From contig JAUWNJ010000012.1 of assembly GCA_030612725.1 (NCBI GenBank), positions 1-64,000 of the forward strand: a stretch of 64,000 bases of DNA, read 5' to 3'. Numbering within the stretch: position 1 is the stretch's first letter; each line of letters opens with the position of its first letter. This document shows positions 1 through 64,000 of the stretch, piece by piece. The stretch comes from Planctomycetales bacterium (lineage in GTDB: Bacteria; Planctomycetota; Phycisphaerae; SM23-33). The notes beneath the pieces were generated by a model, which did no database searches, was not told the origin of the DNA, and was given only the letters and a program-made list of their open reading frames with translations. The position numbers were made by a program, and so were the translations under genes.

Positions 1-53
1 GCTGTGTTTGCGACCACGTTAACGCTTGTGCATCAGCGTGGCCGCAAACACAG
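1..53. repeat. hairpin-forming inverted repeat
   Basis: The 12-nt arm GCTGTGTTTGCG at 1-12 is perfectly complementary to CGCAAACACAGC at 42-53, and inside it CCACG (14-18) can pair with CGTGG (36-40). It lies beyond the 3' end of the minus-strand chemoreceptor gene. There is no clear U-tract, so I call it a repeat rather than a terminator. Confidence 0.6.
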
Positions 54-81
54 CGGCCACGGCACCCAACCATAGCAATCA

Positions 82-137
82 CCGCGAGAGGGAGGGGAGG
101 TAAGTCCCGATGGGGGCCTTTCCCCTCCCTCCGCGGT
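82..137 (-). terminator. possible terminator hairpin of the chemoreceptor gene
   Basis: CCGCGAGAGGGAGGGGA at 82-98 pairs with TCCCCTCCCTCCGCGG at 121-136, giving a strong stem just beyond the stop codon of the minus-strand chemoreceptor gene. No run of T follows in the transcript direction, so termination is plausible but not typical. Confidence 0.4.
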
Positions 138-158
138 AGTTTCACACTTTACAAACCG

Positions 159-2981
159 CTAAAAACTCGCCAGCGTCGAAGTATCTTCCTCGTTCAGCGG
201 GATGAGTTCTTCAGGGTTTTTTTGCTGGTTTTGCCCGTTCCCTGAAGTTGCTTTCCTGGCGGCGGTTTGCTTCTTCGCCCCGCCGTCGGAAATCTTGTGC
301 CAGAGTTTGTCCGAACCGCCCATCTTGCCGGTGGTCTTTGTACCGGATGGTACGTGTCCGCCGGAATTGGCGCTGGATGAAGCACCTTCGACAAGAGCAC
401 GCAGACTATCGACCATGTATTTGAGTTCTTCCGCCTGGGCGCTGAGTTCTTCGGACGCCGAAGCCGACTCTTCCGCCGTAGCAGCCGATGACTGCGTTAC
501 CTGGTCAATCTGACCAATAGCGGTGCTTACCTGTTCGATACCCTGTGACTGTTCGCTACTGGCAGCTGCAATCTCCGCAATGAGATCATTTACCTTGCGT
601 ATCCCACTCGTGATTTCAGCGAACTGCTGTGTAACTTCCTGGCTGATCTGGACGCCGTTGTCGGCGTTTTTGACCGATTCGGCGATCATCTCAGAGGTGT
701 TCTTGGCCGCTTCTGCGCTGCGCTTGGCAAGGTTGCGGACCTCTTCAGCCACAACGGCGAAGCCCTTACCGGCGTCACCGGCCCGGGCGGCTTCCACCGC
801 AGCGTTCAACGCCAGCAGGTTTGTCTGGAAGGCGATCTCGTCGATCGTTTTGATGATCTTGGAGGTTTCATCGGAGGACTTTTTGATATCCTCGATTGCC
901 TTGGACATTCTGCTCATTGCCTCGGCGCCCTTCTCTGCCCCGTCGCGTGCGCCGGCGGAGAGATTCTTGGCCTCGACGGCGTTACCGGCGTTCTGCTTGG
1001 TCATTGAGGACATTTCTTCGATACTGCTGGTGGTTTCCTCAACTGCAGCCGCCTGCTCGGTTGCGCCTTGAGCGAGCGATTGCGAGGACGACGAAACCTG
1101 CCCACTGGCTGCAGTAACCTGCTCGGCACCACTGGTCAGACCTTCGATGATGCGATTGACCGGCTTGGTAATACCACGAGTAATCACAAGGGCCAATATC
1201 GAACCCAATATGATCGCAACAAGCGCTCCGCCGATCATCAAGGCATTTGAAGACGCCGTTGTTGAGTCCATCTTATCTTTCTGGACCTCGCGAGATTTCT
1301 CGCAGACGCTCTGAACCTCTTGTGCCGCCGCGACCATCGCCTTGTCGGCGACGCCCTGATCGGCTACCAGCTTCACGTAGTCGCCAAACGCTTTCTTGTA
1401 TTGAAGCGCAGAGGCGGCTATCTTCTTTGTCTGTTCCTTATTCACCTGCTGATTGAAACGTGATTCCATGTCCTTGGCCAGAGCAACGATCGCGCCAAAC
1501 TTCTCATCAGCGGCCTTGGCGTACTTCTCGTCGTTGCGCAGCATGTAGTTCTTCTCGTCCTGCCGGCAAGCCAATGCCAACTTGATGAGCCGGTTGGCGT
1601 CATCGGCCTTGGTCAGCTTGTCGTCCACGTTATAGGCCACATCCTTCTGTATCTGAGTGTACTGAGCCTTCTGCTCGACGCGTATGGTATCTGCAACCTT
1701 CTGCAATTCGCGGGCAGCATCCACCATCGCAATGTCCGCAACGCTGGTCTCATTACCGGCGTCCACGTACTGTCCGAAAGCCTTCTTGTAGTCTTCAGCG
1801 CTGGCGACGATTTGCTCGGCATGCTTCTGACTGACCACGAGCCTCTCAAACGTTTCCCGATAGGCCTTGGCCTGGGCAACGACCTGATCGGCCTTGACGT
1901 CATTGGCGGGCTGCTTGAAGCGTACCTTCATATCGCCGGCCAGGGAGATAATCTGATCAACCAGTCCGCGCACCTTCTTGAGGTACTGCTCATCGTTCCG
2001 CAGCATGTAGTTCTTTTCATGCCTTCGTGCTTCGAGCGTCCATTTGATTATGCGGTTGGCGTCGTCGGCTTTGGTCAACTTGTCGGTAACGGCCTTTGCA
2101 TCTATGCCTTTATTTATCAGGGTTGCAAGTTGGGCTTTCTGCTCGGTGCGCATTTCCGCAGCCGCCGTCAAAAGTTTTCGAGCCGATGCAACCATCGTCT
2201 CGTCGGCAGTGCCTTGCTTGCCTCTCAATGTAACGTACGTGTCGAATCCCTTCTGATACGCCTGCACGGCGACGAGAACCTTGTCCGTCTGGTCCTTGTT
2301 GGCCTGTTGATTAAACTTGGCCTTCATCTCCTGGGCCAGAGTGATGATCTGGTTCGTCAAACTGCGAACGGTCTTGACGTTCTTCTGGTCGCCCCGCAGG
2401 ATGAAGTTTTTCTCCTCCTGCCGGCATTGAATGGCCAACTTGATGATGCGGTTGGCTGAATCCGCCTTCCAGAGTTTGTCGTCCATATCGGCGGCGCCTT
2501 TTTTCTGGACGTCCCCAAGTTGGCTCTTCTGCTCCTGACGGATGGTATCGCCGACGGTCTGGAGGTCCCTGGCGGCCTTGACCATTTCCTCTCCGGCCTT
2601 ATCCTTCCCGGCTGCAAGTTCCACATATTTACCGAACGCATCTTTGTATTTACCGGTATTGTCGGCGACGTCATCCATCATCGCCCGGTCGGAGGCGTCA
2701 TTCATCTTCTCTTTGGTTTCCTTGGCCTGATCAGCCAATGTTTCGGTCTGTTCACCAACCTTAGCGACGTATTCCTTGTCGCCGCGAATGATGAAGTTTT
2801 TTTCCTGCTGACGGGCCGCCTGGATAATCTTGATCATGCGGTTGCCGTCGTCGGCCTTCCCGACTATTTCCGTTACACTGGTCAAGCCGTTATAACCGAC
2901 GTACCCGCAAACCGCCGTCAAAAGCAGTACAATTGCAAAACCGCCTGCAATTTTTGTCCCAAGTTTCATGTTCTTAAACAT
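159..2981 (-). CDS. methyl-accepting chemotaxis protein with fourfold repeated helical sensor region
   Basis: This is a membrane chemoreceptor of 940 residues that would signal through CheW/CheA. A transmembrane segment is at about residues 11-29. A long periplasmic part follows, then a second transmembrane segment, a HAMP region ([11 protein letters not shown]) and a cytoplasmic signalling coiled coil. The hairpin tip is clear: [20 protein letters not shown] followed by [17 protein letters not shown]. The periplasmic part contains four copies of a helical unit opening with KAD.aNR.IK and EKN(F/Y).(L/I)R(G/N)D, at about residues 42, 172, 304 and 458. These resemble the helical bimodular ligand-binding domain of receptors such as McpS. 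AAGGAAGGA precedes the ATG. CheW follows upstream on the same strand, about 80 bp away. The ligand is unknown. Confidence 0.93.
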
Positions 2982-3064
2982 AATTGTTCCTTCCTTTCCC
3001 TTTTTGATTCGTTTTTACGTATTTTGCATTGGTCCCTACGCCGGGACCGATGCTGTCGAGAGTT

Positions 3065-3607
3065 TTATTGTTCGTCTTCTACTTCTAATTCTTCTTCTGT
3101 GGTGGCGTCGGCGTTTTCAAATTCGCCGAGATTGTCGCCGGACAAGACCTTGTCGATGTCGAGTAGAATCTTTACCGAATCCTCGATCTTGCCCATTCCG
3201 AGAATAAATTCGGTATCGACCGTGCTACCGAAGTTCGGCGAATCTTCTATATCAGGCTCGGCGATGTCGAGCACCTCCGAAACGCAATCGACTACGATCC
3301 CCGTGCTGATACTGTGGTCACCCTGGGAGATTTCCACTACGATGATGCACGTCTTTTCGGTTTGCTCAGTGGTTTCCATACCGAACTTGGTCCGCAAATC
3401 GACCACCGGTATCACCTGCCCGCGAAGGTTGATAACGCCTTTGACATAATCAGGCGTCTGCGGTACCGCGGTGATGTCCATGTAACCGATAATCTCACGG
3501 ACGCGAAGAATCTCCAGGCCGTACTCCTCCTCGTCCAGTACGAAAGTCAGATACTTACCCGCCCTCTGTGTTTGCTGCTCCTGTGTTATCGTTGCTTGTT
3601 CAGACAT
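3065..3607 (-). CDS. cheW: chemotaxis coupling protein CheW
   Basis: CheW links chemoreceptors to the kinase CheA in the cytoplasm. The 180-residue product shows the family pattern: a strand around KYLTFVLDEEEYGLEILRVR, the conserved IxxVPxxPxYVKGVINLRGQVIPVVDLR core at about residues 45-72, and a later G.VVDCVSEVL strand. It carries an extra acidic tail of about 20 residues (ATTEEELEVEDEQ) not needed for the fold. AAGGAG lies before the ATG. It is immediately upstream of, and co-oriented with, the chemoreceptor gene, so the two are probably co-transcribed. No cheA is in the window, so the partner kinase must be elsewhere. Confidence 0.95.
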   Translation of the reverse strand: MSEQATITQEQQTQRAGKYLTFVLDEEEYGLEILRVREIIGYMDITAVPQTPDYVKGVINLRGQVIPVVDLRTKFGMETTEQTEKTCIIVVEISQGDHSISTGIVVDCVSEVLDIAEPDIEDSPNFGSTVDTEFILGMGKIEDSVKILLDIDKVLSGDNLGEFENADATTEEELEVEDEQ

Positions 3608-4134
3608 TTTTTTCGCTCCTTAAAAAGACACATTGTTCAAGGTTGTAACGGTATATATGGAAACAGAGGTTTGGATTCGCACGGTATGGTGATTGAAGAG
3701 AGGTTTCCCCCCGCCCTTGAGGGTTTCTGTCGGTAATGCCAACAAAACCTGATTGCGAACCATCTGACGCTGCTCCGTATGATCCACACCATTTGCAACC
3801 GACTATCGGAATATCGGCATTAGAAGAGGCTGAATTAGTTTAAAATCGGAAAATCGGAAATAATGCGAATACGGCAAATTGACCTAATAACAGGGAGTCC
3901 CTCCGTTCGCCCGCCTACTCGCCTATCTGCCCGTCGGCAAGCAGGCGCAAGGAAGTTTTTGACACGTCAAGAAAAGCACAAGGAAATAATCCCTTACTGT
4001 AAATAATCCTTCCTGTGATTTTGTCCGATGAATAAATCAGTTCGGACACGGAGGTCATGGCGCTTTATGCGCCCTGGGCCGTGTCGAAGGTAAATTACCC
4101 GAGCGGTAAGTCCGCTCCCAGGAGGAATTTACTC
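3608..4134. other. intergenic region without recognised gene
   Basis: This 527-bp divergent region separates cheW from the cysteine-cluster gene and must hold the promoters of both. I see an AT-rich part around 3830-3890 and a short GC-rich palindromic element around 3911-3950 (CCTACTCGCCTATCTGCCCG with GGCAAGCAGGCG), which resembles palindromes elsewhere in the window. No convincing coding frame or RNA gene is visible. Confidence 0.5.
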
Positions 4135-4974
4135 ATGACGTGTGAGCCGGTGGCATCTCTTATCCTCGAAGGCGATAGTCTCGAAACCAACCATTCTCCC
4201 GAAGAAACAACAATTATCAATCTCGACCTGAAGGTGTACGACGAGACACTCAAGGGTCAACTTTTCGTAGCCGACCGCCCCGCCGAATTGGCTGACGTGG
4301 TTCCTGTAGCCCGCTCGCTTTCCGACGAAATCGCACGTCGGACCATCAAGTACGCAAAACGCACAGGCCGAAATATCCCCTGCGAAAAAGGATGCGCCGC
4401 ATGCTGTCGATACCTCGTACCCGTATCCGCGCCGGAGGCGTTTCGCATATGGGACGAGATACAGGCCATCAAGCCTGAAGAACAAAGAGACGTCCTTTCC
4501 GCGTTCGTGAACGCGTCGCAGCGAATACTCGATGCGGGTCGGCCTCCGACCCCCCAAGGACGAGTCGCATCAGGGGAAAACCCACAGCAAGCCACCGACG
4601 CCATCAATCGCTGGTACGCCGGGATTGACGTCAATTGCCCGTTCCTGGAGCATGAGGCCTGCACGATTTATCCGCTCCGACCAATCGCCTGCCGGGAGCA
4701 CATGGTTTCCTCATCAGCCGAACACTGCCTGCCCGCAAACGACAATCAAGTCCAACTGATAGAACCGCCTTTCAGTGTCGTTGAGGCCTTGGGCAGACTG
4801 GCTGGGGAGGCTGAAGACCTTGGCGTCGAATCGGTAATGCTTCCGTTCGCCCCGTCATGGCGTCAGATTAACCACGAGCGTGCCCGGCGCACCTGGCCGG
4901 CACCGGCCCTTTTCGAATGTTTCGCCGCGATAATCCACGACCTGTCCGCCCGTCGCCGACTCGCAGCCGCTTAA
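4135..4974 (+). CDS. YkgJ-type cysteine cluster protein
   Basis: The protein (279 residues from the chosen start) belongs to the YkgJ/zinc- or iron-chelating cysteine cluster family (UPF0153-like). Members have conserved cysteines and no firmly assigned reaction. The signature is clear: CEKGCAACCRYLVPVS, then CPFLEHEACTIYPLRPIACR, then a further Cys in SAEHCLP. An upstream in-frame ATG at 4057 would add 26 residues, but GGAGG at 4121-4125 lies 9 nt before the ATG at 4135, so I use 4135. A repeat-rich spacer and mutS follow. The cluster probably binds a metal; the substrate is unknown. Confidence 0.85.
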   Translation: MTCEPVASLILEGDSLETNHSPEETTIINLDLKVYDETLKGQLFVADRPAELADVVPVARSLSDEIARRTIKYAKRTGRNIPCEKGCAACCRYLVPVSAPEAFRIWDEIQAIKPEEQRDVLSAFVNASQRILDAGRPPTPQGRVASGENPQQATDAINRWYAGIDVNCPFLEHEACTIYPLRPIACREHMVSSSAEHCLPANDNQVQLIEPPFSVVEALGRLAGEAEDLGVESVMLPFAPSWRQINHERARRTWPAPALFECFAAIIHDLSARRRLAAA

Positions 4975-4975
4975 T

Positions 4976-5102
4976 AGGGACTTGGGACTTGGGATTAGGG
5001 ACTAGGCAACACGAAGTGCCACTACGTGAAAACAGAAAAAAACGGAAAGCAAAACTGAGCAACTGATTTACCAATCAACCAGTCAACCAGTCAACCAGTC
5101 CG
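4976..5102. repeat. composite short-period tandem repeat element (copy 1)
   Basis: The element begins with about four 7-bp units (GGGACTT, GGGATTA, GGGACTA), passes through an A-rich spacer with CACTACGTGAAA and AACAGAAAAAA, and ends with 8-bp units (AACCAGTC) repeated about three times at 5070-5100. The same order of parts recurs at 38753-38866, so the composite behaves as one dispersed element. It fills the spacer before mutS. Confidence 0.75.
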
Positions 5103-5130
5103 TCATGGGGACTTGCTCTGACTCTCCACG

Positions 5131-7776
5131 TTGTCTATCATCCCCGTCGTGAGCGTGGAAAAACCCCCACAACCCGAAACGCCGGCGATGAAACAGTACC
5201 GGCAATTCAAGCAGCAGTATCCGGACTACATCCTCTTTTTCCGGATGGGCGACTTCTACGAGATGTTCTACGAAGACGCCAAAATCGCCAGCGGAATCCT
5301 CGGACTGACCCTCACAAGCCGAAATAAGGGGCCTGCGGCAATTCCACTCGCGGGCATCCCCTACCACGCACTCGACTCGTACCTCGCCAAACTCGTCCGC
5401 GCAGGTCGGCGAGTCGCCATCTGCGAGCAGGTCGAGGATCCCAAGCAGGCAAAAGGCGTCGTCAAACGCGACGTGGTACGCCTCGTAACGCCAGGAACGC
5501 TCACCGAAGAGAACCTCCTGGAGCAGCGAGAGGGTAACTACCTCGCAGCAGTGTTTGACCCGGAAGATAGGCCGCAGACATCGCGCCAAATCGGGATCGC
5601 GTGGGTGGAGGTATCTTCCGGCAGGTTCGAAGCGATGCTCGCGCCGGCAGATCACGCGATGGACGAACTTATCCGCATACGCCCGGCTGAGGTTATCGTC
5701 CCTGAAGGTTCCGCGATGGATTCGCCGGAACTCCGCCAGTCGCTGCGTCAGAGCATAGGTTCGGCCGTTACCGCTTGCAGCCCGTGGGCGTTCGACGCGC
5801 ACAGCGCACAGGAACTGCTCAAGGAACACTTTGGAACCGAAACATTGGCGGGATTCGGATTTGACACATACGACGCATCGCTTTCTGCGGCAGGGGCCGT
5901 TATCGACTACCTGCGTGCGACCCAGAAAACCGCCCTTGCCCATATCGGCTCGCTCCGCCGGTTCGACCGGAACGACCGGGTAATAATGGACGGTAACACA
6001 ATCCGCTGCCTGGAAATTCTCCGCACACTGCGGGCGGGACGACGGGCAGGTTCGCTGATCGAGACAATCGACCGGACCGCTACCGGAATGGGCGCACGGA
6101 TGCTGGAGCGCTGGCTGACCTGGCCTATGCGGTCGTATTCAGCCATTGTCGCTCGCCAGGACGCAGTCGAAGAACTGGCCTCCGACGGGTCGCGACTGGC
6201 GAGGCTTCGAGGCCTGCTCGACGGTATGAGCCAGATCGACCGTATCGCGTCAAATATCTCACTCGCCCGCATCCGCCCGCGAGAACTGCTGGGACTGGGA
6301 CAGACGCTCCACCTGCTGCCGGAACTTGCCAAACTGCTGGCCGACAGCCGGAGCGAACTGATAACGGACCAAACCGCCAAATTCGCCACAGGCCTCGATG
6401 CGCCCGCCGATTTAATCGAGCGTGCGATAAGCCCCGACTGCCCGCCGGTTCTCCGTGAAGGCGGCGTTATCGCCGACGGATTCGACGAACAACTCGACCA
6501 CCTTCGCCGCATCGGAACCGACGGACAAACCTGGCTGGCGGATTACCAGGGCCGTCTGGTCAACCAGACCGGAATAGCAAACCTGAAGGTCGGATACAAC
6601 CGTGTATTCGGGTACTACCTCGAAGTCAGCCACGTCAACGCCGATAAGGTTCCCGCCGATTTCGTCCGCAAACAGACGCTCAAAAACGCCGAGCGGTACA
6701 TCACCGACGAACTGAAACGGTTCGAGTCCGAGGCGCTGACCGCCGTTGAACGCGCCAAAATAGTGGAAGCAAAACTCTTCGAGCAGGTCCGCGTCGAATT
6801 GTCGGGCTATGTCGCGCAATTCCAGGCCGCTGCCGAAGCCATCGCCACACTGGACGTGCTGGCAGCATTCGCGCACCTCGCCATCGAACGAAACTATAAC
6901 CGCCCGACAATCACGCAGGAAAATATCCTGCACATCGCCGGCGGAAAGCACCCCGTCCTCGACCAGACGCTCGAAGAGAAATTCGTCCCGAACGACGTGC
7001 ACATGGACGCCCGCGATAACCGCCTTCTGATTATCACAGGCCCGAACATGTCCGGTAAGAGCACCTACATCCGCCAGACCGCCATCCTCGTACTGCTCGC
7101 ACAGACCGGATGCTTTATCCCAGCCGAGCAGGCCACTATCGGAATCACCGACCGCATCTTCACCCGCGTCGGAGCAGCCGACGAACTGACAGCCGGTCTA
7201 TCGACCTTCATGGTCGAGATGATCGAGACCGCCAACATCCTCAACAACGCCACGAGCAGGTCGCTGGTCATCCTCGACGAGGTAGGAAGGGGCACGAGCA
7301 CCTGCGACGGACTTGCGCTGGCGTGGGCGATATGCGAGCACATCGCGCTGCGAGTCAAGTGCCGCACGCTCTTCGCGACGCACTACCACGAACTGACCGA
7401 ACTGGAAGACCTGCTGGACGGCACATCCAACCTCAACGTCTCCGTCCGCGAGTGGGCCGACGAGGTCGTCTTCCTGCACAAAATTATCCCCGGCGGAACG
7501 GACCAGTCCTACGGCGTGCACGTAGCCCGTCTCGCCGGCGTTCCGAAGGACGTAATCGACCGGGCAAAAACCATCCTGCCGCAACTACAGGCGCACCTGG
7601 CGGAAGGGTTGGACATGCCCGAGTTGGCCGAACGAGCCAGACTAGCCGCCGCCCAGATGAACCTCTTCGCCGACCCCGCCTCGCGCGTCGCCCGAGAAAT
7701 CAAGGCCGCCGACCTGAACGACACGACGCCAATGCAAGCCCTCGATTTGCTACGGAAACTGAAGAGTGAACTGTAA
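5131..7776 (+). CDS. mutS: DNA mismatch repair protein MutS
   Basis: MutS recognises base mismatches and, as an ATPase clamp, recruits MutL. The 881-residue product has the usual size. The mismatch-binding domain begins MKQYRQFKQQYPDYILFFRM with the Phe-x-Glu motif in GDFYEMFYEDA. The ATPase domain has Walker A GPNMSGKSTYIRQ, Walker B LVILDEVGRGTST and the later ATHYHELTELE segment. The start is uncertain: the reading frame opens with TTG at 5131, GTG at 5149 is an alternative, and the first ATG (5188) would still keep the mismatch-binding domain. No strong ribosome binding site is visible. It appears to be transcribed alone. Confidence 0.97.
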   Translation: MSIIPVVSVEKPPQPETPAMKQYRQFKQQYPDYILFFRMGDFYEMFYEDAKIASGILGLTLTSRNKGPAAIPLAGIPYHALDSYLAKLVRAGRRVAICEQVEDPKQAKGVVKRDVVRLVTPGTLTEENLLEQREGNYLAAVFDPEDRPQTSRQIGIAWVEVSSGRFEAMLAPADHAMDELIRIRPAEVIVPEGSAMDSPELRQSLRQSIGSAVTACSPWAFDAHSAQELLKEHFGTETLAGFGFDTYDASLSAAGAVIDYLRATQKTALAHIGSLRRFDRNDRVIMDGNTIRCLEILRTLRAGRRAGSLIETIDRTATGMGARMLERWLTWPMRSYSAIVARQDAVEELASDGSRLARLRGLLDGMSQIDRIASNISLARIRPRELLGLGQTLHLLPELAKLLADSRSELITDQTAKFATGLDAPADLIERAISPDCPPVLREGGVIADGFDEQLDHLRRIGTDGQTWLADYQGRLVNQTGIANLKVGYNRVFGYYLEVSHVNADKVPADFVRKQTLKNAERYITDELKRFESEALTAVERAKIVEAKLFEQVRVELSGYVAQFQAAAEAIATLDVLAAFAHLAIERNYNRPTITQENILHIAGGKHPVLDQTLEEKFVPNDVHMDARDNRLLIITGPNMSGKSTYIRQTAILVLLAQTGCFIPAEQATIGITDRIFTRVGAADELTAGLSTFMVEMIETANILNNATSRSLVILDEVGRGTSTCDGLALAWAICEHIALRVKCRTLFATHYHELTELEDLLDGTSNLNVSVREWADEVVFLHKIIPGGTDQSYGVHVARLAGVPKDVIDRAKTILPQLQAHLAEGLDMPELAERARLAAAQMNLFADPASRVAREIKAADLNDTTPMQALDLLRKLKSEL

Positions 7777-7780
7777 CGAT

Positions 7781-7857
7781 AACGAGCCGCGACCGTAAGG
7801 AGCGGTCATGCCGATGCTAAAGTCTTAGTGACCGCTCCCTTACGGTCGCGGCTCGTT
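7781..7857. repeat. dispersed palindromic element (copy 1)
   Basis: AACGAGCCGCGACCGTAAGG at the left end is the near-perfect reverse complement of the right end, with internal AGCGGTCA/TGACCGCT also pairing. The core contains AAAGTCTTA. A second copy with the same layout is at 41064-41140. The stem could act as a terminator after mutS, but no U-tract follows. Confidence 0.8.
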
Positions 7858-7984
7858 AGGTGCTTTGACTCATTATATTAAAATTGACAATCGCCAATTG
7901 ACGCGGATAATTAAGATTAGGTTTCATTCCGAGGTAAAATGACATGTCAACCAACGCAACTCTAACTTATGAAAGGAACCAGCC

Positions 7985-8794
7985 ATGAAAAGCAAAATGT
8001 TTTCCACGCTGTGCGCTATGCTTCTTGTTACAGGACTGATTCTCGCAGGATGCGGGAAGGACGAAGAAACAAAAGCACCCGACAAGCAAGACAAGAAAAC
8101 CACCGTCAAGAAACCCGAAGCCAAGCCCGAAGCCAAACCTGAGGTAAAACCTGAAATAAAGCCTGAAGTAAAACCCGAAGTAAAACCCGAAGTAAAGCCC
8201 GAAGTTAAACCAGAGGTAAAACCCGAAGTCAAACCAGAGGTCAAGCCTGAAGTTAAACCTGAGGTAAAGCCTGAAGTCAAACCTGAAGTCAAACCTGAAG
8301 TTAAACCTGAAGTAAAGCCTGAAGTCAAACCCGTGGCCAAACCTGCAGGCAAGGTAAAGACACCTTGGGCCGACGCCAAGGTCGGCGATATGGTCAAGTA
8401 CAAGATGGGGGAAAACGTGACCCAGACGACGGTGGTTACGAAGGTTGATGACCAGTTCGCCTATGTAAAGATGACAATGGAAATGAACGGGAAAGAATTA
8501 AACGCGACGGAGCAGAAGATGCCCCGCTTCGCCCAGCCCGGCAAAGCCGTCGCCGTCGCCGACCCCAAAATCAAACCCGAAATAAAAGACCTCGGAACCG
8601 AAACGCTCACCGTGGGCGGGAAAAAGATTAAGTGCAAGGTAATGCAAATGACGATTAAGGCGGGCGGCAAGACGATTACTTACAAAAACTGGACCTCCGA
8701 TGAAGTTCTCGGCGGGATGGTCAAGACCATGTCCGACATGACGGGTTCGATGCAGGTTGCAATGGAACTGGTCGAATTCAAAAAAGGCGGATAA
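7985..8794 (+). CDS. lipoprotein with PEVK tetrapeptide repeat
   Basis: I do not recognise a family with known function. The 269-residue product starts with a lipoprotein signal peptide, with lipobox LAGC ending at about residue 22, so it should be anchored to a membrane from the periplasmic side. Residues about 39-114 consist of 18 tandem tetrapeptides, mainly Pro-Glu-Val-Lys, encoded by 12-bp repeats whose third positions vary. The globular C-terminal half (about 118-269) is lysine-rich and predicted to be mostly beta; it begins TPWADAKVGDMVKYKMG. The repeat probably acts as an extended, charged spacer between the lipid anchor and the globular part. GAAAGGA precedes the ATG. Confidence 0.8.
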   Translation: MKSKMFSTLCAMLLVTGLILAGCGKDEETKAPDKQDKKTTVKKPEAKPEAKPEVKPEIKPEVKPEVKPEVKPEVKPEVKPEVKPEVKPEVKPEVKPEVKPEVKPEVKPEVKPEVKPVAKPAGKVKTPWADAKVGDMVKYKMGENVTQTTVVTKVDDQFAYVKMTMEMNGKELNATEQKMPRFAQPGKAVAVADPKIKPEIKDLGTETLTVGGKKIKCKVMQMTIKAGGKTITYKNWTSDEVLGGMVKTMSDMTGSMQVAMELVEFKKGG

Positions 8795-8847
8795 GAGGGC
8801 CGTACAATCGTACCCCTAACCCGGGGTTGCCGATTTTTTGCTGACAA

Positions 8848-10188
8848 ATGCGCCGCGAAACGATTACATCTGCTATAGATTCCAGAAGCGGCGCCGGACT
8901 AAGCCCCGCCCAGCAGCGTCGCGGGATGCGGTATATCTATCTCGGTTCGTCGGCGGGGGCCATCCTGATTATGCTGCTTATCCGGTCGGGTTTCGGAACC
9001 TTGTTCATCAAGCATCTCGGCGGTTCGGACCGATTGGCTATGCTGCTGGGGGCGACGGTCGGATTTGCACGCATCGTTCAGATTCCCGTCTCGTTGCGGG
9101 TGCATCCGGCGAACGGTAAAAAATTCATGCTCCGCTGCTGGACGGTTTATGCGCTAACTATGGCCGCAACGGCTTTTCTGCCTGTTGTTATGGGAACCGG
9201 AGCGGCCACTGCCCGGGCGGTTGTGTTGACCATTTTCGTCGCCGTTGTAATCGGGCAGAGCGGTTTCACCTTCTGGTTCCCGCTTCTCCACGACACTATC
9301 CCAGCCGACAGCCGAGGGCGGTTCATCGGAAGGATGCGAGCATGGTGGAGCACCTCGGTATTTGTCGCAATTATCGCTGCGGGCCTGTTCCTTGGAAAGT
9401 CGCCGGCGATCTGGCGATTCCAGGCCGTCATAGTCGTGGCTGCTTCGCTGGTGCTGCTTCGTAATTATTTCGTTTCCAGGATTCCCGTCGTTACCGAATC
9501 TGCCGTCGATCAGGACGATTTCGGCGACTGGCGAAAGCACATCTCAAACCTCCTTCGCCGGAAGGACGTCCTGATTTTTTGCGGGTATTTCGCCATTGTG
9601 GGGCTTTGCATCGGTTTTCTCGGTCAGCCGCTGGTGCTTTACATGAAGTATCTGGGATTTCCGACGAACGAGAACATTATCATCACGGGTTTTACGATGC
9701 TGGGAACGATCCCGGCGCTTCTGGCGGGCGGGCAACTCGTCGATCGCATAGGTACAAAGCGAGTCTTTGTCGCCACTCACCTGTTGTTGTGCGTGGTGTG
9801 CTTTGCCGTGGTCGGTATCGGGATGTTGCCTCGCAATCAGGCAAGGTTCCTCATGCCCGCTGCGCTGATTCTGGCTGGTGCCGCCCGCGCGGGCGGATTC
9901 CTCGCCTGCACAACCCAACTGTTCCACCTGACGCCGGATAAGGGGCGGGCGTTCTTCCTGTGCCTGGCGAATATCCTGATATTCGTCGGTCCGTCGGTTG
10001 CGCCGCTTGTGGCTGGGGGCGTTCTGTCGGTTGTACCGGCCGACTGGTCCACAACCGTGGCCGGGGTGGAATTGAGCGTTTTTCAGATCATGATTGGTTT
10101 GAGCGGATTGACGCTTCTGGCGGCACTCGTCCTGCTGCGGTTCGTCAAAGATATCCGCCCGGAACGGGTAAAGATGAATATTGAATAA
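8848..10188 (+). CDS. MFS transporter
   Basis: This is a polytopic inner-membrane protein of 446 residues with about twelve hydrophobic segments, typical of the major facilitator superfamily. The half-way loop contains KDVLIFCGYFAIVGLC, and a GGQLVDRIGTKR motif resembles the conserved loop 2-3 / 8-9 signature G..aDr.G.kr. A second such loop early in the protein (SDRLAMLLGATVGFARIVQ) supports the assignment. The substrate cannot be inferred. No clear ribosome binding site precedes the ATG at 8848, and an internal ATG at about codon 27 is possible. The neighbours give no functional hint. Confidence 0.85.
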   Translation: MRRETITSAIDSRSGAGLSPAQQRRGMRYIYLGSSAGAILIMLLIRSGFGTLFIKHLGGSDRLAMLLGATVGFARIVQIPVSLRVHPANGKKFMLRCWTVYALTMAATAFLPVVMGTGAATARAVVLTIFVAVVIGQSGFTFWFPLLHDTIPADSRGRFIGRMRAWWSTSVFVAIIAAGLFLGKSPAIWRFQAVIVVAASLVLLRNYFVSRIPVVTESAVDQDDFGDWRKHISNLLRRKDVLIFCGYFAIVGLCIGFLGQPLVLYMKYLGFPTNENIIITGFTMLGTIPALLAGGQLVDRIGTKRVFVATHLLLCVVCFAVVGIGMLPRNQARFLMPAALILAGAARAGGFLACTTQLFHLTPDKGRAFFLCLANILIFVGPSVAPLVAGGVLSVVPADWSTTVAGVELSVFQIMIGLSGLTLLAALVLLRFVKDIRPERVKMNIE

Positions 10189-10247
10189 TGAACAGAGAAC
10201 CCGTCTTCTTTCCCGACTACCGGCTACCGACTACCGGTTACTACCTA

Positions 10248-10556
10248 TCATCTCGCCTGCGGGTCTGTCCATTTGTGGCTGCTGGTGCTTGGAACGTATT
10301 CGTCGAACGGGAAGCGTTTCTCTTTTACCGGCGTTTCGACGTACTCGATCAGGACATCGACGAACGGTTCCACCCGGTCACGGTACCCTTCTTCCAGCAG
10401 GGCTTTGAGGACCTCGCGAAGTATGACCCTTCCGGAGTCTTTATCGTCCTTCGGCGGGGCGACACCCATCCATCGCGAACTGTGGTAACGTCCCCTGAAA
10501 TCGACCCATATACTTTTGCGCGATGAAGAAATATACTGCATGGCCTCGATCTCCAT
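10248..10556 (-). CDS. small conserved-looking hypothetical protein
   Basis: A 102-residue hydrophilic product with no family that I can name. It begins MEIEAMQYISSSRKSIWVDF and continues FRGRYHSSRWMGV; a central amphipathic helix (RVILREVLKALLEEGYRD) follows. Upstream on this strand TTGACA (complement, around 10608-10613) and TACTAT preceded by TG form a plausible promoter. An overlapping frame on the opposite strand (10188-10526) has a less protein-like composition, so I prefer this one. The second Met (codon 6) is an alternative start. Confidence 0.5.
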   Translation of the reverse strand: MEIEAMQYISSSRKSIWVDFRGRYHSSRWMGVAPPKDDKDSGRVILREVLKALLEEGYRDRVEPFVDVLIEYVETPVKEKRFPFDEYVPSTSSHKWTDPQAR

Positions 10557-10642
10557 CCATAGTCCCTACTTCGGGCGGGAGTTATAGTACACCTCGATTA
10601 TACCCGATTGTCAACCGCCATTCGGAGCCATGTCCGCCCAAC

Positions 10643-10695
10643 CGGACATTTTAACTTTGGCAAAATAGCGGACATTTCTACTTTGGTATGACAAT
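10643..10695. repeat. tandem pair resembling the end of a transposable element
   Basis: Two imperfect copies, CGGACATTTTAACTTTGG and CGGACATTTCTACTTTGG, lie 26 bp apart at 10643 and 10669. Repeated CGGACATTT..ACTTTGG blocks resemble the multiple terminal repeats of IS21-type elements. No transposase gene is near, so this could be a solitary end left after loss of an element, or an unrelated repeat. Confidence 0.35.
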
Positions 10696-10710
10696 CTGGA
10701 AAAATGGCAA

Positions 10711-10738
10711 TTGACAAATTTGAGATTTGCCATACAAT
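10711..10738 (+). promoter_or_regulatory. sigma-70-type promoter for the PEP-CTERM gene
   Basis: TTGACA at 10711-10716 and TACAAT at 10733-10738 are separated by 16 bp. Transcription would begin near 10745, giving a leader of about 97 nt before the ATG at 10842. Confidence 0.65.
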
Positions 10739-10841
10739 GATTGTTCGTTTGCTCGGATTGCTCACACTCGTCTGGCTGGAAAAAAGTCGATTGTGTAATA
10801 TCGGCGAACTACAAGGCTCTAAAACTAAAAGGAGGAGCAAA

Positions 10842-11705
10842 ATGCTCAAGAGAATGTCTTGTGTCGTAATCCTTACGCTTTGTCTGTTGGTCCTGTCCTC
10901 GCCGGTAAGGGGCAGCGACATCGAATTCGGAATCTTCAGTGAGGATTCCACCAACAACGGAACGGCCGATACGTACTATGCCGAAGCCTGCGTTTGGGTT
11001 AGCGGCGCCACAAGGGTCCGGATGAATGACGGTGATGGCTGGTGGGATCTCAATGGTGACGGTTCCGGCAAGTTCTGGGGTGAAACAGACGATTTCAGCA
11101 GCCTGAGCAGCCTGGTTACCGACATCGAAGGCGCAGGCCAGCAACTGGAGATTACCCACAGCGGCGGCGTGAGCGTCTATTCATTCACCATCAAAGGCGG
11201 CACTGCTGCGGAGTTTGACGCTATCGAAGCGGAAATGCCCGCTCATACGCCCATCATCACGGTTGTACCGGCTGACATCCCCCCTTCGGAAAGTACAGTC
11301 GCCCTCTCGTGGACATGGGATGGAAACACTGATAGCGTTACCGACATGTGCGCGGGTGCAGAGGTCAGAGTCGGCGGGATGTGGGAAGATGTGTGCGACA
11401 AATGTTCGGACGACGATCCGGTGCAAATTCTTATAACAGATACTGAAACCGACATTGACTTCACCGGGCATCCAGGCCCCTACGAGGAAATCGAGTACTG
11501 GATGGGATACGGAAACCTGTATAATGTCAGTGGCGGTATCGGTACAGCAATCTCCGGCTGGACGCTTGATTCCGGCGACGAACTTTTCGGAAGTGATGTG
11601 ATTGAATTGTTCGTGGCGGAAGACTTTGTAGTCGTTCCCGAACCGATGACGCTTTCACTCCTGGCAATTGGTGGCTTGGCTACACTGATTCGTCGCAAAC
11701 GCTAA
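10842..11705 (+). CDS. PEP-CTERM sorting domain protein
   Basis: An exported protein of 287 residues. It has a classical signal peptide (MLKRMSCVVILTLCLLVLSS) and ends with a PEP-CTERM tail: VPEP, a hydrophobic helix (TLSLLAIGGLATLI) and RRKR. That tail targets proteins to exosortase processing at the cell envelope, usually with exopolysaccharide-associated display. The middle has a beta-rich, acidic composition with Asp/Gly-rich segments (NDGDGWWDLNGDGSG) and several cysteines around residue 165-200. The reading frame opens 46 codons earlier, but GGAGGAG at 10831-10837 followed by ATG at 10842 marks the start. A strong terminator follows. The biochemical role is unknown. Confidence 0.85.
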   Translation: MLKRMSCVVILTLCLLVLSSPVRGSDIEFGIFSEDSTNNGTADTYYAEACVWVSGATRVRMNDGDGWWDLNGDGSGKFWGETDDFSSLSSLVTDIEGAGQQLEITHSGGVSVYSFTIKGGTAAEFDAIEAEMPAHTPIITVVPADIPPSESTVALSWTWDGNTDSVTDMCAGAEVRVGGMWEDVCDKCSDDDPVQILITDTETDIDFTGHPGPYEEIEYWMGYGNLYNVSGGIGTAISGWTLDSGDELFGSDVIELFVAEDFVVVPEPMTLSLLAIGGLATLIRRKR

Positions 11706-11728
11706 TAAAATTCAGACTCTAAAATTCC

Positions 11729-11766
11729 AGGGGACGCCATGCCAACATGGCGTCCCCTGTTTTTTT
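11729..11766 (+). terminator. rho-independent terminator
   Basis: CAGGGGACGCCATG (11729-11742) pairs with CATGGCGTCCCCTG (11746-11759) around a short loop and is followed directly by seven T residues, 24 bp after the PEP-CTERM gene's stop codon. Confidence 0.92.
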
Positions 11767-11816
11767 AAAATTCGATTCGCTCCGCTCTACTGACCGGCAC
11801 AGTTGCTTCCGATTGT

Positions 11817-12272
11817 CTAATGGGCGATTCCATCCGTTGTTACGTGAATGGTTCGTGGTTCGTCCCTGTCGGGAATGGGCACCACCTCAAGAACCTTTTG
11901 ACCGTTCTTGAACTCCAGGAGCAACACAATCGCCTCAAACTGATGGTAGTCCCATTCTCTTCCGAGGGACGAACTTTTTAGGCTGAATTGAACGTCAACG
12001 GTAAAAGGATCGCCGTCGAATTCCGGGACATCTTGGAATATGAATGCCGAAACAGGGTCATCGGAACGTTGAATGAATTCATGCGCGATGGCCTCACTTG
12101 GCATGACGGCGTAAGCGACTTTAGTGAGCGGAGCCGTAGCGGTGGATTTAATAGTCACTGTAACTGGGAACCGACCATCGCACATAGCCACCATGCCGAA
12201 TTCGTAAAATAAGAATCCGACGACGACGAGCAACACGATAACAACAACAAATTTGCCTGTGATGAACCTCAT
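11817..12272 (-). CDS. single-pass membrane protein of unknown function
   Basis: The 151-residue product has an N-terminal membrane anchor (FVVVIVLLVVVGFLFYEF, about residues 8-25). A periplasmic domain with alternating hydrophobic residues follows, suggesting a beta sandwich (VTVTIKSTATAPLTKVAYAV). I recognise no family. Its start is 55 bp beyond the stop of the PEP carboxykinase gene in the opposite sense of the numbering, so on the minus strand it lies downstream of pckG and could share its transcript. Confidence 0.65.
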   Translation of the reverse strand: MRFITGKFVVVIVLLVVVGFLFYEFGMVAMCDGRFPVTVTIKSTATAPLTKVAYAVMPSEAIAHEFIQRSDDPVSAFIFQDVPEFDGDPFTVDVQFSLKSSSLGREWDYHQFEAIVLLLEFKNGQKVLEVVPIPDRDEPRTIHVTTDGIAH

Positions 12273-12327
12273 CGGCGAATACTCCGTACAGGCAAATCAT
12301 GCTCACCAGATAAGTCGCTGTCAACAG

Positions 12328-14202
12328 TTACATTTCCATCGGGCTGACGTAATCGCCCTTCTCGGCCTGGACTGCCTCAAGGCGCTTCCGCTGGGCTGCG
12401 AATGTCTCGAAGACAATCTCCGGCGCGTCCTCAATATCGCGGTAAATCTTCTCGATACGCTCCAGTTTGGCGAGGTTCTCGCCGATGCGGAGTTTGAACT
12501 GCTCGACGTAATCAGCCTCGGTGAAATCCTTATCGAGAACCTTGGCGAACAGTTGCTTGAGGTCTTCGTATTTCGGGATAAGCCCGGTCGGCGTCTCGAT
12601 AACATCGACGTCGCCGTTGGATCGCAGTTCAGCCCACTTGACCCATACGCTTTTATCGAGCATACCGTTGAGATATTTCCCGTCGGAATCCTTGAGGAAG
12701 TAATTGACGCCGAAGATCGGCGGGGCCTTTTCAAGCGACGCGCCGAAATCGAGGTTGTTCTGGATGTACTTGCCGAGCGGGACGGCTACAAAGTCCATAT
12801 TGCTCATAAGGTTGAACTTACGGACGCCTTCCGCCCCGAGTGTGGCCGAGGTGCTCTCGCTTTCAAGCGAGGCTGCAATCGCGATGATGCCGTGCGCCCA
12901 GTCGAACGCCTGCTGGACGGGAACGCAGGTGTCGCTGTCGCGCCCGCCGTAGATAATCCCGCCGACGACCACGCCGGCAGGGTCATTCATCGCCTCATCG
13001 ACATTCGCAAGGCGTTCGAGGTTGACCGTATATCGGGCGTTCATGTGCGAAGCCGTGATTTCCTTACCGTCGGCGTCCTTGGACCCTGCCTTCCAGTCGC
13101 CGCTGTGATTGTAACCTGATTTCGGTAATTCGCCGCCCATACCAAGCCAGTGCGGTTTCTTATCCGTGATAAGGACGTTGGAGAAGATTACCTCGCCGGG
13201 TTTGGTCAGGACGTCGTAGATGACCGGGTCGTCGTCGGGGTTGACGTCGCGGATGATTCCGAAGATACCGGCCTCGACGTTGACGGCGCGGGCCTGACCA
13301 CTGACGCTGCGGAAGTAGGCGATGTCGTCGCCGACGATTGATTCGCCCGGCAGCATTGCCGTCGATGTTTTCCCGCAGGCGGATGGAAACGCGCCGGTGA
13401 AGTAGGTCTTTCTGCCGGCAGGCCCGTGTACGCCCATGACGAACATGTGCTCGGCGAGCCATCCTTCGCGGTCGGCCTTGCGAATCGCCAGGCGGAGGGC
13501 GAGTTTCTTCAGGCCTATGGTGTTTCCGGCGTATTGGGAGTTGGACGTATAGACCGTCTCGTCCTCAATGTCGATATAAACCCGCCGGTTGTCGATGTCG
13601 GACGACGTATTGTTGTCCGCCAGCCGTCCTGCACTGTGCAGGAAGCGGAAGAATTCGCTGCTGTCGCCGATCTGACGGAACTGCTCGTAGCCATTGCGAT
13701 ACAGCAAATCCTCGCTGTGGGCGACGTAGGACGAATCGGTAATCTGCAAGCACGGGATACTGAAGGCAGAGTTTGTCGGGCCAAGGCAGAAGAACCGAAC
13801 CATCGCAACCTTGCCCGCCATCGAACCGGCAAGGAAGCCGCGAACCTCCGCCAGGCCTTCTGTCCGACCAGTGCTGCGAAGACGCTCGCCGAGGTCCACG
13901 CCTTCAGGCAGGAGGTACTTTGTCCGGGCGACGTCGCGGGCCTGGTCGTGGTAGCCGTCGAAATGAATCGTGTGGCCTTCAATCGCAAGCGTGGACTCTT
14001 CGTTCCGGTCCAGCGCCAACTGTCGGATATAGGCGATGTCGTCGGGCGAATCGGTGCTGACGAAAACCTTCTCCGGCTTACACAGGTCGATGGCCTCGGC
14101 TATGAAGCGAAGCGCCGCCGGATTTTTCAACGCCTGCAACTTCGCCAGGTTGGTCTCGTCCAGATTATCAGCCAAAATGTTTGCGTACTTATCACTGCTC
14201 AT
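12328..14202 (-). CDS. pckG: phosphoenolpyruvate carboxykinase (GTP)
   Basis: This enzyme interconverts oxaloacetate and phosphoenolpyruvate with GTP/GDP and is a gluconeogenic or anaplerotic node in the cytoplasm. The 624-residue length fits the GTP-dependent family. Diagnostic parts are FPSACGKTSTAMLPG (the P-loop region with the reactive cysteine), the metal and substrate region SMAGKVAMVRFFCLGP, and NWFRKD-like C-terminal positions replaced by a divergent lid. The frame opens 17 codons upstream, but the start at MSSDKYANILADN matches the family and is preceded by GGAG. It lies near pyruvate phosphate dikinase (19.7 kb), which acts on the same metabolite. Confidence 0.95.
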   Translation of the reverse strand: MSSDKYANILADNLDETNLAKLQALKNPAALRFIAEAIDLCKPEKVFVSTDSPDDIAYIRQLALDRNEESTLAIEGHTIHFDGYHDQARDVARTKYLLPEGVDLGERLRSTGRTEGLAEVRGFLAGSMAGKVAMVRFFCLGPTNSAFSIPCLQITDSSYVAHSEDLLYRNGYEQFRQIGDSSEFFRFLHSAGRLADNNTSSDIDNRRVYIDIEDETVYTSNSQYAGNTIGLKKLALRLAIRKADREGWLAEHMFVMGVHGPAGRKTYFTGAFPSACGKTSTAMLPGESIVGDDIAYFRSVSGQARAVNVEAGIFGIIRDVNPDDDPVIYDVLTKPGEVIFSNVLITDKKPHWLGMGGELPKSGYNHSGDWKAGSKDADGKEITASHMNARYTVNLERLANVDEAMNDPAGVVVGGIIYGGRDSDTCVPVQQAFDWAHGIIAIAASLESESTSATLGAEGVRKFNLMSNMDFVAVPLGKYIQNNLDFGASLEKAPPIFGVNYFLKDSDGKYLNGMLDKSVWVKWAELRSNGDVDVIETPTGLIPKYEDLKQLFAKVLDKDFTEADYVEQFKLRIGENLAKLERIEKIYRDIEDAPEIVFETFAAQRKRLEAVQAEKGDYVSPMEM

Positions 14203-14342
14203 TTTGTAACTCCGGGGATTTCGCCGAGAATTGCGTCCCGACCCACACACCATTTTCCATTAACGAAACGAGGCCGGATTCTACACCGACCCGACCCGCC
14301 CGTCAAGCACATTGCTGAAAAAATACCGTTGGGACGCGGGAA

Positions 14343-15098
14343 TTATGGCTGCGTGTCGGTTCCGCTAATTCCGCCGACGGTCAGGTTGGGGTCAGGCCAG
14401 CCGTTGCGGGCATCGCGAATCTCCGTCGCTTCGAGGTAACGGATCTGCCCGTCGGCGAAGAGATAATTCCGCTTGCCCTCCCAACACCACCACCCCTTAT
14501 CGTCGGGGATGGAGTGGTGATTGCTGGTCCATTCGCCGATGATAATCTTGTCGGAAGGCATGGTTACGCCGCCGGCCTGCTGCGCCACAGACGGTTGGGG
14601 GTTGCTGTAAGTATCGGCGGTAGCGTTCATCGCGTCGATTTGTTCCGGGCTGTGGTAGAAGGACATCGAGTAGGCGTAACTGGTGGCTTCGTATTGGTCC
14701 TTCTTGGCCTTGTCGGCCGGACAGAACAGCACGGAGGGGTTGGACTCGCTGATCTTCATGTCGAAGTATGGTTCGACCAGGCCACGCCAGCCCCTGCCCA
14801 TCCATAACCAGTAGTACGGGTCGGACGAAACGGGGTCTTCGGCGCACGGGTAGGTGTCGTTGTGGTCGATTAGGTACATGTTCATTGCCAGGTTTATCTG
14901 CCGCATGTTCCCGGCACAGAGAACACGGAGCGTCATCTGCCTGGCCGAGCTCAGCGCAGGCAGAAGAATCGAAACCAGGAGGCTGATAATAGCCACCACG
15001 ACCAGAAGTTCGACCAACGTAAAAGCTCTGCTTTTACGTTTGCTCACTACAGGCAGTCCGATAAGCGCAAAACCGGTATTGTCGTATTCGTTATTCAT
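14343..15098 (-). CDS. type II secretion-like pseudopilin (prepilin-type N-terminal domain)
   Basis: The product (about 251 residues) carries the prepilin cleavage and methylation motif SRAFTLVELLVVVAIISLLV followed by LLPALSSARQ, an N-terminal pattern multiplied many times in Planctomycetota genomes. The mature protein would be a membrane-anchored pseudopilin with a periplasmic globular head; the C-terminal part includes the H-X9-DG-type end (YLFADGQIRYLEATEI). The start is uncertain: I use the ATG at 15098. The reading frame opens further up at 15167, and a GTG at 15047 just before the KRKSRAF segment is also reasonable. No good ribosome binding site is seen at any of them. Confidence 0.85.
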   Translation of the reverse strand: MNNEYDNTGFALIGLPVVSKRKSRAFTLVELLVVVAIISLLVSILLPALSSARQMTLRVLCAGNMRQINLAMNMYLIDHNDTYPCAEDPVSSDPYYWLWMGRGWRGLVEPYFDMKISESNPSVLFCPADKAKKDQYEATSYAYSMSFYHSPEQIDAMNATADTYSNPQPSVAQQAGGVTMPSDKIIIGEWTSNHHSIPDDKGWWCWEGKRNYLFADGQIRYLEATEIRDARNGWPDPNLTVGGISGTDTQP

Positions 15099-15185
15099 TC
15101 GGGAGGGGAGCAACGAGGGGGGGAACTTACATCCGCCGGACCCGCATGTCAAGCGTGCGAAAAACAAAACCCACTGGCCGCAACC

Positions 15186-15261
15186 CGTGAGCGCCCCGCA
15201 AGGGACGCCCCTTTGGGACGCCTGGGCTTGAAAACCGCCATATCCTCACTTTAAAGGCGTG
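15186..15261. repeat. 3' flank shared by three PEP-CTERM genes (copy 1)
   Basis: The sequence GTGAGCGCC, CTGGGCTTGAAAACC and CCATATCCTCACTTTAAAGG just after the stop of the first HAF gene recurs at about 16500-16550 and 17847-17890. In this copy about 27 bp (CCGCAAGGGACGCCCCTTTG and flanks) interrupts the shared sequence between GAGCGC and CTGGGC. Confidence 0.75.
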
Positions 15262-16383
15262 TTACTTTCTGCAACGCCGAATCAAGGCAATCGCCCCGAC
15301 GGCCAACAGCGACAACGTCGCCGGTTCGGGGATCACGGCGATGAACGCTTCGTCACGGCCGCTAGGATTGATCCCGTAGCCCACGATTACACAACCGTCA
15401 TCCGAGACTCCGTACGCACCCCGCAGATCCCACCCGGTAAGGTCCACGCCCAAGTCCGTCAGCACGTCCTTGAGGCTACTCATGCCTTCGTCGGCCTCCC
15501 AGATGAACGCCTTGAAGCTCGAGGATGAGTCACCTTGCCCGACCACGACAGACCCGTCGGCAGAGACGTCATACGCGAAGCTGGAGAGGCCACCCGACAG
15601 GTTGCCCAGACCGACCATCCCGCCGTCCGACGTCCAGCGAAACGCCTCGTCGCCCGAGGCCGATGTGCTACGCCCAACCACAACAGAGCCGTCGGCAGAG
15701 ACGCCAGATGCCTGGCTGAAAAAAACGCCGCCCGGAAGGTTGCCCAGAGCAACCATCCCGTCAGCCTGCGTCCAGCGGAACGCCTCAACACCAGAGACCG
15801 ACCAGCCCTCCCCGACCACGACAGACCCATCGGCAGAGACGTCATACGCATGACTGATGAAAGGGCCGCCCGGAAAGTCGCCCAGGCCAACGAAGCCGCC
15901 GGTCGACGTCCAGCGGTACGCCTCGTCGCCCGAGGCCGACCAGCCCCCCCCGACCACGACAGACCCGTCGGCAGAGACGCCATACGCGCTGCTGTTAAAA
16001 CCCCCGCCCGGCAGATCGCCCAGGCCAACCATTCCCGTCTCCTGTGTCCAACGGAACGCCTCGCCTCCGTTGTCGGATACGCTATATCCCGCAACGACAG
16101 AACCGTCAGAAGAGACACCAGCTGCGCGGCTGTTGAACATGCCGCCCGACAGGTCGCCCAGGCCGACTATCCCGCCTGCCGACGTCCAGCGGAAGGCCTC
16201 GTAGCCCGAGGCCGAATTGCTCTGCCCGACCACGACAGACCCGTCGGCAGAGACGCCAATCGCGTGGCTGTAGAAACCGCCGTTAGGCAGGTCGCCCAGG
16301 CCCTGGAAACTCGGAGTGACACCGTAAGCCGATGCTCCGCTCACCACAACAACTGCCAAATACGTAAGCCATCTCGCCTTCAT
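15262..16383 (-). CDS. HAF-repeat extracellular protein with PEP-CTERM signal
   Basis: An exported repeat protein of 373 residues. After a signal peptide (LTYLAVVVVSGASAYG) come seven repeats of about 45 residues, each with the core GVSADGSVVVG followed by EAFRW and GLGDLPGG. This is the pattern of the probable extracellular HAF repeat family, expected to form a beta-propeller-like surface structure. It ends with a PEP-CTERM tail (VIPEPATLSLLAVGAIALIR plus RCRK). The frame opens with TTG at 16401; I choose the ATG at 16383, preceded by GAGCGGAA. Two more PEP-CTERM genes follow on the same strand, with related 3' flanks, pointing to local duplication. Confidence 0.85.
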   Translation of the reverse strand: MKARWLTYLAVVVVSGASAYGVTPSFQGLGDLPNGGFYSHAIGVSADGSVVVGQSNSASGYEAFRWTSAGGIVGLGDLSGGMFNSRAAGVSSDGSVVAGYSVSDNGGEAFRWTQETGMVGLGDLPGGGFNSSAYGVSADGSVVVGGGWSASGDEAYRWTSTGGFVGLGDFPGGPFISHAYDVSADGSVVVGEGWSVSGVEAFRWTQADGMVALGNLPGGVFFSQASGVSADGSVVVGRSTSASGDEAFRWTSDGGMVGLGNLSGGLSSFAYDVSADGSVVVGQGDSSSSFKAFIWEADEGMSSLKDVLTDLGVDLTGWDLRGAYGVSDDGCVIVGYGINPSGRDEAFIAVIPEPATLSLLAVGAIALIRRCRK

Positions 16384-16499
16384 CGTTCCGCTCTTTTTCA
16401 AGTTTCATTCCTTACCGGCCACAGAACGTCTGTAGCCTGTCATTTACAATCCAATGCTGATGAAACAGGTAAGCGGCCCGTTCAATCAACGCCCTACAA

Positions 16500-16602
16500 C
16501 CCATGAGCGCTGGGCTTAAAAACCTCCATATCCTCACGTTAAAGGCGTGCTACTTTCTGCAACGCCGAATCAAGGCTATTGCCCCGACGGCCAGCCACTC
16601 GA
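16500..16602 (-). pseudogene. orphan PEP-CTERM tail, remnant of a lost paralogue
   Basis: Between two intact PEP-CTERM genes, 16550-16590 encodes VGAIALIRRCRK and a stop on the minus strand, identical to the end of the upstream neighbour's product. The flank at 16500-16550 also matches that gene's 3' flank. There is no gene body joined to it in frame; the neighbouring gene ends with its own, different tail at 16603. It looks like the last codons of a deleted or overwritten copy. Confidence 0.75.
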
Positions 16603-17673
16603 CTACGCTCTGGACTTCCGCCTTCGCTTCAGCAGAACCGGAACGGCTGCACCGCATAACAAAAGCATCGTGGCAGGCTCGGGGATGGGTGTCAGCAGGA
16701 AGGGACGAGACTGCCCATTCGGGTTTCTTCCATATCCCACGATTTGCCCCCCTTCGTTGATGTCGTACGCTTCCCACAAGATCCAACCGGAATCGGGCGG
16801 AATCAAATCGTTCAGGGAGTACCGTACGTTGTTCTCCCAAAGGACTGCGACTCCGCCGCTGGGTCCGACCGCTTGCCCAAGGTCGTTGATGGCGTATGCT
16901 CGACCTCCTGCACCGGCGTTGGGCAGAGCTTGGATAACACCGTTTTCCCAAATGAAGGGCTCAGGACTTGACATGCTCTTCCAGGAATACCCTACAATCT
17001 GCCCATTATTGTTGATGTCATAGGCTTCACTGTAGGAAGATCCCGTGTGCCCTGGAAGCCTGCCCAAGGAGATGCTTGCGCCATCCTTCCAAAGGTGAGC
17101 AACTTGCGGGCCACTCTCATAGCTATACCCCACAGCGTGATCGGAATCATTGACCGCGAATGCCGAACCTGAAGCGATCACGCCGGCCATCAGGTCAGTC
17201 ATTTGTCCATCTTTCCACAAAAAAGCATGATTCATCCCTGTGCTCGTGCGAGAGAAGCCCACAACATGACCGCTACCGTTGATATCTCGCGATTCCGCTA
17301 TGGCTCCACCAAGGTGACCGATGTCAGTAACTACACCTGATTCCCACACCACAGCGTGATACGCCTGTCCTTGGTATAGCAGATTGCCCACGACCTGGCC
17401 GGCATTGTTGATACGCAGTTTCCAGTTCTCGTCTCTGAGTTCCCCAATGTCACTCAAGCCGGTTCCTTTCGTCCATAAGAAAGCATGCGCCACGGTGGAC
17501 TGATTCCAACTTTGACCCACTACTTGCCCCAAGTCGTTAAGCCCAAAAGCAATGCTGTAATCAGGACCGAGGGAACCGAGATCCGTTACGGTGTAGCCCG
17601 GCGGAATGGCCCATGTAGTTCCTGCGGACACCAAGACGTACATAAATAGTCCGACAAGCAATTTTTTCTTCAT
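16603..17673 (-). CDS. HAF-repeat extracellular protein with PEP-CTERM-like tail
   Basis: A second exported HAF-family protein, 356 residues from the chosen start. It has a signal peptide (MKKKLLVGLFMYVLVSAGTT) and about seven repeats with the core D(I/L)N..GQ(V/I)VG.S, alternating with HAFLW and similar aromatic strands. It ends PIPEPATMLLLCGAAVPVLL followed by KRRRKSRA, a slightly atypical PEP-CTERM tail. The reading frame extends 65 codons upstream into the intergenic repeat, but AGGAAGGAG lies just before the ATG at 17673. The repeats differ in sequence from the neighbour's, so this is a distant rather than recent paralogue, even though the 3' flanks are near-identical. Confidence 0.85.
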   Translation of the reverse strand: MKKKLLVGLFMYVLVSAGTTWAIPPGYTVTDLGSLGPDYSIAFGLNDLGQVVGQSWNQSTVAHAFLWTKGTGLSDIGELRDENWKLRINNAGQVVGNLLYQGQAYHAVVWESGVVTDIGHLGGAIAESRDINGSGHVVGFSRTSTGMNHAFLWKDGQMTDLMAGVIASGSAFAVNDSDHAVGYSYESGPQVAHLWKDGASISLGRLPGHTGSSYSEAYDINNNGQIVGYSWKSMSSPEPFIWENGVIQALPNAGAGGRAYAINDLGQAVGPSGGVAVLWENNVRYSLNDLIPPDSGWILWEAYDINEGGQIVGYGRNPNGQSRPFLLTPIPEPATMLLLCGAAVPVLLKRRRKSRA

Positions 17674-17748
17674 CGTTTGTGCTCCTTCCTGTTTCAGTTC
17701 TCCAAGGCCACGCGAAGCGCGAGGCCAATTCCTTCCAATCCAAGGCTG

Positions 17749-17896
17749 ATGAAACAGGTAACCTGCCTGCCTTGCCTGTCGGCAGACAGGTAGGCAGGGC
17801 GGCCCGTTCCTCAGCGCCCATACCCGCCAATTGGCGGGCTTCCAACCCATGAGCGCCTGGGCTTGCAAACCTCCATATCCTCACTTTAAAGGCGAG
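17749..17896. repeat. 3' flank shared by PEP-CTERM genes, with palindromic insertions
   Basis: This spacer aligns with 16460-16550 (GAAACAGGTA, GCGGCCCGTTC, CCCATGAGCGC, CCATATCCTCAC). It is longer by two inserts. One is about 37 bp at 17761-17797 and contains CCTGCCTGCC and GGCAGACAGGTAGGCAGG. The other is about 20 bp and contains the perfect palindrome CCCGCCAATTGGCGGG. Both inserts are themselves palindromic. Confidence 0.75.
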
Positions 17897-19012
17897 CTAC
17901 TTTCTGCGTCGTCGAATTAAGGCCAAGCCACCGACGGCCAGCAGGCTCATCGTGGCCGGTTCGGGCACACCCAGACCATAGACCATATCTCCGGCTCTCC
18001 AGTACGACATGTGTACCTGCCCTTGCGCGTCGAGAGCCATACTGATGTATCCGATGGGGCTGGAACCAGAGTCAAGGACATCCACGCTCCAGGCTTGCCC
18101 GTCCCATGATGCGAACCACAATTGATCAGGCAACCTGTAGTTTAACGCGATCCACGCCTGATCATCGGGTCCAATTACGATGTCGCTGTAGAAGCCAACG
18201 CCGCTACCAACAGCTTCCGGCACACCTTGGACTTCCCACCCTCCATCAGAGAATGCAGCGTACTCCAACCCGTTTACCCCGCAATAGGTGATGTGCGGAG
18301 AATCTCGGCTATCCAGAGCCAAAGCCACTTCGCCGTCCCCGGCCCCCCCACCCGAATGCTCGCGGACGACTGATGTCGTCCATGCGGAGCCGTCCCAAGC
18401 GGCATACATGACCTTGGAAGTCCAAGACTGACGCCAATAGGCAAGATGCGGATGCCCAGCACTGTCCAAGGCGATAGTCGTGGGGCGATACGGTGTGGAG
18501 CTCGTGTCTATGTCCTTGAATTCCCACACTGAATCACGAAGAACGCCGTACTTAACGACTCCATTATCTATGAAACAGGTATGGACCGTCCCATCATTAC
18601 CGACGGCAACTGAACCACCGTAGGTACTTGGTCCAAAATCCGTGAACTGCCATTGGCTTCCGTCCCAGGCAGCGTAACCCATGCCCTGCATGTACTTGGC
18701 GTAAACCACGTGCGGCCTGTTCCCTGGCCCCATATCCATTGAGGTACAGGAGTAGGATGCGTTATCCGATCCGACTTGCTGGATGTCCCATCCGGTATCT
18801 GTCTGCGAGGCGTATCGAAGGATATGGTCAGTCTCAAAGACATAGCTCATGCTTGGCCTACCCGCGTCGTCCACGGCGATGCTCGTATCGAAGGCGTAGT
18901 AGCTACCGGATGTATGGACCGTTTCGAAGGTCCAGTCTAATGCCCAGGCCGGTGTGGGAAAAAACAAACCGACTATTAGAAGAGGGAAAATCCAAATGAG
19001 TCGTTCTCGCAT
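17897..19012 (-). CDS. exported beta-propeller-like protein with PEP-CTERM signal
   Basis: The 371-residue product starts with a signal peptide (LIWIFPLLIVGLFFPTPAWA) and ends with VPEPATMSLLAVGGLALIRR plus RRK, a typical PEP-CTERM tail. Between them are about seven units with a periodic pattern: VDDAGRPSMSYV, MGPGNRPHVVYA, VGNDGTVHTCFI, LDSAGHPHLAYW, LDSRDSPHITYC, LDAQGQVHMSYW, alternating with AAWDGS.W segments. That periodicity suggests a sialidase/BNR-like beta-propeller; I infer the fold only. The start at 19012 is supported by GGAG before it; the frame opens 24 codons earlier. Together with its two neighbours it forms a PEP-CTERM cluster. Confidence 0.82.
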   Translation of the reverse strand: MRERLIWIFPLLIVGLFFPTPAWALDWTFETVHTSGSYYAFDTSIAVDDAGRPSMSYVFETDHILRYASQTDTGWDIQQVGSDNASYSCTSMDMGPGNRPHVVYAKYMQGMGYAAWDGSQWQFTDFGPSTYGGSVAVGNDGTVHTCFIDNGVVKYGVLRDSVWEFKDIDTSSTPYRPTTIALDSAGHPHLAYWRQSWTSKVMYAAWDGSAWTTSVVREHSGGGAGDGEVALALDSRDSPHITYCGVNGLEYAAFSDGGWEVQGVPEAVGSGVGFYSDIVIGPDDQAWIALNYRLPDQLWFASWDGQAWSVDVLDSGSSPIGYISMALDAQGQVHMSYWRAGDMVYGLGVPEPATMSLLAVGGLALIRRRRK

Positions 19013-19538
19013 TGTCTCGCTCCATTTACTGTATCTACCTTTGGTTTGTCCGGAAGTGCCACACACACGACACACATCGAACATGAGGGAACTTGGCCGT
19101 GCGGCCTAAGGTGTGTTCGAGTGAGCGGATCCTGCTTCGCCGAGGCTTTGCAGAATATGTCGCCCACACCCTCTCATTGAATCGGCAAGGCTCTTGCCGA
19201 AACGCAGCATACTCCGCCGCTCCCAAAACGGGCTGGAGCATCTTAAAAATCTGCACAGACTATAACTTTCGGTTTGGGAACTTGGCCGGTGCGGCCTCAG
19301 GCAGAATACGACGGAGCGAGTAACGCTCCTGCCCTCACAAAAGAAGAATTGCTCCACCGCTCCCTCGCGGACCAGAGCAATTGGGATTATATCACAAATA
19401 GCGATTCCGTCAAGCAGAAAACCGACAAACCTCAATATTGGCTGCGAATTTCGCGGACTTTCCCCCTTTTTTTAACCCGATATTTGTTTTTCCGGCTCGC
19501 GTGGTTCGCGGCTATCAGACCGTTCATACTGAAATTCA
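19013..19538. other. intergenic region with a direct repeat
   Basis: About 520 bp separates the PEP-CTERM cluster from pyruvate phosphate dikinase. GAACTTGGCCGTGCGGCCTA (around 19089) and GAACTTGGCCGGTGCGGCCT (around 19279) are near-identical direct repeats 190 bp apart, each containing a GGCCG.GCGGCC palindrome. Inverted pieces such as ACGGAGCGAGTAACGCTCC are also present. I see no convincing gene. Confidence 0.55.
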
Positions 19539-19567
19539 TTGACACAGCCGCCGGGGGAAACTAGATT
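19539..19567 (+). promoter_or_regulatory. sigma-70-type promoter for ppdK
   Basis: TTGACA at 19539-19544 and TAGATT at 19562-19567 are separated by 17 bp. Transcription would start near 19574, about 115 nt before the ATG of ppdK. Confidence 0.6.
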
Positions 19568-19688
19568 TGTCCGCCTAACAACGCGGCACAGTCATCCCGC
19601 CCGTGAAAAAAGAAACCATGGTCTGGGTCCCCAAGGGACAGGCGGCCATGCCACAAGGAAAAATCAACCTGATTGGAGAAATGCAGCA

Positions 19689-22505
<2,817 letters not shown>

Positions 22506-22538
22506 AAACCTTTGTGGATTTAGAGATTTACGTTATAC

Positions 22539-22571
22539 TACAGCCCACGGACATCATGTCCGTGGGCTGTA
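22539..22571. repeat. perfect hairpin after ppdK
   Basis: TACAGCCCACGGACA pairs over 15 bp with TGTCCGTGGGCTGTA around a three-base loop. It could end the ppdK transcript, but no T-run follows on either side, so it may be one of the dispersed palindromes. Confidence 0.6.
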
Positions 22572-22668
22572 CTCATATACAATTGCAAAGTTCGGGGTAA
22601 AATTAAGTAAGGGGTCCCAGAAATCCCTTAGTGACTTGTATAAGTGCACAAAGTAAAGGAGACCTAAT

Positions 22669-23043
22669 ATGGCCAAGAAACGAGTATTTGTCAGCTTTGA
22701 CTGTGACAATGATCGGGTTATAAAAGAATTCATCATTGGACAATCTCGACTTCCAGATTCGCCGTTCGAGGTCATTGATTGCTCAATGAAGGAAGCCGCT
22801 CCTGAAAAAGACTGGGAACAGACGGCTGAAAGAAAGATCAAGGGATCTAACTTAGTGATCGTCATGGTTGGACGCACCACCTATCGGGCTCAAGGGGTGC
22901 TTAAGGAAATCGAGATGGCGAGGCGTAACGGTGTGAAGATCGTACAAATGATCGGATACCAAGACGGCGGCTATACCGCCGTACCCAACGCGGGCCGCCT
23001 TTATGCTTGGAGCTGGGAGAACCTGAAGAAGCTTTGTTCATGA
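22669..23043 (+). CDS. TIR-like domain protein (ThsB/DUF1863 type)
   Basis: A 124-residue, single-domain protein resembling the TIR-like family PF08937 (MTH538/DUF1863), which includes ThsB of the Thoeris antiphage system. Visible features are the first strand and loop KKRVFVSFDCDNDRVIKEF, the central strand SNLVIVMVGRTTY, and a helix with a conserved acidic pair (VLKEIEMARRNGVKIVQMIG). In the family these proteins make or consume NAD-derived signals. AAGGAG at 22655-22661 precedes the ATG. A small membrane protein gene begins 10 bp after the stop and is almost certainly co-transcribed. Base composition looks more AT-rich than the flanking ppdK. Function in defence is inference. Confidence 0.75.
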   Translation: MAKKRVFVSFDCDNDRVIKEFIIGQSRLPDSPFEVIDCSMKEAAPEKDWEQTAERKIKGSNLVIVMVGRTTYRAQGVLKEIEMARRNGVKIVQMIGYQDGGYTAVPNAGRLYAWSWENLKKLCS

Positions 23044-23052
23044 GGTGAAGCC

Positions 23053-23487
23053 ATGTCCACAGAGAACCTTGACGGACACGTCCACAAGTACATGGATATT
23101 CTTCAGATGAATATCCAGCGTATGTGCCAGTTGTCGAACACCTGCAAAGCATGGTGTGTCACCTTAATCTCGGCTATGCTGGTGTTTGTTTTCAAAGATC
23201 AGCAATGGGATGTACTCAAGATATTGTTATTGCCCGTTGGCCTGTTCTATGTACTTGACGCTTACTACCTGTCCGTCGAGAGGGAATTCGTGGTACTATC
23301 GAAAGTCATCTCCAAGAAGGTGCAGGAAGGAACCGTGCAGATGTCGGATGTGTTTGTGATTCATACGGCCAAGAGGCTGACGCGAATCTGTTTGCTGCTC
23401 AAAGCCATGTTCTGGTCGTGGTCCACGCTACCTTTCTACGGGACGATTGGCGTAGTGCTGTTGTGGATCATTTGTCGGAATACATGA
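23053..23487 (+). CDS. small multi-pass membrane protein paired with the TIR-like gene
   Basis: The 144-residue product has a hydrophilic N-terminal helix (about residues 1-25) followed by hydrophobic segments at about 33-48 and 55-73 and a final pair near 110-141 (LLKAMFWSWSTLPFY, IGVVLLWII). The pattern MNIQRMCQLSNTCKAWCVTL followed by a transmembrane segment and VLDAYYLSVEREF resembles a family of small two-to-four-helix proteins and the SLATT-type membrane effectors; the match is from memory and uncertain. It starts 10 bp after the TIR-like gene, with GAGGTGAAG as ribosome binding site. I infer that the two form a functional pair in which this protein may be a membrane effector. Confidence 0.7.
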   Translation: MSTENLDGHVHKYMDILQMNIQRMCQLSNTCKAWCVTLISAMLVFVFKDQQWDVLKILLLPVGLFYVLDAYYLSVEREFVVLSKVISKKVQEGTVQMSDVFVIHTAKRLTRICLLLKAMFWSWSTLPFYGTIGVVLLWIICRNT

Positions 23488-23527
23488 ATAAACGGCGCGC
23501 AAAAAAAAACAGTAAGTAAGTAGGTAG

Positions 23528-23593
23528 GTCGGGCATATTGCCCGACATTTTCGATTTTAATTGACAGAATGATGTCGGGCAAGTATGCCCGAC
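23528..23593. repeat. palindromic element GTCGGGCA...TGCCCGAC
   Basis: GTCGGGCATATTGCCCGAC at the left and GTCGGGCAAGTATGCCCGAC at the right are each palindromic and also pair with each other. A similar but different palindrome is at 23988-24064. Confidence 0.7.
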
Positions 23594-23644
23594 GACTAAC
23601 TGATTGTGCTAATTAATCCAGACAATCCTGGCAAGGATAAAAAC

Positions 23645-23986
23645 ATGTCGAAAAAATCAATCCGATTGTTGTTGCTTATAGCCTTTCTACCTTGTGCAAT
23701 CGTAGGCTTGGTTCTTGCATCACATTTGCTCTGGCCCTTATCACTCTTCATCACGCCAGAAGGGCATAATTCCGAAACAATTGTAGGAGACACCGTACTT
23801 GGTGTAGCAGGAATTGGTTTAATGATACTCGCGCAACGACTGCTAAATAAGAGAAAAAAGATCGGCCTGCCCTCTAACCCCTGTGCAAGATGTGGCGCTA
23901 GTCTTGATGGAGCAAAGAATGTTTATATTTACAACGGAGAAAAGGTTTGTGAGAAATGCAATAAGGATCTTAGCGAAATGCAATAG
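23645..23986 (+). CDS. small membrane protein with zinc-ribbon tail
   Basis: The 113-residue product has two hydrophobic segments (LLLLIAFLPCAIVGLVLASH and TVLGVAGIGLMILAQRLL) and a soluble C-terminal tail with two CxxC pairs (CARCGASLDG and CEKCNKDL), the arrangement of a small zinc ribbon. I do not recognise a family with a known role. The frame opens 13 codons earlier, but MSKKSIRL with GGAT upstream is the more natural start. It lies about 160 bp after the TIR/membrane pair in the same direction, separated by a palindrome, so it may or may not belong to that unit. Confidence 0.6.
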   Translation: MSKKSIRLLLLIAFLPCAIVGLVLASHLLWPLSLFITPEGHNSETIVGDTVLGVAGIGLMILAQRLLNKRKKIGLPSNPCARCGASLDGAKNVYIYNGEKVCEKCNKDLSEMQ

Positions 23987-23987
23987 T

Positions 23988-24064
23988 CGTAGGGCAGGCA
24001 GGCTTGCCCGCGCCTTTTTCCTGTAACATTTGCAGCAAGAACACGGGCAAGCCTGCCCGCCCTA
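23988..24064. repeat. palindromic element GTAGGGCAGGC...GCCTGCCCGCCCTAC
   Basis: GTAGGGCAGGCAGGCTTGCC and its near reverse complement GGCAAGCCTGCCCGCCCTAC lie at the two ends, with an AT-rich spacer. It begins one base after the stop of the preceding gene. Confidence 0.75.
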
Positions 24065-24093
24065 CTGCTGGTTTAAGGGGTCGTGAATGAGGG

Positions 24094-24214
24094 TTAAGGG
24101 GACGGAGCACTTAATTAGTCGGTAGGCTGGGACGGAGCGAAGCGGAGTCCCACCTTCAATCTCAAAAAGAGGTGGGACTCCGCTTTGCTCCGTCTCAGCC
24201 TACAACTTTCTTTC
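24094..24214. repeat. dispersed composite palindrome (copy 1)
   Basis: TTAAGGGGACGGAGCACTTA, then a hairpin of about 33 bp (24122-24202: GTAGGCTGGGACGGAGCGAA to TTGCTCCGTCTCAGCCTAC), then ACAACTTTCTTTC. The whole 120-bp block recurs at 25391-25512 with only a few differences, so the two copies flank the CPBP protease gene as direct repeats. Shorter relatives are at 38301, 50756 and 52801. Confidence 0.85.
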
Positions 24215-24251
24215 TTGAATTGCCGGGACTTCGTCCCGGCCTACCAATAAT

Positions 24252-24947
24252 ATGATCCCCATGAGTCTAACCGTTAAAAGGATTCCGTTGCCGATACTTG
24301 CGGGGCTATGTCTGCTGCCTGCTTTTCAAACGGCAGTGTCGGTACACTTTCAGTGGCATACCGCCATTACGTACCCCGCCCTCAAAACGCTGATGATCAT
24401 AATCCCAATCGCAGCCTGGCTGATGTCGAATCTGTCGGCTTCCGAAGCGCTCAACCTGTTGGGATGGAAGCGTACCAATATGTTGCCGGGCGTGATTGTG
24501 GGCGTGTTGATGAGCGGCTGTGTGCTGGCGGGCTACTACGGTTGGTTGAGGCCAAGGATTGATCCGTCGCTTCTGGCGGTCAAGGTTCGCTCGCTGGGGC
24601 TGGTTGAGTATTACTGGGCTATGGCGGTTTTCATCTCGCTGCTGCACTCATTGTTCGAGGAGTATTACTGGCGCGGGTTCATCCTGGTCCAATTACGTGG
24701 ATGGTTGCAAGGCACGTCGGCCTTGTGCCTGATCGGCGGTGTACTGTTTGGTCTGCATCACATTTTCGCGCTGCTGTGGTTGCCCGGGCCGGCGATGGTG
24801 GGACTTTGCGTGGCGGGGACAATGGCGGCTGGGGGTATATGGTTCTGGATGCGCCTGCGAGGGTATTCGATCCTGGACTGCTACGTCAGTCACGTTTTGG
24901 CCGACCTGGCGATTTTCTGGATCGGGTACGACCTGCTCCAAAATTAG
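24252..24947 (+). CDS. CPBP family intramembrane glutamic endopeptidase
   Basis: A 231-residue protein with about six to seven hydrophobic segments and the motifs of the CPBP (CAAX protease and bacteriocin processing, Abi) family. These are FEEYYWRGF (motif 1, EExxxR), FGLHHIFALLW (motif 2, His) and CYVSHVLADLAIFW (motif 3, His). Members cleave substrates within the membrane; roles include prenyl-protein processing and peptide self-immunity. The start is either ATG 24252 or ATG 24261; no good ribosome binding site is seen. The gene is flanked by direct copies of a 120-bp repeat, and a degenerate copy of its 3' end lies at 27228-27276. Confidence 0.85.
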   Translation: MIPMSLTVKRIPLPILAGLCLLPAFQTAVSVHFQWHTAITYPALKTLMIIIPIAAWLMSNLSASEALNLLGWKRTNMLPGVIVGVLMSGCVLAGYYGWLRPRIDPSLLAVKVRSLGLVEYYWAMAVFISLLHSLFEEYYWRGFILVQLRGWLQGTSALCLIGGVLFGLHHIFALLWLPGPAMVGLCVAGTMAAGGIWFWMRLRGYSILDCYVSHVLADLAIFWIGYDLLQN

Positions 24948-25390
24948 CGGGTAGGCTGGGAGTTAAGGGGATGGGGATTAAGGGGACGGGGGATTAAGGG
25001 GACGGAGCACTTAATTATGGGTGAGTTCCGAGCGTAATATAACATTTTAGCCCACGGCGGTAGCCGTGGGTGAATGAGCACGCCTTCTGAAAAAAGCCCT
25101 GTGAGGGCGACACATGGCACCGCCTTTTTCTTGTGCCGCCCTGCCGGGGCTTGTTCCACTTAGGGGGGCATCCTTTTCCCACGGCTTCCGCCTTGGGCTA
25201 CAAATCTATCGCCCTCCGGGCTGAAAGCCGGCAGGCGGTTCGACGATTGGGCCTTGGCGGTAGCGGGTAAAGTGGCGTATCGTATCGGTATGGATGAAAA
25301 CCAACGAGCACGGGACTGCATCGACGCCGGAATGACACTTCTGAAACGCCGGCTTATTAACGAAGCGGGAGTTAAGGGGAGTTAGGGGAG
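24948..25390. repeat. array of unrelated hairpins and GGGGA-rich repeats
   Basis: Directly after the CPBP gene come TTAAGGGGA units (24963-25015) ending in ACGGAGCACTTAATTA, then hairpins TAGCCCACGGCGGTAGCCGTGGG (arms CCCACGGC/GCCGTGGG, near 25051-25072) and CCCACGGCTTCCGCCTTGGG, and GCCCTCCGGGC. Parts recur at 25530-25645. Apart from a possible 31-codon frame at 25290-25385, I see nothing protein-coding. Confidence 0.65.
25290..25385 (+). CDS. very small open frame, possible gene remnant
   Basis: The frame ATG at 25290 encodes 31 residues, MDENQRARDCIDAGMTLLKR and so on, with a protein-like amphipathic composition, and runs into the GGGGA repeats before stopping. It may be the 5' fragment of a gene broken by repeat insertion, or chance. 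No ribosome binding site is visible. Confidence 0.2.
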   Translation: MDENQRARDCIDAGMTLLKRRLINEAGVKGS

Positions 25391-25512
25391 TTAAGGGGAC
25401 GGAGCACTTAATTAGTCGGTAGGCTGGGACGGAGCGAAGCGGAGTCCCACCTTCAATCTCAAAAAAAGGTGGGACTCCGCTTCGCTCCGTCCCAGCCTAC
25501 AACTTTCTTTCC
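25391..25512. repeat. dispersed composite palindrome (copy 2)
   Basis: Near-identical to 24094-24214: TTAAGGGGACGGAGCACTTA, the GTAGGCTGGGACGGAGCGAA hairpin (25419-25500), then AACTTTCTTTC. The right arm here reads CTTCGCTCCGTCCCAGCCTAC, a better match to the left arm than in copy 1. Confidence 0.85.
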
Positions 25513-25660
25513 TGAGAAAATAGGGGGTATCGGCTTCCCACGGCTCCCGCCGTGGGCTAATATCTATCGCCTCGCCACGGCGAGTCTCCGTTTCCCAAAG
25601 GGATACTATGTGTCGCTCCGCCCTCCGGGCTGAAATCTGTTATGAATATGAATAACCGGA
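25513..25660. repeat. hairpin cluster similar to 25040-25240
   Basis: CCCACGGCTCCCGCCGTGGG, TCGCCTCGCCACGGCGAG and GCCCTCCGGGCTGAAA repeat motifs already seen in the preceding spacer. No gene is evident before the methyltransferase. Confidence 0.6.
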
Positions 25661-25694
25661 ATGGAATAAATTATCACTGAATTGAGGTTTTGGT

Positions 25695-26342
25695 ATGGCT
25701 TCGGGTCAGATTTGTCCAAATTGCAAAACCGCCGATGGAACCGGGTTCTATCAGGACGGGCGCCGCGATTATTTTCGTTGTCAAACCTGCGGCCTGGTGT
25801 TTGTGCCGGCTTGGCAGTTCTTGTCCCCCGAAGAAGAAAAGGCCAGATACGATCTTCACCGGAACTCGCCCGACGATAAGGGCTATCGCCGATTCTTAAG
25901 CCGCATATTCATCCCAATGCAGGAGCGTCTAGCCCCCGAAAGTCTCGGACTGGATTTCGGTTCAGGCCCCGGGCCTACGCTCTCGGTGATGTTTGAACAG
26001 GCCGGTCATTCCATGTCGATCTATGACCATTTTTACGCACGCGACCCCTCCGTACTGGAGAAGCAATACGATTTCATTACCGCTACCGAAGTGGTGGAGC
26101 ATCTGCATAATCCGAAAGAGGTTCTGGATAAATTATGGTCATGCCTGAAACCGGGCGGCTGGCTGGGCATAATGACGAAACTCGCTCTTGATCGTGAGGC
26201 ATTTGCTGATTGGCACTATAAAAACGATCCTACCCACGTCAGTTTTTTCTCTCGGACGACGTTTGAATGGCTGGCAGGGAAGTGGCAGGCGGAGGTAACT
26301 TTTGCCGACAAAGATGTAATTCTTTTTCGCAAGAAGGATTGA
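25695..26342 (+). CDS. class I SAM-dependent methyltransferase with N-terminal zinc ribbon
   Basis: The 215-residue product begins with a CPNCK...CQTCG zinc ribbon (residues 7-35). A Rossmann methyltransferase domain follows with motif I LGLDFGSGPGPTLS, an acidic residue after strand 2 (SIYDHF), FDFITATEVVEHL-like motif (QYDFITATEVVEHLHNP) and LKPGGWLGIMTKL. This is the Methyltransf_11/23 type; substrates range from small molecules to lipids and cannot be told here. GAGG lies before the ATG. A TauE-like exporter gene follows 41 bp downstream in the same direction. Confidence 0.85.
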   Translation: MASGQICPNCKTADGTGFYQDGRRDYFRCQTCGLVFVPAWQFLSPEEEKARYDLHRNSPDDKGYRRFLSRIFIPMQERLAPESLGLDFGSGPGPTLSVMFEQAGHSMSIYDHFYARDPSVLEKQYDFITATEVVEHLHNPKEVLDKLWSCLKPGGWLGIMTKLALDREAFADWHYKNDPTHVSFFSRTTFEWLAGKWQAEVTFADKDVILFRKKD

Positions 26343-26383
26343 AAATAGGGGGTAGCCTGTGAAGCGCGAAAGGATTGGCTGGA

Positions 26384-27211
26384 ATGATTGACTGGATATT
26401 TTCGGGTACCGGAATAGAGAACGTCTGGATGTTTCTGCTGCTGGGCAGCATCTCGGCCATGCTGGTCAGTATGGCCAAAGCGGGCTTCGGGGGCAGCGTC
26501 GGCATACTGTCGATGCCGTTGATGGTCTATGCCTGCCAGGGCAAGGCGATGACAGCGGCCGGCGTCATGCTTCCACTGCTGATCGCATGTGATTACTTAT
26601 CGATCGTGCCATGGCGCGGCAAATGGGACCTGCGTGTGGTAGGCAATCTCCTGCCCGGGGCAGTGCTTGGCGTCGCGCTCGGCGGGGCGGCGCTTTACGC
26701 GATCAGGCAAGCCGGCGCCGATACCCAAAGCCAGACAGGCAACGCCATCCTCACAATGCTAATCGGGGTTATCGCGCTGGGTTTCGTGGTGCTCCATGCC
26801 ATAAAGTCGCTCCGGGCCAAGCCGCTGGCCTTTCGTCCGGTGTTCTGGCAGGCGACGTCCGTAGGCGCTCTGGCGGGCCTGACCTCGACGCTTGCACACG
26901 CAGCCGGGCCTATAGTTACAATGTACCTGCTACCCCAGAAGATGCCCAAGGAGAGATTTGTCGCTACGACGGTGTTGTATTACTGGCTTGGAAATCAGAT
27001 TAAACTCGTGCCCTACTTCGCGCTTGGCCTGTTAAGCACAAGAACGTTTTCAGCCAGCGTGCTACTCCTGCCTGCAGTGGTAATCGGCGTTGTTCTGGGT
27101 CTTTACCTGCACAGAAAGGTAGGCCAGAGGCAGTTCGCCGGGATCATTTATACGCTCCTGGCACTGGCGGGGCTGCACCTGATAATCAAGTCCACAGCCT
27201 CGCTCTGGTGA
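26384..27211 (+). CDS. TauE/SafE family sulfite/organic anion exporter
   Basis: An inner-membrane protein of 275 residues with about eight hydrophobic segments. It carries the two family repeats, the first around ISAMLVSMAKAGFGGSVGIL and the second around SVGALAGLTSTLAHAAGPIV. The family exports sulfite, sulfoacetate or other anions; the substrate here is unknown. The frame can be read from TTG at 26375, but AAGGA at 26370-26374 fits the ATG at 26384. It is probably co-transcribed with the methyltransferase. Confidence 0.85.
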   Translation: MIDWIFSGTGIENVWMFLLLGSISAMLVSMAKAGFGGSVGILSMPLMVYACQGKAMTAAGVMLPLLIACDYLSIVPWRGKWDLRVVGNLLPGAVLGVALGGAALYAIRQAGADTQSQTGNAILTMLIGVIALGFVVLHAIKSLRAKPLAFRPVFWQATSVGALAGLTSTLAHAAGPIVTMYLLPQKMPKERFVATTVLYYWLGNQIKLVPYFALGLLSTRTFSASVLLLPAVVIGVVLGLYLHRKVGQRQFAGIIYTLLALAGLHLIIKSTASLW

Positions 27212-27227
27212 AAACAGCAATGTTACC

Positions 27228-27276
27228 GACCGCTCCGACGATTTTCCGGATCGGGTACGGCCTGCTTCAGAAGTAA
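27228..27276 (+). pseudogene. degenerate copy of the 3' end of the CPBP protease gene
   Basis: Reading one frame gives TIFRIGYGLLQK and a stop, against AIFWIGYDLLQN and stop at the end of the CPBP protease gene (24912-24947). At the DNA level ATCGGGTACG and CCTGCT are shared, and the stop position is conserved. Nothing upstream continues the match, so only the tail survives. Confidence 0.65.
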
Positions 27277-27301
27277 AACAGGAGACAGCGGTTTTACGGT
27301 T

Positions 27302-28354
27302 TTATTTCAATCGTATTTCCTTATTTGCCTTGGACGAAGCGTAGATTGCGTCGATGATTTTCGTTGTCCAGATGGCTTCAGTGGCGGGGATTGGAACTGG
27401 TTTGTTATTGGCGACGGCATCGACGAAGGCTGCGATTTCGTCGTGATATGCGTTGTTTTCCCGGATGTGTTTGGGCGTGCAGTCCATGATGTGTCCGCCC
27501 ATTTCCGTTCGAACGTCAACGACGTTTTTCTGCAGGTCGATGCCTGCGCCGCCCTTATCGCCAACAATGTGGCAGCCGTAGGCGTCCTTGTCGAGATTGA
27601 CGCAGAATGCCGATTCGATGCTCATCGTCGCGCCGTTTGCGAATCGCACAAGGGCTGTGGCGAAGTCTTCAACGTCGTAGGTCTTGTGGTCCCATGGCCC
27701 GAATGCGCCCATGTGTCCGGGCGTCGCGCCGATGGTCTCGTAGGTTTTACCCGATACAGCCACCGGTTTGGGACATCCCATCAGGTACCAGGTCAGGTCA
27801 ATCATGTGAACGCCGATGTCGATCAGAGGCCCGCCGCCCTGGAGTTTCTTCTGTCCGAATACGCCCCAACTGGGCACGCCGCGCCGTCGGATACTGAGGC
27901 TGCGAGCGTAGTAGGGTTTTCCGATCTTACCGGCGTCGATAATCTTTTTAAGGAACTGGCTGCCGGCGTAGAAGCGATTCATCAGCGCAATCATCAGTTT
28001 CTTTTTCGCTTTCCGGGCGGCATCGATCATTGTCTGTGCCTGGCGAGCGTTCATTGCAATGGGTTTTTCGCACAGGACGTGCTTGCCGGCGGCCAGGGCC
28101 TTCAGCGTCGATTGCATGTGGTTGATATTCGGCGTGCAGATGCTGACCGCGTCAATTTCCTTCATCGCGAGCATCCGCCCCACCGAGGTGAATGTCTTTG
28201 GGATGTCGTATTTCTCGGCGGCGGCTTTGGTTCGATCAGCCAGAACATCGCAAATAGCGACGACCTCGACATTTGGACATTTCTGGTATCCTTCCAGGTG
28301 AGGCGAAGAAATCATACCGGCGCCGATAACGCCAACCTTAATCGTTTTAGCCAT
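27302..28354 (-). CDS. Gfo/Idh/MocA family oxidoreductase
   Basis: The 350-residue product is an NAD(P)-dependent sugar or cyclitol dehydrogenase-like protein. The N-terminal Rossmann part shows VGVIGAGMISSPHLEGYQKC and, further on, the family signature HVLCEKPIAMNARQAQTMID with the catalytic-region EKP. The substrate-binding half contains GGGPLIDIGVHMIDLTWYLM with the conserved D...H pair. No twin-arginine signal is present, so it should be cytoplasmic. AAAGGG precedes the ATG. It is transcribed away from pheA, leaving a divergent promoter region. The substrate is not predictable. Confidence 0.92.
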   Translation of the reverse strand: MAKTIKVGVIGAGMISSPHLEGYQKCPNVEVVAICDVLADRTKAAAEKYDIPKTFTSVGRMLAMKEIDAVSICTPNINHMQSTLKALAAGKHVLCEKPIAMNARQAQTMIDAARKAKKKLMIALMNRFYAGSQFLKKIIDAGKIGKPYYARSLSIRRRGVPSWGVFGQKKLQGGGPLIDIGVHMIDLTWYLMGCPKPVAVSGKTYETIGATPGHMGAFGPWDHKTYDVEDFATALVRFANGATMSIESAFCVNLDKDAYGCHIVGDKGGAGIDLQKNVVDVRTEMGGHIMDCTPKHIRENNAYHDEIAAFVDAVANNKPVPIPATEAIWTTKIIDAIYASSKANKEIRLK

Positions 28355-28542
28355 GGATAAAACCCTTTCTCATTAAAGAATAATCGGAACACTTTTCTGA
28401 CGCAGGATTCTACAAACCTCCGAGCAGACCGGTCAAGCATCAAAACATCTTGACCATTTACCCTTATGCGGGTAGAAGGGTACGATTCGATGCCGAATCG
28501 GCAGAGTAATTGAATTCTTTTGAGTCGCAATCTGATTGAATA

Positions 28543-29646
28543 ATGTCCGAAGTCAACAATAACAACTCAGGCCAGGTCGATTTAGAGGCCCTGCGGGATC
28601 AGATAGACGATCTTGACCGTCGGATCGTCAAGTTGCTGAACTTCCGGGCAGAGGTCGTCGTGCAGGTCGGCAAGGTAAAGCGCGGCAGCGGTGCGCAGAT
28701 TTACGTGCCCGACCGTGAAAAGGCCGTTCTGGATAAGGTGGCGAGCCTGAACAAAGGCCCCCTTCCCCAACGAACGCTCCAGGCGATTTATCGTGAGCTG
28801 ATGAGCGGGTCGTTCGCACTGGAGCAGCCTCTGCGTGTGGGATACCTCGGGCCTGAGGGTAGTTTTTCGCACATGGCGGCGATGCGGAAATTCGGCGCGT
28901 CTATTGAATATATCCCGCTGACGGACATTCGGGCGGTCTTCGAAGAAACAGGAAAGGGACACATCAACCTGGGACTCGTCCCGATTGAAAACAGCATCGG
29001 CGGCGGCGTTATCGACACGATGGACGCATTCGGCGATAACGACATTCGCATAGTCGCCGAAGTGCTGACGGAGGTTCACCATAACCTCCTGGCCAATTGC
29101 TCACCCGAAGAAACCACCATGATCGCCTCCAAACCGGAAATCTTCGCGCAATGCCGAAACTGGCTGAGCAGTTCATTCCACAAGGTGGACCTCATCCCCG
29201 TCGCCTCATCGGCCAAAGCGGCCGAAATGGCCGTTCAGCAACACGGACTGGCGGCAATCGGATCGAAACTGGCGTCCGAACTGTACAACCTGAAAATCGT
29301 CTTCGCCAATATCGAAGACCATACCGCCAACACGACAAGATTCTTCGTCCTCGGGACGGGCCGGCCTAAACCGACCGGAAACGACAAGACCGTCCTGATG
29401 TTCACTACTGCACATAAGGCAGGAGCGCTGGTGGATGTGCTCAATGTGCTGGGCAAATATGGCGTGAACATGACAAACATCGATACCCGCCCCAGCAAAC
29501 GACGAAACTGGGAGTATTACTTCTTTATCGACTGCGAAGGGCATATCGAGGATGCAAACGTAAAAGAGGCCGTCGAGGAAACCCGCAAACACTGCCTGGA
29601 ACTGAACGTCCTGGGTAGTTTTCCAAAAGCAACCGAAACAGTGTAA
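28543..29646 (+). CDS. pheA: bifunctional chorismate mutase/prephenate dehydratase
   Basis: PheA converts chorismate to prephenate and then to phenylpyruvate in phenylalanine synthesis. The 367-residue product has an AroQ-type mutase domain (about 11-95: LEALRDQIDDLDRRIVKLLN, then YVPDREKAVL), the dehydratase domain (about 97-280: VGYLGPEGSFSHMAA, LVPIENSIGGGV, and TTRFFVLG with the catalytic Thr). A C-terminal ACT domain (about 288-367) contains the Phe-binding GALVDVLNVLGKYGVNMTNI and ESRP-like TRPSKRRNWEYYFF, implying feedback inhibition. No clear ribosome binding site precedes the ATG. aroF follows after a short repeat, so two aromatic pathway genes are linked. Confidence 0.96.
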   Translation: MSEVNNNNSGQVDLEALRDQIDDLDRRIVKLLNFRAEVVVQVGKVKRGSGAQIYVPDREKAVLDKVASLNKGPLPQRTLQAIYRELMSGSFALEQPLRVGYLGPEGSFSHMAAMRKFGASIEYIPLTDIRAVFEETGKGHINLGLVPIENSIGGGVIDTMDAFGDNDIRIVAEVLTEVHHNLLANCSPEETTMIASKPEIFAQCRNWLSSSFHKVDLIPVASSAKAAEMAVQQHGLAAIGSKLASELYNLKIVFANIEDHTANTTRFFVLGTGRPKPTGNDKTVLMFTTAHKAGALVDVLNVLGKYGVNMTNIDTRPSKRRNWEYYFFIDCEGHIEDANVKEAVEETRKHCLELNVLGSFPKATETV

Positions 29647-29649
29647 CAA

Positions 29650-29690
29650 TTGAGGATTGAGGATTGCGGATTGCGGATTTTCAAAAAGAA
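29650..29690. repeat. GGATTGCGGATT repeat between pheA and aroF
   Basis: GAGGATTGAGGATTGCGGAT continues as 7-bp units. The same motif forms the arms of the inverted repeats at 31621/32039 and 59274/59329. Here only one orientation is present. Confidence 0.7.
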
Positions 29691-29719
29691 TCCGTGTAAT
29701 CAGTGTAATCCGTGGACTA

Positions 29720-30760
29720 ATGATTGTAATAATGCAACAAGGTGCTACCGAAGCCCAGGCTGACCATGTGATCGAGCGGGTCGAGCAGTTGGGTCTGACT
29801 CCGCACGTATCGCGTGGTCAATTCCGCACGATCGTCGGCGCGATCGGCGACAAGCAGCCTGCCCACCAGGCAATCCTCGAAGCCCTGGACGGTGTGGAAC
29901 GCGTCGTTCCCATTACCAAACCGTTCAAACTCGCCTCGCGCGAGTTCCACTCCGAAGATTCAGTCGTCGAGGTCGGAGGGGTTCCCATCGGCGGGTCCGC
30001 CGTCGTCGTCATTGCAGGACCATGCGCAATCGAAAACGCCGATATGCTCAATCGCATCGCATCGGCTGTGGCTGAGCGGGGAGCGGTGCTGCTGCGGGGC
30101 GGCGCGTTCAAACCTCGCACAAGCCCCTACGACTTCCAGGGCCTCGGCGAAGAAGGCCTGAAGATGCTGCGCGAAACCGGCGATAACCTGTCCATGCCGA
30201 TAGTATCGGAAGTCCTCAATGCCGCACAAGTCGAACTGGTCGGGCAATACGTCGATATGTTCCAGATCGGCGCACGCAATATACAAAACTTCCAACTGCT
30301 GCGCGAGGTCGGCGATTTCGGAAAACCCGTACTGCTCAAACGCGGGTTCGCCTCGACTGTACGCGAATACCTCATGAGCGCCGAATACATCCTCTCTCGC
30401 GGTAATCGGAACGTCGTACTGTGTGAACGGGGAATCAAAACTTTCGCAACTGAAGTGCGATTCACACTCGACATATCGGCAGTGCCCGTAATCAAAAATT
30501 ACAGCCACCTTCCGGTTATCGTGGACCCGTCACATGCGGCTGGGGCTCGCCAATACGTCAACGCCCTCGCCCTGGCGGGTATCGCCGCCGGAGCCGACGG
30601 TATCATCGTCGAAGTCAACGACCGCCCGGAAGAGTCGCTGTGCGACGGACCCCAAGCGCTCCTGCCCGATATGTTCTCCGAACTGGTCGGACAAATAGAA
30701 AAAGTCGCAGCCGCTATCGGGCGAACAATGGTGAACACAAACAAGAAAAAAAAAGGCTGA
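29720..30760 (+). CDS. aroF: 3-deoxy-7-phosphoheptulonate (DAHP) synthase, type I-beta with regulatory domain
   Basis: This enzyme joins phosphoenolpyruvate and erythrose 4-phosphate, the first step of the shikimate pathway. The 346-residue product has an N-terminal ferredoxin-like domain (about 1-70, MIVIMQQGATEAQADHVIER), typical of the I-beta group and often the feedback site. The catalytic barrel follows: VVVIAGPCAIENADMLNRIA, LLRGGAFKPRTSPYDFQGLG, LLKRGFASTVREYLMSAEYI, and VDPSHAAGARQYV. The longer frame starts in the upstream repeat; the ATG at 29720 fits the family. Its stop codon is the first base-triplet of a hairpin element. Neighbouring pheA acts in the same pathway. Confidence 0.95.
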   Translation: MIVIMQQGATEAQADHVIERVEQLGLTPHVSRGQFRTIVGAIGDKQPAHQAILEALDGVERVVPITKPFKLASREFHSEDSVVEVGGVPIGGSAVVVIAGPCAIENADMLNRIASAVAERGAVLLRGGAFKPRTSPYDFQGLGEEGLKMLRETGDNLSMPIVSEVLNAAQVELVGQYVDMFQIGARNIQNFQLLREVGDFGKPVLLKRGFASTVREYLMSAEYILSRGNRNVVLCERGIKTFATEVRFTLDISAVPVIKNYSHLPVIVDPSHAAGARQYVNALALAGIAAGADGIIVEVNDRPEESLCDGPQALLPDMFSELVGQIEKVAAAIGRTMVNTNKKKKG

Positions 30761-30840
30761 ACCACAAAGGACACAAAGGACACCAGGAATAAAAAATTGA
30801 AATCTTTTTCTTTGTGCTCTTTGTGCCCTTTGTGGTTCAT
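30758..30840. repeat. inverted pair of ACACAAAGG tandem repeats
   Basis: The left arm TGAACCACAAAGGACACAAA (from 30758, starting at the aroF stop codon) is matched by its reverse complement at 30812-30840 (CTTTGTGCCCTTTGTGGTTCA). Each arm is built of 8-9 bp units (ACACAAAGG). It probably forms a long hairpin in the aroF-tpiA spacer. Confidence 0.85.
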
Positions 30841-30859
30841 TTGAGTTTTGGAGATACAA

Positions 30860-31621
30860 ATGACAAGAAAACTATTCATTGCCGGTAACTGGAAGATGAA
30901 TCTGTCGCTGGAGTCAGCCTCCGCCCTGGCCGGTGCGATAGTCGAAAAGATCGGCTCGGTCGAGACGGTGGATTTGGCTCTCTGCCCGCCGTTTCCGTAC
31001 CTTTCGAGCGTCAAAGAAGCGTTGGCCGATTCAAAAATCGCCCTCGGCGCACAGGACGTTTTTTACGAGGACAGCGGGGCATACACCGGAGAAGTTTCCA
31101 CAGCCATGCTCAAAGACGTTGGTTGTACATACGCCATTTGCGGGCATAGCGAGCGTCGGCACGTTATCGGCGAAACCGACGAACTGATAAACCGCAAAGT
31201 CCTCAAGTGTATCAGCGACGGGATTATGCCAATTTTGTGTGTCGGCGAATTGTTGACCCAGAGGCAGGCAGATGAGACTATAGAGGTGGTGTCCCGCCAG
31301 ATTCGTCTGGGGCTGGAGGGGGTGTCGTCGGCCGATATGGCCGGAGTAACCATTGCCTATGAACCGGTATGGGCAATCGGTACCGGCGTAACCGCTACGC
31401 CCGACCAGGCGCAGGAGGTTCACGCTATGATCCGTTCGCTGTTGGGCGAGATATATGACGCCTCCACAACCAATAATACTCGGATACAATACGGCGGGTC
31501 GGTAAAACCCGACAACGCCGTCGAATTAATGAACCGCCCGGATATCGACGGGGCACTGGTCGGCGGAGCAAGCCTCAAAGCCGACGACTTCGCAGGAATA
31601 GTATCAGCGGGAATGAACTGA
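30860..31621 (+). CDS. tpiA: triosephosphate isomerase
   Basis: TpiA interconverts dihydroxyacetone phosphate and glyceraldehyde 3-phosphate. The 253-residue product has the usual size and all active-site landmarks: N and K in FIAGNWKMN, the catalytic His in ICGHSERRHVIG, the catalytic Glu in IAYEPVWAIGTGVTATPDQA (loop 6) and the phosphate-binding QYGGSVKPDN and DGALVGGASLKADDF. The frame opens at 30848, but MTRKLF at 30860 has GGAG at a good distance. Its stop codon overlaps the first base of the 31-bp inverted repeat. Confidence 0.97.
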   Translation: MTRKLFIAGNWKMNLSLESASALAGAIVEKIGSVETVDLALCPPFPYLSSVKEALADSKIALGAQDVFYEDSGAYTGEVSTAMLKDVGCTYAICGHSERRHVIGETDELINRKVLKCISDGIMPILCVGELLTQRQADETIEVVSRQIRLGLEGVSSADMAGVTIAYEPVWAIGTGVTATPDQAQEVHAMIRSLLGEIYDASTTNNTRIQYGGSVKPDNAVELMNRPDIDGALVGGASLKADDFAGIVSAGMN

Positions 31622-31651
31622 TTGCGGATTGTGGATTGCGGATTGCGGATT
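31621..31651 (+). repeat. left arm of a perfect 31-bp inverted repeat
   Basis: The arm consists of 7-bp units: ATTGCGG, ATTGTGG, ATTGCGG, ATTGCGG, ATT. It is the exact reverse complement of 32039-32069 over all 31 positions. The pair encloses the four-helix-bundle gene. Confidence 0.95.
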
Positions 31652-31665
31652 GAAAAAAGGATATT

Positions 31666-32076
31666 GTGTTGACGCCTGAAGAAATGAAACAGCGTACGAA
31701 GGAATTTGCCCTGCGGGTTATTCGGCTTATTCAGGCGTTGTCGAAAGGCCGCATCGCAGACGTAATCGGACGTCAACTTATCAGGTCCGGCACCAGTGTC
31801 GGCGCTAACTATCGTGCAGCCTGCCGTGCGCGATCACAGGCGGATTTCATAGCAAAAATGGGAATCGTCGAAGAAGAAACGGACGAAAGCCTCTACTGGA
31901 TGGAACTTCTGATAGCAGCAAATTTGATCACAGAGGCGAAACTCTCTTCTCTGATGAAAGAAACGGGCGAAATCCTCGCTATAGTGGTTTCCTCAATTAA
32001 CACGGCCCGAGGAAGCAAACGAACGTCTCCTAAACGGAAATCCGCAATCCGCAATCCACAATCCGCAATAGAATAA
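31666..32076 (+). CDS. four helix bundle protein (S23/IVP-like)
   Basis: A 136-residue helical protein of the four-helix-bundle family (TIGR02436, related to the S23 protein encoded in intervening sequences of 23S rRNA genes). The family pattern is seen in FALRVIRLIQAL, then IGRQLIRSGTSVGANYRAACRARSQADFIAKM, then DESLYWMELLIAANLI. The molecular role of the family is not settled; some are encoded as guests within other loci. The start is GTG at 31666 with AAGG before it. The last residues (SAIRNPQSAIE) are translated from the right inverted-repeat arm, and the stop lies 5 bp beyond it. The gene sits inside a 449-bp cassette between tpiA and secG. Confidence 0.85.
   Translation: MLTPEEMKQRTKEFALRVIRLIQALSKGRIADVIGRQLIRSGTSVGANYRAACRARSQADFIAKMGIVEEETDESLYWMELLIAANLITEAKLSSLMKETGEILAIVVSSINTARGSKRTSPKRKSAIRNPQSAIE
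32039..32069 (-). repeat. right arm of the perfect 31-bp inverted repeat
   Basis: Exact reverse complement of 31621-31651 (units AATCCGC, AATCCGC, AATCCAC, AATCCGC). It overlaps the end of the four-helix-bundle reading frame. Confidence 0.95.
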
Positions 32077-32088
32077 GGAAAAATAAAC

Positions 32089-32631
32089 ATGACTACGTTT
32101 TGGGCGATTATATTTATTGTTGTTTGTATTCTTCTGGTAATCGTCGTCTTGCTCCAGAAGGGGCGTGGCGGCGGTTTGGGCGGTATCCTCGGCGGAGGAG
32201 GACAATCCGCCTTCGGTACGCGAACAGGAGATGTGTTCACATGGATTACAATCGTTCTGGTCGGCATATTCCTGCTACTGGCGATAGGGGCGACAAAACT
32301 GTTCCAGGGTGGACCAAAGATGCAGCTTCCTACGCTGGTCTTTTACCCGGAACCAAAACCTATCGCCAAGGGCAAACGGGTAACGATTACCTGCAACGCG
32401 CCAAATGTGGACATTTTCTATACAACCGACGGTAGCGAACCGACACGTAAATCGCGGAAATATGGAACGCCAATCTACATCGCACCGGACACGACGCTCA
32501 AGGCTCGCGCATTCCACCGCAGGTGGAAAGACAGCGATATACGGACCGGTGTGTATCCTCATCCTTCGACACTAACGGCCACCGCTCCGGCCACAACTAC
32601 TATGCCGGCATCGCGCCCCAACCGAAACTGA
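32089..32631 (+). CDS. secG: SecG preprotein translocase subunit fused to a CHB_HEX_C-type domain
   Basis: SecG is the small non-essential subunit of the SecYEG channel. Residues 1-70 match: a first membrane helix ([20 protein letters not shown]), the conserved glycine-rich [21 protein letters not shown] with FG, and a second helix ([17 protein letters not shown]). Standard SecG ends near residue 75-110. Here about 100 more residues follow with [32 protein letters not shown] and a Pro/Thr-rich tail; this is the pattern of the chitobiase/beta-hexosaminidase C-terminal (CHB_HEX_C_1) beta-sandwich. With both helices crossing, that domain should face the same side as the N-terminus. AAGGA precedes the ATG. 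Confidence 0.9.
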
Positions 32632-32670
32632 CATACCTGTCGGAAGACAGGTAAACAGGAGTAAAGCGAA

Positions 32671-33555
32671 ATGATTAGATCAATGACAGGTTTCGGAGCC
32701 CAAAGCCGGGAAATCGCCGGCGCTCGGTACTCCGTCGAAATCCGCTCGGTCAACAGTCGATATTTCAAGGCCATTATTCGCCTGCCGGATTTGTGGTCGC
32801 ACATGGAAGTCGAGATTGACCGTCGTCTCCGAAGCCGCCTCAATCGGGGAAGCGTCCAGTTCGCCATGAGAATGACGGCTACGTCGTCCGAAACAGCGCC
32901 GCAGATTAATATGCCCGTCCTCGAACGATATATCGAACAACTCGACATCATCAGGCCCGACCAGATCGACGTGAATATCAGCGTGGACCTCGCCAACCTG
33001 CTGCAACTTCCGGGCGTTTGTATCCCGCCCGGCGCTGAAAGCCTCTCCGAAGAAGTCAAATCGGAAATACTCGAACTCGCCGATGAAGCCATCGACGCCC
33101 TTATTGTTATGCGGACAGATGAAGGCAAGGTTATCGCCGCCGACCTGCTCGCTCAATGCGAAACCACTGAGAAGCACCTCACCGACGTGGCTGGACGAAC
33201 AGACCAGGTCATACGGGAATATCACGAACGCCTGAAGCGGCGAGTAAGCGAACTGATCGCATCGTCCGAACTGAATCTCGACGAACAGACCCTTGCCAGA
33301 GAGGTTGCGATTTTCGCTGAGCGATGCGACATCGCCGAGGAACTTTCGCGACTCGGCGGGCATATCGAACAGTTCCGCAAAATAGTCGGCAACAACGGAC
33401 AGTCCGGTAGAAAACTCGATTTCCTCGCACAGGAAATGCTCCGCGAAGCCAACACCATCGCATCAAAGTCAAACGACGGTCAAATCGCGATGGATGTGGT
33501 GGAAATAAAAACCGCCATCGACCGCATAAAAGAACAAGTCCAAAACGTGGAATAA
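32671..33555 (+). CDS. yicC: YicC family endoribonuclease-like protein
   Basis: The 294-residue product matches the YicC family throughout. The start IRSMTGFGAQSREIAG and SVEIRSVNSRYFKAIIRLPD are the N-terminal signature, and the C-terminal DUF1732 region shows GRKLDFLAQEMLREANTIAS and then DVVEIKTAIDRIKEQVQNVE. Work in E. coli describes YicC as an endoribonuclease that affects small-RNA turnover. AGGAG lies just before the ATG. Linkage yicC-gmk-rpoZ-coaBC is conserved in many bacteria and is kept here. Confidence 0.95.
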   Translation: MIRSMTGFGAQSREIAGARYSVEIRSVNSRYFKAIIRLPDLWSHMEVEIDRRLRSRLNRGSVQFAMRMTATSSETAPQINMPVLERYIEQLDIIRPDQIDVNISVDLANLLQLPGVCIPPGAESLSEEVKSEILELADEAIDALIVMRTDEGKVIAADLLAQCETTEKHLTDVAGRTDQVIREYHERLKRRVSELIASSELNLDEQTLAREVAIFAERCDIAEELSRLGGHIEQFRKIVGNNGQSGRKLDFLAQEMLREANTIASKSNDGQIAMDVVEIKTAIDRIKEQVQNVE

Positions 33556-33571
33556 GGCAGGAACCAGGCAA

Positions 33572-34141
33572 GTGGGATTGGGTCATTTAATTGTAATCGC
33601 CGGCCCCAGCGGTGTCGGCAAAAGCACAATCGTCCGCGAGATGCTTCGGCAAACGGGCGCATTTTTCAGCGTCTCCGCCACAACGCGAAACCGGCGCCCG
33701 AACGAAACAGACGGATGCGATTACCGATTCGTGAACCGGGCGACGTTTGAAAAAATGATCGCCGAAGGACAACTGCTGGAATGGGCCGAAGTCTTCGGCG
33801 ATTATTACGGTACGCCGGAAAAACCCGTAACCGAGGCGCTGTCGGGAGCAAAAACCGTCATCCTCGAAATCGACATAGAAGGAAGCCGGCAGGTGCATCA
33901 GAAGTTGCCCGAAGCGACATTTATCTTCATAGGCCCGCCCGATAAAGACGAACTGAAACGACGGCTGACCAACAGAGGAACCGAATCACAGCGGGACATT
34001 GAACGGAGATACGCCCGGGCAGCCGAAGAAATGTGTGTCGCTACGGGCAGCGGGATATATAATCATATGATTGTCAACGACGACCTGGACCGGGCAATCC
34101 GGCAGGTAGTTGATATAGTCAAGGAGCAAACACAGAAATGA
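33572..34141 (+). CDS. gmk: guanylate kinase
   Basis: Guanylate kinase phosphorylates GMP to GDP with ATP. The 189-residue product has the P-loop VIAGPSGVGKSTIVREML, the GMP-binding region SVSATTRNRRPNETDGCDY and the VILEIDIEGSRQV strand with the expected acidic residues; the lid carries RLTNRGTESQRDIERR. The start is GTG at 33572 with AGGA upstream. Its last four bases overlap the start of rpoZ (ATGA), which implies translational coupling. Confidence 0.96.
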   Translation: MGLGHLIVIAGPSGVGKSTIVREMLRQTGAFFSVSATTRNRRPNETDGCDYRFVNRATFEKMIAEGQLLEWAEVFGDYYGTPEKPVTEALSGAKTVILEIDIEGSRQVHQKLPEATFIFIGPPDKDELKRRLTNRGTESQRDIERRYARAAEEMCVATGSGIYNHMIVNDDLDRAIRQVVDIVKEQTQK

Positions 34142-34386
34142 TTGAGGCACTGAAAAGCGACGATCTGGTCTATAAGGTCGGAGGGCGGTTCAAACTCGCC
34201 GCGCTGATTATGAAACGCTGGACTGAACTGCTCGAAGGTTCCAGGCCGCTGGTGGAACGGACCGAAGGTATGACCGATATGGAAGTAGTCGTCCAGGAAA
34301 TTCTCGACGACAAGATCGCCATCGACTACGACAATTCCGACATACCCCTGCCGGAGACGATCATCAGCCTTCCCAAGAGAAAATGA
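34138..34386 (+). CDS. rpoZ: DNA-directed RNA polymerase subunit omega
   Basis: An 82-residue omega-like protein that supports RNA polymerase assembly by binding beta-prime. The N-terminal part has KVGGRFKLAALIMKRWTELL, matching the family's (N/G)RF.La....R..qL segment, then EVVVQEILDDKIAIDYD. Its position right after gmk, with a 4-bp overlap, is the usual place of rpoZ and supports the call even though the sequence is divergent. Confidence 0.88.
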   Translation: MIEALKSDDLVYKVGGRFKLAALIMKRWTELLEGSRPLVERTEGMTDMEVVVQEILDDKIAIDYDNSDIPLPETIISLPKRK

Positions 34387-34405
34387 CCCTTCAGAGTTCC
34401 AAACG

Positions 34406-34981
34406 ATGACCGGCGAAAACAACAACTCGCTGGAAAACGCGGAGGTGCTGCTGTGTGTAACCGGCGGCATCGCCTGCTATAAGTCCGCCGACCTGGCGAG
34501 CAAGCTGAGCCGCTCCGGCGCCGGCGTTACCGTCGCCATGACAGATGCCGCAGGACGCTTCATCACGCCGCTGACCTTTGGGACCCTCACGGGCAGAGAG
34601 GTCTATACCTCGCTCTGGCAGGAAGGCGAAAACTACCAGCCGCAGCATCTCTCGCTGACCGAACGGGCCGATTTGATGATCGTCGCCCCCGCCACTGCCG
34701 ACATCATCGCAAAAATGACCGTCGGCATCGCCGACGACCTGGTCTCGGCACTGGCGCTGTCGGCGTGGGAGGCCTGCGAGATACTCATCGCCCCGGCAAT
34801 GAACACACGAATGTGGCTGGCCCACCCTACCCGGGACAATGTCCAAAAACTCACGGAGCGTGGCGTCCATATCATCGGCCCAAATGAAGGTCGCCTCGCC
34901 TGTGGGACCACCGGCATCGGAAGAATGGCGGAACCGGACGAAATCCTCGCTGCCGCCGAAATGCTCCTTAAAAAATCGTAA
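34406..34981 (+). CDS. coaC: phosphopantothenoylcysteine decarboxylase (CoaC)
   Basis: This flavoprotein decarboxylates 4'-phosphopantothenoylcysteine in coenzyme A synthesis. The 191-residue product has the HFCD flavoprotein features: VLLCVTGGIACYKSADLASK, the catalytic-His region QPQHLSLTERADLMIVAPAT and the AMNTRMW segment (the PXMNXXMW motif). It ends with the substrate-clamp CGTTGIGRMAEPDEI with its conserved Cys. In most bacteria CoaB is fused to its C-terminus; here the protein stops, and the CoaB partner is a separate gene 1.1 kb downstream. Confidence 0.94.
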   Translation: MTGENNNSLENAEVLLCVTGGIACYKSADLASKLSRSGAGVTVAMTDAAGRFITPLTFGTLTGREVYTSLWQEGENYQPQHLSLTERADLMIVAPATADIIAKMTVGIADDLVSALALSAWEACEILIAPAMNTRMWLAHPTRDNVQKLTERGVHIIGPNEGRLACGTTGIGRMAEPDEILAAAEMLLKKS

Positions 34982-34994
34982 CACTGTGTTTTAG

Positions 34995-35918
34995 ATGAAT
35001 TACCTTCACAGACAATTGCTTCCGGCAACGAGTCTGGTTCTCGTCTGGTTCCTGCTCGCCTCTTGCGAAAAGCCCACCGATGCGAATAAACTTATACCGG
35101 CTTCGACGACGACAACGACAACGACCATGAAGGCTCAGGGACCACAGACATTCAGGCCGTTTTACTTTATTTTCACCGGCGACCCGCACGTCGGATTCAC
35201 CAAGGGCACTACTCGCCGATTCGAGCGCCAGCAACGGCAGATTAACCGTCTCAAACCCGCCTTCGTACTCATCCCCGGCGACATGACACACGGGCTTAAA
35301 GAAAAGATGATGGATACGCTTGATAAGTCCCTGGAGAAATTCGAGCCCCCCGTCCATTTCGTGCCCGGAAACCACGACATCCGCGACCACAAAACACTCC
35401 AGGCCTGGCGAGAAAGATTCGGTAAAGACTATTACGCCTTTACGCATAACAACTGCGAATTCGTCTGCCTCAATTCAATGACGCTCAGCACTGAAACGTA
35501 CTACTTCAGCCCTATAAACGCGGATTTTCGGGCAGAGGTCAAGGCCCAGTGGTCCTGGCTGGAGAAAACCCTCGCCCGCGCAAGGGGCCACAAGCGGACG
35601 CACGTTTTTATCCTGCTGCACATTCCGCCCTATACGCGGTCCGAGGGCGAACGCCACAAACTGACCAACATGAACCCGACCGCCCGCAAGCGTCTGCTGA
35701 CGCTAGCCCGCAAGTATCGCGTCCGTGTGATATTGGCTGGGCACACCCACATCACAAAAGAATGCAACACCGGCGATTTTACGATATACACCGTCGGCGG
35801 GACGTTCCGCCCTGTGGACCTGCGAGGATACGGGTACAAAATTTTCAAAGTCCAGGAAGACTGGATTTCACAGAAATACGTCCGCCTCGACAAACCTCCG
35901 AAAAAACTGGATTTCTGA
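34995..35918 (+). CDS. calcineurin-like metallophosphoesterase, probable lipoprotein
   Basis: A 307-residue protein with an N-terminal hydrophobic segment ending LLASC, a plausible lipobox, so it is likely exported and lipid-anchored. The dinuclear metal-binding motifs are present: TGDPHVG (DxH), IPGDMTHG (GD), VPGNHDIRD (GNHD), LLHIPPY and ILAGHTHITKE (GHxH). Substrates of the exported members include nucleotides and phospholipids; none can be assigned. A Thr-rich linker (about residues 36-44) follows the lipobox. It starts 13 bp after coaC and separates coaC from coaB, suggesting insertion within the former coaBC unit. Confidence 0.88.
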   Translation: MNYLHRQLLPATSLVLVWFLLASCEKPTDANKLIPASTTTTTTTMKAQGPQTFRPFYFIFTGDPHVGFTKGTTRRFERQQRQINRLKPAFVLIPGDMTHGLKEKMMDTLDKSLEKFEPPVHFVPGNHDIRDHKTLQAWRERFGKDYYAFTHNNCEFVCLNSMTLSTETYYFSPINADFRAEVKAQWSWLEKTLARARGHKRTHVFILLHIPPYTRSEGERHKLTNMNPTARKRLLTLARKYRVRVILAGHTHITKECNTGDFTIYTVGGTFRPVDLRGYGYKIFKVQEDWISQKYVRLDKPPKKLDF

Positions 35919-35948
35919 GTTTGATTACAAAGAAGAAGAAGAAGAAAA

Positions 35949-36043
35949 GATAGCGGGATTACAGGGATTACAGGATTATAGGGATTTTAAAATTACGGGA
36001 AAAAAACTATAAAAAAATCCCTATAATCCTGCTATTCTGTTTC
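35949..36043. repeat. inverted pair of GGGATTACA tandem repeats
   Basis: The left arm (35949-35988) is built of GGGATTACA/GGATTATAG units, and the right arm (36011-36043) is its imperfect reverse complement; CAGGATTATAGGGATTTT matches over 18 bp. It lies between the phosphoesterase and coaB. A similar one-armed repeat is at 62058-62100. Confidence 0.85.
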
Positions 36044-36063
36044 AACAACGGATGATCCTTACA

Positions 36064-36687
36064 ATGAAAATCATCATCACAGCCGGCCCGACACGGGAGT
36101 ACATCGACAGCGTTCGATTCATCACCACCGCCTCCAGCGGGAAGATGGGCTACGCCGTAGCGGCTGAAGCCGCCGCTGCCGGACATGACGTAACATTAAT
36201 CACAGGTCCGGTGGCGATTGAACCGCCCGCCGGTTGCGAGGCCGTTCACTTTATAACGGTGAATGAATTGACCCAGGCCCTGGAAGCCCGCTTCGACGAT
36301 TGCGACGCGCTGATAATGTCTGCCGCTGTCGGCGACTTCACCGTCGAAAAAACCTCTACCGGAAAGATTTCACGTTCCGCCGGAGCTGTGCAGATAACGC
36401 TCGAACCGACCGACGACATCCTGGCCGGAGTGGGCCGACGAAAGCGCCGCGGCCAGATTATCATCGCCTTTGCCCTTGAAGACGCCCCCGTCGAGCAGGC
36501 AGAAGCGAAGGCCCGCGACGAGATGAAGCGGAAGAACGCCGATTACGTCGTCCTCAACACCCCCGCCGCAATGGCTGCCGACGCCTCCGAAGCCTGTATC
36601 CTATCGTCCACCGGAACCGCCCTGCCATGGGCCAATCGGAGCAAAACAGACTTGGCAAGGCAAATCATCGCATTGCTGACCACCTGA
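36064..36687 (+). CDS. coaB: phosphopantothenate-cysteine ligase (CoaB)
   Basis: CoaB joins phosphopantothenate and cysteine, the step before CoaC. The 207-residue product shows the DFP C-terminal domain: ITAGPTREYIDSVRFITTAS with SGKMGYAVAAEAAAAGHDVT, then VHFITVNEL, AAVGDFTV (the AAVADF-like motif) and KRKNADYVVLN. Here as a stand-alone gene rather than fused to CoaC. The frame opens at 36052; MKIIITAG at 36064 matches the family start. A repeat hairpin lies just upstream, and none of the overlap seen among its neighbours is present. Confidence 0.93.
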   Translation: MKIIITAGPTREYIDSVRFITTASSGKMGYAVAAEAAAAGHDVTLITGPVAIEPPAGCEAVHFITVNELTQALEARFDDCDALIMSAAVGDFTVEKTSTGKISRSAGAVQITLEPTDDILAGVGRRKRRGQIIIAFALEDAPVEQAEAKARDEMKRKNADYVVLNTPAAMAADASEACILSSTGTALPWANRSKTDLARQIIALLTT

Positions 36688-36712
36688 TACTTTGTAACAC
36701 ATAATCTGACAG

Positions 36713-36772
36713 GTGGGTGGCACGGTCAATCTGAAGCGACACGTAATGTCGTTACGCTTGACCGTGCCACCC
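36713..36772. repeat. palindrome GTGGGTGGCACGGTCAA...TTGACCGTGCCACCC
   Basis: GGGTGGCACGGTCAA and TTGACCGTGCCACCC pair over 15 bp, with ATGTCGTTACG between. It lies between the convergent coaB and ceramidase-like genes and could end transcription from either side. Confidence 0.75.
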
Positions 36773-36788
36773 ATCAATTAATTCCACA

Positions 36789-38132
36789 TCACAGCAACTT
36801 CTCCACCGCACCGACCAGGACGTCTTCCATATCCTCTGAAAACGTCGAAGTATATGGCAGGAACTTGTGCCAGTCGTACCTGATTTTGTCGCCGTCCTCG
36901 CGGCAACTGACGGCAGAGGGAAGATAGCCGATGTAGGCGTTGGAATAGGCGGAAACGAAAGGCGTGGGCTGGTCGTCACCACCGGCGATTTTCTTGATCC
37001 TCAAGCCGACCTCTACGAACAACTCGCCCGGCACTGCCACAAAGACCGCCTCATCCCCAAGCCGGAGCACCTGGACCTCGCCCGGCACAGACCTCATAAC
37101 GTCGCCGCTCTTCAGCGCCTTGAGCGTTTCTTCGGCCCAGATTACCCGGCGGTGCTGCCCCCAGTTGAATTGCTTTCCTTCTTTTTCATCTTTCTGCACT
37201 GCCTGGCGGAGTTCGGCGAGTTCGGCCTCGACCTGTTCGGCGCTCGGCGGATCTCGCAGCGGCAGTTCAATCTCCATCGAGGAGACCTTCAGGCCCTCGA
37301 CAGGCTGGGTCTGCAACTCTTCTGCGACCCTGACGGCTTCTGCGGCAAGGATCGTCCCGAACCGTCGCAGGTCCTCCCGGTCGCCGTATTTGAAGTTTGA
37401 GGCGTCTTCATTCAGGGAGGATATCTTGATATCGCCGCCTGCGCCTGCGGCGTACATTGCGATTACATCACCGTCGTACATCTTCTCGATGACGCTCCGC
37501 ATCATCCCGGGATAATCGCTTGAATAGCACCTGCTTCTACCGCCCAGCACGGAGGAGTGTGCGGCATAGCCGACCAGTATCGCCATCGGCTTGCCGGACT
37601 TGTCGTCCACCCTCAACACATCGACGGCGTGATCGACGGGGCCTTCGGGATTGGGCGCCCACCTTGCCCCGGCGGGTCCGTCGGGCGTGGGTATCCAGCG
37701 GTTGATGGCGATCTTCGCCTCACCGACACCCGCGCCGATCAGGGCCTCCTGCTTATTGTTGTCAGCCTCGCAGACCGCACCGGCAATTTTATCAACCAAT
37801 TCAGCCAGATAGGCTTCGCTTACCTGCTCGCTCAACCAACTGGTCGTCGGCGTGCCGGAGTGAGTATGCGAGGCGTTCAGCATCACATGAGCGCCTTTTA
37901 TCCCCGTCAGGTCTTCGACCCGCCGGCGTATCTTCTCAACAGTGTCTTCGCCGAAGATGCACACATCCGCCGTAACAATGGCTGCGCGCTCCGCCCCGTC
38001 GTCGAAGACGAGCGCTTGGGCGTAGAATTCATCTGCCACACCCAGCGAAACCGTCCTGCCCACGTAGATAATCCGTCCCACGGCGGGGGTAATGTTGGCC
38101 CTCGCCACACCTGCCTTGATGGAATTACTCAT
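36789..38132 (-). CDS. neutral/alkaline ceramidase-like protein
   Basis: The 447-residue product matches the N-terminal domain of the neutral/alkaline non-lysosomal ceramidase family. It starts with KAGVARANITPAVGR, has LNASHTHSGT (metal-ligand His pair) and VGYAAHSSVLGGRSRCYSSD with the serine region, and then AMYAAGAGGDI. True ceramidases are longer and secreted; this one lacks a signal peptide and the C-terminal immunoglobulin-like domain. Planctomycetota encode many short relatives of unknown substrate. AAAGGAG precedes the ATG. It converges with coaB. Confidence 0.85.
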   Translation of the reverse strand: MSNSIKAGVARANITPAVGRIIYVGRTVSLGVADEFYAQALVFDDGAERAAIVTADVCIFGEDTVEKIRRRVEDLTGIKGAHVMLNASHTHSGTPTTSWLSEQVSEAYLAELVDKIAGAVCEADNNKQEALIGAGVGEAKIAINRWIPTPDGPAGARWAPNPEGPVDHAVDVLRVDDKSGKPMAILVGYAAHSSVLGGRSRCYSSDYPGMMRSVIEKMYDGDVIAMYAAGAGGDIKISSLNEDASNFKYGDREDLRRFGTILAAEAVRVAEELQTQPVEGLKVSSMEIELPLRDPPSAEQVEAELAELRQAVQKDEKEGKQFNWGQHRRVIWAEETLKALKSGDVMRSVPGEVQVLRLGDEAVFVAVPGELFVEVGLRIKKIAGGDDQPTPFVSAYSNAYIGYLPSAVSCREDGDKIRYDWHKFLPYTSTFSEDMEDVLVGAVEKLL

Positions 38133-38487
38133 TTGTCCTGCTCCTTTCCTGACTCGTGTTCCTTACAGTCAAACCCGCATAACTTTCCAAACCGCGCATT
38201 CTATCCAACTGTTCCGGGGATTGAGCACGCAATTCGACTGTTTTGTTAAATTTTTTTACCCGATTATTCACGGTTATCGCCGACGATTGACACCGCAGTC
38301 GGTAGGCTGGGACGAAGTCCCACCTTCAATCTCAGCGGTGTCGGTGGAATATCCCGCTCCCTACCCTTCGGGTCTGAGCCTCTCTTCGAGCCTGAGCCTC
38401 AGAGCCGAAGGCAGGGTCGAAGACCGGTCACGGCCAGCAGCGAGTGGGAACGAGCGGGTACACAATTCACTGGCATCAGGACACCCA

Positions 38488-38570
38488 CCCAAAACCGACG
38501 GATAGCAATCCGTCGGTATATTTCCCCGTATTTCCAGAAACCGACGGATAGCAAGTCCGTCGGCTTTGGA
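38488..38570. repeat. two tandem CCGACGGATAGC hairpins
   Basis: AACCGACGGATAGCAATCCG with TCGG and AACCGACGGATAGCAAGTCC with GTCGG are copies about 47 bp apart, each able to fold CCGACGGA/TCCGTCGG. Confidence 0.75.
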
Positions 38571-38590
38571 TTATGCCTTGATCGCGCTGT

Positions 38591-38618
38591 GTTCGCATCT
38601 GCGCGCGCAAACGCGAAC
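38591..38618. repeat. near-palindrome with GCGCGC core (copy 1)
   Basis: GTTCGCATCTGCGCGCGCAA and ACGCGAAC form an almost perfect 28-bp palindrome. A perfect version is at 38700-38727. Confidence 0.75.
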
Positions 38619-38699
38619 GTAAAAATCGGGGGCACGAAAAATTCCAAAAAAACTTTTCCCAAGGCCACCAAGGACTTATGGCGTCGCTATCCGTTTTGT

Positions 38700-38727
38700 G
38701 TTCGCGTTTGCGCGCGCAAACGCGAAC
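38700..38727. repeat. perfect 28-bp palindrome with GCGCGC core (copy 2)
   Basis: GTTCGCGTTTGCGC reads the same on both strands over 28 bp (followed by GCGCAAACGCGAAC). The same TTTGCG/CGCAAA logic appears in the hairpin at 1-53. Confidence 0.85.
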
Positions 38728-38752
38728 GGAAAAGATAATGTAGAGGACAGAT

Positions 38753-38866
38753 AGGGACTTGGGACTAGGGACTTGGGACTAGGGAACAGAAAAACAGAGG
38801 AACAGAAGAAAAGAAAAACAGATGAACCAATCAACCAGTCAACTAATCAACTAATCAACCATCAAC
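38753..38866. repeat. composite short-period tandem repeat element (copy 2)
   Basis: Same layout as 4976-5102: 7-bp units GGGACTT/GGGACTA about four times, an A-rich spacer with AACAGAAAAACAG, then 8-bp units AACCAGTC/AACTAATC. Confidence 0.75.
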
Positions 38867-38979
38867 TTGGGCCGTTTAGGCAAGATGGGCGAAATAGGCA
38901 ATGGCGGATTTTTTAAAATGGGCGTAAAAATGACCTCAAAATACGCAAATCCATACAGGCCAAGGAGTTATGAATTTTG

Positions 38980-39089
38980 CAATTTTTCCCAATTGTTCCC
39001 ATTCGTTCCCAATCGTTCCGAATTGTTCCCAATTGTTCCGAATCGTTCCCAATCGTTCCGAATTGTTCCGAATTGTTCCGTTTCGTTCC
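38980..39089. repeat. 10-bp tandem repeat, 11 units
   Basis: Eleven units of the form (C/G)AAT(T/C)GTTCC run without interruption. Units alternate between T and C at position 5 and C and G at position 1, so the array is old or internally shuffled. The 10-bp period keeps all frames open. Confidence 0.9.
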
Positions 39090-39436
39090 ACAACGTGGTC
39101 CTCGCAGAGTCCTACGGACTACGGACTACGGACCGTTGGGTTCCCTGCCGGCAGACAAGCGTTCTGGTTCCGAAAGCGTTCCTCCGCGTCAGTGGAAACA
39201 AAGCCGACGGATATGTGGAGTGGTATGGATGTGTGCGACATTTTTTTCTGGCTTACTGTAAAGGACTGAATATCCGGCAGTTGGTGAGCAAAATGGCAGA
39301 TACTATTGCGGAATGGGCGTCAAACCGGTCCAAACTCTTCAAGAACCATGTTGCATACAAGACCAGAAAATCAGGTCGCTCACGTATGGACTGTTTTTAT
39401 CTTTTGTTCGTGTCGTTCATGGATTAAACTGATGTT

Positions 39437-40153
39437 GTGAAAATCCCCCTGACAAAATACGGTCTGCGTGAGATTGCCGGCGCCACAATCGTTTGCGGCG
39501 TTCTGTCGGCGGTGGCGGCGTGGTTGTTCTGGCCCGTAGTGATACTTCCTGCAGCGGTATGGATATATGTACTGTGTTTCTTCCGCGACCCCCAGCGAAG
39601 ACCGGATGAAGACAACGCCTTTATATCCTCCGCCGACGGTGTGGTCGTCGATATTACACCCGTCGGACCCGAAAGCCGGCTCGGGACAGACGGAGTGCGA
39701 ATCGGAATCTTTATGAGCATCTTCAACGTACATGTAAATCGCAGCCCATACGCCGGAACGGTAACGAAGATCGAACATAGTCCCGGCGGATACGCCGACG
39801 CACGAAAACCCGAAGCCTCCGAATTAAACGAATCGGCGACGATACATTTATCAATCACCGGCAGCGACGGTCAGGCGTTTCGTCTGGTTGTCCGTCAGAT
39901 TGCGGGGTTTATCGCCCGTCGGATTGTTACCGATCTGCGTATCGGACAGGAATTGAAGACGGCTGAACGGATCGGAATGGTCAAATTCGGCTCGCGCGTC
40001 GAGTTGATGATACCCCATGACATGATCGGCGAAGTCGCCGTTCAGGTCGGGCAGAGAGTCCAGGCTGGTCGGTCCGTTCTCGTTCGCCTTTCCCACAAGG
40101 ACAGGCCCCGCGACTCGCTGCGGGACAGGCCTGCGCAGGAGAAGCAAGAGTGA
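39437..40153 (+). CDS. psd: phosphatidylserine decarboxylase proenzyme
   Basis: The enzyme makes phosphatidylethanolamine from phosphatidylserine; the proenzyme cleaves itself to form a pyruvoyl group. The 238-residue product is of the short, archaeal/group II-like type. It has an N-terminal hydrophobic pair (GATIVCGVLSAVAAWLFWPV), ISSADGVVVDI, FMSIFNVHVNRSPYAG with the conserved VHxNR..y.G, and KFGSRVELMIP with the cleavage Gly-Ser. The start is GTG at 39437. Its end overlaps the start of pssA by 4 bp, so the two consecutive steps of the pathway are translationally coupled. Confidence 0.94.
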   Translation: MKIPLTKYGLREIAGATIVCGVLSAVAAWLFWPVVILPAAVWIYVLCFFRDPQRRPDEDNAFISSADGVVVDITPVGPESRLGTDGVRIGIFMSIFNVHVNRSPYAGTVTKIEHSPGGYADARKPEASELNESATIHLSITGSDGQAFRLVVRQIAGFIARRIVTDLRIGQELKTAERIGMVKFGSRVELMIPHDMIGEVAVQVGQRVQAGRSVLVRLSHKDRPRDSLRDRPAQEKQE

Positions 40154-41043
40154 CCGACCAGAGAGACAAAGAATCCGCCGGTGTCGAATTGTCCGAGGCC
40201 AAACCGCTGCACAAAACGGTCCTTCGCAGCATCTCCGCCTTGCCTTCGCTGGTAACATTGATGAACGGCACTTCCGGGTTCCTCTCCATCCATTACGCCA
40301 CAAAGGCCGGTCTCGGTAATGCCGAAGGGCTTGCAAACCTCACGATAGCGGCATGGCTTATTTTCGCGGCATTGCTGTTCGACGCACTTGACGGGCGTGT
40401 TGCCAGGATGACCCGCCAGGCGTCCGACTTCGGAGCCATGCTTGACAGTCTGTGCGATATTATCAGTTTCGGCGTAGCCCCGGCGATCCTGATGGTCCAT
40501 GCCGTCGCAATGACAAAGCAGATTCCCGATTTTGAAATTTTCGCGCCGCAGGCGTCATTGCTCGGAAAGGCGGTGATGGTCATCGCTATTATCTACCTTT
40601 GCTGCGCTATCCTCCGCCTGGCAAAGTTCACTGTCGAGAACGCCCACGACTTGCTGCATCACATGTACTTTCAGGGTCTGCCCTCGCCGGCAGCGGCTGT
40701 GCTCGTCGCGGCGACGGTGCTGCTGTTCGGACATATCCAAAACGTCGAAGAAGGTCTCAAGTCGGCGAGGTGGCTGAACATCACCGTAGGTGCAGCCTTA
40801 CCGGCGGTAACATTCGCAGCGGCAATTCTGATGGTTTCGCGATTTCGATATACGCACGTGGTCAACCGTTTCGTCCTGGGACGAAAACCCTTCAGCCACG
40901 TCGTTATGGGTGTTATGGCGATAATCGCGGGACTGGTATTCAGGCAATTCGCCCTCCCACTGGCAGCAATCGCCTACACCGTAAGTGGACCAGTTCAGTT
41001 TCTATGGAAAAGAATTCACAAGTCAGACATCGCCGGCAATTAA
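40150..41043 (+). CDS. pssA: CDP-diacylglycerol-serine O-phosphatidyltransferase
   Basis: This integral membrane enzyme makes phosphatidylserine from CDP-diacylglycerol and serine, the substrate for the psd product just upstream. The 297-residue product carries the CDP-alcohol phosphotransferase signature in DALDGRVARMTRQASDFGAM then LDSLCDIISFG (DG..AR...G...D...D). Several further hydrophobic helices follow. It begins within the end of psd (ATGA-type overlap, here GTGA). It is followed by a palindromic element. Confidence 0.94.
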   Translation: MTDQRDKESAGVELSEAKPLHKTVLRSISALPSLVTLMNGTSGFLSIHYATKAGLGNAEGLANLTIAAWLIFAALLFDALDGRVARMTRQASDFGAMLDSLCDIISFGVAPAILMVHAVAMTKQIPDFEIFAPQASLLGKAVMVIAIIYLCCAILRLAKFTVENAHDLLHHMYFQGLPSPAAAVLVAATVLLFGHIQNVEEGLKSARWLNITVGAALPAVTFAAAILMVSRFRYTHVVNRFVLGRKPFSHVVMGVMAIIAGLVFRQFALPLAAIAYTVSGPVQFLWKRIHKSDIAGN

Positions 41044-41063
41044 TTAATGCGCTGTCGGGAGAT

Positions 41064-41140
41064 AAACGAGCCGTGACCGCGAGGAAGCGGACAGGACGAT
41101 GTGAAAGTCTTAATGACCGCTCCCTTGCGGTCGCGGCTCG
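41064..41140. repeat. dispersed palindromic element (copy 2)
   Basis: AACGAGCCGTGACCGCGAGG at the left and TTGCGGTCGCGGCTCG at the right, with AAAGTCTTAATGACCGCT inside, match the element at 7781-7857. It lies between the convergent pssA and thymidylate-synthase-like genes. Confidence 0.8.
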
Positions 41141-41185
41141 CAGGTCGTTTACCATGCGGAGCGCATTAATAAAATGTCGGTGATG

Positions 41186-42016
41186 TTATCCCTCTGTCAA
41201 TTCTGCTTTGCGTTTTTCGATAATCGCCTTTTTATCGGCGGGCATGTCGGCTTCCGCCAGCAGCGTATTGCAACCTTCGATGAAGAAATCTCGCGCGAAT
41301 TCGGTCGAGAAAGTGTTCTCTTCGGGACTTCGAGCGCCGGCCATTTTCAGAAATCCTTCGAACTCGTCGAAGTACGACCCGTAGATGTGGAACGAATCGG
41401 CGATGTGGATGTATTCGCCCGGCTTGACGCCGATTTGCCTTGCCATTTCCCGCTGCAATTCCGTAAAGGCGTACATGTTCATAAAGGCGGCTTTGAATGC
41501 GTCGTTGGAGCGGATGTGGATGTTCATGTGGAGTTTCCCGTCGGCGATGCGGAACCAAAGCCTCTGAAGGCAGGCGGGATCGGAGATATTCGTATCGTTC
41601 CACACCTGCCAGGTAACTGCCTGCGCCCGGCGGGTGTAGGGAACCTGCTTCAATTTCTCAACGGCAGCGGCTATCTGGTCGAAAACACCCACCGAGGGCA
41701 CGGCGTATTCAAACAGCCTCTCATGGTAGGTATATTCCCACTTTCCGGCGGCGGGGTCTATCCAGTGATTGTGCGCGCCGTAGAGCACTTCGGCGCGGTA
41801 TTTTTCCAGGTCTTCCAGCCCGCCGGGGAAGGCACGGTGTATTCTCGGCTCGGCGAAGGGGTCGGTAACGTGAATTATGGCGGTTATGTCCCTGCTGTTG
41901 GGGTCGCTGGACTTGTCATATTCGGTGGGAAAACTTTCGCCGTCGGTCCAGCATGCGATAACGGCCCGTTCCCAGGCCATAGGCAAAGTAGGTTCGACGA
42001 TATGGATTGATTTCAC
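41186..42016 (-). CDS. thymidylate synthase-like protein
   Basis: The 276-residue product looks like a divergent member of the thymidylate synthase/dCMP hydroxymethylase fold. Supporting parts are TWQVWNDTNISDPACLQRLW with a Cys at the expected catalytic position (P.C), MNIHIRSNDAFKAAFMNMYA (the usual RS.D...g..fN...y), and IGVKPGEYIHIADSFHIYGS (the GE..H...D.H.Y). Whether it methylates dUMP or another nucleotide is uncertain; the N-terminal third is unlike classical ThyA. The start is GTG with a perfect AAGGAGG upstream. It is transcribed alone. Confidence 0.78.
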   Translation of the reverse strand: MKSIHIVEPTLPMAWERAVIACWTDGESFPTEYDKSSDPNSRDITAIIHVTDPFAEPRIHRAFPGGLEDLEKYRAEVLYGAHNHWIDPAAGKWEYTYHERLFEYAVPSVGVFDQIAAAVEKLKQVPYTRRAQAVTWQVWNDTNISDPACLQRLWFRIADGKLHMNIHIRSNDAFKAAFMNMYAFTELQREMARQIGVKPGEYIHIADSFHIYGSYFDEFEGFLKMAGARSPEENTFSTEFARDFFIEGCNTLLAEADMPADKKAIIEKRKAELTEG

Positions 42017-42097
42017 TAGTTGCCTCCTTGCAATAATCGGACGTAGGCTATGGTCTTGTAGGACCTTTGGGATGCCTTTTCAATTGAAAACTGAAAA

Positions 42098-45000
42098 TCA
42101 TTTTGCATCAAGGACACGCCGAACGGTTCTGGTAAGTTGCGCCGACGTGAACGGCTTGGCCAGAAAATTCACGCCTTTATGCAGGACGCCGTGGTGTGAG
42201 ATAGCGTTGTCCGTGTACCCTGATACGAAGAGCACTTTGATGTCCGGATGCTCTACCCGTATCTGGTCGGACAATTCTTTCCCGCTCATGTGAGGCATAA
42301 CGACATCGGTTACGAGCAGATGAATTTTCCCTTCGTTGGTCGCTGCGTTTATGGCCTCTCTACCGTCGGAAGCGACCAGGACGGTATAACCGGTTTCGCG
42401 AAGGATACGACAGAGAAGGTCGCGCACCAATGGTTCGTCCTCCGCCACCAGTATAATTTCTGTCCCCCGCCCGGACTGATCCGGCCCGGGCTCAGCGGTG
42501 GTTGATTTGATCGGTTTTTTGGCTCGCGGGAGGTACGTCCGGAACGTGCTTCCCTGTCCCGGCGTGCTTTCGACTTCAATATGCCCGCCGCTTTGCTTGA
42601 TAATTCCGTAAATGGTCGATAGTCCCAACCCGCTGCTTTTATCGGATTGTTTCGTGCTGAAGAACGGCTCGAAAACGTGGGACATTATCTCTTCGCTCAT
42701 TCCCGCACCGGTATCGCTGACAACCAGCATGACATATTCGCCGGGAGTAACTTCCGTATGCCGGACGGCGTATTCTTCATCGAGTACGATATTAGCGGTT
42801 GCGATCGTGAGTTTCCCGCCGCCGAGCATCGCTTCGCGCGCGTTGACGGCGAGGTTGAGAATGACCTGCTCTTCAATCTGCCGGGGGTCAGCCTTTACAT
42901 GCCAGAGGTCTTCGCCTGGCTTTGTTACCAGTTCGATGTCTTCGCCGATTATTCTTTGCAGCATCGAATCTGTATCCGCGAGGATCTCGTTCAGGTCCAG
43001 CACTTCCGGCCTGATGGCTTGTCTGCGTCCGAAGGCAAGGAGTTGTCTGGTCAGTGCCGCTGCTCGTTTTGAGGCGGTGCGGATACGCTTCACGTCATCG
43101 CGATTCCGGTCGTCGGCGTCCATGTCTTTGAGCAGTAAATCGGCGTATCCCTGAATAATGGCGAGCATGTTGTTGAAATCGTGGGCTATTCCACCGGCCA
43201 AGCGTCCGATTGCCTCCATCTTGACGGCCTGGCGAAGTTGCGCTTCGAGTTCAGTCTTTCCTTCTTCAGCCCGCACGCGAGCAATAACGCCGCCGATCTG
43301 GGCGGCAATACCCTCAAGTAAATCGCGGGTACTGTCGGGGATCGCGTCGTGTGTGTGAGAGGCGAGATTGAGAACAGCGATGATTTTCCCCTCGTATTTC
43401 ACAGGGATAGTCGCAAAGGCATGCAAAGACTCCTGCTTATGAGTCTCATCTACGGAAGGGAAGAGTTTTGGATAGAACCCGTAGAGCGGTTCTCCTTTCA
43501 TCACAAGGCGGGTCTGGGGAGAATCAGCGCCGTAGTGGGAAGCATTCTCCACAAACTGTTGGGATAATCCCTTATATGAAACCAGTTCCAAATCGCCGGT
43601 GCGGTCGTCCACGAGGTACACGCCGCCGCAGTCGATTGACTCCATTCGGAAAATGGTTTCCAGCAACCGGTCCACAGACTCCGCCAGGTCGCTCGTCATG
43701 CTGAGGTCAATGGCAAGATCGTGCTGAATACGCCGGACCCGTTCGGCGTGCCTGCGAGCGGTAATATCGCGTGCGATTCCGCAAAGCCCGATAATCTCGC
43801 CGGAACTGTCGCGCATCGGCGCCTTGATGACATGAAATGTGTACGGCGATCCATGCACCGGCTTGGTGTCTTCTTCTTCTACGATTTCACCGGCAAGGAC
43901 GCGGGAATCCGTTTCGGCAACGTGCTGCCCGGCTTCTTTCCCGAAAAGTTCCGCATCACTCTTTCCGATTAGTTTCGATTCCGGGAGACCGAAAAGCCCT
44001 TCCATGGCTGGATTGACCTGAACGTATCTCAACTCGCGGTCCTTGATGAAAATGGAGTCCTGGGCCGTCTCGAAAATTGCCCGGAAGCGTTCCTCACTTT
44101 TTCTCAGATATTCCTCCGCCCGCTTACGTTTTGTGATGTCCTGCCCCTGTGCGACGGTGGCGACCAGCGTTTTCCCGTCCCCGGAATAGATATTAGCGGA
44201 GTTCCACAACCCAACGCGTACCTGACCGTCTTTGTGGAGAATGGGAATTTCAACGTTATCCCAGAATTGCCCATTTGCAGTGCTTTCGATTTTCCGGAGC
44301 GATTCAGAACGACTTTCAGAAGGGAACAACGCATCCAGGGAACCTTCGAGCATCTCGGCCTCATGCCGCCCGCTCATCTGTTCAAAGGCTTTGTTGAAGA
44401 TGGTTATCTTCCTGTCCGGGTCCCAGACGATGATGGGGGCATTGGCGTATTTGATTAACCTGCTCAGATAATCGCTGGTTTCTTTCAGTTCCCTGGTGCG
44501 AATTTGTACCTGGTGCGCCAACCGGCGCGACCACCGCCGGGAAATCGCCAGAAGCAAAACTCCCCCCGCTACCAGAACCAGGATGACAAAGCTCAGCATG
44601 TAGAGTTCGAAACGTTTGTTCGCGCGAATGACTTCTTCAACTTCACTGACAGGGGCGCACACAGCCACCGACCAGACCTTGTTGTCAACGCGAACGGGCG
44701 TATAGGCGACGAGTTTTCCAATTTCCCCGGTCTCGTCCTTGTGCCATCCTGAAGAATAACGCCCAAGACCCTCCTCGCCTGCCAGCATCTTCCGCTGTAT
44801 TTCACCGATGGTATGGTAGAGAATCTCGGGGTCCTTCTCGGTCCGAACTTGAAAAGCGTTGCGCCCGACGAAATCCTTTTCGTAATGCGCCAGAAAAACG
44901 CCCTTGTCGTCCAGAAACCAGGCGTAACCGGTCTTGCCCGATGTGATGGGACGGATAAGGTTTTGGGCAATCATGCGCGGATCGAGTGAGCCGACAAGAA

Positions 45001-45622
45001 CTCCGCAAAACCTGTCCGGGTCCGGCTTGATTGGACTGGGCTGTGTCGTAGTAACGCCGGTCCCATCTACCCCTTTGATCGTTTCGGTTCCGGGTGTCGA
45101 ATAGATCGCAACGGCAACTCTTATCCGGTCCTCGCCCCGCTCGTTGGCAACCACGTGAACGCCGACGTGTCCGTCTTTTGCAGCTTCCCGAAAGAAGATC
45201 TCCTTGCTGTAATTCCTGCCGATTAATTCCTGCCGCCAGTCATGGTTGGGGTAAATGAGTCGCAGCACACCGTCTTTGTCCAACAGTCTCAGAGAGGTTC
45301 TCGGGGGGAACCCCCAATATACATGCTCCATGCACCGCATGCACTTGAGATCCATTTGCTGGAATTGGGGCATTCTTGCCATCGACTGCAATCCGACGCT
45401 CAATTCCTTAAAATATGATTCGATTCCCCTGGCTGCCGATTGGGCGAGTATCAACTGCTGCCGATTGAATTGTTCCGTGGCAATCCTTTTCGTCTCGCGG
45501 AAAGTCCGATTACCGAGAAAAATCGTCATCGCGACCACAGCGGCTGTGGCGACAACAATAAGAACTTGCAGCCAAACCAGCGGACGTTTACCGCTCGCAG
45601 GCGAAACCAAGTCGTTCTTCAT
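42098..45622 (-). CDS. hybrid sensor histidine kinase (Cache-PAS-PAS-GAF-HisKA-HATPase-REC)
   Basis: A membrane sensor kinase of 1174 residues. After a first membrane helix (VLIVVATAAVVAMTIFLG) comes a periplasmic Cache-like sensor to about residue 300. A second helix (LYMLSFVILVLVAGGVLLL) leads to two PAS domains (one around SRLIKYANAPIIVWDPDRKI, one around RFRAIFETAQDSIF) and a GAF domain. The kinase core has the phosphoacceptor H in GGIAHDFNNMLAIIQGYADL, the N box LNLAVNAREAM and SDTGAGMSEEI. A C-terminal receiver domain has its phosphorylatable Asp in LLVTDVVMPHMSGKEL. No separate response regulator is nearby. The start is the ATG overlapping the stop of the nucleotidyltransferase gene; the frame extends 26 codons further. 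Confidence 0.94.
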   Translation of the reverse strand: MKNDLVSPASGKRPLVWLQVLIVVATAAVVAMTIFLGNRTFRETKRIATEQFNRQQLILAQSAARGIESYFKELSVGLQSMARMPQFQQMDLKCMRCMEHVYWGFPPRTSLRLLDKDGVLRLIYPNHDWRQELIGRNYSKEIFFREAAKDGHVGVHVVANERGEDRIRVAVAIYSTPGTETIKGVDGTGVTTTQPSPIKPDPDRFCGVLVGSLDPRMIAQNLIRPITSGKTGYAWFLDDKGVFLAHYEKDFVGRNAFQVRTEKDPEILYHTIGEIQRKMLAGEEGLGRYSSGWHKDETGEIGKLVAYTPVRVDNKVWSVAVCAPVSEVEEVIRANKRFELYMLSFVILVLVAGGVLLLAISRRWSRRLAHQVQIRTRELKETSDYLSRLIKYANAPIIVWDPDRKITIFNKAFEQMSGRHEAEMLEGSLDALFPSESRSESLRKIESTANGQFWDNVEIPILHKDGQVRVGLWNSANIYSGDGKTLVATVAQGQDITKRKRAEEYLRKSEERFRAIFETAQDSIFIKDRELRYVQVNPAMEGLFGLPESKLIGKSDAELFGKEAGQHVAETDSRVLAGEIVEEEDTKPVHGSPYTFHVIKAPMRDSSGEIIGLCGIARDITARRHAERVRRIQHDLAIDLSMTSDLAESVDRLLETIFRMESIDCGGVYLVDDRTGDLELVSYKGLSQQFVENASHYGADSPQTRLVMKGEPLYGFYPKLFPSVDETHKQESLHAFATIPVKYEGKIIAVLNLASHTHDAIPDSTRDLLEGIAAQIGGVIARVRAEEGKTELEAQLRQAVKMEAIGRLAGGIAHDFNNMLAIIQGYADLLLKDMDADDRNRDDVKRIRTASKRAAALTRQLLAFGRRQAIRPEVLDLNEILADTDSMLQRIIGEDIELVTKPGEDLWHVKADPRQIEEQVILNLAVNAREAMLGGGKLTIATANIVLDEEYAVRHTEVTPGEYVMLVVSDTGAGMSEEIMSHVFEPFFSTKQSDKSSGLGLSTIYGIIKQSGGHIEVESTPGQGSTFRTYLPRAKKPIKSTTAEPGPDQSGRGTEIILVAEDEPLVRDLLCRILRETGYTVLVASDGREAINAATNEGKIHLLVTDVVMPHMSGKELSDQIRVEHPDIKVLFVSGYTDNAISHHGVLHKGVNFLAKPFTSAQLTRTVRRVLDAK

Positions 45623-45909
45623 AGGCTGACCGCTTCTTTCAGCACTGCTTCGCGGATATACGGGCTGATTGCCGTTTCGGTAACGACATCCACTTCGCAT
45701 CCGAGCAGGTCTTCCAGGTCCTGCTTAATCGCAATAATATCCAGCAGCGAATAACCCGGTTTCAGTTTGACCAGGACGTCAAGGTCGCTATCAGCGTCGC
45801 TCTGCCCACGCGCCACCGAACCGAATACGCGAATGTCCTGCACGCCGTACTCGGCGACGATTCGCAATATATCCTCACGCTTGCTTTTGATTTCTTTGCC
45901 TATGTCCAT
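45619..45909 (-). CDS. MNT-type minimal nucleotidyltransferase
   Basis: A 96-residue protein with the nucleotidyltransferase motif VFGSVARGQSDADSDLDVLV (GSxARG...SDxDxxV) and VDVVTETAISPYIREAVLKE, typical of the MntA antitoxin of HEPN-MNT pairs, which adenylylates its HEPN toxin. No HEPN gene lies next to it. Instead its stop codon overlaps the start of a sensor histidine kinase gene (CTATGA), so the two are translationally coupled. Met at 45909 is chosen; earlier TTG/GTG codons are possible. Confidence 0.88.
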   Translation of the reverse strand: MDIGKEIKSKREDILRIVAEYGVQDIRVFGSVARGQSDADSDLDVLVKLKPGYSLLDIIAIKQDLEDLLGCEVDVVTETAISPYIREAVLKEAVSL

Positions 45910-45936
45910 GACCACCAAACCTCATTTCCGAATTCT

Positions 45937-46764
45937 TCACCTGTTATTATTCCGTGCCGCCCGGAAGATAGCAAGGCAACGCCGCAGTAGCGGTTCCATT
46001 TCGTCCAGAGGCCACTGGCTGGCGGCGTCGGAAGCGGCATTGTCGGGGTCTGGATGAGTTTCGATAAACAGCGCGTCGGCTCCGGCAGCGACCGCGGCGG
46101 CGGAAAGGGTCGGAACGAACTGCCTCTGCCCGCCGGTGATGCTACCGCTGCCGGGCTGTTGAATCGAATGGGTCGCGTCGAAAACCACCGGAGCGAATTC
46201 ACGCATGATGGGAATCGCCCTCATATCGTTAACCAGAAGGTCATACCCGAAGGTCGTGCCACGGTCGGTCAGCATGACATTCTCATTTCCGGTTGAGCGG
46301 ACCTTCCCGGCTGCGAAACGCATATTCCCCGGCGACATGAACTGCCCCTTCTTGACATTGACAGCCTTGCCTGTCTTACCGGCGGCGACGAGTAAATCCG
46401 TCTGGCGACACAGGAAGGCGGGAATCTGGAGACAGTCGATCACCTCGCCGGCAACTGACGCCTGTCCGGCGTCATGCACGTCTGAAATCACCGGAACGCC
46501 GATTTTTTCACGTACGCTCGCCAACCATTCCAGTCCCTTTTCCAGTCCGGGTCCGCGCGGACTTTCGACGGCGGTGCGATTGGCTTTGTCGTAACTGGCC
46601 TTGAATATGTAACCGATTTCCAGCCCCCGGCAGAGAGCATCCAGTTTCTCTGCCACTTTCAGGCAAAGGTCAAGACTTTCGGCCAGGCATGGTCCGGCAA
46701 TTAGGACCAGATGTCCTTCACCGACTGTAACGGGGCCGATTTGACATTGTGGTATCTTGTTCAT
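45937..46764 (-). CDS. kdsA: 3-deoxy-8-phosphooctulonate (Kdo-8-P) synthase
   Basis: KdsA condenses phosphoenolpyruvate with arabinose 5-phosphate to give Kdo-8-phosphate for lipopolysaccharide. The 275-residue product has LVLIAGPCLAESLDLCLKVA, YIFKASYDKANRTAVESPRG, VPVISDVHDAGQASVAGEVI, LLVAAGKTGKAVNVKKGQFM (the KdsA KKGQF signature that separates it from DAHP synthase) and VFDATHSIQQPG. The start is MNKIPQ at 46764 with GAGGAGA upstream; the longer frame is excluded. The upstream lipid-kinase gene overlaps its start by 4 bp. Presence of kdsA indicates a Kdo-containing outer membrane. Confidence 0.95.
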   Translation of the reverse strand: MNKIPQCQIGPVTVGEGHLVLIAGPCLAESLDLCLKVAEKLDALCRGLEIGYIFKASYDKANRTAVESPRGPGLEKGLEWLASVREKIGVPVISDVHDAGQASVAGEVIDCLQIPAFLCRQTDLLVAAGKTGKAVNVKKGQFMSPGNMRFAAGKVRSTGNENVMLTDRGTTFGYDLLVNDMRAIPIMREFAPVVFDATHSIQQPGSGSITGGQRQFVPTLSAAAVAAGADALFIETHPDPDNAASDAASQWPLDEMEPLLRRCLAIFRAARNNNR

Positions 46765-47678
46765 AGAGGCAGTTCTCCTCGCCAGGGCCAGAGACCATGG
46801 GTTACTCGCGGCGGCGGAACCAACAGGCGGAGTTTGCCCGGATGGACGCTTATATCCAACGGGCAATCCGGTCCAACGTCTCCGTCAGCCTGACTGACGG
46901 TAGGTCTGTCGGTCTCGATTCTTACGTGGCGGAACTGGCGATATATCACGTTACCCTTAAGAGGATGTCGGCGAAGCAGCGCCCAGGCTGCGTGAAGAAC
47001 AAGGGCGGTCTGCTCCTGGCAGGAAAAAACCACCAGGTCAAGCAACCCGTCGTTGTAATCGGCGTCCCGGCAGATTCTAAGCCCCACTGCGTACCGCGAG
47101 ATGTTCCCGACAAATGCCATTCCAAAGTCGTCAAAAACCTCCTCTCCGTCGGCGATTATGCGAAGCCTGGGATAATCGTGCTCCCAGAATGTCCGCCAGA
47201 TAGGCCAGAAGTAACTCAGGTGCGTGATATGCCCTCTGCGAACCGTCGCCAACCGTCGAACCACCTCACCGTCGAACCCGATCCCCATAATGAGCAGGAA
47301 ATCCTGACCGTTGACGATTCCGAGATCACATTCAACGGTGCATCCGCCGGCGACAATCTCGGCGAGCCGCTGCGGATGGGCGGGTATGCGAAGTTCCTTG
47401 GCAAGGAGGTTTTCCGTCCCAACCGGGCAGGCCAGAAGCGGAACGCTCGAACCGACCAGCCCTGACGCAATCTCGCGGGCGGTCCCGTCGCCACCCCATG
47501 AAACTATCAGGTCGGCTTCATCACGCACTGAAGCGGCGTAGCGGGTAGCGTCGGCGGGACCGGTGGTGCGATATTCTATCATCGACCTGCCCTGCGCCTG
47601 CATGGCTGCGCGGAACTCAGCCAGCGCGCTGCGCTTAAGTCCGCTCCCGCTTCGTGGATTGATTATCAAATGTGTCAT
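46761..47678 (-). CDS. diacylglycerol/sphingosine kinase-family lipid kinase
   Basis: The 305-residue product belongs to the DAGK_cat family (YegS/DgkB-like), which phosphorylates lipids with ATP. It starts THLIINPRSGSG, has the nucleotide-binding LIVSWGGDGTAREIASGLVG with GGDGT, then LLACPVGTENLLAKEL (P.GT.N..A) and the C-terminal MGIGFDGEVVRR and GLRICRDADYNDGLLDLVVF. Its stop overlaps the kdsA start by 4 bp, so both are read from one mRNA, in keeping with envelope lipid work. The start at 47678 is next to a repeat element. Confidence 0.92.
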   Translation of the reverse strand: MTHLIINPRSGSGLKRSALAEFRAAMQAQGRSMIEYRTTGPADATRYAASVRDEADLIVSWGGDGTAREIASGLVGSSVPLLACPVGTENLLAKELRIPAHPQRLAEIVAGGCTVECDLGIVNGQDFLLIMGIGFDGEVVRRLATVRRGHITHLSYFWPIWRTFWEHDYPRLRIIADGEEVFDDFGMAFVGNISRYAVGLRICRDADYNDGLLDLVVFSCQEQTALVLHAAWALLRRHPLKGNVIYRQFRHVRIETDRPTVSQADGDVGPDCPLDISVHPGKLRLLVPPPRVTHGLWPWRGELPL

Positions 47679-47680
47679 AG

Positions 47681-47832
47681 TGATTCAGCGTTCAGCGTTC
47701 AGCAATCAGCAATCAGCAATCAGCAAAAGCGTACAGGGAGAAGAAACGGATTAGCGTTCCACGTAGTGGTGCTACGCACAGCATTCTCTTTTATCTTTTG
47801 CTGACTGCTGACCGCTGATCGCTGATCGCTTT
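47681..47832. repeat. inverted pair of CAGCAATCAG tandem repeats with CACTACGTGG core
   Basis: The left arm (47684-47728) is built of CAGCGTT/CAGCAAT 7-bp units ending GCAAAAG; the right arm (47793-47832) is its imperfect reverse complement (CTTTTGCTGACTGCTGACCG, CTGATCGCTGATCGCT). Between them is TTCCACGTAGTGGTGCTACG, a core also present at 5010-5022 and 54252-54272. The element fills most of the divergent spacer. Confidence 0.85.
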
Positions 47833-47980
47833 GATGTTTCATACAGAGCCTGATCTTTCACGCCGCTCTTGAAATCTGACGCGGCTTGCCTATAATACCA
47901 ACTCCCTTGCAATTGGGCAAAGGGCATCGGGCATAAGCATAAACGAAAATCCGCTTTTGATCAGAAGCAGGAGAGTATCC

Positions 47981-49339
47981 ATGAATACTGTTACAGAACT
48001 GAAACAGATAATAAACAAGGAAGCCTGGACACAGGAAGATTGTCTTCAGATCCAGGAAGTGATGACGAATGTCAAAGAACCTGTGAAGAAATTCCGCAGC
48101 GCTGTCGCCGAGATGGAAACGAACAATCCCACACCATCCGGCGCCGTTGCCGTAAAACTGGGTATCGCATACTACATGCTCTGCCGATTCAACAAGGCCG
48201 TCGAACTACTGTCCGAAGGTACCGACAACAAGGAACGCCGGTTCTACCAGGCACTTTGCTATAAACATCTCCGCCAGTGGGACAACGCCATCGAAGCCCT
48301 TGGTCTCGCCGAGGACCGTGGATGGGACCCCAAAGAAGTAACGCTGGAAACTGCCGAGGTGCAGTGCCTTGCCGGCGACGCCGCGACATCGGCACGGACA
48401 ATCGAACGCTTCGCAAAATCAAGCCAGGAAGACGCCAACTGGCATCACGTCGTCGGTATGATCGCCGAAATGCAGGGCGATTACGACATGTCCATTCAGT
48501 CATACGAAAAGGCGCGGGAAATTCAACCGAAGCATCCGGGCGCTACTTTCCGCATGGCCTACTATTACGACCTGCACGGAGACACCGAAGCGGCAATGCA
48601 ACTTTATCTGGAATGCGTCAGCAAAAGCGAGACCGCTGAGGACGAATCCGCCAAATCTGGGCCACAACCGGTTCACGCCAACGCGCTGCTGAACCTGGCT
48701 GTACTGTACGAGGACGCCGGACAATACGAGAAAGCCGAACATTGCCTGCGACGAATCCTGGCGTGTAATCCCAACCACCCGCGAGCGCAATTATTCCTCA
48801 AGGACATAAATGCTTCCAGGACAATGGTCTTCGACGAAGACGAAGCAAAACGCCGCGCTCGACGCAACGACCTGCTGGCAATTTCCGTTACCGATTTTGA
48901 ATTATCAGTTCGCGCACGAAACTGCCTCAAAAAAATGAATATCCGAACGCTCGGCGACCTGCTGAATGTTACAGAGGCGGAACTATTGTTGTATAAAAAC
49001 TTCGGCGAAACATCGCTGGCGGAAATCAAGACGATGCTGGCGACGAAAAATCTGAGCGTCGGGCAGATGCGCGAAACGGAAAACGCCGAAGCAACGGAAG
49101 AAGACAATACCGGACCGACGGTCGGTGACGAAGGCGTCCTGGCAACCCCGCTGGCGCAAATAGAACTTCCAGTCCGTGTACGAAAAGTGCTCGACCGACT
49201 GAAAATCAACACCCTGGGCGAACTCGCCGCAAAAACTGAACCGGAACTAATGGCCTGCCAAAACTTCGGAAAAACTTCCGTAGATGAAGTCAAACTACGA
49301 TTGAAAGAATACGGCCTGTCCCTGCGGGAAATATCCTGA
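47981..49339 (+). CDS. TPR protein with two RNA polymerase alpha-CTD-like modules
   Basis: The 452-residue product has an N-terminal and central tetratricopeptide array (about residues 50-270: AVELLSEGTDNKERRFYQAL, HHVVGMIAEMQGDYDMSIQS, NALLNLAVLYEDAGQYEKAE). Two C-terminal helix-hairpin-helix modules follow, like the alpha-subunit C-terminal domain of RNA polymerase. The first is SVRARNCLKKMNIRTLGDLL to LYKNFGETSLAEIKTML, the second PVRVRKVLDRLKINTLGELA to ACQNFGKTSVDEVKLRLKEY. Proteins of this architecture are known mainly from Planctomycetota; a link to transcription or DNA is inferred from the alpha-CTD likeness. AGGAGA precedes the ATG. No operon partner is evident. Confidence 0.9.
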   Translation: MNTVTELKQIINKEAWTQEDCLQIQEVMTNVKEPVKKFRSAVAEMETNNPTPSGAVAVKLGIAYYMLCRFNKAVELLSEGTDNKERRFYQALCYKHLRQWDNAIEALGLAEDRGWDPKEVTLETAEVQCLAGDAATSARTIERFAKSSQEDANWHHVVGMIAEMQGDYDMSIQSYEKAREIQPKHPGATFRMAYYYDLHGDTEAAMQLYLECVSKSETAEDESAKSGPQPVHANALLNLAVLYEDAGQYEKAEHCLRRILACNPNHPRAQLFLKDINASRTMVFDEDEAKRRARRNDLLAISVTDFELSVRARNCLKKMNIRTLGDLLNVTEAELLLYKNFGETSLAEIKTMLATKNLSVGQMRETENAEATEEDNTGPTVGDEGVLATPLAQIELPVRVRKVLDRLKINTLGELAAKTEPELMACQNFGKTSVDEVKLRLKEYGLSLREIS

Positions 49340-49460
49340 ACGGAAAATGCTAAATACCAAATAATCAATAATAAACTGCAAAACCGTTAGGCCTGAAGAG
49401 ATAAGCATCCGCTGGCCAACCTTCGTTATTTAACATTTGGCATTTAACATTTATTTAGGA
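49340..49460. repeat. inverted pair of AAATGCTAAATACC tandem repeats
   Basis: The left arm starts one base after the preceding stop codon (AAAATGCTAAATACCAAATA) and the right arm (49424-49459) is its imperfect reverse complement (TATTTAACATTTGGCATTTA). Units are 7-8 bp (AAATACC, AAATGTT). A GC-rich centre CCGTTAGGCCTGAAGAG separates them. Confidence 0.8.
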
Positions 49461-49467
49461 TTACTCA

Positions 49468-50748
49468 ATGCCTGACCGTCGGCGCTATTTTACCAGATAC
49501 ATTCCGGTAGCCGTCGTGCTCTTATTGACGGGGGTGCTGACCGTTTCGTGCTACCACTGCAGCAGCACGCCAAAACCGGAACCCGCGCTTCCGGCGGGAG
49601 TCCCGATTGTCCGCGTGCTGATATCCAGGTCCGTAGAGTCTGTCAACATCGGAACCACAGGCCCATACGAAATTCACGCCGACGGCTCCGTTGTCGCCAG
49701 GTCGATGAGTTCGTTGCCGGAAGGAAAGTTGTCCCGCAGGGATGGGCGATGGAGCCTTCACGCAGCCAAATACACTGCCGACGAATTGACCATCGTCGCT
49801 GTCGGACAATCGTGCGTTCGCGTCGGTTCCGGTTTATACCGCTCAAAGGTCGTTTTCAACGCAGACGCGGTTCGACCAGGCTCACCAAAATCCGGCGGCG
49901 GAATGTTGGCTGTCAACCATCTGGATATGGAGAGTTACCTCACCGGCGTACTCGCACGGGAACTCTATAAATCATGGCACATCAGTGCATACCGGGCACA
50001 GGCCATCGCAGCCAGGACATACGCCTTTTACGAGATAAGAACATTCGGACAGACGCACCGCTACGACCTTCGTTCCGACCAGTCCTCGCAGGTGTACGGC
50101 GGTTTTTCAGCAGAGACCGATAAGGCCAGACGGGCAGTCGAAACCACGCGCGGAATCGTTATGGCCATCGGACCCGAAGGAAACGAAAGGGTTTTCAAGG
50201 CCTATTATTCCTCATGCTGCGGCGGGATGACAAACAGCGCATACGTCCTTTCAGGACCACCGATAACATCGGGACCGCTGGCGGGCGGACAGAAATGCGA
50301 CGACTGCAAAGCATCCAGCCGATACCGTTGGCCGGCGGTAACAGTACCTAAAAAAATCATCTTTCGCGCCTTGAGCAAACGATACAAACAAATCGCCGAT
50401 CTCGGCGAACTCAAAACCATCGAGTCAGTCAAAGAGGCTGGGGCGGACGACGCTTTTCCCCGGACGGTGTGGATTAACGTCGTCGGGACCAATGGGAAGA
50501 AGGTCCGCATCCGGGCAGAGGATTTGCGTATTTCGTTGCTGCGCGACGGGCAGACCCAAGGCCTGTACAGTATGAACTGCCGAATCCGCGACACCGGCGA
50601 AGCGGTCGTCTTTGATCGCGGGCGAGGCTTCGGACACGGGGTGGGACTCTGCCAATGGGGCGCTCAGGGCAAAGCGATTCGAGGATGCTCCGTACAGGAA
50701 ATACTCCAGTCTTACTACCCCGGAGCAAAACTCTTCAGAGCGTATTGA
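49468..50748 (+). CDS. SpoIID/LytB domain protein, exported
   Basis: A 426-residue exported protein with an N-terminal hydrophobic segment (VAVVLLLTGVLTVSC, a possible lipobox with Cys 29). It has the SpoIID domain: MESYLTGVLARELYKSWHIS, AYRAQAIAARTYAFYEI with the catalytic-type Glu region, and the C-terminal GRGFGHGVGLCQWGAQGKAI and EILQSYYPGAKL. SpoIID of Bacillus is a lytic transglycosylase acting on denuded peptidoglycan; LytB-type homologues act in cell wall remodelling. Conserved Cys residues (CCGGMT, CDDC) fit an exported protein. The upstream hairpin leaves it as a separate transcript. Confidence 0.9.
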   Translation: MPDRRRYFTRYIPVAVVLLLTGVLTVSCYHCSSTPKPEPALPAGVPIVRVLISRSVESVNIGTTGPYEIHADGSVVARSMSSLPEGKLSRRDGRWSLHAAKYTADELTIVAVGQSCVRVGSGLYRSKVVFNADAVRPGSPKSGGGMLAVNHLDMESYLTGVLARELYKSWHISAYRAQAIAARTYAFYEIRTFGQTHRYDLRSDQSSQVYGGFSAETDKARRAVETTRGIVMAIGPEGNERVFKAYYSSCCGGMTNSAYVLSGPPITSGPLAGGQKCDDCKASSRYRWPAVTVPKKIIFRALSKRYKQIADLGELKTIESVKEAGADDAFPRTVWINVVGTNGKKVRIRAEDLRISLLRDGQTQGLYSMNCRIRDTGEAVVFDRGRGFGHGVGLCQWGAQGKAIRGCSVQEILQSYYPGAKLFRAY

Positions 50749-50755
50749 ACAACTC

Positions 50756-50833
50756 GTAGGCCGGGACGAAGCACAGCAGAGTCCCGGCAATTCTAAAAAA
50801 GGTGGGACTGCGTTTCACTCCGTCCGGAGCCTA
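50756..50833. repeat. divergent GTAGGCC palindrome
   Basis: GTAGGCCGGGACGAAGCACA and the right end ACTCCGTCCGGAGCCTAC form a degraded relative of the 24122/25419 hairpin, with GTCCCGG and AAAGGTGGGACT in between. Confidence 0.7.
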
Positions 50834-50836
50834 CTG

Positions 50837-52780
50837 CTATCGAATCCAGGCCTTCTTGTTTTTCAGGTCGTAGCCGATGCGAGCGGTAACGGCTCCGACA
50901 GTAACGTCCAGTTCGATCCGGCCTGCCCCGGGAGCGGGTGAGCCGACCAGCGAAATCTTTGTTTCGGGAACCTTCCCTTCATACGGCACGACGAGCGTAA
51001 CGAATCTTACCGCCGGGGTTCCCGACGTCTTATTGATGCGGAAGCGGAAGGCTGGACGAGGCTGCTTCTGACCGTATTTGAACGAGACCTGGCCATTTTC
51101 CTTCCGCAGGACCATAGCCTTCTGCGCCAGGCTGCGGATCAGAACGTTGGAACCCTTCTTGAAATCGGTGCGAACCGAAGGCAAAGCCCTGTCAAACACA
51201 GCCTGACTGGGAGCGAGTTGGAAATGCAAATCAACGTCCCCGCCGGCCTTGCCGATGGCCTCATCAACAAGGACGAAGAATTTTTTCTTCACGAACAGGA
51301 CGGCCCGGCGGTGGGTCAGGTTCTTGTAACTGCCGTTCTCAACTACCAGTACATCCAGGTTTTTTCCGGGTTTCCAAAGTCGCAGAGCCGGCTTATAGTC
51401 GCTATTTTTCCCGTCGAGCGTGAGCGTCTGGTGGACGCGGGTCTGTTTGAACCATTTCCGCCCTGCCGGGTCGCCGTGGTAGATGTAAGTACCCGAATCC
51501 GGCATGAGACGGCGCCCGGCTGCGTACAGTTCAAACGTGCCGTTGTCGGGTTGGCAGTGCCAGAAAGGCCCAGGCCCACACTTGAGGATAAGGCAGACGG
51601 CCTTTTCGTCCCATCCGCTGCGCATCGAGTAGAATCCGCTGTCGGTCAAGGCGTAGGCGGTCTGTTTTGGCTTTGTGCCTTCCTTACCGGCAGTGGCGAC
51701 GTACAGAAAATCCCTTCGTCCGAAGACGCCGGCCCATTTGGTCAGCACCGACCGGACACGCACCGGGCTGGTCGTGTCGCCGAACTGGGCGCTCGAGCCG
51801 TCCGGCAGACCTAGTTTCATCAGCACCTCGCACATCTTCTCCAGCCGATTGGCGTACTCGCTTCCGAAGGCCTTTTCCAGCCCATTCATTTTCGCCAGTT
51901 CCCACGTCTGCGCGAACCAGCGTATACACCCGGCGTGGTAGCCAAGCGTCTGCTCGACCTGGTGTCCATCGGGTCTGACCTGCTTTTTTATCTCGGCGTT
52001 GAGGTGACGGATGGACTTGTCTCGCCATTTCTTCGCATCCTTGAACTCCGGGAACATTATTGCGATGAAGGCGGCGCCCTCCGCCTCCATCAGCCCGTGG
52101 TTCTCCGGCGTGAATCGCTCAACCAGGAAGGAGGCATGGTCATGGCAACTATTCAGGAAGGCCACCAGCACTTCGGGCGTGAAGGACGGGGAGTCCAGGA
52201 AACGCTGGTAAAGCCCCATCCAGGCATGGCCTCGGATACCGGCCTCGATCCGCCGCCAGGCGAATTTGTGTTTGTCGTCGCGCGGGTTCTTGTGAACCCA
52301 ATCCTGTAACTGTGCGAACCACTCGCTGGCGTATTTTTCGTCGCCCGTATGCCAGTATGCCCGCGCCATGGCGTCCCAGAAGTACATCCGATGCAACTGC
52401 CAAATCCACTCGTGGTCAGGAACGGGATTGGTGGACCAGTCGATGTCCTTTCCGACAAAGTGCGGCGGATAACTGGACTGGGTTATAAAGACATGCTTAA
52501 GGGCGTCGTTGGCAATCTTGATGTCACGGGCGATGGCGTATTTGCTGCGGGATTTCTTCCTGTCGGCGCGGTTGACGGGGTGCTTGACCGACTTCCGCGC
52601 GCGGTAATAGGCCAGAAGTTCCTTCGCCGCCTTGGCAGGGTTGTCGGCCGATGCCTTGACCTTTTCCAATCCCGGGCGATTCAGGTCCAGACGTTTCAGC
52701 AGGGTATTAGTCGAATCTTCCATTTGCGGCGCTCCTGATAGAACCATCGTGGTGAAAAACAAAATCACATGGGTAGTCAT
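50837..52780 (-). CDS. heparinase II/III family protein
   Basis: The 647-residue product has a short N-terminal signal-like segment (THVILFFTTMVLSGAPQM) and the architecture of polysaccharide lyases of the heparinase II/III-alginate lyase type. It has an N-terminal helical toroid (WQLHRMYFWDAMARAYWHTG, RRIEAGIRGHAWMGLYQRFL, NHGLMEAEGAAFIAIMFPEF with the catalytic-type His/Tyr region) and a C-terminal beta-sandwich (HCQPDNGTFELYAAGRRLMP, QTRVHQTLTLDG). Such enzymes cleave uronic-acid-containing polysaccharides outside the cytoplasm. GGAGCGAG precedes the ATG. An unknown exported protein gene lies upstream on the same strand. Confidence 0.88.
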   Translation of the reverse strand: MTTHVILFFTTMVLSGAPQMEDSTNTLLKRLDLNRPGLEKVKASADNPAKAAKELLAYYRARKSVKHPVNRADRKKSRSKYAIARDIKIANDALKHVFITQSSYPPHFVGKDIDWSTNPVPDHEWIWQLHRMYFWDAMARAYWHTGDEKYASEWFAQLQDWVHKNPRDDKHKFAWRRIEAGIRGHAWMGLYQRFLDSPSFTPEVLVAFLNSCHDHASFLVERFTPENHGLMEAEGAAFIAIMFPEFKDAKKWRDKSIRHLNAEIKKQVRPDGHQVEQTLGYHAGCIRWFAQTWELAKMNGLEKAFGSEYANRLEKMCEVLMKLGLPDGSSAQFGDTTSPVRVRSVLTKWAGVFGRRDFLYVATAGKEGTKPKQTAYALTDSGFYSMRSGWDEKAVCLILKCGPGPFWHCQPDNGTFELYAAGRRLMPDSGTYIYHGDPAGRKWFKQTRVHQTLTLDGKNSDYKPALRLWKPGKNLDVLVVENGSYKNLTHRRAVLFVKKKFFVLVDEAIGKAGGDVDLHFQLAPSQAVFDRALPSVRTDFKKGSNVLIRSLAQKAMVLRKENGQVSFKYGQKQPRPAFRFRINKTSGTPAVRFVTLVVPYEGKVPETKISLVGSPAPGAGRIELDVTVGAVTARIGYDLKNKKAWIR

Positions 52781-52846
52781 AACTCGCTCCAGGCAAATAA
52801 AGGCGGGCCTCGCTCAACGAAGTGGTCTGCGACCGCTCGGCCCAGC

Positions 52847-54202
52847 CTACCGTACCTTTGGTTTTACTGACTTGTTCAGTTCTTTCAGTGCATCGATTCC
52901 GGCTTCTTTGAGCCTGTCGCGGCGAGGTCTTTGCCCGCGCTTGGGTTTGGGGGTTTTACGCTCGGCGAAAAGCCTCGCGACCACCTTCGTCTCGTCGATG
53001 CGCACCCGGCATCGCCCTAGATTGCGAACGGCGGCGACGCGATTCGACCACAACACCTCTGTCGTCCTCTTCCTGCGATTATCAAAATCAGCGTTGGCAA
53101 GTTCGCCGAGAAGCACAATTTCATCGTCGGCGCTGAGCGGCATCCACCGGCCGACCTGTCGCCGGCCTATGCGGGGAATCTGAAAGTCTCGTTCCCTCGG
53201 AACGCGGGCGAGTACGGCGCATGGCCCGATGCCTCGGAAACCGCGAAGATGCTCCAGAAGCAGCACCCGCATCATCACAGGCTGGACCATCTCGACGTAT
53301 TTTCGCCTCTCGGCGGCTTCGCGACCCGTTCGATAATCCTGCACGACGCCCTTTTGACTGACATATCGCACGACGCGAACGCTGTTCTTGAAGGCGGATA
53401 CGGACGTAGCAGCCCGGACTATTGCTTCTGCTGCATCGGCCCGTTGCGTCTGGGCGAGCGTCGCGGCTATATCAAGCGCGTTAAAACCTTCGGGTTCGGC
53501 CAGTTTTTTGATGTATCCGGGGATGTTATCGGTGCCGATACCGGTGAAGTCCAATGCCGCCATCGCCCTCTCGGCTGCTGTGTTAAGCGGATCGTCAACG
53601 TCGCGGTGATCGACGCCGGCTGTGGCTGTGGCGCACCAGAACGCCGTCGCCGTCGGAGCGTGGAACAGGATCGCCCACGCATTGACCCGGCTGGAGCGGG
53701 AATAGACCACCTTTCCGGCAACCGTACGTCGTGAGCCGCGATGCGGAACCGGCTCATGGTGAAAACCTATCACCAGGACAAATTCGTAACCTTTCGGGAA
53801 ACCCACTTTTGGCTGGACTTCTCTTTTGAGCGTATCGACCATGACGATTTTTTTTATCCCTGCCTTTTTCAGCGGTTCGACGACATTTTTCAGCAGTTCG
53901 TCCTTAACGCCGACAGGCCAGTAACTTTTTACCGATTCACCGCCGCCGAAGGGCGAACGGGCAAGGACAGCGACGGCCTTGGATTTTTTGTCGAATTTCG
54001 CCCACGCCCTGGCCGCCTCGCCGCCACGCTTGGCAGCCTGTGCGGGAAGCGTTACATATTCGACCTGAAACTTATAGAGAAATTCGACTCGCCCCTTTTC
54101 AACCTTGCGCACCTGCCGCAATGCCTTGACATCAGCGGGCGTAACGGCCAAGGTCGAACCGGTTAACACCAGTATCGAAAACAGCCCAACCAATCTTCTC
54201 AT
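52847..54202 (-). CDS. exported protein of unknown function
   Basis: I recognise no family. The 451-residue product begins with a signal peptide (RRLVGLFSILVLTGSTLAVT) and is rich in Arg, Lys and Val. The central part has HEAT-like helical pairs (ALDIAATLAQTQRADAAEAI, GREAAERRKYVEMVQPVMMR, EHLRGFRGIGPCAVLARV). The tail is highly basic (KPKRGQRPRRDRLK). GGAG precedes the ATG. It is followed, on the same strand, by the heparinase-like gene after 66 bp, so they may share a transcript. Confidence 0.75.
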   Translation of the reverse strand: MRRLVGLFSILVLTGSTLAVTPADVKALRQVRKVEKGRVEFLYKFQVEYVTLPAQAAKRGGEAARAWAKFDKKSKAVAVLARSPFGGGESVKSYWPVGVKDELLKNVVEPLKKAGIKKIVMVDTLKREVQPKVGFPKGYEFVLVIGFHHEPVPHRGSRRTVAGKVVYSRSSRVNAWAILFHAPTATAFWCATATAGVDHRDVDDPLNTAAERAMAALDFTGIGTDNIPGYIKKLAEPEGFNALDIAATLAQTQRADAAEAIVRAATSVSAFKNSVRVVRYVSQKGVVQDYRTGREAAERRKYVEMVQPVMMRVLLLEHLRGFRGIGPCAVLARVPRERDFQIPRIGRRQVGRWMPLSADDEIVLLGELANADFDNRRKRTTEVLWSNRVAAVRNLGRCRVRIDETKVVARLFAERKTPKPKRGQRPRRDRLKEAGIDALKELNKSVKPKVR

Positions 54203-54249
54203 GGCGATTCTCCATTCTCACGGTAATCTGGTATTTGTCATGCCTCGCT

Positions 54250-54353
54250 ATGCGTAGCATCACTACGTGAAAGCGAACACGCCGGTTAATCGGTAAATCA
54301 ATTCGGAGTTCCGTTCTTTCCGTTTTTCCCCAGTCCCCAGTCCCTTTCTTCAC
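54250..54353. repeat. degraded repeat patch with CACTACGTGAAA core
   Basis: CGTAGCATCACTACGTGAAA at 54252-54271 matches the cores at 5010 and (reversed) 47760. It is followed by TTAATCGGTAAATCAATTCG and, near 54330, CCCCAGTCCCCAGTCCC, which echoes the GGGACT units of the composite element in reverse. Confidence 0.6.
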
Positions 54354-54953
54354 TTACATTTTCCGGCGTTGGGTGATGGCGTCGGTGAGGATGCTTTTGT
54401 TTGCGTATTCGATCTGTCCGCCTGCCGGTAAGCCTCTTGCCAGGCGGGTAATCTTTACGCCCGTGCCCTCCAGAGCGGCTGCGACATGCAGGGCTGTTCC
54501 GTCGCCGGCGACGTCGGGATTCGTCGCAAGCAGCACCTCGTCCACACCGCCTGCCCGCACGCGCTCGACCAAAGCGGCGATTGTCAAATCTTCCGGCTCG
54601 ATGCCTTCCATCGGCGCGACGTGCCCCATCAGAACGTGATAAACCCCGCGATACGCGCCGGTGGCTTCCAGTGCCAGCAGGTCCTTAGGCTGCTCGACCA
54701 CGCAAATTGTCGATTTGTCGCGTCGGGGATCGGCGCATACGCCGCACAACTCGCTTTCAGCCAGATTAAAGCAGACGCTGCACGCGCGGATGTTAGTCTT
54801 AACGTCACGTATGGCGTCAGACAGAGCGAAAGCGCCTTTATCGTCGGTTTTGAGTATGTAAAACGCGATACGCTCAGCCGAGCGCGGGCCGATACCGGGT
54901 AGTTTGCCAAGTTCGCTTATCAGACGCTCGATTGTTTTGGAATAACCAGCCAT
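54354..54953 (-). CDS. recR: recombination mediator protein RecR
   Basis: RecR works with RecO (and RecF) to load RecA onto single-stranded DNA. The 199-residue product is of standard size. It has the N-terminal helix-hairpin-helix LGKLPGIGPRSAERIAFYIL, the zinc finger CSVCFNLAESELCGVC, and a Toprim domain with ICVVEQPKDLLALEATGAYR and LLATNPDVAGDGTALHVAAA. In many bacteria recR follows dnaX and ybaB directly; here the mttB-like gene lies between ybaB and recR. Confidence 0.96.
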   Translation of the reverse strand: MAGYSKTIERLISELGKLPGIGPRSAERIAFYILKTDDKGAFALSDAIRDVKTNIRACSVCFNLAESELCGVCADPRRDKSTICVVEQPKDLLALEATGAYRGVYHVLMGHVAPMEGIEPEDLTIAALVERVRAGGVDEVLLATNPDVAGDGTALHVAAALEGTGVKITRLARGLPAGGQIEYANKSILTDAITQRRKM

Positions 54954-54968
54954 GTTAGTAATCCGTAT

Positions 54969-55062
54969 CCAGTAGTCAGTAGTCAGTAGTCAGTAGTCAG
55001 TAAAAAACAGAAGAAAGATACCCGGCGCTCATCCTTTTCTTCTTTTCCTGACTACTCGTTAC
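54969..55062. repeat. inverted pair of CAGTAGT tandem repeats
   Basis: The left arm is about five 7-bp units CAGTAGT followed by AAAAAACAGAAGAAAG; the right arm (55032-55062, CTTTTCTTCTTTTCCTGACT and ACTCG) is its imperfect reverse complement. It lies between recR and the mttB homologue. Confidence 0.85.
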
Positions 55063-56497
55063 CGGCCGGTAAGGTAACACCATCCAGCCGGCGGAGGACT
55101 TTCTCCTCCAGCGGCACGGGACGGTGCTTTTGTAGTATTGCTTTGACCTTTTCAGTAACGCGATAATCAAAGGAGTGCTCACCGTCGGCGGCCCAGGCGT
55201 CATGGCGTCTGCGGTCCAGCAGCGGCGAATATAGAACATCGCGGAAGTGGCGGAGAGTGTGTTCCTCTGCGAGGAAATGCCCCCCGGGTCCGACGCGGTC
55301 GATGAGGTCCGCCGCCAATGTCTCTTCGTTGGTTTCAATAGGCCGCCATGAGGCGCGGACGAGTTCTATAATCTGGTCGGCGATGACGAGCGCCTCGAAC
55401 GAGGCGGCGGTGGCGAATTCCATCAGTCCGACGTCGTGGATAAGATTCGCCCCGCTGAGAAACGACGCCGCCAGCGAAAGGGCCATCTCAATGACCGCCT
55501 GTCCGTCGCAGCATTTGGAGTCCGAGCAGCCGGCAGTACCGTACATCGGCAGGTCGTAGTGGTGGGCCATGTCCGTCAGGGCTGCGCACATCCGGTTTAG
55601 TTCCGGCGCACCGTAGGAGCATATCTGCGTGGACATGTCCATAGTCGTGGCGATCCCGCCAAAGACGAACGGGGCGCCGTTCTGTTTCAGTTGTGCGATT
55701 ACCAACCCGCTTAGTTCCTCGGCGACGCATACTGCCAGCAGTCCCGCCTCGGTGGCCGGCGCTGTCGCGCCCAGCATGAGCATCGGCGTATAGACCAAGG
55801 GGATGCCGGCTTCGGCGCACGCCAGCAGCCTGGCCAGACCGTCGTGGCTGTGCTGAAGCGGCGAGATCGGCTCGGAGTAATGCAGGATAAACGGCCTGCG
55901 GCGGAGTTCTTCAGCCCCGCCGGCAACCTGGCGGGCCATTTCCAGTCCGGCCTCGAATGTTTCGTCCGTCGTGGCGCAGAAGACGATGGGCTTGACGGTG
56001 TTCTTCACCACCTCGCGGAAGAGCACGCAGGCGGTCTGGTGGCGCGGTACGTCCGAGGCTATTCCGGAAGTTACCATGAAATCAATGTACGGCAAGGCGT
56101 CGGTCAGGCGGGCGAGGTCGGCTGCATCGGCCAGGCAAAATGGACGGCGCTGATGAGTCTGGTGGTCCCAGATGGCAGAATATCCGATATGTGTCCCGAA
56201 GTAGGCGTTTGTCCCTTCAAGGTGCATCGCCCGGTTCCCTGTCCGGTCGAATATCGTTACGCGATTGGGGGCTCGCAGCAAGGCCTCGTCCACCAGCCCA
56301 GCCGGTATCCGCACCGTCGAATCCTCATCCACACGGCAACCGGCGGCGCGGAGCATCTCGATAGCCTCCGGATGACCCACCTTGACGCCCGTCCGCCAGA
56401 GAATGTCCAGTGCGGTGCTGTGAATCACACGGCACTGGTCATCCGACAATATCCGGACGCCGGGCCTGTTGAGTGTACTTCCCAATCCTTCAATCAT
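55052..56497 (-). CDS. trimethylamine methyltransferase (MttB) family protein, non-pyrrolysine
   Basis: The 481-residue product belongs to the MttB superfamily, which transfers methyl groups from quaternary or tertiary amines to a corrinoid protein. It has HSTALDILWRTGVKVGHPEA, FCATTDETFEAGLEMARQVA, ILHYSEPISPLQHSHDGLAR, and CADGEHSFDYRVTEKVKAIL-like C-terminal parts. Founding MttB enzymes contain pyrrolysine at an in-frame TAG; this frame is continuous, so it is of the non-Pyl group, which includes glycine betaine and proline betaine demethylases. No corrinoid protein gene is adjacent. MIEGLGS at 56497 has GGAG upstream and is preferred over the longer frame. It sits between recR and ybaB. 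Confidence 0.85.
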   Translation of the reverse strand: MIEGLGSTLNRPGVRILSDDQCRVIHSTALDILWRTGVKVGHPEAIEMLRAAGCRVDEDSTVRIPAGLVDEALLRAPNRVTIFDRTGNRAMHLEGTNAYFGTHIGYSAIWDHQTHQRRPFCLADAADLARLTDALPYIDFMVTSGIASDVPRHQTACVLFREVVKNTVKPIVFCATTDETFEAGLEMARQVAGGAEELRRRPFILHYSEPISPLQHSHDGLARLLACAEAGIPLVYTPMLMLGATAPATEAGLLAVCVAEELSGLVIAQLKQNGAPFVFGGIATTMDMSTQICSYGAPELNRMCAALTDMAHHYDLPMYGTAGCSDSKCCDGQAVIEMALSLAASFLSGANLIHDVGLMEFATAASFEALVIADQIIELVRASWRPIETNEETLAADLIDRVGPGGHFLAEEHTLRHFRDVLYSPLLDRRRHDAWAADGEHSFDYRVTEKVKAILQKHRPVPLEEKVLRRLDGVTLPAGNE

Positions 56498-56561
56498 AAT
56501 CTGGCTCCAATAAGATCGTGGGTTGGCCTTCGTCCCTCGGGAACTCCGGAGCAACCCGTGC

Positions 56562-56885
56562 CTACATTAATTCATCCATACCGGGGAGTTTCATTCCACC
56601 GGTGAGTTCTGACATTGCTTCAGCCGCAGCCGCAGCGGCCTGAGCCTGCGCAGCCGATACAGCGACCTTAATCAAATCCGCCAGCATGTCCGCATCGACG
56701 TCAGCGAGGACTTCCGGCGCGATTTTGACATCCACCAATTGCATCTTACCGTTGACCGTGGCCGAGACTACTCCCCCGCCCGCATCGGCAGTGAACTGGG
56801 TCGCTGCGAGTTTCGCTTTCATTTCCGGCAGTTTAACCTTCATCTGACCGGCCATTTTCATCATCTTACCTATATCACCGAACAT
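56562..56885 (-). CDS. ybaB: YbaB/EbfC nucleoid-associated protein
   Basis: A 107-residue DNA-binding protein of the YbaB/EbfC family. The signature is MKMAGQMKVKLPEMKAKLAA at the start, then GGVVSATVNGKMQLVDVKI and DMLADLIKVAVSAAQAQAAA and a C-terminal MSELTGGMKLPGMDEL. It forms dimers that bind DNA and affect nucleoid structure or gene expression. AAGGA precedes the ATG. The usual dnaX-ybaB-recR order is kept in outline but extra genes are inserted on both sides. Confidence 0.94.
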   Translation of the reverse strand: MFGDIGKMMKMAGQMKVKLPEMKAKLAATQFTADAGGGVVSATVNGKMQLVDVKIAPEVLADVDADMLADLIKVAVSAAQAQAAAAAAEAMSELTGGMKLPGMDELM

Positions 56886-56939
56886 TGTTTTTCCTTAAGA
56901 GTTTTGTAGCCGCGAACCACGCGAACCTCGTCAACGATT

Positions 56940-57236
56940 CTAATGTCGGTCATGCCACCGTTCCGGATCGCGGCTCGCATGATAAATGGCAATAACAAAG
57001 ATTGTCTCCCGTTTGATTACGTAGTAAATCCCAAATGGAAATCGCCGAACCAGCGCCCTACGGACTTTATTGTGAACGGCAGGAAAAAGTTTGGGATTTC
57101 TTTGAATGAATGCGAGGCGGGAAATAACAGTGCGACGGAATTCATTGCCCAATCCCGGGCTTCTGTTCTCGTACCAATGATATGCCTCCATCAGTTCCGC
57201 TTTTGCCACAGGACGGATGATGAGACGGTAACTCAT
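56940..57236 (-). CDS. RelE/ParE family toxin
   Basis: The 98-residue product matches the RelE/ParE plasmid-stabilisation superfamily: SYRLIIRPVAKAELMEAYHW, YENRSPGLGNEFRRTVISRL, then RRALVRRFPFGIYYVIKRET and IFVIAIYHASRDPERW, the latter the HxxRxPxxW-type end. ParE members poison gyrase and RelE members cut mRNA; which applies is not clear. It begins within the last codons of the upstream antitoxin gene (4-bp overlap), so they are coupled. The frame extends 34 codons upstream through that gene and is not used. Confidence 0.92.
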   Translation of the reverse strand: MSYRLIIRPVAKAELMEAYHWYENRSPGLGNEFRRTVISRLAFIQRNPKLFPAVHNKVRRALVRRFPFGIYYVIKRETIFVIAIYHASRDPERWHDRH

Positions 57237-57457
57237 GCGCTCTGCCTGATTTCTGATATGAGCTCTTCCAAAGTTGAACCTGCTTCCGGATTGTCCCTCA
57301 ACGCCTCCAAGCGACGGTCCAACTCTTCTTTCTGCCAATCCGTCAGTTCGACCGCATCAGGCACAGAAGCGATACTGTCCCAAATGTCCTCAACCAGTTG
57401 GATGCGTTCAGCCAGGCTCAGCGCAAGCACATCAGTCATGGAAATAGTTTCTTTCAT
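57233..57457 (-). CDS. addiction module antitoxin (TIGR02574 type)
   Basis: The 74-residue product is typical of the putative addiction-module component family that pairs with ParE-like toxins: ALSLAERIQLVEDIWDSIAS, then ELTDWQKEELDRRLEALRDN and PEAGSTLEELISEIRQSA. It would wrap around and neutralise the downstream toxin and may repress the operon. The first ATG (57457) or the second at codon 7 can serve as start. It follows dnaX by 43 bp on the same strand and lies between dnaX and ybaB. Confidence 0.9.
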   Translation of the reverse strand: MKETISMTDVLALSLAERIQLVEDIWDSIASVPDAVELTDWQKEELDRRLEALRDNPEAGSTLEELISEIRQSA

Positions 57458-57499
57458 ACCACCAGCATATCAGACTTGAACAGACTTGAGCAAACAATT

Positions 57500-59227
57500 T
57501 TATGCGTTTTCCCCGCTCGTCGTCGCGGTTTGGCGGGTTATGTTTGTTACCGTCCCGTCGAAGAAGTCCAGCACAGACTTGACGGCAGGGTCGTTGTTTA
57601 TCTCCGCTCGCTGGGCCGACGAAATCGCAACGTTCGCGTTGGCCGACGCTGCGGCGGCGGGCGATTCGTCCGTCGGAACGTATTCGCAAACCACAGCCGA
57701 CCTGCCGAACAATCCGCCGATGGCCTGGGCGATAGTTTCGTCCATTCGCTCGGCGCATCGCCGGCGGATGGCTTCATGGGCTGAATCGAACCCAAGCCGG
57801 AGTGTGTCGCCGGTCAATCCCAGCACCTTCGCAGGACTCAACATCCCGGCAACCTGCCCCTGGCGATTGGCGTTCAGTACCGAGACAATCGCAGGCCATT
57901 GCCCGCGAATGTACTCCTCAGTCCAGGACGGATTCTCCAGCGAAGGGGCGCTTTGCGGAGTCGCATCGTCATAACCTGCGGCCGAAGGTTGCGCGGGAAT
58001 TGGCCTGTTATCTACCGGCTTTTTTTTTTGACCTGCCGGAGCAGGTGAAGGTCTTCGGGTTGATTGCGTCGGCGTACCGCCGACGGCTAAACGTTCGAGT
58101 CTATCAATCAGACTTGCGGTATCGACGAACTTGTCGGCAGCGGCGAGTCTTACGAGCATTGCTTCGAGAAGTCCCCTTCCCGACGCCAGTCCTCGCAGGT
58201 TCCGACGCGTTGTCTGGGTCAGGCTGACGCCCTGGACCAGCGCCGGAAGCGTGAATTTGCCCGCCAGGTCAGCCACAACCTTTTTCTGCGTTTCGGGTAA
58301 TTCGATAAGCGGGCTGTCCGGACCACAGGAGGAAGACAGCATCATGTGACGGAACATCTCGCCGACGGCGGAGACCGCCGACCCCAGCGTCAGGCCGGAG
58401 CGGAGCAGTTCGTCGAGCGCGCCCAGCGCGCCGGCTGAATCTCCGTCGGCGATTGCCGTTACTATCGAAGCCGTCCGCTCGTCGGATGGCGTGCCGAGAA
58501 CGGATACAACGTCGTCTTCGCCGACCTCGCCCGCACCGGCAGCGAGTAACTGATCCAGCAGGCTCAGTCCGTCGCGCATCGAACCGGCTGCCGCTCTGGC
58601 AATGCGGAAAATCGCTTCGGACGTTACCTTTACGTCCTCGGCCTTGCAGATTTTCTCCAGGTGCTCGGCGATTTTTCCCGTCGGTATATCACGGAAGTCG
58701 AACCTTTGACATCGTGAGAGTATCGTGGCTGGGATTTTTTCAGGCTCGGTGGTCGCGAAGATGAACTTGACGTGCTCGGGCGGTTCTTCGAGCGTCTTGA
58801 GTAGTGCGTTGAATGCGTCTTTGGTTATCTGGTGTACTTCGTCGATGTAGTAAATTTTGTATCGGCATCGGGCGGGTAGGTAAATCGCGTTGTCGCGGAG
58901 TTCGCGGACGTTGTCGATGCCGCGGTTTGAGGCTCCGTCGATTTCCACTACGTCCACGTCGTCGCCGCGAGCGATTGCAAGGCAGGCTTCGCACTTGTTG
59001 CATGGCGTCGTCGTAGGCCCGTCGGACGACATGCAGTTGAGCGCCTTGGCGAGAATCCTGGCCATCGTCGTCTTGCCGACGCCGCGAGTACCGGTGAACA
59101 GGAAGGCATGAGCCACCCGCCCGGTCTTTATCGCATTGACCAGCGTAGTGCCGACGTGCTCCTGCCCCACCACCTCGTCAAAAGTGGCGGAACGATACTT
59201 TCTTGCCAAGACCAAATACTCAGACAT
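57500..59227 (-). CDS. dnaX: DNA polymerase III subunits gamma/tau
   Basis: DnaX is the clamp-loader ATPase and replisome organiser. The 575-residue product has domain I with RKYRSATFDEVVGQEHVGTT, Walker A FTGTRGVGKTTMARILAKAL, a Cys4 zinc module ending CNKCEAC, Walker B YYIDEVHQITKDAFNALLKT and the SRC motif LSRCQRFDFRDI. The C-terminal third contains a Pro/Gln-rich linker and a tau-like domain. GTG at 59233 or ATG at 59227; GGAGAAG favours the ATG. The SRP RNA gene lies about 200 bp upstream on the same strand. A hairpin slippery site for gamma production was not evident. Confidence 0.95.
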   Translation of the reverse strand: MSEYLVLARKYRSATFDEVVGQEHVGTTLVNAIKTGRVAHAFLFTGTRGVGKTTMARILAKALNCMSSDGPTTTPCNKCEACLAIARGDDVDVVEIDGASNRGIDNVRELRDNAIYLPARCRYKIYYIDEVHQITKDAFNALLKTLEEPPEHVKFIFATTEPEKIPATILSRCQRFDFRDIPTGKIAEHLEKICKAEDVKVTSEAIFRIARAAAGSMRDGLSLLDQLLAAGAGEVGEDDVVSVLGTPSDERTASIVTAIADGDSAGALGALDELLRSGLTLGSAVSAVGEMFRHMMLSSSCGPDSPLIELPETQKKVVADLAGKFTLPALVQGVSLTQTTRRNLRGLASGRGLLEAMLVRLAAADKFVDTASLIDRLERLAVGGTPTQSTRRPSPAPAGQKKKPVDNRPIPAQPSAAGYDDATPQSAPSLENPSWTEEYIRGQWPAIVSVLNANRQGQVAGMLSPAKVLGLTGDTLRLGFDSAHEAIRRRCAERMDETIAQAIGGLFGRSAVVCEYVPTDESPAAAASANANVAISSAQRAEINNDPAVKSVLDFFDGTVTNITRQTATTSGENA

Positions 59228-59273
59228 CGACACTCTTCTCCGACAGCGATAATCTACTGAAATTGACGCATAT

Positions 59274-59361
59274 TATTGCGGATTGCGGATTTCAGATTGC
59301 GGATTTCCACAAATGAGTCGTTGTCTTCTAATCCGCAATCTACAATCCGCAATCCGCAATC
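59274..59361. repeat. inverted pair of ATTGCGG tandem repeats without cargo
   Basis: The left arm (59274-59307) has ATTGCGGATTGCGGATTTC then AGATTGCGGATTTC; the right arm (59329-59361) has TAATCCGCAATCTACAATCC then GCAATCCGCAATC, an imperfect reverse complement. Only about 20 bp lie between them. The units are the same as in the arms enclosing the four-helix-bundle gene at 31621-32069. Confidence 0.85.
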
Positions 59362-59424
59362 AAAAAAGCCGTGCACTCCGCTTCGATGCATCCCAACAGG
59401 TCTTGTTCGGCGATCCGGCTCCAG

Positions 59425-59520
59425 CCAGGCGACCCTCCGGCACATGCCGAAAAACTCGCTTATGGCTGCTTCCTTCCGGACCTGACCAGGTTCACGGCCC
59501 GGCATTGCAGAGGACCCAAC
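59425..59520 (-). ncRNA. ffs: bacterial small signal recognition particle RNA (4.5S)
   Basis: On the minus strand the sequence contains the universal core GGTCAGGTCCGGAAGGAAGC followed by AGCC, the domain IV site bound by Ffh. The outer helix is visible: GGTCCTCTG at the 5' side pairs with CGGAGGGTC at the 3' side, and ATGCCG pairs with CGGCAT further in. The length of roughly 90-96 nt fits the small eubacterial form without the Alu domain; the exact ends are estimated. Linkage of the SRP RNA gene with dnaX is known in other bacteria. Confidence 0.93.
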
Positions 59521-59971
59521 CTTCAACACCAAACCGCCCAACAGGATGGTCCACCAGGACAACACCTCGGCGGAGAATTCAGCCCCGCTATAGCGGATTG
59601 CGGGTCATCCCGGCAAGCCGGAAATCAGGGCACCGCTAACGCCCCGCCTAGCACGACAGGATCATAATAGAGCAGTACCTCCTGAAAAGCAAGTGCAACA
59701 AGGACGGGGGATTGGTAGAAATGTCCGCCGATGAACTGGCGGATATGGTAGCACAGACGGTTTATGAGGCGTAGTTGGGACCGGGAGCGATTCTCAAGCA
59801 AATTAGTTGACAGCAGCACCGTTTTATGTAAAATGAAATGTGCTGCATCGGGATTTCTGCGGCGACTACTGATTAGGGCAGATAACTTTGAGCCACTTAT
59901 GCATGTAGCAAAGAACAACCTCTTCTTTTTTGGCGGAATCTTCCCCCTGTTCGTCAAAAGGAAAGGAGTAC
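59521..59971. other. spacer between the SRP RNA and tRNA genes
   Basis: About 450 bp with no recognised gene. It must contain the promoter of the minus-strand SRP RNA-dnaX unit and the plus-strand promoter at 59807-59834. A 56-codon frame starting at 59833 runs into the tRNA and overlaps the -10 element, so I do not call it a gene. Confidence 0.5.
59807..59834 (+). promoter_or_regulatory. strong sigma-70-type promoter upstream of the unusual tRNA
   Basis: A consensus TTGACA at 59807-59812 and TAAAAT at 59829-59834 are separated by 16 bp. Transcription would begin near 59841 and reach the tRNA after a leader of about 130 nt, which RNase P would have to remove. Confidence 0.65.
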
Positions 59972-60063
59972 GGAGAGGTGGCAGAGTGGCTTATTGCTCC
60001 TGATTGATAATCAGGCACGTTCTTAACAGATGCGTCGCGGGTTCGAATCCCGCCCTCTCCGCA
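59972..60063 (+). tRNA. class II tRNA with serine-like body and GAT (Ile) anticodon
   Basis: The cloverleaf folds cleanly. The acceptor GGAGAGG pairs with CCTCTCC (60054-60060) and G73 follows. The D arm is GCA/TGC with loop GAGTGGCTTAT. The anticodon stem CCTGA/TCAGG is a perfect 5 bp enclosing the loop TTGATAA, so the anticodon is GAT at 60006-60008. The T arm GCGGG/CCCGC encloses TTCGAAT. Between positions 60016 and 60036 is a 21-nt variable arm, class II as in Ser, Leu and Tyr tRNAs. It has a short stem (ACGT/GCGT) and an unusually large 11-nt loop, TCTTAACAGAT. G1, the GGAGAGG acceptor and G73 fit serine. GAT normally decodes isoleucine AUC/AUU, so body and anticodon disagree. No CCA is encoded (GCA). 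An RNA complementary to its variable arm is encoded just downstream. Confidence 0.88.
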
Positions 60064-60086
60064 TAATTTTTATATTTTTCTAAAGA

Positions 60087-60115
60087 TTCTTTAGGCAAAA
60101 GTCGTATAATATAAT
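60087..60115 (+). promoter_or_regulatory. promoter of the antisense small RNA
   Basis: TATAAT occurs twice in overlap (60105-60110 and 60110-60115). A weak -35 TTCTTT at 60087-60092 lies 17 bp before the second. Start of transcription would be about 60117-60122. Confidence 0.55.
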
Positions 60116-60116
60116 A

Positions 60117-60193
60117 TAGTTTGAATGGCTGTTAAGAGCGTGCCTGAGCTTTAATCGGGCAACTGACACCGCCTTTTTGGGCGGTGTCTTTTT
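60117..60193 (+). ncRNA. predicted small antisense RNA complementary to the upstream tRNA
   Basis: A transcript of about 72-77 nt is predicted between a TATAAT box and an intrinsic terminator. Bases 60129-60147 (CTGTTAAGAGCGTGCCTGA) can pair with tRNA bases 60011-60029 over 19 positions, with one G-U wobble. This covers the 3' anticodon stem and the loop of the variable arm. After a symmetric 6-nt internal loop opposite the anticodon loop, bases 60154-60159 pair with 59999-60004, again with one G-U. The small RNA can also fold alone: CCTGA (60143-60147) with TCGGG (60155-60159) makes a 5-bp stem and 7-nt loop, leaving CTGTTAAGA single-stranded, ready to contact the tRNA's 11-nt loop. No open reading frame is present. 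The regulatory role is inference. Confidence 0.7.
60165..60193 (+). terminator. rho-independent terminator of the small RNA
   Basis: GACACCGCC (60165-60173) pairs perfectly with GGCGGTGTC (60180-60188) around the loop TTTTTG and is followed by five T residues. Confidence 0.92.
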
Positions 60194-60374
60194 AAATTAA
60201 TTTGCTGAATTAAGCCCGGTCTGTATTCCCCCTAACAGGATGCCGATGAAAAAATAATTTGGCTGGCGGATACTTGACCAAGGCCGACAGACCGGCGACA
60301 ATTCCCCCACCGGCATATTGGCCGGGAAAAGGGGTTATTGGGTGCCGCCAACAAGCCAGCCATCTACAATTCAG

Positions 60375-60983
60375 ATGTTCCTTCCGTTCATTGACATTTT
60401 TCTGGCGTTCTTAATGTTTATCCTCACGGTGGCTGTTGTAGTTCTGACCTGCAAGGTCAAGCGGTACGCGGGGAAAACGTTGGAAGTTGCCGAAAAATCT
60501 CTGAAAGTTACTCAAAAATCACTAGAGGCTACTCAAGAGTCATTGGATTTTTTTGCAAAGCCGCTTGTGGGTATCAAAAGACCGGCGGATATGGAGTTCA
60601 ATCACCACCCACCGGACTCATTCCAAACAATCGCCCATTCTTCTGTACACCTGATAAACGAATCGCCTATGCCGATTCGGATAGATAGTGCCGATGATGT
60701 TTCTGTACGCCTGCTCCCTGATAAATCAGACCAACCCGCCGAAACGATAGATGTTGTTTTGGATAGGCTTTCTGTGTTTGGTGTTCGTCGCATACTTTGG
60801 CCACTTCTTCTCAATGATAATGTGCTTTACATAAATCTTAAGTTCATTTCCGGAATGCGCCACGCACTTTACCCTAATCTTGGAACCGTAAAAGTTGGTG
60901 TTGAGTTGCTTGTAAAATATACCTATCGTGGTCGTCAATATCAGGATGTAGAGGAATTGTGCTATACCTTGAATCCGTCGTAG
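60375..60983 (+). CDS. single-pass membrane protein of unknown function
   Basis: The product (202 residues from the ATG at 60375) has an N-terminal membrane helix (IFLAFLMFILTVAVVVLTCK). A heptad-rich stretch follows (VAEKSLKVTQKSLEATQESL), likely coiled coil or amphipathic helix, and then a beta-rich soluble domain (ETIDVVLDRLSVFGVRRILW, LNDNVLYINLKFISG, VKVGVELLVKYTYRGRQYQD). I recognise no family. The frame opens 19 codons earlier at 60318. The DNA is more AT-rich than the housekeeping genes. It lies about 180 bp after the tRNA/antisense RNA locus; any link is unproven. Confidence 0.6.
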   Translation: MFLPFIDIFLAFLMFILTVAVVVLTCKVKRYAGKTLEVAEKSLKVTQKSLEATQESLDFFAKPLVGIKRPADMEFNHHPPDSFQTIAHSSVHLINESPMPIRIDSADDVSVRLLPDKSDQPAETIDVVLDRLSVFGVRRILWPLLLNDNVLYINLKFISGMRHALYPNLGTVKVGVELLVKYTYRGRQYQDVEELCYTLNPS

Positions 60984-61035
60984 GCGAGTAGGCCAACGAC
61001 AAGCAAATCTGCTCGAATAGGAAAAGGAGATGGTT

Positions 61036-61752
61036 ATGAAACAATGGAGCACCTACGTGGCAACGACCCTTGTAGTTTTAGGGATAGTTGTGACCGTCTG
61101 GTTCCTCGCTGGACGCAACAATGTCAACTCTCAAGAAAACCCGACAGCAAGCACAAAGAGTACCAAACAGGTGGAACCCACAAGCCTTTCCTCCACCGCG
61201 ATAGCTTACGAGAAAGCGGCAGATGACATATTTTTCGGCAACAGCCAATTCGACCGTATGAGAATAGAACGGTTGCGAAAGGGCCTCCCTATCGTTGTCA
61301 CCAGAAGACGCGAACGGATACTCATTACATATTGGCGAGAGAGATTAAATCCAGACCTTTGCGACGAATATGCCTTGAGATGCATCGAGCTTGCAGACAG
61401 CTTGCGGGCAGGAACCACAAAATGGAAAGACGTAGCTGCTTATCTACGACAAGATTCGAGTCGCCTCGTACCGCTTACGCAAGACTGGGGGGCAACCGTT
61501 GGGCTCTACTCGATGGCCTTCAGTGTCGCTGATTCCCGTGCCCTCAAGAACAGGGCGTCGCTTACATACCAAGAGGTAGGCCAGACCTACACATTAGAGC
61601 AGCTGCGTAAAGCGTGTAACCTTACACACCTCGTAATGCCAGACCCACCGTACGATTGGGTCGAGGGCGCTGAAAAGGACCGGAAGGCCAAGAGACCATG
61701 GGCTGTGCCCCCCAAGAGGGGCGAATATGGCGACCCCGAAGACGAGAGATAA
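61036..61752 (+). CDS. membrane-anchored hypothetical protein
   Basis: The 238-residue product has an N-terminal membrane anchor (YVATTLVVLGIVVTVWFLAG) followed by a polar Ser/Thr-rich linker and a soluble domain with no family that I recognise. The arrangement ERILITYWRERLNPDLCDEY then ADSLRAGTTKWKDVAAYLRQ and PLTQDWGATVGLYSMAFSVA is reminiscent of the parvulin-type peptidyl-prolyl isomerase region but too weak to claim. AAGGAGA at 61024-61030 fits the ATG at 61036 rather than 61030. It follows the previous gene by 52 bp and is probably in the same transcript. Confidence 0.65.
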   Translation: MKQWSTYVATTLVVLGIVVTVWFLAGRNNVNSQENPTASTKSTKQVEPTSLSSTAIAYEKAADDIFFGNSQFDRMRIERLRKGLPIVVTRRRERILITYWRERLNPDLCDEYALRCIELADSLRAGTTKWKDVAAYLRQDSSRLVPLTQDWGATVGLYSMAFSVADSRALKNRASLTYQEVGQTYTLEQLRKACNLTHLVMPDPPYDWVEGAEKDRKAKRPWAVPPKRGEYGDPEDER

Positions 61753-62125
61753 GGTGGGCAGCATTTTTTCAGCCGCTCCTCGGCTATTGAATCATGTATT
61801 TCTAATGTCCGGTTGAGTAGGCCCGAAGGGCCGATCAGAGGTTAGCCGTGGGCGTCAGGGTACAGCGCGTGCGGCAGAGCATCCAGAATCCCAACAGAAA
61901 TTGCCCCGATGGTAAAACCTTCTGTCGCCCCGTTGGGGCTATTGCTGTAACTCCTTTCTGTCCGGGGGCTTACGCCCCGGGCCAACTTCTAACCGGCCCT
62001 TCGGGCCTACACTAACCCGCGTTATCGGGTCAAGATTACATGAAAAAAAAAGAAAAAAATCCCTACAATCCAGTAATCCCAGTAATCCTGCTATTCCGTT
62101 TTTTTCTGAAAAAAAATCCCCTCAA
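61753..62125. repeat. intergenic hairpin cluster with TAGGCCCGAAGGGCC repeats
   Basis: GAGTAGGCCCGAAGGGCC (about 61815-61832) and CCGGCCCTTCGGGCCTAC (about 61994-62011) are inverted copies enclosing 160 bp with further hairpins GCCCCGTTGGGGC and CGGGGGCTTACGCCCCGGG. After this comes an A-rich run and one-sided units CAGTAATCC/CCTACAATCC (62060-62095) like those at 35949-36043. No gene is seen. Confidence 0.7.
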
Positions 62126-62878
62126 TCATTCTTCGCGTGGGCCTTCGATCATTTCTGGCCAGGTTACGGATATTGTCAAATCTTCATCGCTGCCTAATTT
62201 GCGTGTAGCCGTGAAGCATATCCTTTCGCCCTCGTCGATTCGCGCGAGGTAATCCTGGCCCACTGCGCCCTTAACGCCGGTATGTGCGACGTACCGAACC
62301 TCGTCGGACGGAACACCTTCGGGCAGTTTTACGCGGGCGGATACATGCTCCATATCGAATGACCAGCCGTCACCCGCAACCGTCCAATGCAGTTCATCCC
62401 TGTTATTATGGTTCAGGGGCTGACGTCTCGTGCGATAGACCAGCGTGTAGGTGTACACGCCCGGCTTAAGGAACACATCCTTTTTGCCCGTGTACACACA
62501 CCCCCTGCCAACTACGTGATAAGGCTCAGGCCGGCCGTTCTTCAGCAAGGCGACGACCTCAAAAGGAACGGCCACCTTTGTTCCGTCCTTTTTTTGGTAT
62601 TGCAGGGGGAAATCCCGGATAATCCCTCGCCTGATTACCCTGCCGAGCGCGACGACGCGAATGCTTTCAGTTACGGTCAGCGAAAAATCGTCGTGCACGG
62701 CAATCTCGGTATGAAAGCGTAAAACCCGTTCAGGACCGGCCGGCGGGACGGGTTTGGCGGGCCTGGTTGAAGGCATCGACGCCACGGCAGGACGAGTCTG
62801 GGACCGAACCTGGTAAGCGCCGAAAATCCAACACATCAATACAGCCATCGCCAAACTGACCCATTTCCTTCGCATCAC
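62126..62878 (-). CDS. short DUF2207 domain protein, exported
   Basis: The 250-residue product has a signal peptide (VSLAMAVLMCWIFGAYQVRS), a Pro-rich linker, and then the N-terminal domain of DUF2207 proteins: FHTEIAVHDDFSLTVTESIR, RVIRRGIIRDFPLQYQKKDG, PEPYHVVGRGCVYTGKKDVF, LVYRTRRQPLNHNNRDELHW and VAGDGWSFDMEHVSARVKLP. Typical members have about 550-650 residues with C-terminal membrane helices and a cysteine-rich or Gly-rich tail; this one stops right after the beta domain. It may be a natural soluble form or a truncated gene. The C-terminal SDEDLTISVTWPEMIEGP is a proper domain end, which argues for a stable short version. The role is unknown. Confidence 0.82.
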   Translation of the reverse strand: MMRRKWVSLAMAVLMCWIFGAYQVRSQTRPAVASMPSTRPAKPVPPAGPERVLRFHTEIAVHDDFSLTVTESIRVVALGRVIRRGIIRDFPLQYQKKDGTKVAVPFEVVALLKNGRPEPYHVVGRGCVYTGKKDVFLKPGVYTYTLVYRTRRQPLNHNNRDELHWTVAGDGWSFDMEHVSARVKLPEGVPSDEVRYVAHTGVKGAVGQDYLARIDEGERICFTATRKLGSDEDLTISVTWPEMIEGPREE

Positions 62879-63101
62879 TTAATCTCCACTTTCAGAACTT
62901 TGCAATCGGTAGCGGTTTCTATCTGGAAGAACCACCGAAAAGGCAATGAGATATGTTTCCATGCCTGTTATATCGCTAATATGAGAATAATTCTGTAGCC
63001 ATGTCAAGATTCTCCGACAGGACGATTGGCATTTGACCGCTCCGCTGGTATATTGCTTCAGACGACTTGCTATTCTTCTTCAACGACGGCGGAACCTTAT
63101 C

Positions 63102-64000
63102 ATGGATGGATTCGTACACCTGCACGTACATTCGGAATACTCGCTGCTCGACGGCGCGAACCGCATCGGCAAACTTGTCCGCCGCGCCGGCGAAGCCGGC
63201 ATGGACGCACTGGCCCTTACCGATCACGGAAATCTCTTCGGCGCGATTGCGTTCTACACAGCCTGCCGGGCCGCCGGCATCAAACCGATCCTCGGAATCG
63301 AAGCCTACATCTCCCCCACCACACGCTCCGACCGGTCGATGGGCAAAATATCCGATGCCTCCTGGCATATGATCCTCCTGGCGATGAACGATACAGGCTG
63401 GCGGAACCTCATCAAACTCTCCAGCCGGGCGTATCTGGAAGGATTCTACTACAAGCCGCGAATCGACCGCGAACTGCTCGGCGAACTGAACGAAGGACTC
63501 ATCTGCCTGTCGGCCTGTCTGAAAGGTGAAGTCCCTCACGCCTTCCTTTTGGGCCAGGACGAAAAGGCCAATCGCATCGCCCGCGAATACCTCGACATCT
63601 TCGGGCCTGAACGGTTCTTCCTCGAAGTCCAGAACCAGGACCTTCCCGACCAGAAAAGAGTCAACGACCAACTCTCCGCCCTGGCAAGCCGGCTCGGTAT
63701 CGGCATCGTCGGCACCAACGACGTGCATTTCCTCACCGCCGACGACAAGCCAAGCCACGAAGTCCTCACCTGTATTTCGACGGGTAAAACCCTCTCCGAG
63801 GGCGGAGCGTTGAACTACTCGCCGCAGGTCTATCTGAAAGACCCGCGCGAAATGCGCGAGGCGCTGAACGCCTGGCCCAGAGCCGCCGATAACACCCTGC
63901 GAATCGCCGAAATGTGCAACCTCGAACTGGACTTCACACGCAAGCACCTTCCGAGGTTCACGACGCCCAACGGCGAATCGGTCACTGCTTATCTCCGCCG
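63102..64000 (+). CDS. dnaE: DNA polymerase III subunit alpha, 5' part
   Basis: The frame from ATG 63102 runs to the window edge (299 codons). It starts with the PHP domain of the replicative polymerase: DGFVHLHVHSEYSLLDGANR, then ALALTDHGNLFGAIAFYTAC, ILGIEAYISP and YLEGFYYKPRIDRELLGELN, ICLSACLKGEVPHAFLLGQD, and the metal-ligand region VGTNDVHFLTADDKPSHEVL. DnaE is the catalytic subunit of chromosomal replication. The gene is truncated only by the window. The spacer before it is AT-rich, and no ribosome binding site stands out. Confidence 0.96.
   Translation, partial: MDGFVHLHVHSEYSLLDGANRIGKLVRRAGEAGMDALALTDHGNLFGAIAFYTACRAAGIKPILGIEAYISPTTRSDRSMGKISDASWHMILLAMNDTGWRNLIKLSSRAYLEGFYYKPRIDRELLGELNEGLICLSACLKGEVPHAFLLGQDEKANRIAREYLDIFGPERFFLEVQNQDLPDQKRVNDQLSALASRLGIGIVGTNDVHFLTADDKPSHEVLTCISTGKTLSEGGALNYSPQVYLKDPREMREALNAWPRAADNTLRIAEMCNLELDFTRKHLPRFTTPNGESVTAYLR

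What the first reader, a model, noticed from the sequence alone, without database searches (positions are those of the whole stretch)
59999..60193. Predicted antisense RNA to the unusual tRNA: candidate RNA-only toxin-antitoxin module
Seen: about 65 bp after the tRNA lies a TATAAT box, a ~75-nt transcript and a perfect intrinsic terminator. Its bases 60129-60147 are complementary to tRNA 60011-60029 at 19 positions, with one G-U, and 60154-60159 to 59999-60004, with one G-U. The gap falls exactly opposite the anticodon loop. The two differences from perfect complementarity are both wobble pairs. The free 5' part CTGTTAAGA matches the tRNA's enlarged variable loop, as expected for a kissing contact. 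Since SerRS needs that arm, binding would block charging. I know of no described system in which an antisense RNA neutralises a mis-decoding tRNA.
Basis: partly seen in the sequence, partly recalled or inferred. Interest (0 to 1): 0.92.

Follow-up and report, generated by a model that had tools for sequence, protein, structure and literature searches.

The report
Mis-decoding tRNA with antisense RNA partner
This bacterium carries an extra serine-type tRNA that would put serine at isoleucine codons, and right beside it a small RNA gene whose sequence pairs with, and has co-evolved with, that tRNA, which suggests an all-RNA device that keeps a harmful tRNA switched off.

Summary
A Ser-bodied tRNA with a GAU (Ile) anticodon (59972-60061) is followed by a 31-nt inverted copy of its anticodon/variable region (60129-60159) that ends in an intrinsic terminator. 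It is extra to complete Ser and Ile tRNA sets. The decisive new evidence is a second locus, in another genus of the same family (G028, L283/L514). There a Ser-bodied tRNA with a different wrong anticodon (CAA, Leu) is followed by its own complement and terminator. Across the 19-bp core, 9 pairs changed on both sides, 2 changed consistently on one side and none broke. In folding, the window's small RNA binds only its cognate tRNA (-12.9 kcal/mol; best of 48 other tRNAs -2.2) and covers SerRS identity elements. I therefore support a dedicated antisense RNA that silences a predicted mistranslating tRNA. Whether it is an addiction module, a switch for regulated mistranslation, or a cis-acting trailer is not settled; no expression, charging or toxicity data exist. 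It is rare: 2 of 35 family genomes, no other case in 397 class and 392 phylum genomes. Unrelated prophages carry similar Ser(GAU) tRNAs without the antisense partner. I found no described precedent for an antisense RNA dedicated to a tRNA.

The parts
59807..59834 (+). Promoter-like site TTGACA-16-TAAAAT, candidate promoter for the tRNA
   Evidence: Consensus 11 of 12; not tested, and no comparable match was found at the G028 locus
59962..59968 (+). AAAGGAG leader element just upstream of the tRNA; same element at the G028 locus; role unknown
   Evidence: Alignment; AAAGGA is absent within 30 nt upstream of 48 other tRNAs of this genome
59972..60061 (+). Ser-bodied tRNA with GAU (Ile) anticodon; predicted to be charged with Ser and to read AUU/AUC
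   Evidence: ARAGORN, Rfam; alignment with the genome's Ser tRNAs; extra to full Ser/Ile sets
60006..60008 (+). Anticodon GAT
   Evidence: and sequence; CAA at the G028 locus
60011..60029 (+). tRNA side of the 19-bp antisense core: 3' strand of the anticodon stem, variable-arm 5' strand and loop
   Evidence: 9 double-compensatory changes against G028
59994..60007 (+). tRNA side of the second antisense block: D-stem 3' strand (UUGC), anticodon-stem 5' strand, U32-A35
   Evidence: Cofold and duplex prediction
60105..60115 (+). Overlapping TATAAT boxes, candidate -10 of the small RNA
   Evidence: weak -35; A/T-rich TATAGAAT at the equivalent place in G028
60117..60193 (+). Predicted antisense small RNA (about 75 nt; 5' end inferred)
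   Evidence: Folds at z = -5.4; counterpart in G028, z = -4.3
60129..60147 (+). Small-RNA side of the 19-bp core (CTGTTAAGAGCGTGCCTGA)
60141..60161 (+). Hairpin TGCCTGA-GCTTTAA-TCGGGCA of the small RNA; its 3' side also complements the tRNA
   Evidence: Fold; motif CTTTAA[T]CGGGCAAC shared with G028
60165..60193 (+). Intrinsic terminator
   Evidence: different sequence, same place in G028

Best explanation
A two-RNA module. RNA 1 is a tRNA charged by SerRS (which ignores the anticodon) but carrying a wrong anticodon, so when free it puts Ser at Ile codons here and at Leu UUG in G028. RNA 2, encoded just downstream, is an antisense RNA. Its unpaired 5' end meets the variable loop, then zips through the variable arm and anticodon stem and on to the D-stem, destroying the SerRS identity elements and the anticodon arm (and possibly creating an RNase III substrate). 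While RNA 2 is made the tRNA is silent; if RNA 2 falls below RNA 1 (loss of the locus, stress, transcription shut-off), the more stable tRNA acts. Shown here: anatomy, extra-copy status, covarying complementarity, computed specificity. Inferred: transcription, serylation, inactivation in the cell, harm. I favour a toxin-antitoxin-like use over adaptive mistranslation, but only slightly.
For: Complement confirmed and far above chance. Same architecture in another genus with a different wrong anticodon, its own complement, similar spacing and own terminator. 19-bp core: 9 double-compensatory, 2 single consistent, 0 broken; none of 10^6 random replacements kept all 19 pairs. Cofold: -12.9 kcal/mol with the cognate tRNA, best of 48 other tRNAs -2.2, non-cognate crosses 0.0. 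The tRNA is extra in G000, and G028 also has a normal Leu(CAA). Long variable arm, discriminator and D-stem 11:24 are SerRS identity elements, and a tRNASer with a Pro anticodon was lethal in yeast (PMC6827378); the duplex covers the arm and G24. Pathway knowledge: SerRS does not read the anticodon.
Against: Only two loci, both in draft genomes of one family. No transcript data; the -35 of the small-RNA promoter is weak. The G028 pair gains only -4.7 kcal/mol in cofold, because both partners fold well alone. Neither locus shows mobile-element or defence genes. Prophage Ser(GAU) tRNAs exist without an antisense, so such a tRNA need not be neutralised this way.
Confidence: 0.6

Rival explanations
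1. Regulated mistranslation: the tRNA is useful under stress (statistical proteome, tolerance) and the small RNA is its brake, with no addiction role.
For: Same anatomy. Dual-identity tRNAProX genes of Streptomyces are natural dedicated mistranslators with unknown host role (PMC11415595). The loci sit among ordinary chromosomal genes.
Against: Sporadic presence (2 of 35 family genomes) and a different codon hit in each locus argue against a conserved adaptive programme.
Confidence: 0.25
2. Cis-acting trailer: tRNA and complement are one transcript, and the trailer pairs back so that the tRNA folds only after cleavage or early termination; there is no separate antisense RNA.
For: No terminator between them was found. 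The joint transcript folds strongly with the tRNA arms opened (-88.5 kcal/mol, z = -6.0). The -35 of the inner promoter is weak.
Against: A/T-rich -10-like sequence lies just ahead of the complement in both loci, with the complement starting near the predicted start site. The small-RNA hairpin is independently stable.
Confidence: 0.2
3. The tRNA-like RNA is a decoy or sponge for the small RNA, or a non-translating pseudo-tRNA; the small RNA has other targets.
For: Pseudo-tRNAs with regulatory effects are known (PMC3399842, abstract). A conserved AAAGGAG leader is unusual for a tRNA.
Against: The cloverleaf and SerRS identity elements are intact in both loci. A decoy would need no valid acceptor stem or anticodon.
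Confidence: 0.08
4. No RNA function: an inverted repeat kept alike by template-switch correction of quasi-palindromes at the DNA level, or by chance.
For: Such correction can restore complementarity in imperfect inverted repeats (own knowledge).
Against: Arms are about 100 bp apart. Complementarity stops at equivalent structural points in both loci, while the shared non-complementary loop CTTTAA, the terminator position and the spacing are kept. Chance is excluded.
Confidence: 0.05

Closest known systems
tRNAProX / ProRSx of Streptomyces and Kitasatospora (dual-identity mistranslating tRNAs; PMC11415595)
   Same: Natural bacterial tRNA whose body and anticodon disagree; extra to the normal set; more than one wrong anticodon in the family
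   Different: Pro body (not Ser), usually beside a synthetase isoform, odd A33/A34; the review section describes no antisense partner
SdsR/RyeA RNA-RNA toxin-antitoxin pair, type VIII (PMC6610125)
   Same: RNA toxin neutralised by an RNA that base-pairs with it
   Different: SdsR/RyeA are encoded opposite each other and the toxin is a regulatory sRNA; here the two genes are in tandem on one strand and the presumed toxin is a tRNA
CreTA (PMC8501985)
   Same: Two-RNA module acting on tRNA function
   Different: CreT is a mini-ORF that sequesters a rare tRNA, and CreA is a CRISPR-type guide acting on transcription with Cascade; here the tRNA itself is the effector and no Cas component was seen at the locus
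CUG-Ser tRNASer(CAG) of yeasts (reviewed in PMC11415595)
   Same: tRNASer gene with a Leu anticodon, possible because SerRS ignores the anticodon
   Different: Part of codon reassignment in eukaryotes; no antisense regulator
Ser(GAU) tRNAs of prophages seen here (L337, L351, L355, L390, L394, L412, L414, L462-L468)
   Same: Ser-bodied tRNA with Ile anticodon
   Different: No antisense partner within 4 kb; diverse bodies, so probably independent origins

Membership tests
Mistranslating dual-identity tRNA | Body and anticodon of different isotypes | tested here: met
   Ser body with GAT; Ser body with CAA in G028
Mistranslating dual-identity tRNA | Extra to a normal tRNA for that codon | tested here: met
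   Normal Ile(GAT) and four Ser tRNAs in G000; normal Leu(CAA) in G028
Mistranslating dual-identity tRNA | Charged with the body's amino acid and used by ribosomes | not testable with these tools
   Identity elements present only
RNA-RNA (type VIII) toxin-antitoxin | Toxin is an RNA that harms the cell when alone | not testable with these tools
   Needs expression test
RNA-RNA (type VIII) toxin-antitoxin | Antitoxin is an RNA that base-pairs with the toxin RNA | tested here: met
   At sequence level: covariation and cofold specificity; binding not measured
RNA-RNA (type VIII) toxin-antitoxin | Adjacent genes | tested here: met
   About 55-70 bp apart in both loci
RNA-RNA (type VIII) toxin-antitoxin | Antitoxin less stable than toxin, or addiction on loss | not testable with these tools
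   None
tRNAProX / ProRSx | Pro tRNA body and linked ProRS isoform | tested here: not met
   Body is Ser-type; neighbours are SRP RNA/dnaX and two unknown ORFs
CreTA | Mini-ORF RNA toxin, crRNA-like CreA, linked type I CRISPR-Cas | tested here: inconclusive
   No direct-repeat family around the locus and the RNA is a tRNA, but an SD-like AAAGGAG precedes a GTG in the tRNA; the genome was not searched for cas genes

The most novel reading that the evidence does not exclude
A categorically new RNA-only toxin-antitoxin class: a mis-decoding serine tRNA as toxin, neutralised by a co-evolving antisense RNA that unfolds its anticodon and variable arms. Changing the anticodon re-aims the toxin at another codon while the antisense keeps pace.
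Probability: 0.4. Interest if true: 0.93.

Novelty: categorically new. Interest (0 to 1): 0.83.

Why it matters
Base-pairing RNA control in bacteria is known for mRNAs and other sRNAs. A dedicated antisense RNA for a tRNA would be a new regulatory target, and a tRNA as a neutralised toxin would join two fields, deliberate mistranslation and toxin-antitoxin biology. It also gives an immediate way to look for hidden mistranslators: scan genomes for tRNAs whose body and anticodon disagree and whose flank holds their complement.

Tried and rejected
Chance inverted repeat: rejected. Misread tRNA-Leu or selenocysteine tRNA: rejected, the acceptor stem and G73 match the genome's Ser tRNAs. The small RNA as a toxin against ordinary tRNAs: no computed binding to 48 native tRNAs. 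Plasmid or phage origin: only ordinary Ser tRNA matches; neighbouring ORFs have no informative family match. Loop motif CTTTAA[N]CGGGCAAC: 7 of 9 class-wide matches are chance, with no tRNA nearby. Ser bodies with C/G at positions 35 and 36: none in the order. A short exact DNA scan of viral contigs was uninformative. The genus mates lack the tRNA, and homology next to the SRP gene ends at 59693. Searching phylum relatives of a Verrucomicrobia locus was not possible.

Full report
What is there. The window is in a Planctomycetota genome (dnaX relatives; G000, 3.16 Mb, 96% complete). At 59972-60061 lies a tRNA with an intact cloverleaf. Its acceptor stem GGAGAGG, G73, T arm and long variable arm match the genome's own tRNASer genes, but its anticodon is GAT. 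The genome already has tRNASer GCT, TGA, GGA and CGA and a normal tRNAIle GAT, so this one is extra. SerRS does not read the anticodon and relies on the variable arm, acceptor stem and D-stem 11:24 pair (PMC6827378). The tRNA is therefore predicted, not shown, to carry Ser to AUU/AUC codons.

The complement. From 60129 to 60159 the DNA is an inverted copy of tRNA 59999-60029 (31 nt, 81%), followed by a 10-bp terminator. Scanned the same way, 1541 tRNA flanks gave a mean score of 23.4 (SD 4.4). This locus scored 53, the top; one Ser tRNA with a GC-rich repeat downstream tied with the second locus described below at 49. Joint folding gives -88.5 kcal/mol, z = -6.0. It also takes in the D-stem 3' strand.

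A second locus. Searching the 35 held genomes of the family found G028, in another genus. Its tRNA has the same body with anticodon CAA. About 60 bp downstream it has CCTACGAAGGCATGCCCGG..., complementary to its own tRNA, then a terminator of different sequence. G028 also has a normal tRNALeu(CAA). In the 19-bp core the two tRNAs differ at 10 sites and the two small RNAs at 10 sites. Nine pairs changed on both sides, two on one side to another standard pair, eight are unchanged and none is broken. A million random replacements of the same number never kept all 19. This is the main reason for accepting the pairing.

Specificity. The small RNA of the window gains -12.9 kcal/mol by cofolding with its tRNA; the best of 48 other tRNAs in the genome gains -2.2, and small RNAs crossed between the two loci gain 0.0. 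In G028 the cognate gain is smaller (-4.7; -3.1 with the slightly longer ARAGORN boundaries) and still the best of 30 tRNAs there. Energies ignore tRNA tertiary structure and modified bases.

How rare. A pattern for Ser-bodied tRNAs with A or T at position 35 found only G000 and G028 in the order (38 genomes). In 397 class genomes the other hits are tRNATyr or carry the Tyr anticodon, and in 392 phylum genomes likewise. A relaxed pattern agreed. The motif CTTTAA[N]CGGGCAAC is next to a tRNA only in these two. Genus mates lack the tRNA; homology beside the SRP RNA gene stops at 59693 in relatives, so the locus lies in lineage-specific DNA. Neighbouring genes are ordinary or of unknown family, with no sign of a phage or a defence island.

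Mechanism. I think the 5' end of the small RNA contacts the variable loop, strand exchange opens the variable arm and the anticodon stem, and the pairing extends to the D-stem. This would remove the features SerRS needs and hide most of the anticodon arm. A stable tRNA and a shorter-lived antisense RNA would give toxin-antitoxin behaviour. The same parts would also serve as a brake on regulated mistranslation, or act in cis as a trailer. The data do not separate these.

Known systems. Dual-identity tRNAProX genes (PMC11415595) show that bacteria keep mistranslating tRNAs, with host function unknown and no antisense mentioned in that section. RNA-RNA toxin-antitoxin pairs exist (SdsR/RyeA, PMC6610125), and CreT acts by sequestering a tRNA (PMC8501985). 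I found no paper on an antisense RNA dedicated to a tRNA; the library is open-access only and the search is by words, so this is weak evidence of absence. tRNAscan-SE 2.0 (PMC8450103) flags body/anticodon conflicts in its eukaryote filter as 'probably not functional', so such genes may be overlooked.

Caveats. Two loci only; no expression data; the small-RNA promoter has a good -10 and a poor -35; and template-switch correction could in principle keep short inverted repeats alike, though the arms are about 100 bp apart and the conserved non-complementary parts argue against it. A conserved AAAGGAG just upstream of both tRNAs, absent from 48 others, is unexplained.

Noticed in passing
L337, L344, L351, L355, L357, L390, L394, L404, L412, L414, L462-L468 (IMG/VR prophage contigs): Ser-bodied tRNAs with an Ile GAT anticodon recur in unrelated prophages (others there carry GAA, TAA or CAT), often followed by a terminator-like hairpin and without any antisense partner; possibly an unreported class of phage mistranslating tRNAs.
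   Followed up: partly
window 59962-59968 and the same place at L283: AAAGGAG, Shine-Dalgarno-like, 3-4 nt before the odd tRNA in both genomes and before none of 48 other tRNAs here; it is followed by GTG inside the tRNA (short frame MAEW-IAPD). Role unknown.
   Followed up: partly
L255, L259, L268, L271, L274, L275, L278 (downstream of tRNASer genes): Several tRNASer genes of this family are followed by a repeat with T-arm-like ends (GGATTCGAAC ... GGGTTCGACGCC or similar), perhaps a mobile or tRNA-derived element.
   Followed up: no
window 56940-57457, minus strand: A ParE-type toxin and Unstab_antitox antitoxin pair (type II toxin-antitoxin) next to dnaX.
   Followed up: no
L122 (G000:C23:50918-50992): tRNA-like gene that ARAGORN reads with a four-base anticodon (atac), 50.7 bits in Rfam.
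   Followed up: no
G080:C1:4480398-4480467 and G172:C312:5442-5512: Ser-like bodies (GGTGGCGGAG) with a Tyr GTA anticodon in another Planctomycetota family; may simply be that family's tRNATyr.
   Followed up: no
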